The notes under the pieces were generated by a model, which saw only the letters and a list, made by a program, of their open reading frames with translations, had not been told where the DNA came from and did not search any database. A stretch of 64,000 nt of DNA from Cristatella mucedo (Eukaryota > Bryozoa > Phylactolaemata > Cristatellidae). Positions within the stretch are counted from its first letter, which is position 1, and the number at the start of each line of letters is the position of its first letter. Where the stretch lies: contig WPIO01000007.1 of NCBI GenBank assembly GCA_009760855.2, positions 9,993,501 to 10,057,500 on the forward strand, written 5' to 3'. A program made the translations under genes and the position numbers. This document shows positions 1 to 64,000 of this stretch, piece by piece.

Positions 1-1406
1 AGAGAGTTCTACCAAACTGATGGAAATGAAACTGATAGTATTGCAAACAAATTAGTAACATTTACTGTTCCTGGAGAACAACAGCTTTGTTATGTGCTAT
101 CAGATGCTTACCTACAGCTTGAAGTTTTGTAGTACTGTCCAAACAGCTGCTGGTGGTACTTTTCGCTGCGCCTGCTAGAACTCTTGCCGCTGCGTTTGTT
201 AACAATGCAGGTGCATGGACGTTCAGCTTAATGAGGGTTAGACTTGGTGAAAAAGAAATAGAAAGTCTTTCACTTCGACAAGGACCTGGAACAGTCTCAA
301 CTCTTATGGGATTACTTACTTATCCCAATCACAATAACAGAACAGAAGGACCTACAACTAGATGGAAAAAGGATGAAGCTGCAACTGGGTTTGACGACAT
401 GTGGAGTGCTAACAACACTTACTCAAGTCCTCCTGCTTCTACAGCTACTAATAATAATATTGGTTTCCTATACAGAAGAGAACTTTCATATTCCTTGACT
501 GATAATCAAGGTACGTTCAGTGTTTCACTTCCACTTTCAAGATTATCTGGATTTTGTGAGGATATAAACAAAATTCATTATAACATTCCATTTACACTTG
601 AAATGACAAGAGTTGGTGGAAGTGACTTTAAGGCTATTATGACTGGTGTGTCAGGAGCAGCTTCTAATGCTAATACAATTACAACTAGAACCATAGCACC
701 AGTTGCTAATGATGAACTTTGGAATGCATTCAGAATTAACATGTCTAAAATTAGATTGATGGTTCCTTGCATTACTCCTAAAGAAAGTATTCAAAGAGCA
801 TTTGCAGATGTATCAAGTGAAAGAGCAAGGAAAAACAGACTTAATTACAGAGTCAGACGTTATGAAAATATGACACTAAACAATTTCAACCAAGATCTAA
901 AATATACTAGAACTCTATCCGTACGAAATGCTATTGATAAAGTTAGATGGTTGATTGTTGCCGCACAAAATTATAATTAATACAATGACTACACTGGAAA
1001 TGTTTGCACATATAACCATTGTGATATCAAAAATATAACTGTACTTGCTAATGGTTCAAAACAATATCCTGCTATTGCTAGAAGTAGTTATCCTAAAGAT
1101 GGTAAGTGCTCAACTGAGTATCTAGATTTCCCTGAGTTTAGAAAACCATATCTCGGACTAAATGAAATTACAGAACCAGTTGGTATTAATTTTCCTGAAT
1201 GGTTATCACTTTATCCAATTCGTGTAGTTGATCTGCAATATAATGATGAGCCTCTAAGAATTATTTCCAAACTTGATGTGACTATTGAGTTCAATAGTCA
1301 AATACCTGTAGCTAACCCTGCTACAACCATTGTTGTTCATTACTTAACTATCTTTGAGAACACTGCTGAACTAACTTCTAATGGTAATGGTTCACCATCT
1401 ACTTGA
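1..1406 (+). pseudogene. broken capsid-like gene of an endogenous Polinton/adinto-class virus
   Basis: Three open stretches on the plus strand read as one protein cut by a frameshift near 130-153 and a TAA at 978-980, ending at a TGA at 1404-1406. The window edge truncates the 5' end. The composition (many Asn, Thr and Ser, few charged runs, beta-rich) and the motif pattern, including a central GFCED and a segment around KVRWLIVAAQ, resemble a family of viral-type proteins found integrated in animal genomes. I take these to be double-jelly-roll major capsid proteins; that is family knowledge plus inference, not something the sequence proves. The AT-rich codons differ sharply from the host genes further right. 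Neighbours (fibre-like gene, DDE integrase) support a viral or Polinton origin. The breaks show it is no longer functional. Confidence 0.55.
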
Positions 1407-1467
1407 AGTAAAGGAACATTGTTTATGATGAACTGAAATTAAAAAAAATTTAAAGCAGAAATAATAA

Positions 1468-2155
1468 TGGAAAAATCTGATTTTATACAAGGTTCAGATG
1501 ATTGAAAAAAATCAATGTCTTTGAATATCGGTGGTTCAGAAGTTTATTCAGTGCTTTGAAATTACTTAGTATTTGGAGATCAAACAGAAGTAGACATAGA
1601 ATGAAATAATTGCTAACAGAAAACTAAAAAATACATTGCTAATAATTCTAGTATGAAATTTCCACCAATGTTATTTGGTAAAGTATTTGAACCTATTGCT
1701 GCTAAGTTTTTAGAAATGTAATTTAATGTAAAGCTTGATAATGCAAATTATTGTTTTAATAGGAATGGTGTATACAGATATTCCCTAATGGAATAATGGA
1801 AGGAAATACTTTAGTAGAAATAAAATGTTTATGGAGTAGAAATAGTATTGACAATTTTATACAGAAGCAATATCATGCCAAATGCTTACTTGGTTTGCAA
1901 GTGTTAAAACTAAGTGAGTTTTATTACTTTGAGTTTGAGATTTGTGTTCCTGGATTGAACTGTGAAGAACCACCGCTAGATAATGTAGCTGCAGGTAATG
2001 TTAGAATACCAAGTGAAGATGAATTAGATATGCCAGTTAGAACTCCAATTTTTATGCTACTGCCTAAAGATGAGAAGTACTTTGATTATAAGTTTGATAT
2101 TATAAGCAAATATGGTAGATTTAACAATAAAAAAAAGAAAAAGGCTGTGATATAA
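1468..2155 (+). pseudogene. decayed viral-element gene of unknown function
   Basis: An ATG at 1468 starts a frame interrupted by several TGA and TAA codons. The last part, 1796-2155, is open for 119 codons and ends in a Lys-rich tail before TAA. It lies directly downstream of the capsid-like gene on the same strand and shares its AT-rich composition, so it probably belonged to the same element. The open part contains a PVRTPIFMLLPKDEKYF segment that I do not recognise. A minor capsid or other structural role would fit its position, but nothing visible shows it. Confidence 0.45.
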
Positions 2156-2304
2156 AATAGTATATAAGAAGATGTTTGATACAGATAGTAGAAGATGATA
2201 GTGGTAGATTTGCTAGAATAGTGCCTATTGTTAAATAAGTACTAGATCGATCGAAAGTTTTAATTAATAATTATATAGATGAGTCGAAGGCATAATTGCA
2301 ATGA

Positions 2305-3110
2305 CTAAGTAACCAGAATAAATGGTTTCATATTATATGACCTTGATGCAAATAAAAATAGAATTATTAATATGGCAGAACCTGTGAATGATGGTGATGC
2401 TGTAACAAAAGCATATGCTGATTCAAATTTTATTGTAAATGGAGGTACTTCTATTAATATTCAGAACAAACCTAAAACAAATCTTGCTCCTGGAGTAAAT
2501 CCAAAAGATGCTGTTAATGTTAGTCAGTTATCAAATTATGTTAATAAAACTGGTGATATAATGACTGGTGATCTAAATATGAATGAATTTGCTATTACTT
2601 CTACCTATTGGAATTCTAGTACTACCACTCCAACAGTTCTTCCTGATGATTTTTACGTTACTTATGGTGGATTAAAATTAGATGTATTATTAAAAAACTC
2701 TCCTGCAACTAAAACTTAAATACGAATAATAATTCTATAATAAATGTTGCAGATTCTGTTAATCCTTCGGATGCAGCTTATAAATCTTAGGTTGATAAAA
2801 CATGTAAAAAATAGAAGTAATTACAGTGTCATTTAATCCTAGATCTATGAATTATGTTATTAATACTTCTCTTGCTTACTCTTGGCAAAATAAGAATGCT
2901 CCTCCACTAATAATACTAAGTGCAGTGGTTTTTGGTTCGTCTAACTGTGTTTTCCTAAGACCAAATACTGATACTGCTGTTGTATCTGGAGAAATACGTG
3001 CTACAAACACCTCGTCAACAGGAACAGATTTTAAATAGTATGCCTATTTCAATATATTACCAGTTGACTATTATTATGTTGACAACCTAGGAAACTTAAA
3101 GGTAAATCTA
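2305..3110 (+). pseudogene. tail-fibre-like gene of the endogenous element, broken
   Basis: The longest open piece (2372-2719; the frame is open upstream to about 2305) contains the motif GDIMTGDLNMN. This is characteristic of trimeric phage and viral receptor-binding fibres. Around it a short motif recurs three times: an Asn-rich turn followed by DAVTKAY, DAVNVSQ or DAAYKS. That is the usual shaft-repeat pattern of such fibres. A second open piece, 2826-3038, may be the C-terminal head. Stops and a frame change between the pieces show decay. The gene lies between the structural genes and the integrase and ends just before a SINE at 3134. Fibre identity rests on the motif; which virus group it came from is inference. 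Confidence 0.55.
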
Positions 3111-3133
3111 TTGGTTAGTTGCATACGTATCTA

Positions 3134-3312
3134 GTGAGCCGTATTGGCACAATAGGTAAGTCGGTTGCTTTCACGACCTCGGTCCCGAGGTCGTGGGTTC
3201 AATTCTTGCGGTGGGCGATTCTTTATTGCCACTGCAAGCGGTAGTGATAGCCGTAAAGGCTCTTCTGTCGCTATTCAAAAAGAGGCTGTTTAATCAGCTA
3301 GGATTTTTTTTA
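3134..3312 (+). mobile_element. tRNA-derived SINE, family 1
   Basis: The head has a B-box-like GGTTCAATTCT just after a near-perfect 24-base palindrome at 3172-3195. A body with the segment GCCACTGCAAGCGG follows, then a tail reading AAAGAGGCTGTTTAATCAGC and a T run. Closely matching copies lie at 12346, 19756 (minus), 48811, 60094 and 61331 (minus). It inserted into the endogenous viral element. Confidence 0.85.
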
Positions 3313-3469
3313 CCTGAGAATTATAAATGAAATAGTAAGACAATTCTTTCAATTTAGTTGCTTTTCTCTTACCTTTGACTAAAGGAAATAATTTTGCGAT
3401 ATGTAGTATTGATTCATGTTCTAAAACAATGATGAATACAAAATAACTCGGAACACCTTTTTTTAAATG

Positions 3470-3745
3470 TTTCCTTGCAAGGCAATACATTTTGTTGGTC
3501 TCTGTTTAGAGTATTTATTAGTTGCATAATAACAGTCTGCACAAATTATTATCTTATTATTTCTTTGAATACCATAATCAAATTCTGTTTGAGTACTATC
3601 TAAATCACAGATATCACATCGCATCTCATAGTTTAACTTTGGTCTTCGTTTAATCTTTTTAAAAATTGGATGACCTGACTCTAAGCATTCAAGTTCGCTA
3701 AATGACTTTGAACAAGTATTACAAAATATTTTTCATTTCTATAGA
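3470..3745 (-). pseudogene. small zinc-binding protein of the endogenous element, damaged
   Basis: On the minus strand an open frame of about 85 codons carries paired cysteines: CNTC near its start, then CDIC, then CADC, with a basic segment (KKIKRRP) between the first and second pairs. This spacing suggests a zinc ribbon or treble-clef fold. The only ATG upstream is out of frame by one base, so a single-base indel near the start has broken it. It points away from the integrase at 3783. A second frame continues 3290-3490 after another shift. No family name can be given. Confidence 0.45.
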
Positions 3746-3782
3746 ATTCCATTTTTAACTCTAAAAGAAAGAAAAAAAATGA

Positions 3783-4590
3783 GGGGAAATTCAATCCAGA
3801 TTCGGATATCAGCCAGATATTCAAAACCAGACCAAAAGTAATTCCAAAAGGTTTCTTTGATATAGTTGAACCAAATGAAAGTCACCAAGCAGACATTTTG
3901 TGTATGCCAAATGATTCTGGATACATATATACTTTGAGTGTTATTAATGTTGCTAGCAGATATAAAGATTCAAGACCACTTAAAACAAAGTCTTCTAAAG
4001 AAGTATCACAAGCTATAATAGATATTTATACAAAAGGTTCTTTGAAATGGCCAAAGAAGATAACAGTAGATCCTGGATCTGAGTTTAAAGGAGAGTTCAT
4101 AAAAGAAAAAAAATGATACACGGGTTATAGAAGCCACTAGTAAAAAGAGTGTTGCACTTGTTGAAAGAATGAACAGAACAGTAGCAGAAAGAGCCTTTAT
4201 TGCGCAGTATGAAAAGGAATTAGAAAGTATTAACAAATGAGATTACATTAGAAATAAAGATTGGATTTATAATTTACCAAAGATCATTGACTACCTATAC
4301 AATAACATTACAAGAACAATTGGTGAAGAACCTGCAAAGGCAATAAAAAAAGAAGCAGTTAAACTAAAGATACCAAAATATCATAGAAAAGTAGAACAGG
4401 AAAATGTATTAGATCTTGGAACAACTGTTAGATATTTACTAGAACCAGGTGAAGGAGAAGATGAAAAGAGAAGAGGAACTACTGATCCTACATGGAGTTT
4501 GACTAAACATACTATTCTTAGAATAATGGTATTGAAAGAACAACCACTCTGTTTTTGGGTAAATGATGTTAAGAGAATAATATTAATAAT
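3783..4590 (+). pseudogene. retrovirus-type DDE integrase of a Polinton-class element, frameshifted
   Basis: The catalytic core is readable: the first Asp lies in QADIL (codon at 3892), the second in VDPGSEFKGEF (4069), and the Glu in ALVERMNRT (4163). Between the second Asp and the Glu the frame shifts by one base in an A-run at about 4106-4114. The spacing there is about 31 codons, slightly short of the usual 35, so a small deletion is likely. An in-frame TGA follows near 4238. A C-terminal part rich in Lys and Glu continues to about 4590, where a LINE has inserted. The N-terminal zinc domain is not visible. Such integrases insert Polinton/Maverick and adintovirus genomes; this copy is dead. 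Confidence 0.75.
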
Positions 4591-5671
4591 AATAATAATA
4601 ATGTACTTGATAAAGCGCCCTCAGAGAACTTAATCTTTTTCTAGGCGCTTTACATTTGCTGCAAAGGGAAATGCAATTGAATGGCGAGTAAAATCATGCT
4701 TGATAATCAAACAAAATGAATAACATGGTTAGGAGTGACATGCACAGGGTCAGCATGCAAATGTGGTTAGTGGCAGCATGCACAGTGTCAGCACGCATAA
4801 GCACGTGAAGGACGAATCACAGGGACCCACTAAAGGCTGTCCTAAATAGGTGTGTTTTTAAGTTCCTTTTAAATGTGGTTAGGTCAGGGCATGTTCTGAC
4901 GCAGGTCGGGAGGGAGTTCCAGGCTTTGGGAGCATACGAACTAAATGCACGGTCTCCAAAGGATTTAAGGTTTGCACGGGGTATTTGTAGATTGTTGGAT
5001 TCCAAAAAGCGGGTGGTACGATGCTTTGCCTGATGGAGGAGTATATCGGAGAAATAGTCTGGAGCCATAGAATGAAGGGACCTAAAAGTGAGCGACAAAA
5101 CCTTAAAGTCAACCCGTTGCTTGACTGGTAGCCAGTGCAGGTCGGCGAGAAGTGGAGTATTGTGGCAACTGCGTCGCTCACGACAGACAAGCCTGGCTGC
5201 AGGGTTTTGCTTCAGTTGCAATCGATTGATCGCACATGCTGGTAGGCCAGTAAGCAGTGAGTTGCAGAAGTCGAGACGGGATGTCACGAATGTATGGACC
5301 AACTTGGACGAGGTATCCTTATCTAAACAAGCCCGAATTTTAGCAATTCTATGTAGCTGAAAATAGGCAGATTTGACTGTGGAGCTGATATGGTCGTCTA
5401 ACGAGAGGTCGCTTTGGAATATGACACCTAGATTTCGAGCTGATTCAACTGGAGATATGCTGCCAGAGCCAATTTTGAGCGTCAGCCTTTCCAGTGTGTG
5501 AGGTTTCGATATACGAGTTCAGCTGGTCTGCCACGACCCGTTCCAGTGTCTTTGATAGGAATGGTAGAAGGGAGACTGGGCGGTAGTTGCTCAAGTTCTC
5601 TTGGTCTAGTGTTGCTTTCTTGAGAAGAGGCCTGACTGCAGCTTTTTTGAAAGGTGGAGAAGAACTACGAG
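4588..5671 (-). mobile_element. CR1/L2-like LINE fragment, internally deleted
   Basis: Read on the minus strand, an RT fragment at about 5670-5515 (with [20 protein letters not shown], the start of the RT domain) jumps directly to its C-terminal part at about 5510-4817. That part contains LHWLPVKQRVDFK and FGDRAFSSYAPKAWNSLP, the standard end of CR1-type reverse transcriptases. The middle of the RT, including the catalytic FADD-type box, is missing. The 3' UTR continues to 4588, carries the AAGCGCC element and ends in an ATT microsatellite. It sits inside the endogenous virus between the integrase and the small membrane gene. Confidence 0.85.
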
Positions 5672-5693
5672 TGATTAAACAGGAGTAGTTTCT

Positions 5694-5998
5694 CTTTTAA
5701 AACGTTCTGCTATATTATCTTCAAACTCTTCTTTTGTAATTACTTCATCAGATAAAGCATCTGTTACCTTGGAAATAAATTTTGTGTTAGAATTAAGTGT
5801 AAATCTTTTTCTTTTATCTATTTAAACTAGAAGACCATCAATTGCTACTAGCATTGCAGTTAGTGCTGAAAAGAAGGAAACTACATGAGTAATATCTGGA
5901 AAAAATTGGATATAAGTAGTAAAAACTGTTACTCCTAAGGCTATAATTTTTTTGTAACTTTGATTGTATATCTCACTCTTGTTAGATTTGTTAGACAT
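5694..5998 (-). pseudogene. small putative membrane protein of the endogenous element
   Basis: An ATG at 5998-5996 on the minus strand opens a frame starting MSNKSNKSEIYNQ. A hydrophobic stretch follows (IIALGVTVFTTYIQFFP, then VVSFFSALTAMLVAIDGLLV), and then an in-frame TAA. After it the same frame stays open, with a charged tail rich in Lys and Glu, to about 5694. One or two membrane helices followed by a charged tail fit the small membrane proteins common in such viruses, but no family is recognisable. It is AT-rich like the rest of the element and is separated from it only by the LINE. Confidence 0.4.
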
Positions 5999-6085
5999 GC
6001 TCTGACTTTGGCATCGTATTGAATGGTTTCATCTTATCTTTGTATAGCAAATTTTTTTCTTAAATCTGTCATTTATTATATAAAT

Positions 6086-6420
6086 TAAAAAAGATTAACA
6101 GTAATATTGCTTGGAAAACCTTTTTGGCAATATGGATCTCTGAATGTTTTAACAGTACAATCATCAACAATACTAGGAGAATGGTCCTCATTAAAAAATT
6201 CTGGATGCCTAATCAAATTAGAATTTTTTAACTTTTGCTTCTCATCTTTACGAATTAAATCACTGTGTAGTTCGATTCCGTCATAGCCACTGACAAAAGG
6301 AGTGTGATGATCGCAAAACTTATAAAATACTTCTCTAATTCTGACTATATAAGAAGTCAGGCTCTTATGATAATGACTAGAAAGAAATTCACATTTTGTA
6401 CTCCTAGTACATTTAATAAA
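6086..6420 (-). pseudogene. hypothetical ORF of the endogenous element, no start codon
   Basis: A minus-strand frame is open for about 110 codons from near 6420 to a stop near 6086. It contains a His/Cys-bearing segment (KFCDHHTPFVSGYDGIEL). No ATG opens it, so its beginning is lost or shifted. The AT-rich codons match the rest of the viral element; this is the last piece I can assign to it. Confidence 0.35.
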
Positions 6421-6633
6421 TAATTTCCTTTAAATCAGATTTCATTATGCTGGGCTACAGCAGGATAAAAGTGTATCCCATAGAGTAGTTATGTTTTGAA
6501 AGTTATGGGGTTGGAGGTATGAGGTGAAGAGAGTCAATCTCGCTTCGCTCGATTGAGGCTCGAGCCTCAGCCTGCCGCCACATAACGATCAAAACATATC
6601 TACTTTATTTGTCTTGCTATTATTTCTGCCCAT

Positions 6634-7532
6634 TAGTGGCGCAGCGGTACCTCGGCTTAGAAGTGTCTCGACATACGAGTGTTTCGAGATACGAGCTGTC
6701 TCTCGGCCGATTTTTGCTTTGAGTTGTGAGCTAAAGTTTGGGTTACAAGTCAGCTTCAGATACTTCACCGCTAGTTGCCACAGCGAACGCCACACTGTGT
6801 GCGGTTACTTAGGCCAATAAGGGTAAGGCAGCGAACGACGTTCCGTTGCATGACGCTGCCCTACGACCCGGGCGCGACGACAAGCGCGGGCCTGTTGGTT
6901 CGCTCTCAGACAGACTCGAGCTAGCCATCGTGATGCTTGGACGCACAAGATCGCCGGGCTCTGGCGTTAAATCCGACTACGGCAGGAACAGCTAAGTACG
7001 TACTGTATTCTATTAAGGCTATGTCGTCGTGTGAGACGGCAGGAACAGCTAAGTACGTACTGTACTCTATTTAGGCAATGTCATCGAGTGAGAGTCCATC
7101 GCATAACCGATAACAATCGGTGCGTCCTCGTAAAGGCCCAGTCAATAAAATGAAAGCGAGGCAAAGCCCGGCGAAAAGGGCAAAAATTGGTGAATAAGAC
7201 TCAGGTAGTCATTTCAGCTATTTTCCTCTGATACTAATAGCATCTTCAAGTCGTCTGATTTCCAAATTACTCCTGTACATTAGGTTAATAAAACCCCGTT
7301 TATTGCAAAACGTTCTATTGTATTGTTTTCGAAACAACATTCGTTATTCATAAGTATATGCTTTAATTCAACAATGTGCGACAAAAAATTGAAGTGTATC
7401 CGGAACGGATTAATGGCATTTGAATTCATTTCAGTAGGGAAAATTAATTTGACACACGAGTAATTTGAGTTACGAGCTCCGACACGGAACGAATTAAACT
7501 CGTCAGCTAAAGTTAGCCGAGGTACCGCACTA
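6634..7532. mobile_element. possible non-autonomous DNA transposon with inverted ends
   Basis: The segment GCGGTACCTCGGCT at 6644-6657 reappears inverted near 7514-7527 (AGCCGAGGTACCGC). Each copy sits at the outer edge of a roughly 0.9-kb block, and both ends begin TAGTG when read inwards. Sequence just inside also matches loosely (ACGAG motifs). No target duplication is clear. A 57-base direct duplication lies inside at 6979-7092. Confidence 0.45.
6979..7092. repeat. 57-bp tandem duplication
   Basis: Two adjacent copies start with ACGGCAGGAACAGCTAAGTA at 6979 and 7036 and differ at only a few bases. Confidence 0.8.
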
Positions 7533-9504
7533 TTTCCGTACGCCTCTAGAAACCGGCCCAGAAGCTATGCACAGACGATGAAAAGTCCGGGTTGCCATGG
7601 CTCCCATAAGCCTGTCGCCTGTCTCTGCATACCGATCCGGATGCTATATACTACCGCCTGCTGCACGTAGCCTCTAGAGCTTCTTTACTTGAAGCCTAAT
7701 ATCGCCCACCTGAGTGGAAAGATACCAGCCTGGCTTCCGGGAGTCGAAGGGGTGTGTGCGTAACTGCACGTCACGTTGAAGTCGGCTTCCGGGTCAGGGA
7801 CTAAAATTCCCTCGCTCTATTCTTGAGAGTCGGAATAATTCACATCTAATTCCGGTGAGTGCATTCAGGTGGTTCCGCATAAGCACTTGCATACGGACTA
7901 AAGAAACTAATTCCATTGACAGTAATTTTACAAAACGGATCACGTTGGTCTATCGGGCCAGTTATTTATGTAACCGAGTTCAAGGGGTCAAAGGCTAGTT
8001 CCCGCCAAACACCGCCATACTCCGGCCTCGCTGCCGCTCGCCATGCCGCCGAGCTAGGGTAAGACGAGCGGCAGTCAGGTTACACCTCTTTATAATAGCG
8101 CATGCGCCAGCAACAACAGGGGAACTAAACAAGTCTACAGGGAGGGTCCTAAACAAAGTGCACTATAGGGGCGCAAGACAACGCAGCAAGCGCAAACGAA
8201 CGTGTTAGTTGGTCAGTCGGCTTCCGGAGTCCTGTCGTTGTAGCGACTCCGAATCCAACAGTACGAGCGTACGCCGTCCAAAATCCGGCTGGCTGAGTAA
8301 CTGCTTGGCTAGTCCGAGTCGACAACTAACGCAGTCGAGAGCTTCCATCGAAAGACGCCAACGCACGGGGGGGTCACGAACACGCTACACGGGGAACGCG
8401 GAATATGCAAGTCTCAACAACGAGCGTGCTATCCAGCTCCGCTCGGGCCTTAGGTAATCGTTCCCTTGCGTGCGTGGCAGCATCGCCGGAGCACGCCTGC
8501 ACGAATCCAGGTGCATAACTCGGGGAGACCGGGAGCCTCCAACACCACGACTTACTCGGCCAACTTCTCTTACCCAAGAGCCCCGGTGACCTCTCGTCAC
8601 CACACATCCGGCCATGCCGTAGGTCCGACCCCGGCCCTAGCCGATGACCCTCATTACAGCCGTCTGGTCCCAGCCAACCGAACCTAGCCTGGGTACATTT
8701 ATATATTTGCCTTTATTGTAAGACGTGTGAGGTTAAAATCCCGAGACTTGCACGATCGATCCCTCTTAATGCGATGGAAAGTACGGTGAAACCAACGCTA
8801 TCGTATGCGCTACGCAAGCAATCTGCTGGCACAACATGTGCTATTCTACGTGACAAATTCCCTTTACTATTAGAGAATAATGCACTTCGTTCTAATGACC
8901 GGAGCAGGAAGTAATTTGCCTTACCAGAGAGCGCTTTCGGAAAATTCACACCATGACGCCAAAGATAAGTACTGTTAGAAACGGAGTGTAGCGGCTTCCA
9001 TGTCCGTACAGAAATAGGCCGCAAATACCGCACTCACCGTAGTGCTAGTCCCAGCCGACGTGCGACGAATACCGGCAAAGCGCAGCGACATGGCTTGTGA
9101 ATTGCAAGTGCGGCATCAATGCACCCAGGTATTCCAACAGTAATATAGCATGGCAGCAGCATAGAGTGCATAGCATGCAACATAGCAACATACACCTTGG
9201 CACAGAAAGTCCCTATCCATAGCGTTTAGAAGTCTATTCGACAGTGATGGAGAATTACAAGTACTTAACAGAGGCTAGAGACGTGCAGCAACTCTCGTAA
9301 GGCTAAAAGCCAAAGGCCCAAATCAGCTCAAATGCTTAAGACAATTCCTAAAGTACAACTGACTGCCAATTGCATGTGGCTTCAGCTTTTATATTGGCTT
9401 GGCTATAGATCATCTCATACTAGGTTCCTGGCTGTTATAATTCAGGAACCAAGAACGATGAATATCAGTCATAATAGAGATGATTTAGCACCCTGCTGGT
9501 TTAG
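7533..9504. other. gene-less stretch
   Basis: I see no gene, RNA or repeat family here. Several overlapping ORFs of 60-107 codons on both strands (for example 8713-9033 minus) have no recognisable motif and no consistent codon bias. Confidence 0.5.
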
Positions 9505-10450
9505 CAGCAAATGGCTCGAAAACCTCGAACATACCGGGCCACTGGTCCACATACCGGGCCACTGGTCGGGTCGGCACTTTGGAGACGAATTGCATAACAA
9601 GGTAAACGCGTGCTTGCATCAAACTGTGTGCATTAAGCAGAAGCAGGTTGTCTGAAACTTGAATTTAAAAAATCACAGCAGCTCAGCTTTTTTATAAATA
9701 GCAGTTCAAAATGGCAGGCCACCGCTGGAATAGGCCGTTGTAAGCCATTTGGATGAGAAAGGCGCATTCGAGACTACAGAAAATTTTGTGAACCTGACGT
9801 CGATATAGTGTGGTATTGAAAGAGCAGTTTCCTCGCAGATATTTGGAAAATGACGGATAGATCGCAGTTCGAAATCCGGCACTGGCCGGGCTGGCCACTG
9901 GAGGCCATTTATATGAGATAGCGCGTTCACAGCTGACGTTTTATGAGTAAAATTGGAACACGTTTTCTACTATGTGGAAATGAAACCTCAGTTTCGCGCC
10001 GCTTTGTTTAGAAATTGCTGGTAGATGGCAGTTTTTCACTGCCGGGTAAATCGCTCTGTTGAGCCGATAGAATTTACTTGCATGAGAATGTGCATACGCA
10101 ATTGCGTGAAATTCTCTGAAGAAAACAGAAACACTGTGCACTACAATGCAGAATCAACACCAACAGTTTCGCGCAGCTTATTTTATAACTGGAAGGTGGG
10201 TCGCAATTCATAAGCGCCGGGCCATCGGCTCGGGCTTGGCATGGGAGATCATTTCGATGAGACAGCTCATGCACAATTACAAAATAAATTGAGGGTAAAT
10301 CCGGAGCGCCGTCATCTATCATTCGGTATTGAAACCGCTGTTCCGCGACGACGCTTCCTGTGTAAATGGCAAGCGGATCGCACTTGATCAAAGTGGATCT
10401 CAGTTATTCCTGGGACCATTCATATGAAAGACACTGGGAGCGAGTTCAGT
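9505..10450. repeat. diverged tandem array, unit about 160-177 bp
   Basis: Similar blocks start near 9706, 9867, 10027, 10201 and 10378, with a weaker one near 9508. Shared landmarks are GATCGCAGTTC at the start of the unit, GGCCATTTATATGAGA about 40 bases in, and GTATTGAAA later. The first block also contains a 19-base direct duplication (CATACCGGGCCACTGGTC) at 9530-9567. The copies are strongly diverged, so this is an old satellite or an element with internal repeats. Confidence 0.5.
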
Positions 10451-12345
10451 ACAACAGCTGTTAGGTGCGCAACGTTCTTCCAAAAGAATTTAGTTTTTGA
10501 GCATCCAATCACTCGTAAGGGTATCAAATAATTGCACTGTAATTAAACTGAAAACTAACTAATCGTAATTAAATGTATGCATCAAGTTTAAATTTTGAGG
10601 CACCAGAAGACTTATTGGCTTGAATGCATGACTGCAAAATGAACTGGAGCTTTATAAAACAGTTACATTGCTTCTCTCAACACTATTTCCAAGTTTTCAG
10701 TGAGCTTACCTTGCTCACACACTTAACTCTTATCGCAAAATCTGGTTCCTCCAAGTATCCCCAATTAGTCAGATACTATACTGCTCGTATCTCAGGCAGC
10801 AAATAGGCTATAAGGGAACGCTAGATAGACTCGGACTACAGGTGCCTTTCACGAAGTTCAAAAAATGCATTTGGCAGATTTAGAAAGAATTATTGAAAAT
10901 CCTCTTTACGTGGCACTCGAACAGCTGGTTGAAATCATAAAGATAGGATATCTCTAGTAAAACGTCGAACAACAGTCCCAGGCAGCAGTTCAAGTGAATT
11001 TGGCGTTGCTTTCAACCAAGTGCATTTTCTTTGAAGGCTTGTTCATGCAGCTTCCACTTCCTTGGTCACCAATTCTATCATGTCACTGTTCTTCCATGCA
11101 GAAAGTCTACCAATCTATTGATGTCTCTTCAATCGACTGGATTTCCGTCCACATGGACTTCAGCTGAGAGAGAGAAATTTTGTTTTAAGGGGACAAGCTG
11201 TGCCACCGAGTATGTGATTGACTCGACATCAGATGTTGCTCAAACAGGGTCAGCTGCGTTTACTATTTTTGCGTTGTGTAGCTGCTGAAACCGAGGCCAA
11301 TACAGCGAGCTCCCAGGTTAGTAACGCCTAAACTTACGAGCAATCCGAGGTAAGAACTTTCGGGTGGGTAAAAAACAATGACAGGGGTCACGAATCCGTT
11401 TGAATATAAACCAACCAAATGGCTTACATGAGCTCCACAAGTACTCGGGTATATTGTACCCTTTGAATGGATTAGCTGTCACAGGTTTTCAAAAAAGTAT
11501 CAACAGGCAAAACAATGCATGCTATTATAAATTGGGCCTCGAAAGTACAAGTTACACACCAAGGTACGGATGACAGTGGGTTAAAACCTCGTCAGCGAGT
11601 TAAAAAAACCATGCAACCCCACCATGAGTGGACGAGCATTTTTAATATTTGTGAGTGCTTTTATTATGCTTATAATGCAGAAAAAAATGTCGCGGTTTTT
11701 CGCCAGGTTCGGAAACAAATTTTTCCCAAACTACTCTATAACAATCATGGTCCTGGTTCCAAACGACTCATCTTAAGAACCCAGTTAGGGAACGAATGAG
11801 GTTTGTAACCCGAACTCTGTTATTCTGTTGTCAATTACTTTAGCCATCGGATTAGGAGTTCTTGAATTAGCACGATAAAGGGCCGCGTGTATTTTAATCT
11901 TTGGTAGCTTTAACAGGGTTTTTTCGTTGCTTGTAGCTACGTGCCTTTGTCTTTGCAGTTATCCCCATCTTCGGCTGTAGAACGAATAGAACTAGACGTT
12001 AATTTTATTAACCTTTCTACAAGGTATGGCCAATTCTTGAGGGATGCCGTGCTCTGCTATTGTCGGCATACTGTAACTGCGTACATTTGGGTTGCTTCCA
12101 CTACTCATTAGCCTGCTGCTTTGAGGCTTTAGATCCACCACTTCGATCTCGAAGCGGTCTAGCACTGTAACATGCGCTCGCTCGCTGTGGTTGTGGCATA
12201 GACAACTTTAGTTCTGGAGCCGCCACATAGCGTTCGTAAATATTTGATTCAGAAGTGGAATAATAACCTAGAACTTCGAACTCTTATGGAGACTGAACAT
12301 TCACCACTTGCTAGTCTCCCTGATTTGACTAATGAGAAACTTACC
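10451..12345. other. gene-less stretch
   Basis: Nothing recognisable. The ORF at 11515-11799 (plus) has 94 codons and no known motif. Confidence 0.5.
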
Positions 12346-12492
12346 TGGCTCACTAGGTAAGGTGGTAGCTTTTCACGACCTCGGCCCCGAGGTCGTGGGT
12401 TCAAATCCTGCGGTGGGCGATCCTAAAGGCTTTTCTGTCGCTATGCAAAAAAGAGGCTGTTGAATCAGTTAGTATTCATTTTATTTATTTAC
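12346..12492 (+). mobile_element. tRNA-derived SINE, family 1
   Basis: An A-box-like TGGCTCACTAGG (12348-12359), a perfect hairpin sequence at 12374-12397, and an exact B box GGTTCAAATCC (12398-12408) make up the head. Compared with the copy at 48811, about 30 bases of the body are deleted. The tail is AAGAGGCTGTTGAATCAG. Confidence 0.85.
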
Positions 12493-13149
12493 CTGAAGTC
12501 ACTAACCCTGGATTGTTAATTTTATAGCGGAGATTTGTTTACTGCCTGGATATACATTTGGTTCTCTTGAATCTCTATGTAGACGAATTAGTAGTATTAA
12601 TATTAATTACTGTGTAGAAACTGATAGCCTGCGTAAACATTCACCACACAGTGAGCAGTCGCCCATCCCGACTGGTGTTACACCGATGAGCTTCACCCAC
12701 GAAGATATGGTGTGATATGCACGTTCACTGCAAGCAATTAGTTTCATAAGGATATGGCGAACGCTTGTGATAGAATAACGGTTGTGACAGCACTCGTCAC
12801 GCCATCCACTATAAGTCAAGAACCAGTCATCATAAGCACCATTCAGTGCTAACGCGACCAGTGAAGTGATTATTTGCCCAGAGTAGAACGTCGTTCGTCT
12901 CGAAATCCTCGACTGACGACGGTTCACCTGCCATGATTATCAAACCGGAAATTCGTAGGAAGCAACCTGAAGTTACAGCATCCTCACAGAAAAGTGTTCA
13001 ACTGCATTCCGCTGTACTGTCTGCAATAGCACAGCCGCGTCAAGGTGACTCCGGCCACACCTCTAGCTCCACTATCCACAGCGAGGCACTTGACATCGAT
13101 CGATGCCCCGGGTCGAGACCTACCATTTCGACATACGACGCCAACATTG
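12493..13149. other. gene-less stretch with one unassigned ORF
   Basis: The minus-strand frame 12607-12927 is open for 106 codons, is Cys- and Arg-rich, and has two CxxC pairs near its end (CSLC, CGEC overlap). It has no recognisable family and no coding neighbours, so I do not call it a gene. Confidence 0.4.
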
Positions 13150-13285
13150 TGCCGAGCTGGTTGGGCCCAGTGGTTAAGGTGCTCGCCCCGACCATGGTTT
13201 GGCCGGGGTTGTGGGCTCGAGTCTTGTCACATATGTGAAGCGCCTGAAATGAGATTGAGATCTATTATGGCGCTATACACATGAA
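13150..13285 (+). mobile_element. tRNA-like SINE, family 2
   Basis: The head carries GGCCCAGTGGTTAAGG (A-box region) and GTGGGCTCGAGTC (B-box region). The tail GTGAAGCGCCTGAA...GCGCTATACA resembles the 3' end of the LINEs in this window. Related copies lie at 20612, 22815, 23139 and 32866 (all minus) and 39770 (plus). Confidence 0.7.
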
Positions 13286-14750
13286 ATACATTTTAATGAG
13301 ACTGCAGCTGTCAGAGAAATAGTCAACGCACACTACTTCGCTTAAGAAGATGCGAGCGACCCATGCGTTCATTCAAGCGGCTTTCTCTAGCCATGTTAAA
13401 GCAACTCAGACGTAAGAAAGTGCTTGCCGAGCTTCACTCCTTCGAAGAATACTCCACGAGGCGCTCTTTATTCATGATAGCAGTAAGCAACAGCCGGCCT
13501 ACTGATAGGCACTGACAAGGTCATTCAACAGCCAACCGTAAAACGTATTCGTGAGGCTATTGCACAAAGCTCCTTAGGCTTCGCGGCGGCGGGGGCGAAC
13601 CTGCTTGAGCTATTGATAGACGCTGCTCTGAGGCGGAGGGCGAGACACCACTCGACACTGCGTGCTGCACACGATTTTAAAGCTCGTCACACCACCGAGC
13701 AAGACTAACTGCACATCGATTTGCTTCGTATATTCTATCGCAAACCTGGCGCCCGACGTATGTCACATCTATTAGATTCTATGATATACTAGATAAATAT
13801 GTGTATAATATATACGTATATAATATAATATACTAGAGAAATCTATTAGAAAAACAGAAATTTGCTTTAATGTCTCACACTGGGTAACTGTTCACTTCGG
13901 TTAAGAATAAGCTACTCGTCGGCCTGTGGGCATCCAAAGACTACCCCGCAGGTCACCAAGACCGTTGAGCTGGCACCGCTAACCAGACACTTTGAGCAAT
14001 TATAGGCAACCACCGGGACTCCTTGCTCCTTTGTCAACTTCGCTTGTGGCCTAGTAGGTAAAGATCGCGACCGACTGTCTCGACCGACTGCCTCGGGTAG
14101 CTGCTTTACTTCATCGGCAGTAATTAATAAATGCCTATGGCTAAGGCCGACGTGTTCGTAAACGAAACACTCATTAGTCACGGAGATTCTGATCGAGTCC
14201 AGACGGTGTCTAGATAGAAACAAGAAGTCTACCATAAGGGTCGCGTGTGCTCACAGATCCGGATCTCACTTAACCTGCCGTCTCTTAATTTTTGCTCAAG
14301 CAGTTTACCCTTCACTTGTATACTTGTTCCCTAGCTCTCTATCCCAAGCAGATGCTGTATACTTAACTTGCACGCGATGTCAAGGCTCTCAAAAGTAGAG
14401 GCAGTGTCGGGAGCATGTATACATTTGTGTACACATGAAGACATATACCTGAATACCTGAATTGATCTGCAGTGGAAGATAATCGTTTGGGCCGACTCGA
14501 TTAGGCTTCCTCGCAGTCGGTTGCCGAGAGTCATTCAGTCAATCTCGCCGCAATTTCGCCTACTGCATCAGTCAATAAATGACGATTAACCAGCCAGCAG
14601 TTGGTCCGAGTTTTCTATTGGATGCCACTAAAGGTCGCGCTTGTCGGCTGCTGTTAATTTTCTTGAACGGTCGGGCCTTAAAGCAGCACTTCCCCTCCCC
14701 CCAGAGAGGTGAACAGTTTTAATGCGTTGCGAGAAACCCAAACCTAGCCA
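13286..14750. other. gene-less stretch
   Basis: No gene seen. An AT dinucleotide-rich patch lies at about 13780-13840. The 107-codon minus-strand ORF at 13912-14235 has no recognisable motif. Confidence 0.5.
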
Positions 14751-14849
14751 GACCGCCTGGCCGGACCGCCTGGCCGGACCGCCTGGTCGGACCATCTGGC
14801 CGGACCATCTGGCCGGACCATCTGGCCGGTCCTCCTGGCTGGACCTCCG
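14751..14849. repeat. 13-bp minisatellite
   Basis: About 7.5 copies of a 13-base unit of the type GACCGCCTGGCCG, drifting to GACCATCTGGCCG and then GTCCTCCTGGCTG along the array. The unit length is not a multiple of three. Confidence 0.85.
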
Positions 14850-16548
14850 CTGTTCCATTGCTCTTCGATTGCTTCGTCGACTTTCGCTGACTGCCCTCCT
14901 TGCAGAAATTTGATCCAGGGTGTTGGCTAATTTTTTTTAAGATAGACGACGTTAAAACCGAACTCCCACTCACAGGACAACCTGAGCATACGGCTGAACT
15001 GAGAGACTTTGCTCATCTAATTAGTTGTGCAGTAGTGTGACCGTTGTCTTGTGCTCGTCAATTAAGAGTCCTCGCTAGTAGCTTATTGACGTATACAAGT
15101 TTCTTTAAGAGGACCACCACTATGGCTAGGTATCATCACCTTTGATTCACGTCCAGAATTAGGAGCGGCCTTCCAGGGTGGCTAAAGATCATACTAGCAC
15201 CCTGGTGCAGTCTCGACTGAACTACAGTAATTTCGTTTTGGCTGGGCTACCAAGAAAAGCTGGTAAGCCTCAACAGCTGGTAATGAATACGGCTATATTA
15301 AAATGACTATATTAATGGCTATATTAAAACGACTATAAAAAATCCGACGGGTTCAATTATGTGCCACTTTTCGGAAGGAGCTACAATGACTCCCGGTTGA
15401 TTAACATATGCAGAGCAAACTTCTGTCTCTGACCTGCAAGGCGTGCAGTGACTTGATTCCCTTATATCCAGCTGAACTGCTGCAGCCGTTTTAGTCTTCT
15501 AGTTCCTCATAAGTTCCTTGAGGACGATGAGTTAGTCGTTCCATTTTTGCGCTTACACTGTAGGCTACACGTGCTCTTTCTTCTCAAGTCCTAGATTGTT
15601 GGACTCACTTCCATAACTCTTAAGCAGAGGCATCTCATGTCTTGCTTCTGGCTCTGCTATATCCTTTCCATCCAACCTACACTGATATCCGCATGCGAAT
15701 TATATTCTCAACCTCCGGGCCTGAATCCGCCACGCTTATCACTTTCTCTGTGCTGCCTGAGATGACATCTGCTGTGGGCTGCTGCATGTGCTATTGCACC
15801 GGAAGCTTCTTGAGCTTTGGAAGAAAACTAGAGCACTAGAGAAACTTCAGCGCTAGAGAAAGTTCCCCAGCATAACATTTACTTCGTCTTTGAAGCTTTC
15901 TAGAATTACAAATGGAGACCCACACATACCTGTCACCCTGTGCATGCGTGCATCCAAACATGCGTACATGCATAAACCTGCAATAGCATCAAACCTCAAA
16001 TTCACTTCGTAATGCAATTTTTCCCTGGGTACCAAGCGCTATTTTACACTTTTATATGACTCAGGAGTATAAAAAATGGTTACAATTCTCTACAAACTTT
16101 GCTTTTGTGACCAGGAGAGTATTTAACTTGAAATGCATCTCTTTTCGATGTGAAAACTGACAAATTTGCGTCTTTTGGTTGAACACAAAATGTATCAAAT
16201 TAGCACTTTACTTTGAATGCATATACAATGACCTCTCAAAGGATTCGGTAATCAGTAGATGTTTTTATACTGTCCAGCTAAGCGACATTCCTAGTCTATT
16301 ATATCCAGGTTAACGAGCTTACCTTGCTTTACTGAGTAAACTCCGTTGTCTCTGTGAATTTTCCAAGGTGGACATCAAGGAATGCGGACTTCTGGAGAAA
16401 TTCTTCGTCCCATTGTTTGCATAGTAATATATGAGATCCTGAACCAGCTACTCATAGTTTTCAGCTTCGCGATTGCCCAGAATGCCGTAGACGATTGCAA
16501 CAAAACTGTTCCAAAACGCTAGCTCTGTTCTATTCAGCTTCTTGGCGA
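14850..16548. other. gene-less stretch
   Basis: No gene or repeat family recognised, apart from a short run of GCTATATTAAAA-like repeats at 15293-15345. Confidence 0.5.
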
Positions 16549-16650
16549 ATTATAATAATAATAATAATATATTTTATAAAGCGCCTTCAGAGAAATAAAT
16601 CTCTTTCTAGGTGCTTTGCATTTGCTACAAAGGAAGGCTGATCGAATTCG
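16549..16650 (-). mobile_element. LINE 3' end
   Basis: An ATT microsatellite is followed, on the minus strand, by the TATAAAGCGCC...TCTCTTTCTAGG element and TTTGCTACAAAGGAAG. It matches the 3' UTR of the LINE at 4588. Confidence 0.75.
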
Positions 16651-17444
16651 TAACGCACCATGACTTCATTATATGCGGCTCGACGAACATGTCAGCTTTG
16701 ACTTTTCCCTCATGCAGCCGTATAGAAAGACGTGTTGGAGGTACTTAATAGCTGCTGACTCATTAATTAGAGCCGAGACAAGTCGCTCGATGAGGCCTAG
16801 CACTGATGATGTGCACTGTTGGCCTCTGCATCTTTCGACGGTCAACCAGCGAGTCCCAATTGTTATTTTTTCGACACAGAACTCGGTTCGCTGAGGCTAG
16901 TCTATTTTGTGATAGTGCACCTCAGCGTGCCGGCTGTCCACGGGCAAAGAAAGCAAGGCAATCTCGCGAAAAAGCCTTAGAGATCCATCAGGAATGATTA
17001 CACCGGTCAACATTGAAATTATTAATGACTTAAGAAGACCCTAATCTGCAGTATATATCTGTGCTGAAAACGAAAATAAGCATATACATTTTATTGGTTT
17101 TCGTTTTAAAGACATTTCATATGGCTCATTCTCTATGTTTTACCGTCTACATGTATCCAGTAGGACTTCAACAATAACTTTAATAAGCCTAGAATGGTGT
17201 AATATAACATTGCATTGTAAATACCGTCATGTACAAGTCATTCATAGTTGATTGCATCATTTTCTGATGCAATGCAATACTACTGCCAGACGGCTGCTGC
17301 AGTAAGCTGACATCATAAAGCTCAGTCGAAAATGTTGCGCATTTAAAATATTTCAGACTTCGTGCGAGACAGTTTAAGCTACTGTTACATAAAACTGCTA
17401 TTACTTTATCCATTTAGGCACAAAACAGAAAAGTAATGCCTAGA

Positions 17445-19110
17445 TAGTGTGTGAATGCCGTGGACAATTTTTGCCATATTTTTGGGGAAGTCACATTGGC
17501 CAACCTGAAGAAAAGTATCACTTCTGAAGTGAAGAAGATATATCATCTTTACTTCGGATTTATAGTTGGTGACCAAACCCAGCATCGGGCCCCGCATTAC
17601 TGTGTTACATGTACAAGTAAGCTTTCACAGCGGTTGAATGGCAAGCAAAAGACCATCAATGTCGTTTGCAGTTCCCATGGTGCAGAGAGAGCCAAGCAAC
17701 CACGCAAATGACTGTTACTTCTGCTTGCTTCCTTCTCTTTTCGGCGGAATAACGAAGTAAAAGAAATCGAGAATATTCTACCCAAACATTCCGTCTGCCT
17801 TGTGACCAGCTCCACACGGTGAGGGACTTCTTATTCTAGCACCCCTAGCAGAATATTCTCTTGATTCATCTTATGAGGACAGGGGTGAGCCGACCTGTTC
17901 TTCACCTGATACGCCAGCATATTGTGATCCTGATTGTGCATCATCAACCCCCAAACAGAATAACACAGGAGGAACAAAATGACCTGGTTTGTGATTTGGA
18001 CTTATCCAAGAACAATACAGAGTTACTAGGATCAAGACTCCAACTATGAAATCTTCTCAAAGTTGTCTTAATTACTTTATATTGAAAGCCCCACCAGCAC
18101 TTGGAGCCTGTCTTCAGAAAGGAAAGTAATTTGGTATTCTGCTGCGATATTAGGGGCCTCATGAACACCTTACAAATCAATCGTGACCCACAAGAATGGA
18201 GACTATTTGTAGACCCTTCGAAACTGAGTCTTAAGGCTGTGCTTTGCATAATAGAAACCATCTCTCCTTTATTCTAGTAGCGCATGCTACCCATGTGAAA
18301 GAGACATATGGTAACTTAAAGCAGCTACTAAACTCCATTGAGTATAACAAGTATAGCTGGCACCTCTGTGGTGATTTGAAGGTAGTTGCCCATTTAATCG
18401 GACTGCAGCATAAATATAGAAAAAACATGCATTTCTTATGTGAGTGGGATAGCCAAGCAAGGAAATTGCACTACTTGCAGAAGGAATGGACTTGCAGACA
18501 AAGTATAGCAATTAGAGAGAAGAATAGCCAACTCCCAGCTCTGGTCGAGGCTCGCAAAATCTTGCTACCACCCCTACACTTCAAGCTAGGTTTGATAAAG
18601 AACTTTTTAAAAGCCATAGACCGGATTTCGCTAGCTTTCCGATACTTGCATGAAAACTTTCCTCGACTACTGAAGCAAATATTAAAGAGGAGGATTTTGT
18701 GGGTCTTCAGATTCGAGAGCTCTTCAAAGATGAACGGTTCAACAACTTGCTGCAGGGTGATGCGAAACAAGCATGGATTGCTTTTCACCTAGTGTCTGCA
18801 AACTTTCTCAAAAATTTTTGTGCAGAAAACTACATGGAACCAGTAGAAGACATGCTGATGTAGTATGAGAAACTTGGTTGCAATACTTCTCTATAGATCT
18901 CCTTCCTTCATTCACATTTTAATTTCATCCCTGACAACTGTGGTGTGGCTAGTTATGAACGTGGCAAACTTTTTCATAAAGATATCGCAACAATGGAACA
19001 AAAATACCAGGGAAAATGATCCACTACAATGCTGGCTGACTACTGGTGCACACTCTCCACAACTGCTTACGAAAAACTGTGCAGGAGACAGGCAAAGATT
19101 CTAAGAAGTA
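17445..19110 (+). pseudogene. decayed transposon-type gene, widespread animal family
   Basis: Pieces in all three plus-strand frames line up as one protein. The first (17445-17710) has a Cys-bearing start NFCHIFGEVT and VGDQTQHRAPHYC. The middle (18180-18790) carries DPQEWRLFVD, HATHVKETYGN, CGDLKVVAHLIGLQ, FLCEWDSQARK and LPPLHFKLGLIKNF. The end (18670-19050) has FLHSHFNFIPDN and FHKDIATMEQKYQGK. I recognise this order from a multi-copy uncharacterised protein family in many invertebrate genomes, thought to be transposon-derived; I cannot assign a superfamily. At least four frame changes and several stops make it a pseudogene. One residue of the N-terminal Cys pattern is also lost. Confidence 0.7.
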
Positions 19111-19530
19111 GCCAATGACTTCATTATCAAGCATAGGCCTATTATTGTTGGCATGCATTTTGTGATGTACATATTAATTTATTAGAGATTACCAAAAAGT
19201 AGTGCCAATTTTGAAATTTGACTGCCATGCTCCAATTGAGCACATAAAAATTGATAAGAAATGACTAATTTTATTTCAGTAACATGACTTTTATAAAAAT
19301 TTGTTGACCAGTGTTATGGTTCTGTGTGTGTAGAACCTGTATAATACAGAGTTGTATAACACGAGTATAATGCAGTCCTAAAAATCAAATATACTTGTGT
19401 AATACAAACCTTTCAGATAACTTATAATCCGAAGCTAGTGGACCCAGTCGCGTGCGGGCTGATTGGCTGAGCCGATGACCAGCGCCCGACTCTCCACGCT
19501 TCTCCGCACACTCTCGATCACCGGGGTTCA

Positions 19531-19757
19531 GCATATTGTATGTGCTGGTGCTGCTTATCGTGGGCTTGAAGAAGGAGCCAATCTGGAATTACTTGCACGA
19601 CCAGTATATCGAGATGGGGACGGCCATCGCCTTCAACGACAAGCAGCTCGAGCGCCGCCTGAGCAACACTGGCGCCGCCGACACGTTCAGCCCTAATGGC
19701 TCGCTGTCGAGCCTCTGCAAAGAGGGCCACAAAGATGAGGCACCGGCTGACGATCAA
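19531..19757 (+). pseudogene. GC3-rich coding fragment, upstream of a SINE
   Basis: After a plausible acceptor (GGGGTTCAG) at about 19530, a frame reads ILYVLVLLIVGLKKEPIWNY, a hydrophobic segment followed by a charged, Ser-rich tail, for about 75 codons. Third positions are almost all G or C, as expected of a true host exon and unlike the flanking DNA. The frame stops inside the SINE that begins at 19756. The protein family is not recognised; a single-pass membrane protein is possible. It could be an exon of a live gene with the SINE just past it, but no clear donor is visible, so I call it a fragment. Confidence 0.45.
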
Positions 19758-19937
19758 TACACAAAATACTAGCTTATTCAGCAGCCTCTTTTTTACAGCG
19801 ACAGATGATTTTTTACGACTATCACGACCGCTCGCAATGGCAATAAAGGATTGCCCACCGCAGGACTCGAACCCACGATCTCGCGGCCGAGGCCGTGAAA
19901 AGCATCCCCCTTACCTAGTGAGCCATCACGGCTCGCC
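19756..19937 (-). mobile_element. tRNA-derived SINE, family 1, inside a coding fragment
   Basis: Reverse-oriented copy. The tail (AGCTTATTCAGCAGCCTC) comes first, then the body, then the B-box region read as GGACTCGAACCC, the palindrome at about 19886-19909, and the head ending GTGAGCCATCACGGCTCG. It separates two GC3-rich open stretches. Confidence 0.85.
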
Positions 19938-20069
19938 AAGCCAGACGCTGAGTGCACATCCGATTTCAACCGCATCGAGGTCGGCGTGAGCCTGCATATC
20001 GACGACGGTGACCTGCTGGCGGAGGAGAAGCCGGACGTCTCAGCCATCCGCTATTGCCAGGACGTCTAG
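19938..20069 (+). pseudogene. GC3-rich coding fragment, downstream of a SINE
   Basis: The frame from 19938 reads 43 codons to a TAG at 20067-20069, starting PDAECTSDFNRIEV and containing HIDDGDLLAEEKPD. Its third positions are nearly all G or C, matching the fragment before the SINE. It is therefore probably the C-terminal end of the same protein. It has an acidic composition and ends QDV. No family is recognised. Confidence 0.45.
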
Positions 20070-20611
20070 TTCGAATAGACAAACGACAAGTATCAAGAGA
20101 AATGGCGGTACCCGTGGCGAGACCAATAATGTTTCAAGGATTCTTAACAATCGTATTAAGCAATTAGTATTATACATGCATATACTACATAATACACGAC
20201 CTGATCAGAAAAGGCGTATTATACGGAACACTAGGAGTGATGATTTGAATTCTCTAATGACCTCCCAGACATAGTCGCTATAACTAAAGATGCCCATAAA
20301 CATCTCGAGACCGGTGTGATCTTCTTTGAGCTACTCAGACTATACCTTAGGAAGAGACGGGTATTTGCTTCCGTTACGATTCAGAATAGCTTTGATGCTC
20401 CTTGATGAACTGCATATGAATAGGTGCCATTCACTCGGTTTACAAGTGGCTCCTGTCGCCTCCTGCAGATCGGCCATACTGGTGCCGAAGCAAAGCTGAC
20501 CATGCCGGCTGAAGAAATTGGAAAAAAGTTGGTCACGCTTTTTCCAATCTACTGCTTTCGCACTTTCCTCCAACAAGTTCCGCCCCTTGAGCATAAGTAT
20601 ACTTGAATTAA
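20070..20611. other. gene-less stretch
   Basis: Nothing recognisable; composition returns to background after the coding fragment ends. Confidence 0.5.
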
Positions 20612-20720
20612 TATACTTCATTCTATAGCGCCCCTGGAAGAACGTCATCTCTATCTAGGAGCCTTACATACGTTGTAGGGCTCGAAATCGCGACTCTTTC
20701 ATTTAAATGCGAGCACAGGT
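20612..20720 (-). mobile_element. SINE family 2 or LINE 3' end, diverged
   Basis: A TATAGCGCCCC...CTATCTAGGAGCCTTACATA tail is followed by GGGCTCGAAATCGCGAC, a degraded B-box region in reverse orientation. Confidence 0.5.
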
Positions 20721-21446
20721 GTATCGGAGGTTCAGCATTGCACTTGGTAAAACCGAGGTCTTTGATCAGATCGCTGAGGTCATTCTCGTTTGGGATGAAT
20801 GGCTTTCTCTCATCAGCCGCATCTGTGAATTTGGAATCGCGGTCTGCATTATTTTCCTCGCTGTCTGAGGGCTGGTCTCACCTGAATACGGCCGATTCTT
20901 CTCAGGGGGAGTTGTAAGGGAGCATTAGGGCCCTTTGGTACTGGGGTGATGGATGGGGGAACGTGTGGATACACGCGGGAAGGCGCGCTCTCGCCAGTTC
21001 GAGGTTTAAATTTCCACAAGGGCTGCAAACTGCATCCGCTGGGTGCAAGCAACCTCGACCTGCCGTGTCAATCAACTATGGCTATTCACTGTTTTCTTTC
21101 TCCTAAATGACATAGCCTAAATGTTCGTTTAAGGCAGCTGAACTGCTACGCTTTCATAGATACTATTCTTCGGTTGGTTTTACGTCCACTCAACCCTCAC
21201 TAATTCGGGCGGCACCACAAGAACACGAGCTATAGGCACGAATTCGCTGACCGAGCTTCGCTGTGCCTAGTAGCAAAACTCGAGAATTTCAAAACATGAC
21301 TCCCTGACTACGGAAGCAAATTTTACCGCGATGCAAGCTATTTTATAATAATCTTATTAATCTTATTAATCTTAGTATTAGGAAAAAACTTTTTGTGCCC
21401 AAGAACCAAAACTAAATTAAACTTTGCTACCTGGTATAAAACACAA
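20721..21446. other. gene-less stretch
   Basis: No gene or repeat recognised. Confidence 0.5.
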
Positions 21447-21580
21447 AATAATAATAATAATACATTTGATATAGTGCCCTCAGAGAACTCAATCTTTTTC
21501 TAAGCACCTTACATTTGCTGCAAAGGAAGCACGTTCGAATGGTTAGTGGTATCATGCTCAATAAACAACAAGAATAGAAT
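21447..21580 (-). mobile_element. LINE 3' end
   Basis: An AAT microsatellite is followed by ATAGTGCCCTCAGAGAACTC and the CTTTGCAGCAAATG element in reverse, matching the LINE 3' UTR at 4588. Confidence 0.75.
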
Positions 21581-22689
21581 GGCTAATAACTCTTGAATCG
21601 AAACTGAAGCAGGCTGAGTATCTTTGAACCCGTCTGAATCCACCGGTAGGCTCGAGGGTCATTTTAGTAAAGAAAAGAAATACAGAGTTTGGGAGCACCT
21701 AACGAGAAGGTCCTGCATCTTCTAGAGCAGACATTACTCTGCTGGAGCCACTTCAGTGCCGGGCCAAAAGCATGGCTGACATGGTACGTCCCTTAGCCGC
21801 TTACTGGGACAAGCACGTCGCACCCGCCACTATGCAAACTGCGATCGTTTTGTAATGAAAAAGAGGTTTTACGAGCGAGCTGCTGAGTCAAAGGACTCGA
21901 GAACTCTTTTACCCACCTCCACCAAAGAGACGAGAAAGAGGTGCCCGAGCGCCCGTCGTGCTCGGGCACCAATCTGCAGTGCAGGACCCGAACCCTGACG
22001 CTGCTCGTCGGTGCGCATCGGAGTCTGCCTCGTCCTCTCCCTACATTGTGAGCGTAAATTTTTCTGGAAGCGGACTGTCAATTGTCTTGCCGAGGCACTG
22101 GTTTGGCCTACTGAAAAGAATTTTCATGCCCTAGCTTAGTTTGGCCTGGGGTTTCTCGCAAAGGTTCCCCATTCAGGAAGATTGCTTAGATCCTGTCTAA
22201 GGGAAATTAGTAAACCCACTCGGAGAGCGGCAACGTGCACGACGGCTCGCTACCCGGCAAAGGCTGATCGAGCCCTTGGGTAGCCTACCTCCAGAGAGAT
22301 GCGCTTGGAAGGAAGCAACGCATGGAGAGTCCCTGGAGGGACTTATTTGGAGCCTCCATTAAAAACCGCCGTCTCCCGGAAGCTGCTAGCCTTTGGTGTA
22401 AAAAAAAGAGAGTAAACTTTAGACTAATTCACTAAGATGGCAGAAGAGCCCTGGCGGCTGCCATCAATCCGAAGTGGGCAATAAAGGATCGTCCGCTGCG
22501 TAGGGTGAACAAACGACTCACGATCGCGAAGCTCGAGCGCCTGACACCTTCGGCTAAGACTCGAGTGCAGCCCCTGTCTACAAATATTGGCGCCCCGGAT
22601 GGCGAGCCAGAAGCCGAGGGCCGAAGGAGCACGGCATGCCGGGGCTGTTTAGATCTGTCAGAAAAGCAAAATAGAAATATTATTCTATG
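21581..22689. other. gene-less stretch
   Basis: No gene seen; only short overlapping ORFs without motifs. Confidence 0.5.
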
Positions 22690-22812
22690 TATAGCACCCT
22701 CAATCGCGTTTCCCTTTGCAGCAAATGTAAAGCGCCTAGAAAAAGATTGAGTTCTCTGAGGGTGCTTTATCAAGTGCATACTTATCATTATTATTATTAT
22801 TATTATTATTAC
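22690..22812 (+). mobile_element. LINE 3' end with ATT tail
   Basis: The GCAAATGTAAAGCGCCTAGA element is followed by GAGTTCTCTGAGGGTGCTTT and an ATT repeat (22787-22811). It lies head to tail with the SINE that follows. Confidence 0.8.
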
Positions 22813-22814
22813 AA

Positions 22815-22920
22815 AGAGAACATAATCTCTATTCACGCGCTTCACTTATATGCATGGGCCTCGAGCCCACGACCTCGGCCAAACCTTGTTCGCAGCACCT
22901 TAACCACTGGGCCATTCTCT
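22815..22920 (-). mobile_element. tRNA-like SINE, family 2
   Basis: In reverse orientation: GCGCTTCACTTATATGCATG, the B-box region GGGCCTCGAGCCCACGACC, and the head CTTAACCACTGGGCCA. Confidence 0.75.
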
Positions 22921-23138
22921 TCAGGACCTCTAGAAATACGAGCATCCTTTAAGAAAAATGCCGGTCCCCGTCGGAAACTGGCGGTCAATGAGCAACGCTC
23001 CAACAGGCTGAGAGGCATTCCCCTCTGGAGAAGCTCCCGGACGCTGTGCGTCCGCGGCGCTCTGTCCCCCAAAACCCTCTGGAGCCGCTCTCCAAGCCCG
23101 AGAGCACTGTCCTCGAAGCTCAGTAAAAAAATATATAA

Positions 23139-23290
23139 TTCATTTGTATAGCGCACTGAGAGAACCAAATTTATATTCAGGCGCTTCACATATGCCACGG
23201 GGCTCGAGCCCACGACCTCCCTCGGACATCAGTTACACTCACCCTGACCTTGGTTAGGGGCGAGCACTTTAGCCACTGAGCCAAATCATT
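23139..23290 (-). mobile_element. tRNA-like SINE, family 2
   Basis: In reverse orientation: ATAGCGCACTGAGAGAACC, GGCGCTTCACATATGCC, the B-box region GGGCTCGAGCCCACGACC, and the head TTTAGCCACTGAGCCA. Confidence 0.8.
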
Positions 23291-23884
23291 GCGGCGAGTA
23301 GCAACCCAGAAAAGGTTGCCGAACTTTCGGGGATGGGGCTGAAGTAGACGGTTTAGGCGTCGAGTCGTCCTTGCGTGGTCTAAACAAACTCGTCCACTTG
23401 CCAGCCTCTGGCTGCAGCGAAGTCCCAAGCGAATTCGGTTGCATTGGCCTGCGCACGCTAATGCGGGAAGCGGAACCTCGCGAGCGTGCACGCACCTTCT
23501 ACAACATGCACTCTCTCGCCGCTCGGTTGATGGCGTTCGCAGTTCCGCTGCGCAGCTTCGCCCCAGAGTCTGGTATGCGCTGCTGCACTCGAGTCGGCGC
23601 TCCCAGAACGACTTTGACCGCTCTTCGCCGCGCTTGGTCCTGTTTCACTACAATACGCCGCACGCACACCGCTGCCGCACGGGGCGCTGTCAGCAGGCAA
23701 AGAATGGCAGGACAATCGGACTCGCTCCCAGCATATCTTCCGACGATACTCTTCCGGGAAGTAGCGTAGCATGGGCCTTGTCCCAGTGGCATTCAAGCAG
23801 CGCTCTTAAGGTCCTGCCGAATTCCGCACGATTAACCGAAATTGCGAGCTGGCTACAGCTCTCTGGCTTCACCTCAGCCAGTGC
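23291..23884. other. gene-less GC-rich stretch
   Basis: Overlapping ORFs on both strands (23371-23978 plus, 23458-23796 minus) are Arg-, Ser- and Ala-rich with no motif; they look like by-products of GC richness. Confidence 0.45.
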
Positions 23885-24000
23885 CCCTGGTCTGGCGGCC
23901 AATATGGCATCATTTGCTCATACAGCAACGTCAGGTTCTGCTATGGGCACAGTACTTATCGCAAGCTGTTCAACATGATCTCAAGTGTATGTTTGCATTT
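23885..24000 (+). repeat. left arm of an imperfect inverted repeat
   Basis: Contains CATACAGCAACGTCAGGTTC and GCTGTTCAACATG. The reverse complement of 24361-24478 carries the same landmarks in the same order (CATACAGCAATGCCAGGTTC, GCTGTTCAACATG). Confidence 0.65.
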
Positions 24001-24029
24001 ACCTTAAATAAACACGCTGTTAGTTATCG

Positions 24030-24178
24030 TTTCAGTTTAGGGTTTATGCTTTTAGGTTTAGTATTTAGGGATTGCGTGTTTTGGAGCTTACGGTTTATGG
24101 TTAGATTTTGTTTTTTCTGGGTTTGAGTTTTTTGGTTTAGAGTTTAGAGTATGAAGTTTAATGTTTAGTATTTAGGTA
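24030..24178. repeat. degenerate GTTTAGGG-like repeats
   Basis: Loose repeats of the type GTTTAGGGTTTA, TTTAGGTTTAG and GGTTTAGAGTTTAGAG fill about 150 bases between the two inverted arms. They resemble degraded telomere-type repeats but are too irregular to call as such. Confidence 0.45.
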
Positions 24179-24360
24179 GTAGAAAAAACTCAAAATGGAA
24201 GATAACAAAAAGGCTTTATTCAACGTAAACGAGATCTCATTGACTGTGGACTCGCTTCTCTGAGTCGCGTTTATTATGTCACTCCCGGAAGTACTGGTCG
24301 CGGTCGACAACGCTGCGTCATCTTGCCGCGTGACGGAAGGACAGACTTTCTGCTTTAATT

Positions 24361-24478
24361 AGAGTAAACATAAGATTGCAACCATGTTGAACAGCCTGCT
24401 CTGAGCGCTGTGTCCGTAGCAGAACCTGGCATTGCTGTATGAACACGCGACGGCGTAATAGCTGGCTTTGGCACCACC
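24361..24478 (-). repeat. right arm of an imperfect inverted repeat
   Basis: Reverse-complement partner of 23885-24000. The arms are about 360 bases apart and diverged. Confidence 0.65.
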
Positions 24479-25485
24479 GGAGCACTTCTCCCCAGCCGCG
24501 AGTGGCTGTGGCCACGAACGCAGCTGCTGACACGAAGTGTCCGCGCTCGATGTAAGCGTTAACATCTGTTAGCCAGGTTAGCCTTAGGCCATAAGTCGCT
24601 TCTGTTTTGTGGGGAAACAAACTGACATGCCTGCAGTAACGGGCTCAGCTGCCGTGCGAAAATTCCCGTGGACGTTTTGTAGTTTTTTATTTGCTTCGCA
24701 TTGCAGTAAGTTCACACGACGAGCAATACAACAACGTTCAACCGACCACTGAAGGTGCTGCAAAGCGTCGGCGCCAATTTTTTTCTCCGTGTTTGGACTT
24801 CGGAGAAATCTTCGGCGTCGACTGCTGAGCGAAATTGACCAATGCCGAAAGAAAGCGACCTAAGATGTAACCGCGGTGCGGCGAAGCGAGACGCGGTATC
24901 AGGATATGGTGCGAGAGTAAGGACAGCCGGTCACGAACTCTCTACCGAGCCAGCCTTCGCTGGTTGGAGCATACAAATCCAAGAGCGGCTGCTTCGAGCA
25001 GACCGAACCGCGCTGCGCATACATCGGGAGGTAGAGCGGCCTCTCCGAAAGCTTCGATCCTTCGAAGCGCGGCCTCTTCGCAGCGGCACCCAGAACGCCA
25101 GCACTGCTTGGGGCGCCAGTCGGTGCTCTCGAAAGCGCCGCCAGGAGCCACCGCTGGGGTAAGCGAGTGCTGGGCAGCAGCTGGGTAGGGGGCGGGGCAA
25201 ACGTGGCATAGCCTGCTCAATTAAGCACAGCGATCGAAAATGCTCGTGGAGCGGAAAGTGTTCGAGAAAAGGCTAGTTCGAAATCCAGCGCAGTTTGTCA
25301 ATTCGAATGAAGCGAGAGGGGCAACCTGCCGACGCCGACGAGCTGAGGGTTCGTCGATCAGCAAAAATGAGCACATCGCTGACTTCGCCGGGTCTCAGGG
25401 AGGCCAATTTGAAGTATGGAATGAGCACGATTTATGCTGCTGGGAGCCGCCCTACCGCGTATCTGTATTTCACATCGGTTTGTCG
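24479..25485. other. gene-less GC-rich stretch
   Basis: No gene recognised. Overlapping Arg/Ser/Ala-rich ORFs on both strands at 24842-25220 have no motif. Confidence 0.45.
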
Positions 25486-25489
25486 ACGA

Positions 25490-25610
25490 CTGTATCATTA
25501 TGTCGTCGAGTGTATAGGTATGTCGTCAAGTGTATCTATCGTTGTATCGTCGAGTGTATCGTTATGTCGTCGTTGAGTGTATCGGTTTGTCGTCGTCGAG
25601 CTGCTAGCTC
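25490..25610. repeat. irregular tandem repeat, unit about 20-24 bp
   Basis: About five units built around TGTCGTCGAGTGTATCG. Confidence 0.65.
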
Positions 25611-25810
25611 AGAGAGAATTGGAGCTCTCTTTTGACGCTCGACGAGTAATTCGTGCGTCGAACAGCCGCCTTTCGTAGATATGTGGCCAGAAGGAGCGAG
25701 GGAGAGGGCTCACGTCCTCGTCAGACTCGGGTCGCATAAGCACGAAATGAAATGAGCAACAATAGTGCGATCGCATGCTGCTCTGTACAATGCAGCCGCT
25801 TGGATCGCAC

Positions 25811-25864
25811 ACGGGTCAGAGTACACAGGTCAAAGTACACCGGTCTATGCACACCGGTCAAAGC
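25811..25864. repeat. 14-bp tandem repeat of AGGTCA-like hexamers
   Basis: Hexamers GGGTCA (25813), AGGTCA (25827), CGGTCT (25841) and CGGTCA (25855) recur with an exact 14-base period, i.e. spaced by 8 bases. AGGTCA is the core half-site bound by thyroid hormone and related nuclear receptors. The array lies about 230 bases beyond the stop codon of the receptor gene. Whether it binds anything is unknown. Confidence 0.5.
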
Positions 25865-26094
25865 AAGACTAAACTAATTTCCGTACAACCGGCTCAGTAA
25901 TATGTACAGTCGAAACCCCTCGAGCCGAGAGCGCTTTCAGATCTCCAAACGTGCTACCAGCAGGCAGCAGCACACAATACGTAGCAGTAGTAGCAGCAGC
26001 TGCTGCTGCTACTGCCGACATGTGCTTTTCTTCTTGAAGTCCAAGAGCACTGGTGCCTGGAGATGTCGGCGAGGGTCGAGGCCGATACGCGTGC

Positions 26095-28277
26095 TCAGTT
26101 CGCCTTGTCCTGCGACGAGCTGCCGTTGCTGAGCGTTCGTGGAGTCGCAGGCAGGCTGGGGAACGTGAACCAGTAGGGCGACGGCGGGCCGAAAGAGGAC
26201 AGCGAGGGCGTGCTGAGCGACGAGTGAGACGACGCCGGGCCGAACGAGGAGGGCGTGCTGAGAGACGACAAAGGTGCCGGGCCGATGTAGGGCAGCAGTG
26301 GCTGGCCCGGTGGCGGCAGCAGCAGCAGCTGCTGCTGCTGCTGCTGCTGCAGCGACAGCGTAGGCAGTTGCATTGGGTAGTGGCCGCCGCCCATCGGCGA
26401 CTGTGAGGTGGCAGCAGCTAGCAGTTGCTGCTCGTGCTGGGTGCTGGCTGTGACCGGCGGTGCTACGGGTGCCATCAGCGAGCTCGGACCGGCAGAGACC
26501 GAGGCAGAAGCAGCAGTGGGGGTGAGCTGGGTCTGGCCGTCGGCATGCATCGCCGAACCGTTATGAGCAGGCGGCTGAGACCTCTGCTCGGGGGTCAGAG
26601 AAGCGCCCGAGGCGGCCGATGCTTCGGCCAGAGGCAGCTGCGCCATTGTGACGGTGAGGGATGGCTGTGAGGCCGGTGTCAGCCCATGCAGCTGGCCGGC
26701 GTGCGCGACATGAGACATATGTGTGTTAGCCGGGGCAGCAGCTGCTAGCAGCGGCTGGTGGCCATGAGCAGCAGCACACGGCAGTTGGCCGTGATGAGGC
26801 ATGCCCGAAGCTCCGAGTGACGACTGAGACGACTGAGCAAAAGGTGGGTATGCCAAGTGGCTGAAAGGAGGCAGGCTGTGCTGTGCATGGTGGTACTGCT
26901 GTCCTGCTGAGTGGTACAACATCTGGCCATAGGGTGATGTAGGAGCATGGTGCATAGGCTGGCTGAAGTAGGGATTCATCGGATGGCCATGAGCAGCAGA
27001 GGAGCCAGAGGCATACGGCGAGAAGTGCTGCTGAGTGCTGTGATGCATGGAGTAGAGGTGGTGTGGCAGCTGCTGCTGCTGCTGCTGCTGCCCGTGAGCA
27101 GCGATGGTGGCAGCCGAGTACACCGAGTAAAGCGACGGCGGAGCAGCCGATGGCACCGAGCACTGCTGTTGCACGATCTGTTGGGAAAACGGCACTTGCT
27201 GTGGCTCCTCCGATGAAGACGCCAGGCTAGCGCCGCAGCCGCCGACCACAGGCCGCACTGGCTGCTGACCGTCGGCGGCCGAAGTGCCTGCCGGCATCGG
27301 CTGAGGCATTAGCGAGTGCAGCGACGAGGTGAAGGCTGGCTGGTGCTGATGGAAGTGCTGCGGCAGCTGAGGAAATGGCTGGGCAAAAGAAGGCATAGGC
27401 GTCGGGAGTTGGTAGGGCTGTGCGAATGTCGCTAGAGGTCTCGGCAGCTGTGAAGTAGGCAGAGGCTGCACGAACGGCGACTGCAAAGTGGGCAAAGGCT
27501 GCACGAACGACGACTGTGAAGCAGACAGAGGCTGCACGAACGACGACTGTGAAGCAGACAGAGGCTGCACGAACGACGACTGTGAAGCAGACAGAGGCTG
27601 CACGAACGACGACTGTGAAGCAGACAGAGGCTGCACGAACGACGACTGTGAAGCAGACAGAGGTTGCACAAAAGACGACTGCGAAGCAGACAGAGGCTGC
27701 ACGAACGACGACTGTGAAGCAGACAGAGGCTGCACAAAAGACGACTGTGAAGCAGACAGAGGCTGCACGAACGACGACTGCATAGCAGACAGAGGCTGCA
27801 CGAAAGACGACTGCAAAGCAGACAGAGGCTGCACGAACGATGACTGTGAAGCAGACAGAGGCTGCACAAAAGACGACTGTGAAGCAGACAGAGGCTGCAT
27901 GAATGACGACTGTGAAGCAGACAGAGGCTGCACGAAAGACGACTGCAAAGCAGACAGGGGCTGCACGAGCGACCACTGCGATGTGGGCAAGGGCTGCACG
28001 AACGGTGACTTTCCAATAGCACCGAGCTGCTGAGGCGGCAGCTGCTGTGGTTGCTGTGCGGCAGTGGCAGTCGTCGTAGTCGTCATCGTCGACTGCATCG
28101 ACGGCTGGTCGGACGCTGGCTTGAGTGGCAGCAGGCAGCGAGTAGCTGCCTGGAATTGCTGCCGAGCAAGAGCTGGCTGCGCCTGCGGTGGCTGCTGCTG
28201 CTGTAGCAGCTGAGACAGCTCAACGGAGGAGGCAGAGAATGAAGATAAGCAGGGTTCGGCTGCTGCTGCTGCTGCTA

Positions 28278-28309
<32 letters not shown>

Positions 28310-28736
28310 GCTGCTGCTGCTGAGTCGTCGTCGGCAAGCGGCTGCTGCGGCGGCGAGTCGGGTGCACTTTGAGCACGTGACGAGTGACGTGAGGAACGCC
28401 TGGGCCGCTTTGGCTTGCTGCATTCGGCTTCACCGTCGACTTCAGCTGAGGACTCAGAGCGGAGCAGAACTTGCCGACCCTCACGCACAATGCTGGCCTC
28501 ATCGAACATCGTCTCCAGCAACAATGGCGGTATCTTGCACTTGTAGTCCAGTCGCACTGCTGTGACTCGCTCGTTGTGTCGCACCGATATCGTTCTCAGG
28601 TCGGTGACTTTCATCAGGATCTTGGCCCAGTGCAGGGGTTGGGTGGGTCGGGTTGTTATCATGTAACTTCTCAATGCGGTCAGCAAAGCGTCCTGGCTGC
28701 GGTCCACAATCTTTGAGCAGCGAAGTCCGGTCCTGT
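26095..28736 (-). CDS. THR: thyroid hormone receptor, last coding exon: end of LBD plus about 800-residue C-terminal extension
   Basis: Acceptor AAATTTTCAG at 28737-28746; the exon opens with two bases that complete the Asp codon begun in the previous exon. The first 80 residues are the end of a thyroid-receptor ligand-binding domain: TGLRCSKIVDRSQDALL (helix 9-10), ILMKVTDLRTI (helix 10), the histidine in SVRHNERV that aligns with the hormone-contacting His of helix 11, and PPLLLETMFDE, an AF-2 helix with one residue more than the usual LFLEVF. Ordinary receptors end here. This frame stays open for about 800 more residues to TGA at 26097-26095. The extension runs in order: a basic Ser/Arg patch, poly-Ala, Gln-rich stretches, 17 repeats of SQSSFVQPLSA, then a His/Gln/Pro/Ser-rich tail with several poly-Gln runs. 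Substitutions between the repeats are mostly synonymous, which supports translation. Confidence 0.85.
27463..28023 (-). repeat. 33-bp coding minisatellite, 17 units
   Basis: Seventeen units of exactly 33 bases, starting at 27463 and every 33 bases to 27991, encode the 11-residue repeat SQSSFVQPLSA of the receptor's C-terminal extension. The first and the last two units are the most diverged. Because the period is a multiple of three, all other frames are open as well. Confidence 0.95.
28257..28320 (-). repeat. GCT/CTG trinucleotide run
   Basis: Imperfect GCT/CTG repeats encode the three poly-Ala tracts of the receptor extension in the sense frame. Confidence 0.85.
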
Positions 28737-28933
28737 CTGAAAATTTGACATCTTAATACGGTTAGGATAAGGCATACTACTCATTGCAGTAGCCTGCACT
28801 GTGCTATGTGGGGCAGGAGCAGCATTTCCAGCTACGACGACAAGAGCAGGGTTTCTAGAGCATACAGACTGCAGCAACTCGAGAAGCCACACACGCGCAC
28901 ACACACACGAGCATGCATTCACACACGTGCATT

Positions 28934-28951
28934 TATATATATATATATATA

Positions 28952-29048
<97 letters not shown>
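28934..29048. repeat. TA then GT microsatellite
   Basis: TA repeats at 28934-28953 followed by about 47 GT units at 28955-29048, within the last intron (28737-29479) of the receptor gene. Confidence 0.95.
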
Positions 29049-29050
<2 letters not shown>

Positions 29051-29479
29051 AGCCACTCGTACACATATACACATTCATGTGATTAATATATATGAATGCA
29101 TATTCATATGATTTTAGCCACTCACTTTTAGCAGGATGTGAGTTGTTCGCCCTTTCTCACTCTCACAGCCCGGCGGTTTGGCAGTGCATGTATGTATGAA
29201 TGTAAGTATTATATTCTCAGCCTGAAACTCCACAAAGCCAATATGAATAATTGGGTTTTACGAAGGAGATTTTACTATAGAAAACTAACAGCTCAATCCG
29301 CTTTCTGTATACTTGATACTCGAGGGTAGTGGGTCGCAGGAACTATTAGCGTGCATTCCCAAAGCTAAGCTGGGCAGCAATTGTGTGAGAAGAGTCACAG
29401 TCGCATAGATACGATAGCAGTGGGTGGCTCCGGCTGCCAGCAGCCAATCGCGAGCACAGCAGGAAGGACAGCCACTCAC

Positions 29480-29741
29480 CGGACTGCATGAGCAAGATGG
29501 CAGCAAGGAGAGCCACTTCGACAGTGTCTAAATGCAGTTGCCAGATGCCCTGAGCAAACTCGAATATGGGTTCGAGCAGCATGTTGACGCTCGAGTCCCC
29601 GGTCAACTGAGACTTGAATAGTTTGAATCCATCGGCGAGCTCCAGCGCCGGCTGGCTTATGTCGTAGCGGTAGGCGGCCCGCAAGCACATGATCTCGATG
29701 CAGCATGACCGGAGCAGCAGCATCTGATCTTCGCCGTTCAT
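29480..29741 (-). CDS. THR: thyroid hormone receptor, LBD exon (helices 4-9)
   Basis: Acceptor CTCTCGGTGCAG before 29741, donor G|GTGAGT at 29480/29479; 262 bases, phase 0 in, phase 1 out. It encodes MNGEDQMLLLRSCCIEIM, the nuclear-receptor signature region, then CLRAAYRYD, which keeps the Arg that contacts the hormone carboxylate in vertebrate receptors. A segment ending DTVEVALLAAILLMQSG corresponds to helix 8-9. The match to thyroid receptors is far better than to other NR1 groups. The ATG at the exon start is an internal Met, not the start of translation. Confidence 0.92.
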
Positions 29742-29797
29742 CTGCACCGAGAGTTGCCGGTGGCATGCATTGAAGCAAGAGTGGTCATTTAAGCAAA

Positions 29798-29800
<3 letters not shown>

Positions 29801-29834
<34 letters not shown>

Positions 29835-29856
29835 GAGAGAGAGAGGGAGAGAGAGA

Positions 29857-29924
<68 letters not shown>

Positions 29925-29935
29925 GGGAGAGAGCG
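29801..29935. repeat. TA then GA microsatellite
   Basis: TA repeats at 29801-29831 then GA repeats to about 29935, inside the 312-base intron between the two middle LBD exons. Confidence 0.95.
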
Positions 29936-30053
29936 CGAGCCAGGCAAAAGCTAGCAGGGGCGGCTCCAACAGCTTGCCAGCAGCTAGTGGCACTGGCCGA
30001 GGGAGAGGGGACCAGGCTGAGAGCCGGCCGGCTCCCTGACAGACAAGACTTAC

Positions 30054-30170
30054 CAGAGTGAATCCGGGTACCTGCTTTGCAAAGTCGACCACTTTCAAAA
30101 TTGAAGGGGCCATTATTTCTCCGAGATGTTGGAGCACGTTTGTGCCTGTTATCGCATCCTTGCTTTCGAG
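30054..30170 (-). CDS. THR: thyroid hormone receptor, LBD exon (helix 3)
   Basis: 117 bases, 39 codons, phase 0 at both ends. Acceptor CTCTCGTTCAG ends at 30171 and donor CTG|GTAAGT starts at 30053. An in-frame TAA a few codons upstream of the acceptor fixes the exon start. It encodes GEIMAPSILKVVDFAKQVPG, the helix 3 motif (VVDFAK) of the ligand-binding domain. The region between helix 1 and helix 3 is shorter than in vertebrate thyroid receptors. Confidence 0.88.
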
Positions 30171-30523
30171 CTGAACGAGAGTAATCGGCGAGGAACATTA
30201 GCTTCAAGCTAGCTCTCGCCCTGGACGAAGCGGCTAGCTCTCACTTGCAACTAGTGCGGAAGGGACGACGACCGGAAGAGCTCGGTCCGACTTCGGGCCT
30301 AGCAGAGGCTGCCTGCTCGTTGCCTGCTCAGGCTGCACTAGCAAGAGTGTCGCTGGCGGCCCTGAACGATGGCTCCTGACATTATGAGAATGCTCGAAGC
30401 ACTCAAGCACTATGCCAGCGAAAAGAATCGCTTGCCAAAATCACTGGACGGTGGCACTGTCGAGCCATGACGACAGCCGCGGCCGATGACAGCAGGCCCC
30501 GGAGGCAAGAAAGAGCCACTTAC

Positions 30524-32196
30524 TTTCGTCACGGTCTGGTCGTAAGCTTTCGAGACTGTATCAATGACTTTGATGTCTTCAGCTGTCATACGATTGGGGA
30601 ACTGGCAATAGTGTGCTGCCGGCAGCCCCGCTGCTGCCGCTGCGGCCATGCATGAGCAGCACAACGTGACAGTCGGCACTGCGACAGCCGGCACTTCTGC
30701 AGCCGGCACTTCTGCAGTCGGCACTTCGGCAGCCGGCACTTCGGCAGCCGGCACTTCGGCAGCCGGCACTTCGGCAGCCGGCACTTCGGCAGCCGGCACT
30801 TCTGCAGCCGGCACTTCTGCAGCCGGCACTTCGGCAGCCGGCACTTCGTCAGCCGGCGCTTCGGAAGCCGGCACTTCGGCAGCCGGCCATGCGGCAGCCG
30901 GCCATGCTGCAGCCGGCCATGCGGCAGCCGGCCATGCGGAAGTCGGCCATGCGGCAGCCGTCATTGAGGCAGCCGGCATTTCGGCAGCCGGCATTTCGGC
31001 AGCCGGCATTGCGGCAGCCGGCCATGCGGCAGCCGGCATTGCGGTAGCCGGCCATGCGGCAGCCGGCAATGCGGCAGTCGGCCATGCGGCAGTCGGCCAT
31101 GCGGCAGCAGGCCATGCGGCAGCCGGCACTGCGGCAGCCGGCCATGCGGCAGCAGTCATTGAGGCAGCCGGCATTGCGGCAGCCGGCACTCCGGCAGGCG
31201 TCCAATCGGCAGCCGGCATTGCGGCAGTGGGCCATGCGGCAGCCGTCATTGCGGCAGCCGGCATTGAGGCAGCCGGCATTGAGGCAGCCGGCATTGAGGC
31301 AGCCGGCATTGAGGCAGCCGGCATTGAGGCAGCCGGCATTGAGGCAGCCGGCATTGAGGCAGCCGGCATTGAGGCAGCCGGCATTGAGGCAGCCGGTATT
31401 GCGGCAGCCGTCATTGAGGCGGCCGGCATTGAGGCGGCCGGCATTGAGGCGGCCGGCATTGCGGCGGCCGGCATTGCGGCGGCCGGCATTGCGGCGGCCG
31501 GCATTGCGGCGGCCGGCATTGCGGCGGCCGGCATTGCGGCGGCCGGCATTGCGGCAGCCGGCATTGCGGCAGCCGGCATTGCGGCAGCCGGCATTGCGGC
31601 AGCCGGCATTGCGGCAGCCGGCATTGCGGCAGCCGGCATTGAGGCAGCCGGCATTGAGGCAGCCGGCATTGAGGCAGCCGGCATTGAGGCAGCCGGCATT
31701 GAGGCAGCCGGCATTGAGGCAGCCGGCATTGAGGCAGCCGGCATTGAGGCAGCCGGCATTGAGGCAGCCGGCATTGAGGCAGCCGGCATTGAGGCAGCCG
31801 GCATTGCGGCCGGCACTGCGGCAGCCGGCCGTGCAGCAGCTTGCCGTGCGGCAGCCGGCACTGCAGCAGCCGGCACTTCGGCAGCCGGCACTGCGGCAGG
31901 CAGCACTTCGGCAGGCAGCATTTCGGCAGCCGGGTCTAGCTCTAGCGGCAACTGTGGGGAGCAGGAGGCAGGGTTGGCAGCTGCGGCAGCATCAGCAGTA
32001 GCAGCCTCACTGGCCACTGTAGTTGCAGCAGCAGCCTCGGCAGCTGCCGTCTCGGTCGAGGAAGCAAAATCCGATGTCATCTCCAGCACCACTGCCATCT
32101 CCATCGCCATCTCTCTCTCCAGATCTGTTCTCCGTCGATCTCGGTTACTTTCGATGAGCTTCCTCTTGGCCAGTCGCTGCTTCTCGTTGAGAACCA
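30524..32196 (-). CDS. THR: thyroid hormone receptor, hinge exon with giant Ala/Pro repeat
   Basis: Acceptor TTTACTTTGCAG before 32196, donor ACGAAA|GTAAGT at 30524/30523; 1,673 bases, open throughout, phase 1 in and phase 0 out. The first codons finish the DBD C-terminal extension with LVLNEKQRLAKRKLIESN and RDRRR, a near copy of the thyroid-receptor hinge and its nuclear localisation signal. The last codons (MTAEDIKVIDTVSKAY) are helix 1 of the LBD. Between them are about 500 residues of Ala-rich sequence, mostly MPAAS, MPAAA, WPAAA and VPAAE repeats. The hinge of known receptors is only a few dozen residues. Both ends of the exon are solid. That the repeat itself is translated is likely but unproven, since a 15-base repeat has no stops by construction and an unseen intron could remove it. 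Confidence 0.7.
30667..31930 (-). repeat. 15-bp minisatellite, roughly 80 units
   Basis: Units of 15 bases of the type GGCAGCCGGCATTGA (plus strand) fill 1.26 kb. Sub-blocks share variants: TTCGG units at 30667-30890, CATGCGG units at 30880-31240, GAGGC units at 31260-31390 and 31640-31800, and GCGGCGGCC units at 31420-31550. This shows local expansion of variant units. Confidence 0.95.
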
Positions 32197-32865
32197 CTGC
32201 AAAGTAAACGATAGTGCAGCACGGCACGGTAATGGGGCTCGGGATCGCCACTGGAGGGGGGATCTCCGGAGGGACATCGCATCCGGGGCGATGGCGGCAG
32301 CGGCGTCGGCGGCCTTTGCACAGTGGCCCAGTCACGGCGAAGTGATCACGTTGGTCAGCGGCTCCAACTGCTTAGCACAGGTCCTTAGCTCAGTCCTCGT
32401 CGTGGCACCTCCCTCGAAGTATGTACAAAGCAAGCAGCTAGCCGGATAGCAGCTACTTCAAAATAGCAGACTTTTCAAGCCTCAAGTAAGTATCTTATTT
32501 TTGGACTCATAACGAAGGTTCACTATTCTTAGAGCAGCCGGGATAGTCGCGTCCCCGAAACACAATCTACCCACAGCTCATCTGCGATAGCCAATCAATC
32601 GGGACAAACGACTCGGCTGCTGCATTGACTAATGAGAGGCAGTGCGTAGCTTTGCCTACGGTGCAGCTTTGCCCAGCTGCCTCACCCGCTGAATCTTTCC
32701 CGGCTAGGCCCTCGAGTTAAACCTCGCTCTGCCGTTGCCGTCGCTAGAAACCCTTTTTGGCGTCACTCGGAATCGCGTTCGGACACTGTTAGAGGCCTGT
32801 GGGGGCGGTGGCAGGGTGCTGTGGCAGGCTGAGCAGCTGCCTCCTTTCCTCGAACTCCGGTATGA

Positions 32866-32990
32866 CTTATTTGTGCAGCGCCGCAAGCAAACTCAATCTC
32901 TATCCGGGCGCTTTGTATACGCCGCCGGGCTCGAGCTCACGACTTCCGGATCGTTGAAGGTGAGAGCGAACCTTATACTTACGGGGTTGG
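32866..32990 (-). mobile_element. tRNA-like SINE, family 2, in receptor intron
   Basis: In reverse orientation: TGTGCAGCGCCGCAAGC, GGGCGCTTTGTATACGCC and the B-box region GGGCTCGAGCTCACGAC. Confidence 0.7.
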
Positions 32991-33267
32991 GTGGGTGGGT
33001 GGGTGGGTGGGGGGGGGGAGAGAGCCCCCATTAGGGTGTGCTCAAGTGCAGAACGGTCGGAGGCTGAGAGAATAAACTTTGCCGCGAGCAGGGACCAATC
33101 CCTAAACCTCTGGCTTTCTGGGTCTGTGCTCTGTCGATTGTCGGCGACACCGGAATGCGAGACACTATTTAGTCACCACTGACAGCATCCGTATATCCCA
33201 CTTCTTTTTTGCAGAGGGCCTTCGGGCTGGTGCAAAACTGCTGCAACAGCCCTCTGGGCCGCCAGAA

Positions 33268-33370
33268 ATGAGATAATAATAATAGTAAATACGATGGTAA
33301 TAACAGGAAAGCATTCTAAACGGCCCTTGGAAAGCCAAATCTCTTTTGCGGGCATTTTGTAAATTCTTGA
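33268..33370 (-). mobile_element. diverged LINE 3' end in receptor intron
   Basis: A degenerate AAT/AGT microsatellite is followed by GGCCCTTGGAAAGCC, AATCTCTTTTGCGGGCATTT, a weak match to the LINE tails elsewhere. Confidence 0.45.
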
Positions 33371-33860
33371 GTGGAAGTAGCTAGCTTCTTAGCGGTGACG
33401 TGTTCAATTTTAACACGACCACACAAAGAAAATATCATATCAACAAAGCACGCGTTTCGGCGACTTTGACGCTCTCCCGAGCTCTGCGAGTCTTTTCGCA
33501 TTCATAACGGCGCCGAAGCAGCAGCGGACAGCAAGATTGTGCTGCTGTCCGAGCTTTCTTTCAAGCCAAATTCAACAGGCATTTTAAACGTCCCCAACGT
33601 CAGCCTAGCAAGACAAGACAAACCGGCGCTCCGGATTAACGCGGCTTAGCTCAGCCCGAGGCTCGCCGGCGCTTTATTTTAAATCCGACTGGCTCGGCAG
33701 GCGGAGAGCAGGCGCCGCCCCCCTCCCCCGGCGGAGAGCAGGCGCCGCCGTCCTCCCGGGCGGAGTACCGGCGGCCTGTATGTAGGGGTGCCAGGTGGAA
33801 GAGAGGAGACACAGCGAGTGACCAGCCAACCAGCCGCGGCGCTTGCGTGTGGGCACTCAC

Positions 33861-34002
33861 AGTCGGTAGTCATTCCCACTTTTATGCACTTTTCGAATCT
33901 GCAGTACTGACACTGGTTTCTCGAAGCCTTGTCGATCCGGCATTCCATGGTAAACTTGCAGAGGTACTTCAGGCCTTTCTGCACGGTTCTCCGAAAGAAG
34001 CC
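33861..34002 (-). CDS. THR: thyroid hormone receptor, DBD exon 2 (second zinc finger)
   Basis: 142 bases. Acceptor CCGATGCAG ends at 34003; donor GACT|GTGAGT at 33861/33860; phase 0 in, phase 1 out. It begins [11 protein letters not shown], the end of the P-box helix, and continues with the four Cys ligands of the second finger in C-x5-C-x9-C-x2-C spacing (CKFTMEC, then CQYC), ending CIKVGMTTD. The segment [10 protein letters not shown] followed by CRFEKC is typical of NR1A and differs from retinoic acid receptors. The intron after CEGCK sits where many nuclear receptor genes have one. Confidence 0.93.
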
Positions 34003-34145
34003 CTGCATCGGCAAACGGATAAACGCCGCCAGCTCAGCACAAGCGCCACCTTCTGGGCGGCCTCCACTTGGCGCTACGGCGGCTGCGCTGCGGCTGCTGC
34101 GCTGCGGCTGCTGCGCTGCGGCGGCGGCGCTGCGGCGGCACGAAC

Positions 34146-34261
34146 CTTGCATCCCTCGCACGTCATACTGCGGTAGTGGTATCCCGTGGCCGAGTCAGCA
34201 CAGACCACGCACAGCTCGGGTCCGTTGGTGAAGTCCATGTAGCTCGGTATGTACGGCGCTG
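34146..34261 (-). CDS. THR: thyroid hormone receptor, DBD exon 1 (first zinc finger)
   Basis: The exon ends TGCAAG|GTTCGT at 34146/34145, then a 143-base GC-rich intron follows. It encodes [23 protein letters not shown] and MTCEGCK: all four Cys ligands of the first finger and the CEGCK P-box, which recognises AGGTCA half-sites. The conserved YIPSY lead-in is specific to thyroid receptors. The upstream border is uncertain. TTTCGTACAG gives an acceptor at 34262, but the frame is open to a stronger acceptor, CTTTTTTCCTCGCAG, which would start the exon at 34597. The only in-frame ATG here is the Met of YMDF, so an upstream exon probably supplies the start. The DBD binds DNA in the nucleus as a heterodimer with RXR in known animals. 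Confidence 0.92.
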
Positions 34262-36408
34262 CTGTACGAAACGAGCTGACCTTACGCAGCCGCCGGCCGG
34301 GAAACGAGCGAACGTCGACCGACAGATCGAACGCCCGTATGCACAAATAACAGTGCCCACAGCGGAGCCGCGGTGGCCGTGCAGAGCCGCGAGCGAAGGC
34401 CACGGCGACGCGCGACGCGACTATAGTTTCGTTTCGCCGCCGGATACGCGGAAGCGCAGAGCGACGGAGCGAGCGACGGAGCGAAGGACTCGTTACAGCG
34501 GTCGCTGAGCAGCCTCCGTTCTCTAAACCTACAGCGGAGTCTCGCTCCGCCTCGGCTCCTGCTCGCCATTTTTTCACCCGGAAAGACACGCGGAAGACTG
34601 CGAGGAAAAAAGCCGTCGCTTAGCGATCGCGTCGTAACCTACCGCGCTAGCGGTTCGCGACACGGATAGCTATGCCTCTCCTGCGCCCATTTAGGTTTGT
34701 TTGTATCGAAGAATAATTTCGTGTATCGGGCGGCCGAAAGATGCAATGCTCGCTGTAGCATCCAAGTTGGAGGCTTCCGAAGGCAAACGGCGGTCGCTCG
34801 ACTCCGTACATGAGTGCGAAACGGTTACGGCGTAGCCGGTCGATGCGGACAGAAAAGCGAACCGTGGATACGGCGGAAAGACAGCGGCGGGAGCTTATTC
34901 GAAGCGACGCCGCCGACGGCGGTCGCGATGGAAATATCGAAATCGGTGCCTTGGGGGAGGGGCTGGAGAAAAGCGATCAAGATTTATTGGCCAGTCATCG
35001 CGCAGGCTGAAATCTCCCTAGTTCTCGCAAAAAAGATTGGTCCACCGGCGTCGGTGCCCTTTCCGAGAGTGCTCAGGAGCAGTCACACGCTCCCCGACGC
35101 TCTTATTAGTAGAAGCCGAGGGACTATTTCTCGCGCGAGGCCGTCGCAGCTGCCCTCCGAGGCTCGCCGACGTCCTCGACGGCTCGCTATCGACGCCGCC
35201 GCCGCCGGCGGCGGCGCCTCCCAGCGGCTCGCACACCCGCGCCACCGTTCCCGCGCTTTGAGCTGCAGCAGCTGGGCATCGAGCATGCGCCTCGAATGCC
35301 GACGCGAGGCTGCGACGCCAACGTCGAGCGAGCTCCGGATCGCTCACGCGACTACACAAAAGAGGCTGTTAAATCAGCCAATTAGTCCCTCAACGCCTAC
35401 CGCGGACTCGGCGCGAGCTTCATGCCGAGTCCGCGGTGAGGCGCGTGTTTCGACGCTGGTGCGGCGGCGGCTGAGGAGGCAGCAACTATTTAGAGGCCCG
35501 CCCTTTCGCTCGCGCCCAACCAGCGCGTCTCATCTGGTCAATTTATCGTGAGCTGTCACTTACCGCCCGCCCCTCGCCAAGTAATTACGGCTGCAGCCGT
35601 CGGATGCCACTCTGCCATTGCGGTTCGCCCATCGGTTAGGGGGTGGTAGTCGTCCGCCGGAACCGACTCTAATTTCTTTTTCTCGGCGTCCGGCGGGAAC
35701 CCGGGAGGTTGCAAGCGGCCACCCCTTTTTTATCGAGCAGTGCTACAGTGAGCTCGCGTCGCTCGCGGTCGATTGTCGGGGAAACCGTCGCTAAGCTTCC
35801 ATCCAGGCAGGGCACAGGCGCTCGCCGCCACCGAAGCGCTATCGCGTAGTTGGTACAGTCTGACGCACGATGCTTCGAAAAAACAAACAGCTGCTGCTCT
35901 GCAGGTGGGTGGGTGGATGGGGGCGGGAGTGGCCAGGCGACCGCCTAACCGCCGCCGCGGCGGCTCGATCAGTCTCGCTGCCGAAATGCTGGCTCGCCAC
36001 GCTGACCGCGAGGGGTCGACGGAGAAAGATGCAGCCGTCGGCGACTAGCGTTTACCGTACGGTTGCTCGCCGCAGGGTTTGATCTCGTCGGCGGTCAGGG
36101 GACGTCGCAGAGCCAGAAGCGGCGCTTTTGCCATTGGCTAGTCGACTGCAATTATCCCTAAGCGGCGGCTGAGCAGCCGGCAATACCGGAGTCGACGGCT
36201 GCGGCGGAGACTAGCCGCAGCTCGCCCGATCGCTTCAGTCGCTGCCTGCTCAGCCCGCGCCGGAGCAGACGCATCGTTGCGCCGCCGCCGGGCCTCTCGA
36301 TCGATCCTTCGACTCGCGACCCCTACCGCCTCTAGGCGCGAACTCCCAAGTCCGCTCTCTTTCTCTCCAGTTTCCGGAGCCGTAGCTCGTCAAACAACCT
36401 CTCTCTTA
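34262..36408. other. CpG-rich 5' region of the receptor gene
   Basis: Very GC- and CpG-rich sequence upstream of the first recognised exon, probably holding promoter, 5' UTR and A/B-domain exons, none of which I can pin down. A strong 3' splice acceptor on the minus strand lies at 34598-34612. A SINE tail is at 35346-35386. Many long ORFs on both strands are Arg/Ala/Ser-rich by-products of composition. Confidence 0.5.
35346..35386 (+). mobile_element. SINE family 1 tail only
   Basis: GACTACACAAAAGAGGCTGT and TAAATCAGCCAATTAG match the last 40 bases of the family 1 SINEs; head and body are absent. Confidence 0.65.
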
Positions 36409-37128
36409 AGCTGCGTTTACACGACAGACTTTCCCACAGATTTTGGACAGATTTTCCACAGATTTGGGCTACTAAGCCATCATACGTCACATTTTTTTTG
36501 GGGGAGGGGAGGAGCCAAGTCAGTAGACTCACCAGCGGGAGAATGTGTCTAAACTCTTTTGGTCCAGCCGACCAATCAAAACCCCGGGCTCATCACATAC
36601 ACCCAGAGCCAAAATAAAAATGGCTGATGTTCGTAGGCTCGAGTTACATTGAGGCGTTCAGAGTAGAAATTGTAGGATTCTCCTCGAATACGGTATTCTT
36701 AGGCGTTGTAACCAACTATTAAGCCTTTTCTACATAGCATACGCCGTTCGTCCGTTTATCAATACCACAAACAAACCCGTAACGGGTGCATTACATAGCA
36801 GTATACACCCGCATAAACGCACATACTTGGTACCACTCTCTTTCCGAAATTTTTTTTTTAAATGCGAATCTTCATTTTATTTATATTCTTCTCATACTAC
36901 TCTACAATGATGACTGCAGCGGCGAACTCAACTTCTGACTGCGTTGACTTGGTGTCTCCGGGGAAACCCTCTTTCATACCAACCACCCAGATTAGAGAAC
37001 GGGCTATGGGCGAGACTACGTCGGGCATCGAATCTGTCGTGGGCGGGTCTTAATCTGCCATGTAAACGTCCTAACTTTGAGGAAAGTCTGTGTCTGTCAG
37101 GAGGAAAGTCCGCCGTGTAAATACCGCT
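36409..37128. mobile_element. PIF/Harbinger-like MITE
   Basis: Inverted ends of about 27 bases: the left starts AGCTGCGTTTACACG and ends GACTTTCC at 36409-36434; the right, reverse-complemented, starts AGCGGTATTTACACG and ends GACTTTCC at 37128-37103. The element is flanked by TTA at 36406-36408 and 37129-37131, the three-base TWA target duplication typical of PIF/Harbinger elements. It is 720 bases long with no transposase; subterminal CAGATTTT motifs repeat. A 63-codon ORF with a hydrophobic start (36862-37053) lies inside and is probably meaningless. Confidence 0.75.
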
Positions 37129-37131
37129 TTA

Positions 37132-39769
37132 GCCTCTTACGCGGGCGCCGTCCGTGCACCACCACTTCCGCTGGCCTCCGGCGACGGCCTAAACGCCAGG
37201 GTGAGACCGGGTTGAGGCTGACGCGGTACGCTATTGCCCGCGAGCTGCCTGCAGACCCGCCCTCTAGGGGTGGGGGGTTGTCAGCGCGGCGAGATGACGT
37301 TTGCGCTGATCAATTAGGGTCGCGTGGGGGCATACATGACCCTCCCACCGGCCGTCTATCCGCCGCCGTTCGCTCAGGAGTCCCTCACCCTGACCGAAAT
37401 CAGTTTTCCGAAAACTGCTACCACCAGCTCACCAGCGCGGGTATAGGTGGGGGAGGTAGAGGCGCCAGGGCCAGCAGCGGCGGCGGCCGCCGAGGCCCCG
37501 CAAGCTGCACGGGGGCCAGTCCGCGGCTATTTGATTGGCGGCGGCGGCGGTCTGCGGTAACGCGAGATCTGAGCCGGGCAGCTAATGGTATCGTCACGTG
37601 ACCGACCGGCCTCTCCGCGGGTCAACGGCCGAGTGGCGCTATTGTGCAATGCAACGTAGCGGCAGGCCGGTCAATGCCTCATTCACAGCCAGCCTCAAGC
37701 CCGCGGCTGGCCTTAAAATGCGAGCGCGCGCTGATCGCTCTCCACGCTCGCGGTCGATACGCAGTCCTTAAATTTAGCGGCTCACCTCGCTAGCGCGGCA
37801 CGACATAGGGGGTAGGGAGGGATTGACAGCGTCGGATACGTGCGCAGAGGCCATCTAGCCGCCACGCGACCAACCCCTAGGCCCAGAGACGGCCCAGCCA
37901 AGCCGGACTGGGGCGGAGCTCAAAGGTGGGGAGACAAATCTGTTTTGTCACACGGTTATATCATGCAGAAAAATCATTTTTGATCTCGACGTGCGTTTCG
38001 TTGGGTCATACGAGTTCGATCGACCGAGCGAAGGGGGGGCGCCGGTGAACCCGGTCTCGCGCGTGCGGCTTGCACCCAAAAACAGCGAAGCCACCATTTT
38101 ACTGGAGTCAGCAGGGGGGGAGGTAGCGGGAGGAGCCGGTCGTGTCCAATCAATAGTCGCCAGCCACGGCGCCTCGATCCGATACTTTAAGAAAAATTCG
38201 GATTTGGCAGCGTCGCTGAGTGTCGCGAGTCGAATGGCCGTTCCCATTTATAGTCGAACCGGCGCGTCGCATCCAATAGCCCCCCCTCCGGTCCCACCCC
38301 TCCGCTCGGCGGCCGGCGAGCGGTCCGTCGTGTCGGCAGCGCAGGGGGCCAGGAGACGGCAGGCCGAAGACAGTGCATGCAATAACCGCACGTCGGCCGC
38401 TCGCCGGCAAGCACCTCGCGCGCACCCTCGCGACGAGATTCTAAAATCTCGGCTGAGCGCGCGCACTTGCCGTCCCGCCGTTTTCTCTCCTGCCGCTGGA
38501 CGCGCCGACGGGGCGCCCAGCGGCAGGAGAGGAAGCGGCGGCAGGCTCTCGCGCGAGCCGGCGCACAGCTGCGGCCCCTCCGACAAAGCAGCCGGCGAAC
38601 AATGGCGCTCGGCTAAGCGGCGGTCAATCGCTGCCGAAAGCGCGGCCCCTCGTCCCACCCGAGCGGCGACCCGGCCAGTGCTCCGGCGCTAGCAACCGCC
38701 CGCGGAGCCTCTGCGGCCGGTCGAGCTCGCTGTTTGGATAGAGACGGCAACGGGACGTTGGGAGGAAGACAATGCCACAAACTAGGAGTAAAACGAAAAA
38801 TGAGCATGCGCTCGCTCAACCGCGGGACGGCGAGGACGCGTCGGCGTGGCTACGCACCTTTCCGCGCCGCCGCGCGGCCTGTCGCTCTGGTCAGCGTCGC
38901 TCTTATCGGCATGCCCGGTGGCTGCGGTGGCGACGCTCGGTTTAGCAGCGGCGATGGCTCTTCGGGCGGCCGCGGCTGCGGGCCGTCGGGCGGTCGCGGC
39001 ATGATTCGCACTTGAGCCGGCCGTCCTCGGGGAGCGCCCGAAGACGATGCCATTCTCGATCGCAATGCCGATCGGTTGGCGGCGCGGCCGGTTTTAAAGA
39101 GCCGCCGAAGGGCGGAGCTTCCTCCGAATCGTGCTTCGCCGCAATTCGTGGACCCGCTTTTACCGTCTCCTTTAACCTCGCCGCCAGGCGGAAAAACTCC
39201 AGGCGGCGCTCGCTGAGCGCCTCGTTCTCGCACACTGTGCCCGCCCGTTGCCGTGCATTGCAAGTGGGAAAAACACCGGTCGCTCTCTGATAGGCGAAGC
39301 TAGGCTGCGTGCGTCTGGTCGCCGTGCTTTTTCGCGCGCGCCCGCTCGACTTGCACACCGCGTTCTTAGAAAGCCGTGCAGCAGAAGTGACTACGGCGTC
39401 GCTGTCGCTCCTAGAACCGTAGGTTTTACGATATCAATAGCTCTCTCTTATGCGGCGATCTCTCTTGACTGGCGAGCCGCCGTTCATCCGTAGAAGCACG
39501 GCAATTTCCCGTGCGGTTTCGCTAAACAAGAGGCGAGCGGCGGCGGTGAGGCCACGATCTGGTCGCAGCCGGCAAGCCACCACTACTCTGGCCAGTCTCC
39601 AGCCGGCCGCGCGACAATAACAAGCGGTGCGTGCGTCGAGCGAACCCGTAACCCAGCGACCGCCACTCCAGCGTCCGCTGCGGCTCGAGCGCACGCCGAA
39701 AGACCGCACGTCTCCTTTAGCGTGCGGCGGCGGCATACAAGTCTCAGATTTATATTCTATGAACTTGAG
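37132..39769. other. CpG-rich stretch without recognised genes
   Basis: GC-rich sequence continues. Long ORFs on both strands (37991-38692 plus, 38850-39263 minus) are Arg/Ala/Pro-rich, overlap each other and lack domains. They could hide 5' exons or UTR of the receptor, but nothing proves it. Confidence 0.45.
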
Positions 39770-39860
39770 TTACGACCGAAGTCGTGGGCTCGAGACTCGT
39801 GGTGTACAGTATACGAAGCGCCTGAATAAATGTTGAGTTCTCTTACAGCGTATACAAAAA
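39770..39860 (+). mobile_element. tRNA-like SINE, family 2, truncated head
   Basis: GTCGTGGGCTCGAGACTCGT (B-box region), ACGAAGCGCCTGAATAAATG, then GAGTTCTCTTACAGCGTATA. Confidence 0.7.
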
Positions 39861-41687
<1,827 letters not shown>

Positions 41688-42255
41688 TCGGAGGTCTTCC
41701 AGCCAGTGCAATCAGCAGCTTACAGTTGTTACAAAACTCTGCAGCCATCTCTCTCTCTCTCTCTCTTTGTTGGATTTTACAGTTGCCACATCGCACCACT
41801 TCTTAGTGACTTGCACTGGCTCCCCATCAAGCAACGAATCGACTTCAAAGGTTTTGTCACTCATTTTTAGTTCCCTTCTTTCTCATGCTCCAGCCTATCT
41901 ATCCGAGCTACTTTTTCAATCACGCTAGGCGTCATATCACCAGCTCTTCAAACTCGAGTTATTTAGCCGTGCTTCAAATCCTTTGAAAATAGTGACCTTA
42001 GTTTGTATGCTACTACAACATAAACTCGTTCCAGACTGAAGTCACAACATCACCTGAGTGACTACATTGAAAAAAAGCTAAAGGGTACCTGCTGCTCACA
42101 TCATTTGGTGGGTTCCGGTGAAATGCCCTATTCGTGCTATGCTGAAGCTGCACGTTTTATCTCTAAGCAATCGACAAGCTGCCTTTATAGGATATGTAAA
42201 AACCTAGCAAGAGCCATAGCACTCCAAGGACGCTATACAAATGTCTTATTACATT
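41688..42255 (+). mobile_element. CR1-like LINE fragment, 3' part
   Basis: LLGGLPASAISSLQLLQNSAA is followed, after a CT run at 41748-41767, by the end of the RT in shifting frames (PIKQRIDFK, LSHAPAYLSEL). The 3' UTR ends ACGCTATACAAATGTCTTATTA. This tail differs from the AAGCGCC-ATT tail of the LINE at 4588, so it is a second LINE family. Confidence 0.7.
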
Positions 42256-45229
42256 AATTTTTAAGCAGTAACACTAACTAGTACTTTCTTGAAAAGGCAT
42301 CAGGTAGGAGCAAAGCCGTCATCTGCCATGGCTGTCTAGTGGTCACCGCAAGGGCTCTGACAAGGATGCCGAGACCTGTGCGTTCTTGCTTACTTTCCGA
42401 ATCTCCTAAGCACCTGTGTTTACCACGCGGCTTGTACTCCGGCATCCTTATTGTATAATCACACATCTTCAATCAGCTAACTCCTGGGCTTCCTCGTTAG
42501 CGAAAAATGACTGCATGAGGTAAGACAACATAGCTCTATTAAGAGCGATGTTGAGGATATTGTCCAAGCTCAACAGTGCGCACAAATTCAACATAGAGCG
42601 CCTTGCTTAACATGCACCTGATGAGGCTCAGCAAGGCAGATAACAAGCAGAAAGCTCACAAGAGCAATCCGACCACGAATTCAAGCACACAATGCACCGA
42701 ATGATTGGAAAATATTCTGTTAATCACCATGACAGCTCTGAAAGGCAGACAGTGATGATCGCTAACTTCGCTTGGCAGGGTAACACCTATCAGGTGAGGG
42801 ACGTTTGCCTAGCCAGAATCGGTATGCACGATTTATTAGCTGCTAGACGCACACATGTTTAGGAACAAAATGCACCTCTAGCATTCTAATTATTTGAATG
42901 AGGCTTGAACGCAGCCCGTGAAGAGAATTGAATCGGAGTTTCTATGCGGCTTTGCTTGCAGGCCACTTTAGAAGGTAAAGCAAACTGTCAGGCCCAGTCA
43001 CGTTGGCAGGCTAGTCTAGGCGGTAACCAAATGGATGATTCAATGTAGCAGATAAGAAAGCAACTGAAATCTTCATGGAAGCGAAAAGTCTCTAGCAGGG
43101 TGTGCAAATCCCCATAATAAGATCACGTCGTCTGCACATCTAGACGATTTTGGCAGACAACAGATTTTTTGTTGGTAGGTGAGATCGTGAAAATCGAATA
43201 TTTCATACTCTTATCTTTTTATAAGGCCCGATTACTGACATTCCGCATATGGCAAACTCGAGTAATGCTCTGATTTTTGAGTTTCTTGCATATATGGTCG
43301 TGGCCAAAGAGACCTGAGAAGACAGTTTACTGGCTTAGAAATGCCGGCCAGATTGGCGGCAATACTTTTCTGCCAAGAAGCATATAAAGATACATACTTT
43401 GATTCAAAGACTAAAAGTCAGATTCCTGTAGGGACCTACCACCTCTCCAAACGGCCGGCCCGCGCGGGGGTGCGCAGGAAGCTCGAGCCGTAACGCTATG
43501 ACCTTGACTAGTGGCTTCCGCTACCGAGTGAGTCTGCAATGCGAAGCCTGCCGATCAGAAAGGCATAGCGGATTGAGGAAATTGAATTTTTGCCGATTGA
43601 TGCACCAATACATAAAAAGCTAAGTATTATGCGCGATGATAAGTGATTGTGATGTTGCTAGTGATAAAGAAGAACGATATTGCACGAGAACCCTCATTAC
43701 AGACGTCTCAAGGTCACCGCGCTCCAAGGCCAAATAGGGGTGGGGCGACGCCGCGCTCTGGTGCGAAGCGAAGGAACGTTTTGCTGATATTGACTACATC
43801 AAAAACACAAAGAAGTACTTCTTTTAGCACGTAAGATGCTATTTTGTGTAAGTGTCTTGCTTTGGAGCTACGTTCTTTTGAAAAACTAGTAAGTGATTGC
43901 TGTTTTAGCCGCAGCTGTTTTCATTTCCGCCATCCTTGGTATATCGCTTTAATGCAAGCGTTAAGTTTCAGTCACTACAAGATTTAGAAACTAATAAGGT
44001 CCACCTACTTACATTGTTTACCTCCGTGGGACTGGCAATCAATGCACTACTTGGAGCATGGTGAGGGATAATGCTATTAAGAGCCACACAAGATTTGGGG
44101 TTTTATACAACACCCAGTTTGGGCAGATAACATAAAATGGCAAATTGGTAACGCATCTTTATAGATAGAAAAGAGGAAAACGCGAGAGAGAAGCAACAGT
44201 TGGTGCTTCCATTATTGCTGTCCATAAATTTTGATTAGTGCCACCCTTAGTGAATTAGGGCTGGGCCATGTTCTAATTATGTAGCACTCAATCAGATCTT
44301 TAAGGGATCTGTAATGCAATTATTTTCGCTAAATTATTGCATGTGCTTAAGGTATCAATATTCATTACCAAGTGAGAAGTTTTGTTTTCCTAATGTGGCA
44401 TAGACACTGCTGGGTTAGATCCGTGTTTTTGATGGAGTTTTACAAAATGTCGACCATGTATTCGCATCATATACATCTACCAACCTATTAAGGCTAAAGT
44501 TTTATTTGTGTGTGCAAAGCCGTAGATCTCAGAGAATAAGAGAATTGTATATTCCGTGATGTGGCAAGGGATAGCCACTCCATGTCACTTCATAATGACG
44601 TATAAGAGGCACTTATTCACGCTTAAGTCTCTATCCCCTTTATCTTTGGGGTAATGTACATGAATTCATTGACTTTTTAATTTAGTTAATTAACTGTTAT
44701 TACCTTTGATCCGTACATTTCATATTTTCACACTGCTAAGTCGTAGTGTCAGAGCTGCTATTGGTCATAGTCCGTGCTAATGATGATTTCCAATGTTATG
44801 AGTACGGGCTATGTAAAGTATCGTGATTAGTATGCCACCTCAACCTGAAGCTGGCCTTGCTTACCCTGCTGTAGATACCCATGTGCTCTATTTCTTGACT
44901 CAATTGAGCACTGCCAAGAGGCAAGACTGTGTAAGCATGCTTTCGATGCTGGCTAATGAATTGGGAGTGTTCAAGTACAAGCCTCCACAAATGATTGTAT
45001 TTTGTCCAGTCTCTTTCATGGCGCGTGTGCACAGACGTGTATGAATCAATGCTAATGTATCGTAGGTTCATGTGTTTGCTAGAAACGCACTCTTCAATCC
45101 TCTAGGCTCCTTCTAGCGTCGAATCCATGTGGTTTGTGGCCAAGCCAGATTATAAAAAACGTACAGAGCAATAGTATACTCGGATCCATGACCGATCTGC
45201 CTGTATTCTACAAGGTAATAAAATTTTTA
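42256..45229. other. gene-less stretch
   Basis: No gene seen in about 3 kb. A tRNA-like segment (GGCTGTCTAGTGGTCA at 42332 onward) may be a worn SINE head. Confidence 0.5.
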
Positions 45230-45300
45230 AGGAACATGATAAAGCACCCAAAGAGAACTAACTCTCCTTCTACGCACTTGAAGCAGCTGTATACTGGAAA
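45230..45300 (-). mobile_element. diverged LINE 3' end
   Basis: ATGATAAAGCACCCAAAGAG, AACTAACTCTCCTTCTACGC: a weak match to the LINE tail in reverse. Confidence 0.45.
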
Positions 45301-45610
45301 GAGAGCATAACAACTGGTCAGTAATAAATGAACGGTATCAGTGCACACCTACGGCAATTCACCCAGACGGAGAAATTGCAGTGAGGTACAGGTGAGTTTT
45401 CAATTTCTCTGTGACCAGATGGGAATAAAAAAAAAGGTCCGTTTCTGTTACTCTCTATCTCTTGCTCTCTTTATTTTGCTTTGTCTTTCACTCCATCTCC
45501 ATACCTCTCTCATAGTCAATCCCTGTCTGTCAATCTCCATCTCTCTAACTCTACATTTGACTTTATCACTCATTTACTCACTCACATATTCGCTCACGAA
45601 CCATATCTTC

Positions 45611-45612
<2 letters not shown>

Positions 45613-45668
<56 letters not shown>

Positions 45669-45771
45669 ACACACACATATACACACTCTATTAATATTTC
45701 ACGTTACACTCTCCTGCTCGATATCTCTCATCTTGTCTTTCCCAATGCATATATTTATCTATCGCCTCTCT

Positions 45772-45817
<46 letters not shown>

Positions 45818-45960
45818 CTTCTCTTCTCCCTCTATTTTTCTTCTCTTTAGCTAGTATCTCTCTCTTCTCTATCTGTTATTTGTTTCTCTATCTGTCACCA
45901 TCTCTCTGTCTATTTCTTCGTGTGCCTGCACTCGAAAGCTGTCTCCCTCTCCCACTCCCC

Positions 45961-46056
<96 letters not shown>
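45613..46056. repeat. cluster of CT and CTAT microsatellites
   Basis: CT runs at 45613-45666, 45776-45814 and 45960-46028, then CTAT to 46056, in pyrimidine-rich sequence from about 45440 on. Confidence 0.95.
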
Positions 46057-46058
<2 letters not shown>

Positions 46059-48810
46059 AGTCGATGTGTCTATTTCCTGTCTCTTTCACGGTCCGGATCT
46101 CTCTCACTGTAGCTGTCTCTCTTGTATTTGTCCAGGATTAAGCGAGTTTTAAATCGCCTGGATAGAGATCGAGTTATCCCAGGGTGCCACACAAACGACC
46201 CACTAATTGTTATCATGTTCTAGATCGACTCGAGCTCTTCCTTCAATCATATGGAACTTGTTTTGCAGAATGTTTAGGGCTGCTTGCTCACACTAGCGAT
46301 TCGATGCTTTCTTCTGGCCCTTAAAGCTGGTGCTGGAAAACGCTGTAGTTATACACCTGCGGAATGTATCTTGGGATCATGTCCTGCTCAGCTTGTTCTG
46401 ACCGATGCATGTTCGAATGGGTCTAATGGCAGTTCTCTTGGCCTTATCTATAGGACCGAGAATTTTGTTTGCAATGCCTTCCATTGCATCATTGTTCCAA
46501 CAGCAATGGCAGTCTGTTGTGGGAGGCAGCCATGTTGCTGCTTGTTTGAGCAACCAGTCACGGGTCTTGCAGCTGCTATGCGCCGTTTGGTCTGCTGACA
46601 AGTTCGTCACAGTTCAAGCAGAATATTCCTTAGTGTACCTAGCAGCTTAGAACAACGAGTGGCTGCTAAGTGGCTCTTATTGCTACTGCCAGCTATCCCA
46701 TCTTGCTACGCCCGACTCTTGATTTACCATATGATGAACTAGTTCGTGCATGCCCATAGCTACAGTCTAAGCACTGTTCCCCTTCTGGCCACTCTCTCTG
46801 AACTGACACAGCTTCTGTAATGTGGACCCGGCTGTCGTCGATAAACGGCCCGTGCTGTCTGCTCTTACCTCTGCTCGTCGTACAGGCACCAGTGCTGCAT
46901 GTTGCTTGCTGCGGCTAGGCCGCCTTTAGGGCCTGTCGGACACTCGTCAATGACGAAGCAGAGTTTCGAGGCCACGAGCTCTCTTTCGCTGCCGTGGCCT
47001 TTCAACAGTGCCACAGGAGTGCCCTTGGCTCTGCTGCAATTCAGCCGGCCACGTTCGGGTTGGTCGCAGCAATACCACTGTGGCAGTTCGTTTGCTTCTG
47101 TTTCGCAGTTGAAGCTGCTGTCAGTATCCCCACTCCATCCTTAAAAAACCTCTCGCTGCAGCCTTAACTGCTGCTGTTGAGCAACACTTGCTGCTGCTGC
47201 TGCGGCTGCTCTGTCCTTTAATGTGCCAAACGGCCAGGCAGTGCAGCGTTGCTGGCAGGCGGTCGGTGGCACCCTCTCACAAGCGGTCGGCTGGCTTCCA
47301 CGCGCTAGCCTGCCGAAGCATGGCGTCGGTCTGCATCCTGCCACCATTGCCGATAGCAAAGAGCGAACGGACCGAGTGTGCTATCGCAACGGTCGGCCGG
47401 TGCTGCAAAGCTTCGCATCGTCGCCTGGCTGTGTCTGCTAGTTTAGGGTTGGAAAACCGGCACAACCGTCTGTGCGCTAACTGCGGTCGACAGCGTCCAG
47501 TGTGTGCTGGGCCGACCTGCCCGTTAGCAGACGACAAGCCGTGTCCTGCTGCAGGGCGTCCCCTGTTAGCGGCAGCATGCTGTGCCAGCCTGAGACTTCA
47601 GTAGACTGAGTGCTCACGCTGTCACCAGTTGCTGTCGAGCGTGCCCAGATTGTAATTGCAGCTACTTCTGCACTTCGCCCAGAAGCTAGCGCTGCTATCA
47701 ATGTACAAGCTCGGGTCTTCTGTTCTCTCTCTTTACTCTTGAGAACATCTTGTGTAATCAAGCACACTGAGTGCAGTGCCTCGTCATGATGTTGGGTTTT
47801 GCAGCTTTCACGACTGGCAGCAGTGGTGGCTCTGGCGGTGCTTCCGCTCCTGCGATCGGCACAGCTCTCCGGGCACTGCTTCGTGCAGCATGCATGCAGC
47901 TGCCGTTGGGTGTGCTCTATGCTTCGTCCAGAAGCTAGCTATCTTAGCGTTGATGGCGGTCTTCGAGCTCCAGCTGCAGGCGTGTTTACTTGACCGATTT
48001 CGTTGTGCTGCAATAGCTAGTAGCAAGTTCCTGCCAGCAGCGTAGGGGGACAACTTGTGTGCAGAATACTCGGCGCGGGCAGTGACGGCTCGGCATAGGT
48101 TTTTGACGCATTTCAGCACATGTTTCCAGTACTATTTCTGCACAGCCCAGAAGGCTGGACGTCTGCTGCCGGAAGCTTGCAGAATCGCCTACAGCGCCCA
48201 ATGTCTCAAGCATAGTTATGGGTTGGGTTGGGCAAAGCAGGCATTGCCCAACGAAGCTGTCGTTGCAAGAGTGCACGCCGGCGGTTGAGGAGCAGCAAAG
48301 TTGGTCAGAGGGTGAGCTAGAAAACAGGTCACTTCGTGTTCGAAGACTGTGTCCGGAGGTCAGTAGCAACCTCCACCTCATCCAGAGATGGCCCGGACAC
48401 GACTCGCAGCAAGCTTGAAGACTAGCAAGAGCTGGCGTGGGACCGAGAGCTGGCTCGACTCTTACTCCAGGCGAAAGCGTCAGGGAGCGCCACAGCGGCC
48501 GCACTGGCAGCTGCACAGCTTAGGTTGTCGGGTCCCCGACATTCTCCTCGGCCTTTCTGTCTGCCATTTCGGCCATCTTTTCGCAGAGTGGAGCGCTCGG
48601 CTGGCTGCGATGCCGCTGCCGGGCCGCTGAACCAGGGTCGGCCGAAGCCGGAGACGTGGGATATGCTCTCGTCTCGCAGGGGACCGAGCCAATTGCTGCC
48701 GCTCTGCCACTGTCCCGCTGTGCCTAGAGTCAAGGCCGCCCTTGGGTGCGGAAAATCGCTTGCTTTGAAGCAGCCTGCTCGTCCGCAAAGGTGCTCAACC
48801 GGGGAGAAGC
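46057..48810. other. gene-less GC-rich stretch
   Basis: No gene identified. Segments near 47660, 47900 and 48130 share CCCAGAAGCTAG-like cores about 230 bases apart, possibly a worn repeat. Overlapping ORFs on both strands have no domains. Confidence 0.45.
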
Positions 48811-48976
48811 GGCTAGGCGATGCGATTGCTTTTCACGACCTCGGCCCCGAGGTCTTGGGTTCGAATCCTGCGGTGGGCGATCCTATATCGCCACTGCAAG
48901 CGTTGGCGATAGCCGTAAAGGCTCTTCTGTCGCTACACAAAAAGAGGCTGTTAAATCAGCTAGCATTTTTTTTACC
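48811..48976 (+). mobile_element. tRNA-derived SINE, family 1
   Basis: Head GGCTAGGCGATGCGATTGC, palindrome at 48834-48857, exact B box GGTTCGAATCC, body CGCCACTGCAAGCGTTGG, and tail AAAGAGGCTGTTAAATCAGC plus T run. The most complete copy in the window. Confidence 0.9.
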
Positions 48977-49455
48977 GAAATCAAATTCAATGCAGACCCT
49001 GCCTTCAGCTGCGATGCAAATCTAAACCCCGGAACTGGCAGCCGACTGACATCGCGACATTCTCGGGCTTGATGATATTTAAAGCGAGGCTAAACACACC
49101 GTTTCCTTGCAGCATTTGCTCTGTCTGCTTGAACTGTCCATTATTTACTGCATTTTTTTTATTCCTATCAGTTCCTATATTTTCTTTCCAGTCTATGCCA
49201 AATGCTTAGAAAGAGATGTTCTGCCTTTTAGGATTCTATGCACAGCCATCATTAGTATTATTATTATTATTATAAAATTTAGCACCACAGGCTGTGTTCA
49301 TTCTGCAAGAACTCGTGTCTTAAGCATGCACAACTCTTTGGATCGATTCGATCCACGTTGGGCAAGTTGCCGGTTTTGATGGTGCTTCAGCTGTCTGCGG
49401 TTCGATCTCACACCAGAGAATACAGCATGCTGCATTCTTGAAGGATACCACCGGG
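48977..49455. other. gene-less stretch with a short LINE-tail remnant
   Basis: ATTAGTATTATTATTATTA at 49252-49275 followed by ATAAAATTTAGCACC may be a worn reverse LINE tail; nothing else seen. Confidence 0.4.
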
Positions 49456-49606
49456 TCTCAGCATATTGGCTAAGGTACTCGAACTTTGTGGCCCAGGTCG
49501 AAGGTTCTGGTCATGCTGCAGACTATCTGTCCTTGCCCTCTGCGACTAGGGCAAAAGCTGCCGAGGCTTGTCTAGCAAATGTAATTAAGGCTGTTGGGTC
49601 GGCTCA
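49456..49606 (+). mobile_element. SINE family 3 (different head, family 1 tail)
   Basis: Head CTAAGGTACTCGAACTTTG with a GGTTCTGGTCATGCTGCAGA B-box region, and tail TAATTAAGGCTGTTGGGTC. Related to the copies at 51694 and 51852. Confidence 0.55.
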
Positions 49607-49712
49607 TCTTTGTTTGGTCCTGTAGTTTAATCTGCTGGTCTTTGCTTGGTCCTCCTTAGAGCCAATAAAAGAAAAAAGCCTTGCCTGTCAGTGTGGCCAG
49701 CTTTTACGAAAG

Positions 49713-50025
49713 ATGCTATTAGCTGTCCCATTCCTCCGCTTAAAGACAGTTGGCGACAGAAGCTTTAGCTCTGCAGGTCCTAGACTGTGGAACTCGCTTC
49801 CACAATTCTTACGAAACGACAACTACTCTCCAACTGCCGACTATGGCACATATTTTTCAGCGGTCCTGAACTGCTACTTCTATGCTACTCACTACCTCAA
49901 CTGCTCTCCTGACTCTGCTATGCTTTCCACTTTCTCTTTGTTGCATGAGACGAAGTCTGTTGGGTACCGAATGCGTACCGAAAGCCGCTTAGGCTGTGAG
50001 TGCGCTATACAAAACTCTCCTGCGT
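49713..50025 (+). mobile_element. CR1-like LINE fragment, RT C-terminus
   Basis: The frame contains FLRLKTVGDRSFSSAGPRLW and NSLPQFLR, the conserved end of CR1-type RTs, and is followed by GAGTGCGCTATACAAAAC, the second LINE tail type. Confidence 0.75.
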
Positions 50026-51244
50026 AACACCCACATGGTCTTTATGACTTTGTGGAGTTACTGACGGAGATACATTACATTAGCCCAGCAGCTTCGAGCT
50101 GGCAACTTGCTCGTCTGTACCCAGGGTGCTGCCTCAGCCTTGTCAAGGTGTCACGTGCTAAAGCCGGAAATATTTCTCGGACGACCGTGGAACTTTATTT
50201 TAGTACCTTTTGATTCGGCGCTCATCCATGCAATAAATGAGTCATTCGAGGCATCGCACCATCCACGTCGTGGGTGCCGGATATCAAGGCTGTGCTCTGC
50301 TTAGTGCTTGCCTGCTTGTGCTGATCAAGCTAGATCGGTCAGGTCAGCGGCTGTCGTTTGGCCCCAGGTGGGGCCTCCCCTAATACCTACTGCATTTTCA
50401 ACGACAGTTCCTGGCTGGCCAAACCGATAGCGGTTTACACCTCTGGTCCTGTTAAGGGGGTTAAATATTGAGCAAGTCTGCACCAAGAGGCTTTCCCTAC
50501 CTAACTCTTCCTAGAATTTTCCGTTGCCTTGCGGCTTCATTTTCCCGATTTGCCAAGAGCCTGGCTAGCGAGTCGGGCTTTACTTGATAAACCTTCGCGC
50601 TCTGACGTTGACACTATTTGCCACTTTGGGTTTTGCAAAAGATGCACGCACAGGTTTTTTATTGAAGCTCCTGAATGCTGTTTCATCCACAATCAGCTTC
50701 ATCGTATGCAAAGAGTAAGGAAAGCGGTTTTCCTCAGTTGTACTGTGCAGAGATCTGTCTGTGTGCCCATTGGCTAGCCCATCTGTCGCTTCCTCTTTCC
50801 TTAAAGCAAGTTTAGACTCTAATGAACTTGTCCCTGTCCTCTCAACTTGCTCTTTCATTCGTGCTCCTCCTATCCGCCTTTCCTGCCTCCTCTTTCTACT
50901 CTGACTCCTCTCTCGATTTCTCAGCGTTGGCAAATTAGCCACCCTGTTCACTATTTTCTTTTTTTAGCTAGGCAACAAGATTTTTCTTGCTGCTACTGCA
51001 GCACAACTATGAAGGGCTATTCCTTCAATCGCTCTCGAGTACTTTCCTTGCCTTGGAAATACACAAATTTGCCACTAAAATCGATCCTTGTTCTTTATCG
51101 TCAGCCTTTTGGGTGCCACCGGGGGACTATGTTCTCGGGGCTCTTGCAGAGACTAATCCAAGAATGCGTTTGATCTGAATAGCTTCAGGACATGGCAGAC
51201 CCGTGCAGTCAGATGGTGCAGCTCGTTGCTTTGGCTGATCGTAG
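50026..51244. other. gene-less stretch
   Basis: No gene or repeat family recognised. Confidence 0.5.
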
Positions 51245-51565
51245 GCGAACATTGAGCCGCCATTCTCATTTTTCAGTGTATTATTTGGGACGTTTACAAA
51301 AATCGAGCCAAGCTGCAGAGTTTTGCACCAACCGGAAGCGTCTTATTCAACAAGCAGGGAGACCTATGAATAGAGAGTTGCAGAAGTCTCGGAAGTCGCA
51401 AATTCATGGACCAGCCTGGCTGTGGCACTCTTATTTAGGCAGGCCATGAACTTTGCAACGGCGCATAACTGAAAGTAAGTAGATTTGACTATGGAACTGA
51501 TGTTGTCATCTAGTGATAAAGGTCGCTGTGTAGCAGGACACACACATGACTTGCAGATGCTACAG
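51245..51565 (-). mobile_element. CR1-like LINE fragment, RT 3' part
   Basis: On the minus strand: PLSLDDNISSIVKSTYFQL, ACLNKSATARLVHEF, then in a shifted frame CNSLFIGLPAC. It corresponds to the region just upstream of the RT C-terminus in the copy at 4588-5671. Confidence 0.7.
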
Positions 51566-51693
51566 TATATATCCACCAAGGGAGGTCATGCTCGCATGCA
51601 AGACTGCAGTCTGTGTTATTTTCAACTGGTCTGACAACAATCGTTTATCATCAATCCTGTTGCCTCAAAATCAATTTTTCTCAAAATCAGACA

Positions 51694-51840
51694 TGGGTCT
51701 TAGCCCTGCGGTAAGCTGTTCAAACTGTATGACTCGGATCTTAGGTTCAGTCCTCCAACAGGAAATCATTGTTTGTCTACTGCAATGAACAGCTAAAAAT
51801 CTTCTTTGGATAAGTAAATGAGGCGGTTGAATTAGCAAGC
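51694..51840 (+). mobile_element. SINE family 3
   Basis: Head GCGGTAAGCTGTTCAAACTG, B-box region GGTTCAGTCCTCC, tail TAAATGAGGCGGTTGAATTAG. Confidence 0.55.
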
Positions 51841-51851
51841 TTTATTTTGCA

Positions 51852-52010
51852 CCGGATTTTAGCCTCGAGGTAAGCTGCTTAAACTTCGAGACCCTGGCTT
51901 CGGTTCGAGTAATGCTGCAGACAATGCTTTATTAATCCACTGAAAGCAGGGGGCTTGCCATCAAGTCTATATTGCCACTATATAAATAAGGCTGTTTAGA
52001 ATCAGCCGAC
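51852..52010 (+). mobile_element. SINE family 3
   Basis: Head CGAGGTAAGCTGCTTAAAC, B-box region GGTTCGAGTAATGCTGCAG, tail TATAAATAAGGCTGTTTAGA. It lies directly behind another copy in the same orientation. Confidence 0.6.
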
Positions 52011-52286
52011 CATTACTTTTTCTTGCTGTTACTTTTACTTTTCTTGCATGCAAAACCGTGCAGAGCAAACTCTGTAATGACATCATGTGTTCTGTCCCAT
52101 CCCCTGTCACATTTTTGTTCCTGTAAACTTGTACCGTAAACTATATTGCTAGATCCCAAGCTGCTGCATTTATGGTTGATTCTTATTATTGTACTGCAGT
52201 AGCCACACTACTTGTAGATCTGATTCATAGCAGTGACCATGGATTCTGGGGGTTCTATTAGCTTGTTCGGTTAGCCGGACAATAAA

Positions 52287-52287
<1 letters not shown>

Positions 52288-52352
<65 letters not shown>
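52288..52352. repeat. CA then TA microsatellite
   Basis: About 22 CA units to 52332 followed by TA units. Confidence 0.95.
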
Positions 52353-52989
52353 AATTTCAGATAACACCTCAAGTTCCCAGAACGTATCCAGAGGGTAACA
52401 TTATAAAGAGGAACTAGTATGTGGTCATGTGTGCAGTGAATAGTTGGCATGGAAAAGTTGTTCATGACCAGGCACACTCCACTTGCAAATGTAGACCAGC
52501 TGACTGACATTGATATGCCCGTGCTGTAGCTATGTTTTAAGTCAAATTTAATGGCCGTTTAAGTAATCTGGCCATTCTAGTTAATATCATGGCTTGTTAT
52601 TGCAGGCTTCCGACGTTTTTAGCTTTGCAACTGCTTATCTAAGCCATAATCAGCTGGTCAGAAGTGCATTTGCAGTGCCCGCAATCAAACACTTTTTGAT
52701 GTGCAAGCTTCAACTGTTTTTTATTGCCACGTCAAGTTCCCACGGAAGCTCATGCGATTTTTCCAGCATGCCAGATTCGATCGGCATGAGGCTTTTAATA
52801 GCTAGTCGTCATAAAGAACACCGATTACAGCTTTGCTCGGTTTGATATAAGGATGCCTGTTGGATTAGAGAGCGCTTTATCTGCTCGTTCTTTGTAGTGG
52901 AAGCCATGTTCAATGTCAAGACCAATACGGCAGAGCATTCTTTCATAGAAAAGGGGTTTATTGGAAATTTAAAGCAGCGACAGGCTAGA
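52353..52989. other. gene-less stretch
   Basis: Nothing recognised. Confidence 0.5.
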
Positions 52990-53100
52990 AAGGATAGCAA
53001 TAACTACGATAATAATAGAAAAATTATGGGTATATCCATAGCTCCTTAATAGAACTATTTTCTTCCTAGGCACTTTACATATGCTGGAAAGGCAAAGAGC
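52990..53100 (-). mobile_element. diverged LINE 3' end
   Basis: ACGATAATAATAGAAAAATT, then TAATAGAACTATTTTCTTCC, TAGGCACTTTACATATGCTG and a GGAAAGGCAAAG end, in reverse orientation. Confidence 0.55.
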
Positions 53101-54397
53101 CAAGTTCTTCCTACATGAGTGGTAGTGTTTTGCTCATTTGCTAATCTCTACGTGGACTGTCAGGTCAAGCCCTTCGTGCTCGCGCATGCTGAGGTATGCA
53201 TATTTTAGTACTTCTTTTGGCTAGCCCAACTTCCAGTCTCTCCGGCAGCAGTACAGATCGTCATTGATCGCGTTAGGTCTATACATCGATGGAAGGAGGT
53301 GCCCGGCTGGCTTGTTGCCCCGTTTTTTATCTTGAGTAATCTTGGCTCTTCTGCCTTTTCTAATCTAATATATTGATGCAGCCGGTCACCTGCTGTTTTC
53401 TAGGTCATTCGCATAACTAGTCGCGGATTGCCGAGTCAGAACTGTAACCGACCACGACTTCATCTCGTTTTCACGCCTTGCCTTCTGCTATTAGGGCCAT
53501 CCCCAACGACCGGTGTGTAAAGACGTCTGCATGCTCTGCTGTTCATTAAATATTTGCTCCTTGCTCTGAAGCTTGCCTTTGCTAACCTCCTAGCTAGCCG
53601 TCATCGTCACACTGCTCTTCTTTTTCATGCATCTTGGCCACAACCCTTATCACTGGCGTCGGTCTGTCACACAGCAGTAGCTTACTCTCCACCACCTCGT
53701 GTTCTGTGCAGCTTGTGCTTTGTGCGCTTTTCAAGCCGAACACAAGCCCCTCCCCCCCCCACTAAAAGGACTGGCTTTATTTAAGCTACACCCTCCTTAC
53801 TTGAGCACCAGTAACTCGAACCGTCGTGCTAGGCTGTCAGAGATCTGCATCGCCCGGCCACATCAGAAGTCTCTTGCATTTGGTATGGGCATGCGGTAAT
53901 CTCGTCATCAAATCTGCAGCCAACGATCGGCCTGCCATCAGAAACCTGCTGCTGTTTACGACCAGGCAGAGTGACTCATTCGGAACACGATGGGCCATCA
54001 ATTGAATACGTGCGATGCAGCAGCAGTGCATCTTGCTTGGCTTTTCTTTGTTCTTCGATGGTCTGCATTCTAGCCTCCAGTTTGCTTGCCGGTCTCTTCA
54101 AGCTCCCTCTACTGACCATCATTGGCTCGGCGACCCAGCGTGAACATGTAAGCTCTCCTGGAGGGCGGCTGGCATCTTTCTGGCACATACAGCTGCTCTT
54201 TTGCCCCCTCCTGCCAACCCAATGATCCGAGCAGGCCAGAAGCTGCCTAGCAAGCCAGCCGACATACCTGCTGACACTGCAGTGGCGAGCCGCAGCGCCA
54301 GAGCGTTCTGGCTCCGACTTGGGGTCCCCCCACACACCTAGCCACGTTTTGCATAGAGAAAGAGCACCTCTGCCCCTGTAAAGGCCGACTGGGCTGG

Positions 54398-54398
<1 letters not shown>
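53101..54398. other. gene-less stretch
   Basis: No gene recognised. Confidence 0.5.

Positions 54399-54430
<32 letters not shown>
54399..54430. repeat. poly-G run of about 32 bases
   Basis: An uninterrupted G run; its exact length may be a sequencing artefact. Confidence 0.85.
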
Positions 54431-54431
<1 letters not shown>

Positions 54432-54959
54432 GGGAGGTGACCGGCTGGCTGCACGAGTGAGTAGTCTCTGGCCTCACGTCGACACTGCCGACCAAATTAG
54501 AATTGCAAGTCCGATACCGATTAGCAGCAGCTCAACGGCTCGGAGCCGGACGGGTATTTCTAGGCTAATCCGATTCGGGCCGGCTTTGTGCGACGCAGCA
54601 AAGCTCTTTAGCTGCCGTCGGTGCCAGCTCGTCGGCAGGTACCTGCAACATGCGTCACGTACCGATGAGTGCGGCGCCTTATTGATGGCCTCAGCGCTCA
54701 ATCATAGCGGCAGCTTGATCACATTTGCTGAATTTACCAGCGACTCCTTTCGGCCGCTAGCCATCTCGGTGCAGGAGGTGCAGGCCCTGTCTCATGCTGC
54801 CTTCTCGGCGGCCACCTTCCCTGCCGCACTGAGCTGGCCTCGGTGTGCTTGCACTGGATCTCCTGCTTGCCGCCAGCGTCTTGCCATCTCGCCAACTACC
54901 GGCTCGTTGCTCCTCCGGTCATTTCCCAGCTTGCTTCGACATCCACACCCAACCTGATG
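54431..54959. other. gene-less stretch
   Basis: A 166-codon plus-strand ORF (54457-54957) has no recognisable domain and no Kozak or splice context; not called as a gene. Confidence 0.4.
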
Positions 54960-55350
54960 CTGTGCGAAACTGATCGAAGCTGAGTCGAGCTGGCAGTCAT
55001 TCCTGACGACGATGGCGTCGGGAGTCACTCCCGACCTTCGTAATGACATCCCCTGAATTGACAACATTAAAAAAAATTGAAAACCCACCTATTTATGACA
55101 GCATTCAGTGGGTTCCTTTGATTCGTCCCCTGTGTGCTTATGCATGCTGACATTGTGCATGCTGCCACTAACCACACTTGCATGCTGACCCTGTGCATGT
55201 CACCCCTAACCATATTATTATTCTAGTTATTTATTGAGCATGCTACTACTAACCATTCAATCATGCTTCCTTTGTAGCAAATGTAAAGCGCTTAGAAAGA
55301 GATTGAGTTCTTTGAGAGCACTTTATCAAGTGTGTTATTATTACTATTAT
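54960..55350 (+). mobile_element. LINE 3' end with part of the RT C-terminus
   Basis: A degraded FKRNLKTHLF-like end (about 55060-55110) is followed by GCATGCTGAC-rich 3' UTR shared with the LINE at 4588, the TAAAGCGCTTAGAAAGAG element and a TTA repeat. Confidence 0.75.
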
Positions 55351-58300
55351 TGAAGTTGCTTAAGGAAAAGCGTACTTTCAAATGCTTTGCAGCTTCACGA
55401 GAATAAGTGAAGGCCGGCTGACGGCAGCCATAATTCCGCCGGAGGAGTGCACAGCGTCTACTCTGGTCAGGCGTGCGAATGGCAAAACACCCATATCCCC
55501 GGGCCACATTCGTACCGCGATAACATTCAGCAGTCAAGTATGTCTTGGCTCTCTTTAAAATTGTGCTGTTTCTCTGTTATTTGTGCCTGGTTTTATCTAT
55601 GTAAGTTGTTTATAATGTTGACAACAAGTGCCAATGAGTTTCGGAGCTAGTTAAAAGGGCAGATTTAAATTTCATGGATAATGGAAGCATTCCTTGTCGT
55701 CCTTAATTTCGACGGATTTAGTGCCGATATAATCAGTGCCGTTGAATTCTTTTCATGTCACCACGAGTGCATGCCCACCACCTGCCTCTCTGCGTCAGGT
55801 GAGGGTAAGAAATCAAGTTAGCAGCAATACAGTTTTCTATAAAAGTAGACCTACTGCTCAGAGTCCAGCTACTATTCTATTGCTCCCACGGGTCTTTGCT
55901 ACAACTCCAGCTGGGTCTTTTCGGCTGTTTTTCGTGTGAAAATCACAAACTCTATAACTCCGCAGTCACCAATTCCAAGGCTTTATTTTTTTACGCCGGA
56001 AAATATTCTGACGACAAGCTCAATGCATAAACATAGTATCGCTCTACAACACGGTGTGCCGAACTTGCGTTGCTTCGGCCAATCGTAGCCGGAGGATGGA
56101 GGGGCCTCTGGTCCAAGGGGGGTGCCAGAGTACCCTGCCCCTCTTGGTTAAGGTACGCTTGTTTCTACCCCCCCCCCCAAAAAAAATTCTTCTTAACCCT
56201 GACAGGCTGGTAATTCTGTTTCCTGTTTTAGCGTCAGTTTCCTTGACCTTTACTCCTGGTCTGCCTAGTGTGGCAGCCAGCCAGAGCCCGAGCTGCCTTC
56301 GGTCACGTGTGACCCAAGCTTCGAACTGCCTCCGCACGGTCCGGTCCGCAGGGTCGAGTTGTAAGATGGACCAACTGGAAAATGACACTGACTGACAGAG
56401 AACGCCAGCGAAACATCATTCCTCTTGTGCTAGCCGAAGTCGGCACTCGGCGATCTCGCACGCAAAAGCTGATCGCAAGGGTGATAGCTGATCGTGGGGT
56501 CGATAGTGCCTTGCTAGATACTGTCTTTGCCTCGGCTGCTATGCTCAGATTCTGGGCACTAATTTTGAATCTTGCTCTTCGAGAAGATTTTAACGCAAAT
56601 GAATAAAAAACAAGTTGGCTCTTCCTATATCCTTTATTTTTAATTAGCTGTGCATTTCGTTATAAAATCAATACTTCGGCCGTCCAGTCTCGTCAGTCCG
56701 TTTTTTCGTTCTGTGCACATGCACATACCCTTGGGCTATTATTGTGGTTTCGATGCCATCATTCGTAATAGAATGAGTAGATATGTAACTAACGAATGTC
56801 AGAAGCTCTCTTTGTGTGTGAATGCTATGCAGTACCCTGCACGACAAATTCCCATTGTACTGCATGGACAGATCTTAGCTATTGTTGCTGCTCTGTGCTG
56901 CCATCGATGCTGTAGCATCTCATCGGCTCCCCGGTCAAGGCCATCGTGCCGCTGACAGTTATTGCCATCGTTTAGAATGTTTTACAATGCTTTCCCAGCT
57001 TGTTTCAGCTGTCTAACTAATTCTGATCAGCTATGCTCGTGTTTGTGCACTCCTAGTCAAGAGATAAGTCAAAAGAAAAGTATCTTTTTTCTGGGATCCA
57101 AACTCTCTAGACCCGACCATCGTGGTCAAGAATATTTAGCTGGTGGTAGGCTCGTCCGATATTGGTCAAGCATTTACACGGAGCAACAAGTTGGACCAGA
57201 TACTCTCGCTTCTAAACTGGCTAACGCCTAGCCTACGAAAAACGCTTTGCTTGTAGTCCAGAATTGGGGTAGACCTAATACACTCAATCGCCTACTCTCA
57301 AGCCTAGCTGCTTTGTTAGTTCTGCTCAGCACTCAATTGCTCATAATCCTTTTCAGATCATCGGCGATGCATTTTTGAAATGGCACTTCGAAAGCATTCT
57401 GAGCCGAAAACTCAAAAAGTGCTGCTCGTATTTTTGAATCGCCTTGAAGGTCGAGCAGCTGCTAAGCTGAGCACGGTAAGCAGAACGCCCCAATGCCTGA
57501 CTGCTTGTCTCTCTGCCCCTCCCTCTGCAGTCGCTTGCATTGCATGCCTACGTCGTCCTACCTCGGTTAGGGCGGCCGTCGTATGGATGTAGAACACCTG
57601 CTGCATTGTCAATGTTTTGACTTGTTTGTCGTCTAGTTTATTGATTTTGAAGTGTGGACACAGCTCCCTAGGGCGATCAACGAACCAGTGCCTCCGAATC
57701 GACAGAATAGCGGTGGCTCATTTTGTAAGAGTGACCACTACTTCATTGGAAATGCACTTAATCAAACATTATACTAAACATAGACTTTAGTTTAGGCTTG
57801 CTTTGTGGTCAAAGCTCGCAGTGACTGCATCGGCACGGCTACAGGGTGCCGGGTTTCGGTGAAGCCGTCCAAACCACAAGGATGTGTTTTGAAAAATGCC
57901 TTCCAGTGGCATTGCCTCTGCTCAGCTTTCTCAGACCTACTTCTGTGCACAACATTGAGCACAGCGGCAAGCGAAAGTATGCCTCTGTAAATGTATTCCG
58001 GAAAAGTTTTGCTATTAATCAGCGATATGCCACATCCGAAATGTCGTTTGTCTTCGTGCGATCGTTGCTGACTCGTTCGGCAGGCCAGATTATGAGTGTA
58101 GAAATTGGTTGAATTGAGGAGTAGAGTTTTTTAATGGAGCAGCTTTAAAACTCGCCCAGCTTTAGCACTTAGGCACGTGCTCAGAGCAGCTGACTAGATT
58201 TTGAAGAAGCCGAGCACTTTCGAGCTCGGCACAAGCTTAGCCACCGAGCAGCACAAGCGCTAGTCCATCGAGCAGCGCACTCGAGCCGGCAAGGCACCGG

Positions 58301-59124
58301 CTGCTTTGTCGACTCTAGCTTTGTCGCAGATGTGAGATAGGCGGCCTTGCGCAGGGCGGCCTTGCTAACTCGCTGGACAATCGCCCCTCCCGTGCCTCGG
58401 CAGGCAGCCTCCAGCTGCACAGACCCGGATGTGAAGGGCGGCCCGATCCGAATGGAGCAGGACGCTCGGGCTTCGGCCAGTGTCCTGGCTGACCGGCCAA
58501 GTAGACCAGGTCGCAAGTGTAGAGCCCCTGTCTGCCTTGGCCTGTTGGATTTGCACTGGCAGCTCGGCGAGGCTCCAGGCGGCTGCAGGCTCGGTGAGCC
58601 GTTCGCCATGCCAGCTGCCGCCAGGGACCTGAGCGCTGCACGAAGAGCCTAGTTTTTTTGGTGGCAGTGTTCACTTATGGTCGGGCTGCACCGGATCCGA
58701 AATCGTCCCGCAGGGGGTTGCCCCGATTTTGTGCCAATGACCTGAGAAAGTGTCATCGACAATTAGTGGGTGGGCGCGGACAGGGTGGATGCACTACAAC
58801 GTCACGTGTGAGTTACAGTGCAGCCGCACCGGTAGCCCGGGTGGCTCAGCTAGCACCCCGAACCCTCGGGTCGGGCACGCTGCCTGAAAGTTTGCCTCGG
58901 CAGCCTCTAGAAGACCTTACTAGTATTTTAAGAAAAGATTCGAGACTCGGTGACAAGCTGGAGTAACCTGGCTGGAGCTTAGGGCCTGTTGCATAGCTGA
59001 TGTGCCCCCTTATTGCTTTTGGAATGGTCCACGATCGTATATCCCATCATGCATGCACCCGAAATTTTCTACCGGGCTTGCGCAGCTTGTGAGATAGAGG
59101 CGTACACGGTCTAGCCAGTACCGG
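55351..59124. other. gene-less stretch
   Basis: No gene recognised. A C run followed by an A run lies at 56169-56187. ORFs on both strands at 58181-58674 overlap and lack domains. A tRNA-like GGTGGCTCAGCTAGC at 58849 may be a worn SINE head. Confidence 0.45.
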
Positions 59125-59433
59125 TTGTTGCTCGAATGCTGTGGCAATCTCATAGTCGTGTATGCCCTTACGGCATGTATGCCCGACATGTTTTGGCAAA
59201 CAAGGACGGTAGCCTGCATCCGAAGCACAAAGGCCATTGGCAAACGATGGATGAGGTGGCTACGTCATTTTGAGGACTACGTCCTCGAGGGAGCTATCGG
59301 GGATGCATTGGTGCTGCACTACACTGGCGACGATATGTTCGACCTAAGCTTTCGTTTTAATGTTGACCATGACCAGGGCCCCAACAGGCTTAGCAAAAGC
59401 CGCTCAGTCAGAGCATACAGCTCATGCGGATGA
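59125..59433 (+). pseudogene. possible LTR-retrotransposon gag remnant
   Basis: The frame contains GKRWMRWLRHFEDYVLEG and, nine residues on, LHYTGDDMFDLSF. This Trp-x2-Trp...Phe-Glu-x-Tyr...LHYxGDD pattern resembles the core of Ty3/gypsy-type gag proteins of invertebrates. No zinc knuckle, protease, RT or LTR is seen nearby, so at most an isolated fragment survives. The call rests on a short motif only. Confidence 0.4.
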
Positions 59434-59856
59434 ACTAGAACCGGAAGCTTCCCGGGTCGCCATCGGTGTCTACAACGACGGCTCGAGTGGAGCCGCTGTG
59501 TGAACAGTGCCGCTCGCGCATACAGCGACATCGGTGTATGATATCTCGTCAGCCTGGCCTGTGGGTTCGGTCGACTCTCGGCTTGCAGGCTCATCAGGCC
59601 TGCGGCTTGTCAGACCTTCGACTTGCGGCTCATTGCCTCCAACGAGCAACACACCGGAATGCCGAGTACTTAAGCTGCTGAACTCCTGCCACAAAGAGCC
59701 AATCGTATAGCAGCCATCGGCCCAACTTGCTCAGGTCTGCTGCATGCTGTGTTAACCGACCTTCGATGCCCCGTGCTGTCTACGGACCAGTTTGCTTAGT
59801 GGCCCTCGGCCCTCTGTGCTGCTGAGTCTTTGCCCAGGGCTAAAGTGCTCTCTCTC
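59434..59856. other. gene-less stretch
   Basis: Nothing recognised. Confidence 0.45.
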
Positions 59857-60090
59857 TCCCTCCCTCCCTCCCTCCTTCCATCCCTCCCCTCCCTCCCTCC
59901 CTCCCTCCCTCCCTCCCTCCCTCCCTCCCTCCCTCCCTCCCTCCCTCCCTCCCTCCCTCCCTCCCTCCCTCTCTCCCTCCCTCCCTCCCTCCCTCCCTCC
60001 CTCCCTCCCTCCCTCCCTCCCTCCCTCCCTCCCTCCCTCCCTCCCTCCCTCCCTCCCTCCCTCCCTCCCTCCCTCCCTCCCTCCCTCCCT
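59857..60090. repeat. CCCT tetranucleotide array, about 58 units
   Basis: A nearly perfect CCCT (AGGG) run of about 230 bases, ending directly at a SINE. Long artefactual ORFs (SLPP or GGRE repeats) arise on both strands. Confidence 0.95.
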
Positions 60091-60093
60091 CAT

Positions 60094-60205
60094 TCTCTTC
60101 ACGACCCAGGTCGTGGGTTTGTCTTGCAGTGGGCGATTCTTTATTGGCCATTGCAAGCGGTGGTGATAGCCTTTAAGGCTCTTTTGCCGCTATATAAATG
60201 AAGCT
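60094..60205 (+). mobile_element. tRNA-derived SINE, family 1, truncated head
   Basis: CACGACCCAGGTCGTGGGTT (a shortened palindrome and damaged B box), body GCCATTGCAAGCGGTGGTG, and tail CGCTATATAAATGAAGCT. It abuts the CCCT array. Confidence 0.75.
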
Positions 60206-61330
60206 TTGCCTTGCGTTACTTTTTGTTTGCTGTGCAGCCAACTGTCCATTGCGTTTAGTGTCCCCCTGCTCTGCTGGCCATGAGTGGTGTTGAGCTGCCC
60301 CTTTCGTTGTTCTGCTCTGCTGAGCTGAGCTCAAGCCGGTGTGCCGTGTGGCTCAGGCCCTGCCATCCCAAGAGGTTGACCGCTGGTTGACCGAATGTAG
60401 GGAGCGGTGCAGCTGCACTGCTTGGAGGTCCGCCTGTCTTACCGGCCAGTAATACACAAACTTCGTGTCGGCCTGCAGTCTGCCTTGATTATTGATCTTC
60501 GGCTAGCCTTTTATGACGACCGACCGACTGCCCTGCTTGGCCCGTAGTGCTCACAAGCATTTATGCTGGTTGCTCTCAGATGCTGCTGTACCTACAAGGC
60601 TTTATGCCGACTGTCGAGTTTCTGAGCACCTCCATAGCAAAGCTTCCCTGGTGATCAGAAAGCATTATGTGGTGACTAGAGACAGAAGCGACAATGACCC
60701 ACGCCCCGTAAGACGATGGTCGACCTTCGACGAATACTCTCACACTCGGTTCGGACACCAGTTTCCCCACCGTGAAACTATATCAGTGACTTTGCTTGCC
60801 ATTAAATGCTGCCAGCAGTGCTAGTAGAGCAGGCAGTTTGGTCAAGCCGCCCCCCCCCCCCCGTTGTACATCACACAATTCATGTGCCTAGGACTTCCTT
60901 CCGGGCGGGTGGCTTGGAAAATACTGACCTGTGATTTACCAAGTACCCATTGTTGTGCACACACATACTTCATTGGGTTCACTATCGTTTACACCCATTG
61001 CCCCCTGCTGTATACATGACAGAGCCCAAGTAATAAAACAAGGCATCGCTTTAAAATCGATGGGTGGCTTGATCTCCAGATGCAAACCGGTAGCTGATTC
61101 TCGACCAGAGTCTCCTTGTCGAGGTGGGTTGAGAATGGCCGTCGATGGGCATTCCCAATCTCTGCCATTGCTGCTGCCACTGCTCGAACGACAACAAGCT
61201 TGGGTGCTGTGCAGCCTGAGATGCCTTTGTCTTGGCCGAGCCTTCGTGACCCCGAGCTCCTACAAGAGTGAGGAGCTCTAGGTCCTCTCGGCAATGCAGT
61301 ACCATCCGAGATCCCCAAAAATAAAAATAC
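60206..61330. other. gene-less stretch
   Basis: No gene recognised; a C run lies at 60851-60862. Confidence 0.5.
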
Positions 61331-61490
61331 TGGCTGATTTAACACCCTTTTTGTATAGCGACAGAGGAGCCTTTAAGGCTATCACCACCGCGTGCATCGG
61401 TGGTAAAGGATTGCCCACCACTCGATTCGAACCCACGACCTCGGGACAAGGAAGTCGAAGGCATTTGCTACCACTCGGGCACTGCTCTGC
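61331..61490 (-). mobile_element. tRNA-derived SINE, family 1
   Basis: In reverse orientation: tail GGCTGATTTAACACCC, body GCCTTTAAGGCTATCACCAC, B-box region GATTCGAACCCACGACC. The palindrome is partly decayed. Confidence 0.8.
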
Positions 61491-63428
61491 CAGAAGCAGT
61501 AAGCTCTGAACACTCGAAAGCCCCTTTGAGGAGCAGCCGTCGGCAGCCGAGGTTTGACCTGGATCGGTCCCGGGATCGCCACGGCTGCCACCTCAGGATT
61601 GGCTACGATGCAGCCTCACTCCTTGCATGTAGTGGGCTCGTGAGCCTGCGAGAGCATTCTTCGACCTTGCTCGGTTAATCGGCTGCATTGTGCATGCAAA
61701 CAGTCTGTCGAGTGCTATCAAACAACGACCCAGTGGCTTTCAATGCATTAGCAGAACCAGCAGTGCCAGCCGATCGCCATATTAGATACATTTCCGAAAC
61801 TAGTTTCAGCCCAGCTAGCTGGCTAGTTAATAATGTTACCAGTTTCTCGGTGCCAGTTAGGTTTGACAGCTGCCTTTCTGACATTGTAATGCCTGCCAAA
61901 ACAATGCCACCAGGTATCTACATTTCCGCTCCAGCGTCTGATCTGTTATTTCTGTGCTACTCGGTCGCCTGTTCCCCTAGTACAGCTTTGCATATCACTT
62001 GTTCTTCGAGGAAGGTTTCGGCAGCAGGCTGCAACACAAGCCATTTCAGCTTTGAGTACACAAGAAAGTCCCGTTCAGGCTAGTGAGCGCCTTGCCCTTG
62101 TTAGCTTTATCGAGTTAGCAGACCTGATGGCGACCGACACATGCCAGCATTGCAGCTTTCCCTTGCCCTCTCGGGCTCCTCTTCAAAGCAACCGGCGGCG
62201 ATGCAGTTGACTCGTCGATGAGTGAATCACGAATGGAGGGCCTGGGCGGCTCGTCGACTGCAATCTTGTGGCTTGCGGGACATGTACGTTTGCGGCCAAC
62301 CGAAGCTGATGTTCTCTCGCGGCTCGACCGCACGGCGATGCCAGCACCTTTAAAAGAAATTCCATTCGTGTCCTAGGACACCACTGCCGCTAGGGTACGC
62401 TCCTCGGCGACTTTTCTTCGCTGACTCGGCCAGCTGCAGGCGATGGGCGATTTGAAGAGGATGGGATTTGAAGAATAAAGGCCGCGGTGGACCTCAGCAG
62501 CAGGGTAAGGGGTTCGATTCGATCGCCCGATTAAGCGACTGGTTATCGTCGCGAGTTTCGCACTGGTCAATGCTTGCTCTCCTCTTTGAGGCTTTTTGCT
62601 TCTGGTGCCTCGATCTGACCTCGATCGATACGTAGTGAGCCCTGAGCAGAGGGCTATAGCGGCCGATCTGAGAACGTCTGAGAGCATGAGTTGTTTCTGT
62701 GCTGTCAAAACTTGAGCTTTCCAATGCTTCGGCTTTGCCATCGCCTCTACCCCCCCCCCCTTGGGGGAGGGTGCTTCTCTGCTGGCAGTACTATTAGTGG
62801 AGTATCTCAAGCTAGCTAGTTGTAGAACGATTGCCGTTGGTCAGACCCCTGCCGAAATACGGCAGGCGAGATACACGGCTGCCCTGGTAAATCTGCTGAG
62901 CGCATCGTCGGGGTGCTGGCTCTCGAGAAACCGGCATTGGTGTTGTCTCGAGAGGAATGGCTCTGCAGGAGTGTGGCGCCAGCCTCGACTTCGATCGAGC
63001 GCTTTGTTTTGGCTCGCCCACAAATGGACCGATGGTGGCAGAAGCAGCAGTGTGAGCGAGGCTGGAAGGCCACCGCAATCGCTCGTCCTCAGGCTTCGAG
63101 GCCAGCGGTTCCAGCGTGGGGGGTGGGGTGGGGTGGGGGAGGGGGCGGCAGCTCTGCTTTCGGCGGCCGAGTGGGGCGCTTCTTCGAGGACGAGAGGCTC
63201 GCCCAATGGGCGGTGTCCGTGACCGGCACTGGCTTCCGGATTGGTCCGGAACAGCAAGAGGTTATGGTAGCACTGGCCAGCGATCATTACGTCGGGCCAC
63301 CCTGGTCTGCCTCTGCACCAGCAACGATCGTAGCATCACATGCTACTGAGTGTAATGAAAGCCTCAGAAATGGTGTTCTCATTTTTTGAGGCAGTGTAAT
63401 ACCTCAAGCATCTCGGCTTCTGTAAGGC
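61491..63428. other. gene-less stretch
   Basis: No gene recognised. C/G runs at 62752-62768 and a GGGGTGG run near 63118-63145. ORFs on both strands (62373-62810 minus, 62761-63389 plus) lack domains. Confidence 0.45.
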
Positions 63429-63518
63429 TGCCTTCGCTAAGCAAATGTAAAGCGCCTAGAAAGAGATTTGGTTCTCTGAGGGCGCTTTATCAAGTGCATT
63501 ATTATTATTATTATTAAC
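63429..63518 (+). mobile_element. LINE 3' end with ATT tail
   Basis: GCAAATGTAAAGCGCCTAGA, then GGTTCTCTGAGGGCGCTTTA and an ATT repeat. Confidence 0.8.
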
Positions 63519-63789
63519 TCTGATGATCCTGCAGCACATCTATGATGGACGAGCAGATTGAACTCCTAGCTCACGTGACTAGTGAGCAACCGTCTTTCGG
63601 GACTTGCTGCTCTTGCTATTGGTGTCCGTCAATGATCTCCATTACTCTTCATGCTTTGTCATTTTTTATTTTTACTTTGCTGCTACCGCCGATCAGCTAG
63701 TGGCCAGTAGTAAAGATTGCTATTTTCACACTGCTGGGGTTTGAAAATTACACCGTCGGTACCGACTACCTTCGACTAGCACACTAGCG

Positions 63790-64000
63790 GTCTCGCCGAC
63801 CTGCACTGGCTACCAGTCAAGCAACGGATTGACTTCAAGGTTTTGTCGCTCACTTTTAGGTCCCTTCATTCTATGGCTCCAGCCTATCTCTCCGACATAC
63901 TCCTCCATCAGGCCAAGCATCGTACCACCCACTTTTCGGAATCCAACAGCCTAGAAATACCTCATACAAACCTCAAATCCTTTGGAGACCGTGCATTTAG
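63790..64000 (+). mobile_element. CR1-like LINE fragment, cut by window end
   Basis: The plus-strand frame reads LHWLPVKQRIDFKVLSLTF, then APAYLSDILLHQAKHRT and LKSFGDRAF, very close to the copy at 4817-5302, and runs off the window. Confidence 0.85.

Follow-up and report, generated by a model that had tools for sequence, protein, structure and literature searches.

Thyroid hormone receptors (TRs) are among the best-studied nuclear receptors, and their invertebrate forms are little characterised. The 64-kb stretch of Cristatella mucedo DNA analysed here (the window) carries on its minus strand a locus originally predicted to encode an NR1A receptor several times the normal size, and this raises the question whether the additional sequence belongs to a working protein or rather to an intron, a misassembly or a decaying gene. 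At a probability of roughly 80% we read the locus as a functional, single-copy invertebrate TR (NR1A) with a hinge inflated by slippage and an F domain kept as protein over ~800 residues, its functions being predicted.

Gene structure and predicted size

Splice signals and reading frame yield six exons separated by five introns, all GT-AG and of phases 0, 1, 0, 0 and 1, as predicted, and the frame runs without an in-frame stop to a TGA at 26097-26095. The first of these exons (34146..34261; frame, tblastn), whose 5′ end possibly lies further upstream, encodes the signature PYIPSYM and the first zinc finger, and the second (33861..34002; frame, Pfam, genome comparison) the second zinc finger with the T-box at its end, in phase 1. 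The T/A-box extension, the hinge and the helix 1 region of the ligand-binding domain (LBD) share one long exon (30524..32196; frame and PDB alignment), followed by exons for the helix 3 region (30054..30170; frame, own-genome LBD matches) and for motif I to the helix 8 region (29480..29741; frame, PDB matches). The last exon (26095..28736; frame) holds the end of the LBD, the AF-2 (PPLLLETMF), a 796-aa F domain and the TGA. A tRNA scan and an Rfam search at gathering thresholds gave no match in the window.

Counted from the ATG at 34238, the frame comprises 1,642 codons (predicted protein of 169 kDa), which bears out the predicted large size. The earlier figure of about 1,760 codons from 34597 has to be reduced: that start is preceded by an AG acceptor only, and ~119 of the codons are without initiator because, after the stop codon that ends at 34620, the frame offers no ATG until 34238 is reached. 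The extra codons, for which we rejected an unchanged reading on this ground, have outside support in PYIPSY only, directly before the ATG. An upstream coding exon with a donor score above 6.5 was not found; at a cut-off of 4.0 there were four, as scored with a crude position matrix. The best-scoring (5.6) and nearest of these four donors, of phase 1, defines a candidate first coding exon at 35564..35618 of the minus strand (MAEWHPTAAAVITWRGAG), in frame with 34261 and with seven ATGs between it and 36500. For the predicted protein at least 1,648 aa are supported, and its length may be 1,668 aa. It reaches ~1,650 aa through the addition, to an otherwise ordinary receptor, of a linker filled with repeats and of a very long tail of low complexity.

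The supposed norm of 400-500 aa for this family is not universal, since TR-alpha of Schistosoma mansoni reaches 1,115 aa, with at least ~450 residues in its hinge (PMC2045677), although the oyster TR, at 479 aa, falls within it (PMC4692385). The S. mansoni TR-beta has 847 aa (PMC2045677), and the schistosome lengths given in the two studies are 1,115, 847 and 836 aa (PMC2045677, PMC3438019).

Affiliation with NR1A

Both domains named in the prediction were recovered by Pfam (zf-C4, 105.8 bits, 1.6e-30; Hormone_recep, 88.6 bits, 5.4e-25). The C4 zinc-finger DNA-binding domain (DBD) carries, read directly, the P-box motif CEGCKG. In the DBD, 59/82 positions are identical to TR-beta, with 46-55% identity in 20 other rows and 37/69 in each of three rows of retinoic acid receptors (RARs). 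Together with its extension the DBD scored 147.4 bits against TR-beta in the PDB, the next best family being HNF4A with 99.6 bits. The C-terminal extension (TDLVLNEKQRLAKRKLIESNRDRRR), of the T-box/A-box type of TRs, aligns to TR-beta (3m9e/2nll), and in the 42 other own-genome matches to the 119-aa query nothing matched beyond residue 104. In a tree of 23 DBD rows the window sequence, on a long branch (1.04), groups with the only two TR rows, both TR-beta, with a support of 83/91 that is below the program's 95/80 mark. For the intron comparison we assumed the exact vertebrate JP3 residue. All four junctions JP1-JP4 described in PMC2045677 are kept (CEGCK|GFF, TD|LVL, PGFTL|MNGED and MQS|DRTG), and the N-terminal TR signature given there, (G/P)YIPSY(M/L)XXXGPE(D/E), is present with four instead of three residues before GPE, which is followed by L. 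Two non-chordate marks of the same source are found as well, Met at DBD position 16 and the lack of the chordate His-Pro insertion that sets the protein apart from vertebrate TRs.

A retinoic-acid-receptor-type gene outside NR1A would be the alternative, given that the best PDB match of the LBD is the oyster RAR (142.5 bits), ahead of TR-alpha (139.5 bits). We regard it as extremely improbable: DBD identity is higher to TR-beta than to RAR, a DBD of RAR type exists separately in the genome (L011, which scores 119.3 bits against an RAR chain of the PDB), and the T/A-box and PYIPSYM are features of TRs (PMC2045677 for the signature). Membership in NR1A is well supported by the sequence comparisons, that is by DBD identity, moderate tree support, PYIPSYM and the conserved introns, in agreement with the original prediction.

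Within NR1A, the S. mansoni TRs share with this gene the long protein and long hinge, JP2-JP4 and the N-terminal signature, whereas JP1, present here, is lost in the schistosome genes (PMC2045677). Among the best-scored own-genome matches (45 for the DBD and 12 for the LBD) we detected no second TR in the 572-Mb genome, and a TR paralogue was rejected within that scope.

Ligand-binding domain

The LBD is identical to TR-alpha in 77/193 aligned columns and retains R262, R266, H381 and E403, with R228 changed to K, S277 to A and F401 to L; numbering and roles of the retained residues are, presumably, those of TR-alpha. Compared with vertebrate TR-alpha and TR-beta in the PDB, the protein combines conserved domains and three of the contacts (R262, R266, H381) with substitutions and large added regions. 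In the lophotrochozoan Crassostrea gigas the TR is likewise single and altered in its ligand-contact residues, but of ordinary size (PMC4692385). The AF-2 core LLLETM departs at one position from the hydrophobic consensus of PMC2045677, the schistosome counterparts being YLHELF and YFHELF.

Hinge and its 15-bp array

The two low-complexity regions that had been proposed, in the hinge and after AF-2, are real and contain tandem arrays. The hinge spans 511 aa, and its in-frame 15-bp array (30670..31933, minus strand, 84.5 copies; unit MPAAS/MPAAA/WPAAA/VPAAE) has no stop in the coding frame; the two remaining forward frames contain 4 and 1, and one reverse frame is likewise open. A long hinge also separates the domains of S. 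mansoni TR-alpha, where a DBD construct ends at Ala288 and another, covering part of the hinge together with the LBD, starts at Val739 (PMC2045677). Changes between units were synonymous in 10 cases and non-synonymous in 64, against an expected 27% synonymous, and the hinge repeat therefore looks unconstrained; in this test, and in that of the tail below, changes in the codons of adjacent units do not arise independently of one another, and the expected share presupposes that mutation rates are equal.

The lack of conservation among the hinge residues would also fit removal of the array as an intron, constitutively or alternatively. A cryptic in-frame intron of 1,428 nt (30583..32010, minus strand) is conceivable from 32011 to 30582, and a similar pair, joining 28434 to 26903, could take 510 residues out of the tail. 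Both weak donors (CCA|GTGAGG, 1.7 bits; ACG|GTGAAG, 1.1) score inside the interval spanned by the five accepted ones (0.79-6.71) and pair with an acceptor of matching phase, albeit by the same crude matrix. However, the 1,428 nt are a multiple of three and stop-free in the coding frame only (0 vs. 7 and 3), the single register shift seen among hinge units amounts to one whole codon, skipping the entire hinge exon would shift the frame by the exon phases, and synonymous changes are in excess in the tail repeat. We consider such splicing unlikely. A receptor spliced from 32011 to 30582 would have ~1,170 aa, near the size of schistosome TR-alpha.

The F domain

The 796 aa after AF-2 lie within the last exon and are clearly coding. 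Their frame has no stop, as opposed to 12 and 8 in the two alternative forward frames, and the 612 codons outside the repeat (stop codon counted) contain no internal stop, where a first-order Markov null gave a mean of 9.8 and 0/2,000 stop-free sequences. The tail includes a 33-bp tandem array (27448..28004, minus strand, 16.9 copies, by repeat search; unit FVQPLSASQSS), in which 25 changes are synonymous and 16 non-synonymous, against 28% synonymous expected. The codon pattern suggests that this repeat, unlike that of the hinge, is constrained at the protein level, so that passive expansion and maintained function may be separable within one protein. The tail repeat is the only part in which we noted a sign of selection in the sequence.

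Extended stretches of identical 15-bp units are difficult to assemble and probably vary in length, and the repeat lengths might be artefacts, or the locus a decaying copy, with a much shorter true protein. Yet six exons without stop or frameshift, open tail codons also outside the repeat and the lack of another TR copy among the best-scored genome matches make this very improbable.

Mean 20-residue entropy is lower in hinge (2.07) and tail (2.79) than in LBD (3.47) and DBD (3.49). FoldIndex called neither disordered (hinge 0.38, tail 0.15), but says little here because the folded DBD itself scored -0.05. The tail contains one LXXLL motif, LSQLL, which was discarded as no more than chance, since a fraction of 0.44 of shuffled sequences did at least as well.

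The F domain stands out by its length of ~800 residues, compared with 107-190 in receptors that PMC7999165 counts among the longest (~107 aa in the ecdysone receptor, EcR, of Aedes aegypti and ~190 aa in that of Drosophila). These EcR F domains are likewise low-complexity and C-terminal, and that of A. aegypti forms metal-induced condensates (PMC7999165); the one described here is 4-7 times longer and partly built of 33-bp repeats. The schistosome construct from Val739 to Glu1115 would leave little room for such a domain (PMC2045677). In the open literature searched we found no description of a TR with such a hinge or repeat-rich F domain.

Predicted mode of action

In the preferred reading, a functional TR, the two zinc fingers and the T/A-box extension would most likely bind AGGTCA-type half-sites, the receptor acting alone or with the RXR encoded in the same genome, and the LBD would switch between repression and activation. 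An RXR-type finger is present at L027, by eye against an RXR-alpha row, and no DR4 site with at most one mismatch occurs in the window (0; 0.76 expected by chance). Slippage of the 15-bp minisatellite has probably inflated the hinge exon, giving an Ala/Pro-rich spacer in which the precise residues are of little consequence, and the last exon encodes a Ser/Gln/Ala/Pro-rich low-complexity F domain, maintained as protein over ~800 residues and probably presenting a multivalent surface to transcriptional coregulators. It is tempting, if rather doubtful, to go further and see in the F domain a selected, repeat-built module for condensates or for coregulator recruitment independent of AF-2, and in a hinge array of variable length a means of tuning the distance between DBD and LBD within the species. 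With a tail larger than the entire oyster TR, the protein offers a natural test of the role of F domains. Along the 17-unit tail array a phenylalanine recurs every ~11 residues.

Gene Structure and Start Codon

A nuclear receptor is encoded on the minus strand at 26095-34261, in six exons read from splice signals and frame. All five introns are GT-AG (phases 0, 1, 0, 0, 1), and the spliced frame is stop-free from ATG 34238 to TGA 26097-26095 (1,642 codons), which is the exon structure of the original prediction; the two domains it expected were both found with Pfam (zf-C4, 1.6e-30; Hormone_recep, 5.4e-25). Its two low-complexity regions also reappear, as a hinge of 511 residues between the A-box and the helix 1 region with a 15-bp tandem array (30670-31933, 84.5 copies), and as a tail of 796 residues C-terminal of the AF-2 helix with a 33-bp array (27448-28004, 16.9 copies; both arrays by Tandem Repeats Finder). 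FoldIndex called neither extension disordered. Long GT, AT and GA dinucleotide runs occur in the introns (28955-29048 and 29800-29933).

The proposed codon count from 34597 does not hold: this position merely lies 3' of an AG acceptor, and reading of the frame revealed no in-frame ATG between the stop ending at 34620 and ATG 34238. Directly upstream of and into ATG 34238 the frame reads PYIPSYM, an N-terminal signature of non-chordate thyroid hormone receptors (TRs) according to excerpts of PMC2045677, which suggests that the first-zinc-finger exon has its 5' end at 34261 (acceptor tttcgtacag, phase 1) or further up and that an upstream exon would supply the start. Four candidate upstream exons were obtained by selecting phase-1 donors scoring at least 4.0 with at least 25 open codons. 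The nearest, which also has the best donor (5.6), is the candidate first coding exon at 35618-35564 (minus strand), with which the receptor would comprise 1,668 aa; seven more ATGs lie between it and 36500.

Assignment to the Thyroid Hormone Receptors

The NR1A identity claimed originally is settled for the DNA-binding domain (DBD) and, judged from sequence, very likely for the receptor overall. Together with its extension, the DBD reaches 147.4 bits to TR-beta and at most 99.6 bits to every other PDB family. Among PDB chains, the ligand-binding domain (LBD) alone matches 6eu9, which we take to be oyster RAR, at 142.5 bits and TR-alpha slightly less well, at 139.5 bits; a separate RAR-type DBD is encoded elsewhere in the genome (locus L011, contig G000:C221). 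DBD identity is 59/82 to TR-beta and 46%-55% to the remaining 20 tree rows. In the DBD tree (23 rows) the receptor groups with the two TR-beta rows, with support (83/91) below the program's 95/80 mark and on a branch (1.04) flagged as long. Compared with the description excerpted from PMC2045677, the alignments contain the non-chordate methionine and lack the chordate His-Pro insertion, and introns occupy all four TR-conserved positions plus one extra.

Hinge and Tail Extensions

On the evidence of its stop pattern, the tail is coding: its 612 non-repeat codons (stop included) contain no internal stop, versus a mean of 9.8 under a Markov null (0/2,000 null sequences stop-free), and the other forward frames contain 12 and 8. 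Codon changes between neighbouring units, which are non-independent events in both arrays, are 25 synonymous and 16 non-synonymous in the 33-bp array (28% synonymous expected under equal mutation rates) and 10 and 64 in the 15-bp array (27% expected), so that the hinge array residues are not conserved. The coding status of the hinge region is less certain than that of the tail; the coding frame of its array is open, the remaining two forward frames contain 4 stops and 1 stop, and one reverse frame is open too.

Splicing could shorten both extensions. Donor 32011 (1.7 bits) and acceptor 30582 share a phase and would remove the hinge array in frame, while donor 28434 (1.1 bits) and acceptor 26903 would remove 510 tail residues in frame. 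Since scores among the five accepted donors range from 0.79 to 6.71, neither pair is dismissible on score. The 1,428 nt between the hinge pair are stop-free in the coding frame, whereas the other frames have 7 and 3 stops, a pattern that favours coding and is compatible with splicing. In the loci retrieved for other receptors of this genome, tandem repeats account for 0 to 30% of the sequence, so that slippage is the ordinary explanation for the hinge array. Ser, Gln, Ala and Pro are abundant in the tail, whose basic stretch KPKRPRR may be a nuclear localisation signal.

The stated norm of 400-500 codons fits the oyster TR (479 aa; PMC4692385) but not the Schistosoma TRs (1,115 and 847 aa, PMC2045677; 836 aa, PMC3438019), as given in excerpts of these papers. 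The long hinge has a precedent in schistosome TR-alpha, whose constructs imply at least ~450 residues between Ala288 and Val739 (PMC2045677, in part). For the F domain, excerpts of PMC7999165 count those of EcR from Aedes (~107 residues) and Drosophila (~190) among the longest and describe metal-induced condensates of the Aedes EcR F domain. By analogy, condensation would be a candidate property of the tail; no precedent for an F domain near 800 residues was found in the literature examined.

Ligand and Partners

At the TR-alpha ligand contacts, which we take to include R228, R262, R266, S277, H381 and F401, the LBD retains R262, R266 and H381 and carries Lys, Ala and Leu in place of R228, S277 and F401. 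In the oyster TR 9/18 contacts are changed, and it may not bind T3, T4 or TRIAC (PMC4692385, in part); given this precedent and the mixed retention, a thyroid-hormone derivative as ligand would be plausible, and no more. According to excerpts of PMC2045677, TR-alpha of schistosomes binds half-sites either as a monomer or as a homodimer, pull-downs show an interaction of each of the two schistosome TRs with RXR, and gel shifts gave no heterodimer from TR and RXR mixtures.

Other Receptors in the Genome

Among the best candidates scored, the DBD query matched the 572-Mb assembly 45 times: three matches are exons of the TR locus, and the other 42 (32-62% identity) never extend beyond residue 104 of 119. 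The LBD query gave 12 matches, likewise among the best candidates scored, four at the TR locus and eight at 28-46% identity. An RXR-type finger, recognised by eye against the RXR-alpha row, is encoded in the genome, as is an EcR-type DBD (L015, G000:C88). About five nuclear receptor genes lie clustered at G000:C133:5021900-5163294, with five DBD exon and five LBD matches, all diverged.

Other Elements of the Window

The first 4 kb are AT-rich (32% GC), and the open frames at 123-2716 (plus strand) look like a virus-derived or Polinton-like element. The frame at 123-977 has no Pfam match, 981-1403 matches a double-jelly-roll-like domain below the Pfam cut-off, and 2309-2716 matches Phage_T7_tail plus YadA_stalk above it. 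Two fragments lacking a Pfam match, at 4820-5518 (minus) and 49626-50024 (plus), resemble, by eye, the C-terminal portion of the reverse transcriptase of non-LTR retrotransposons.
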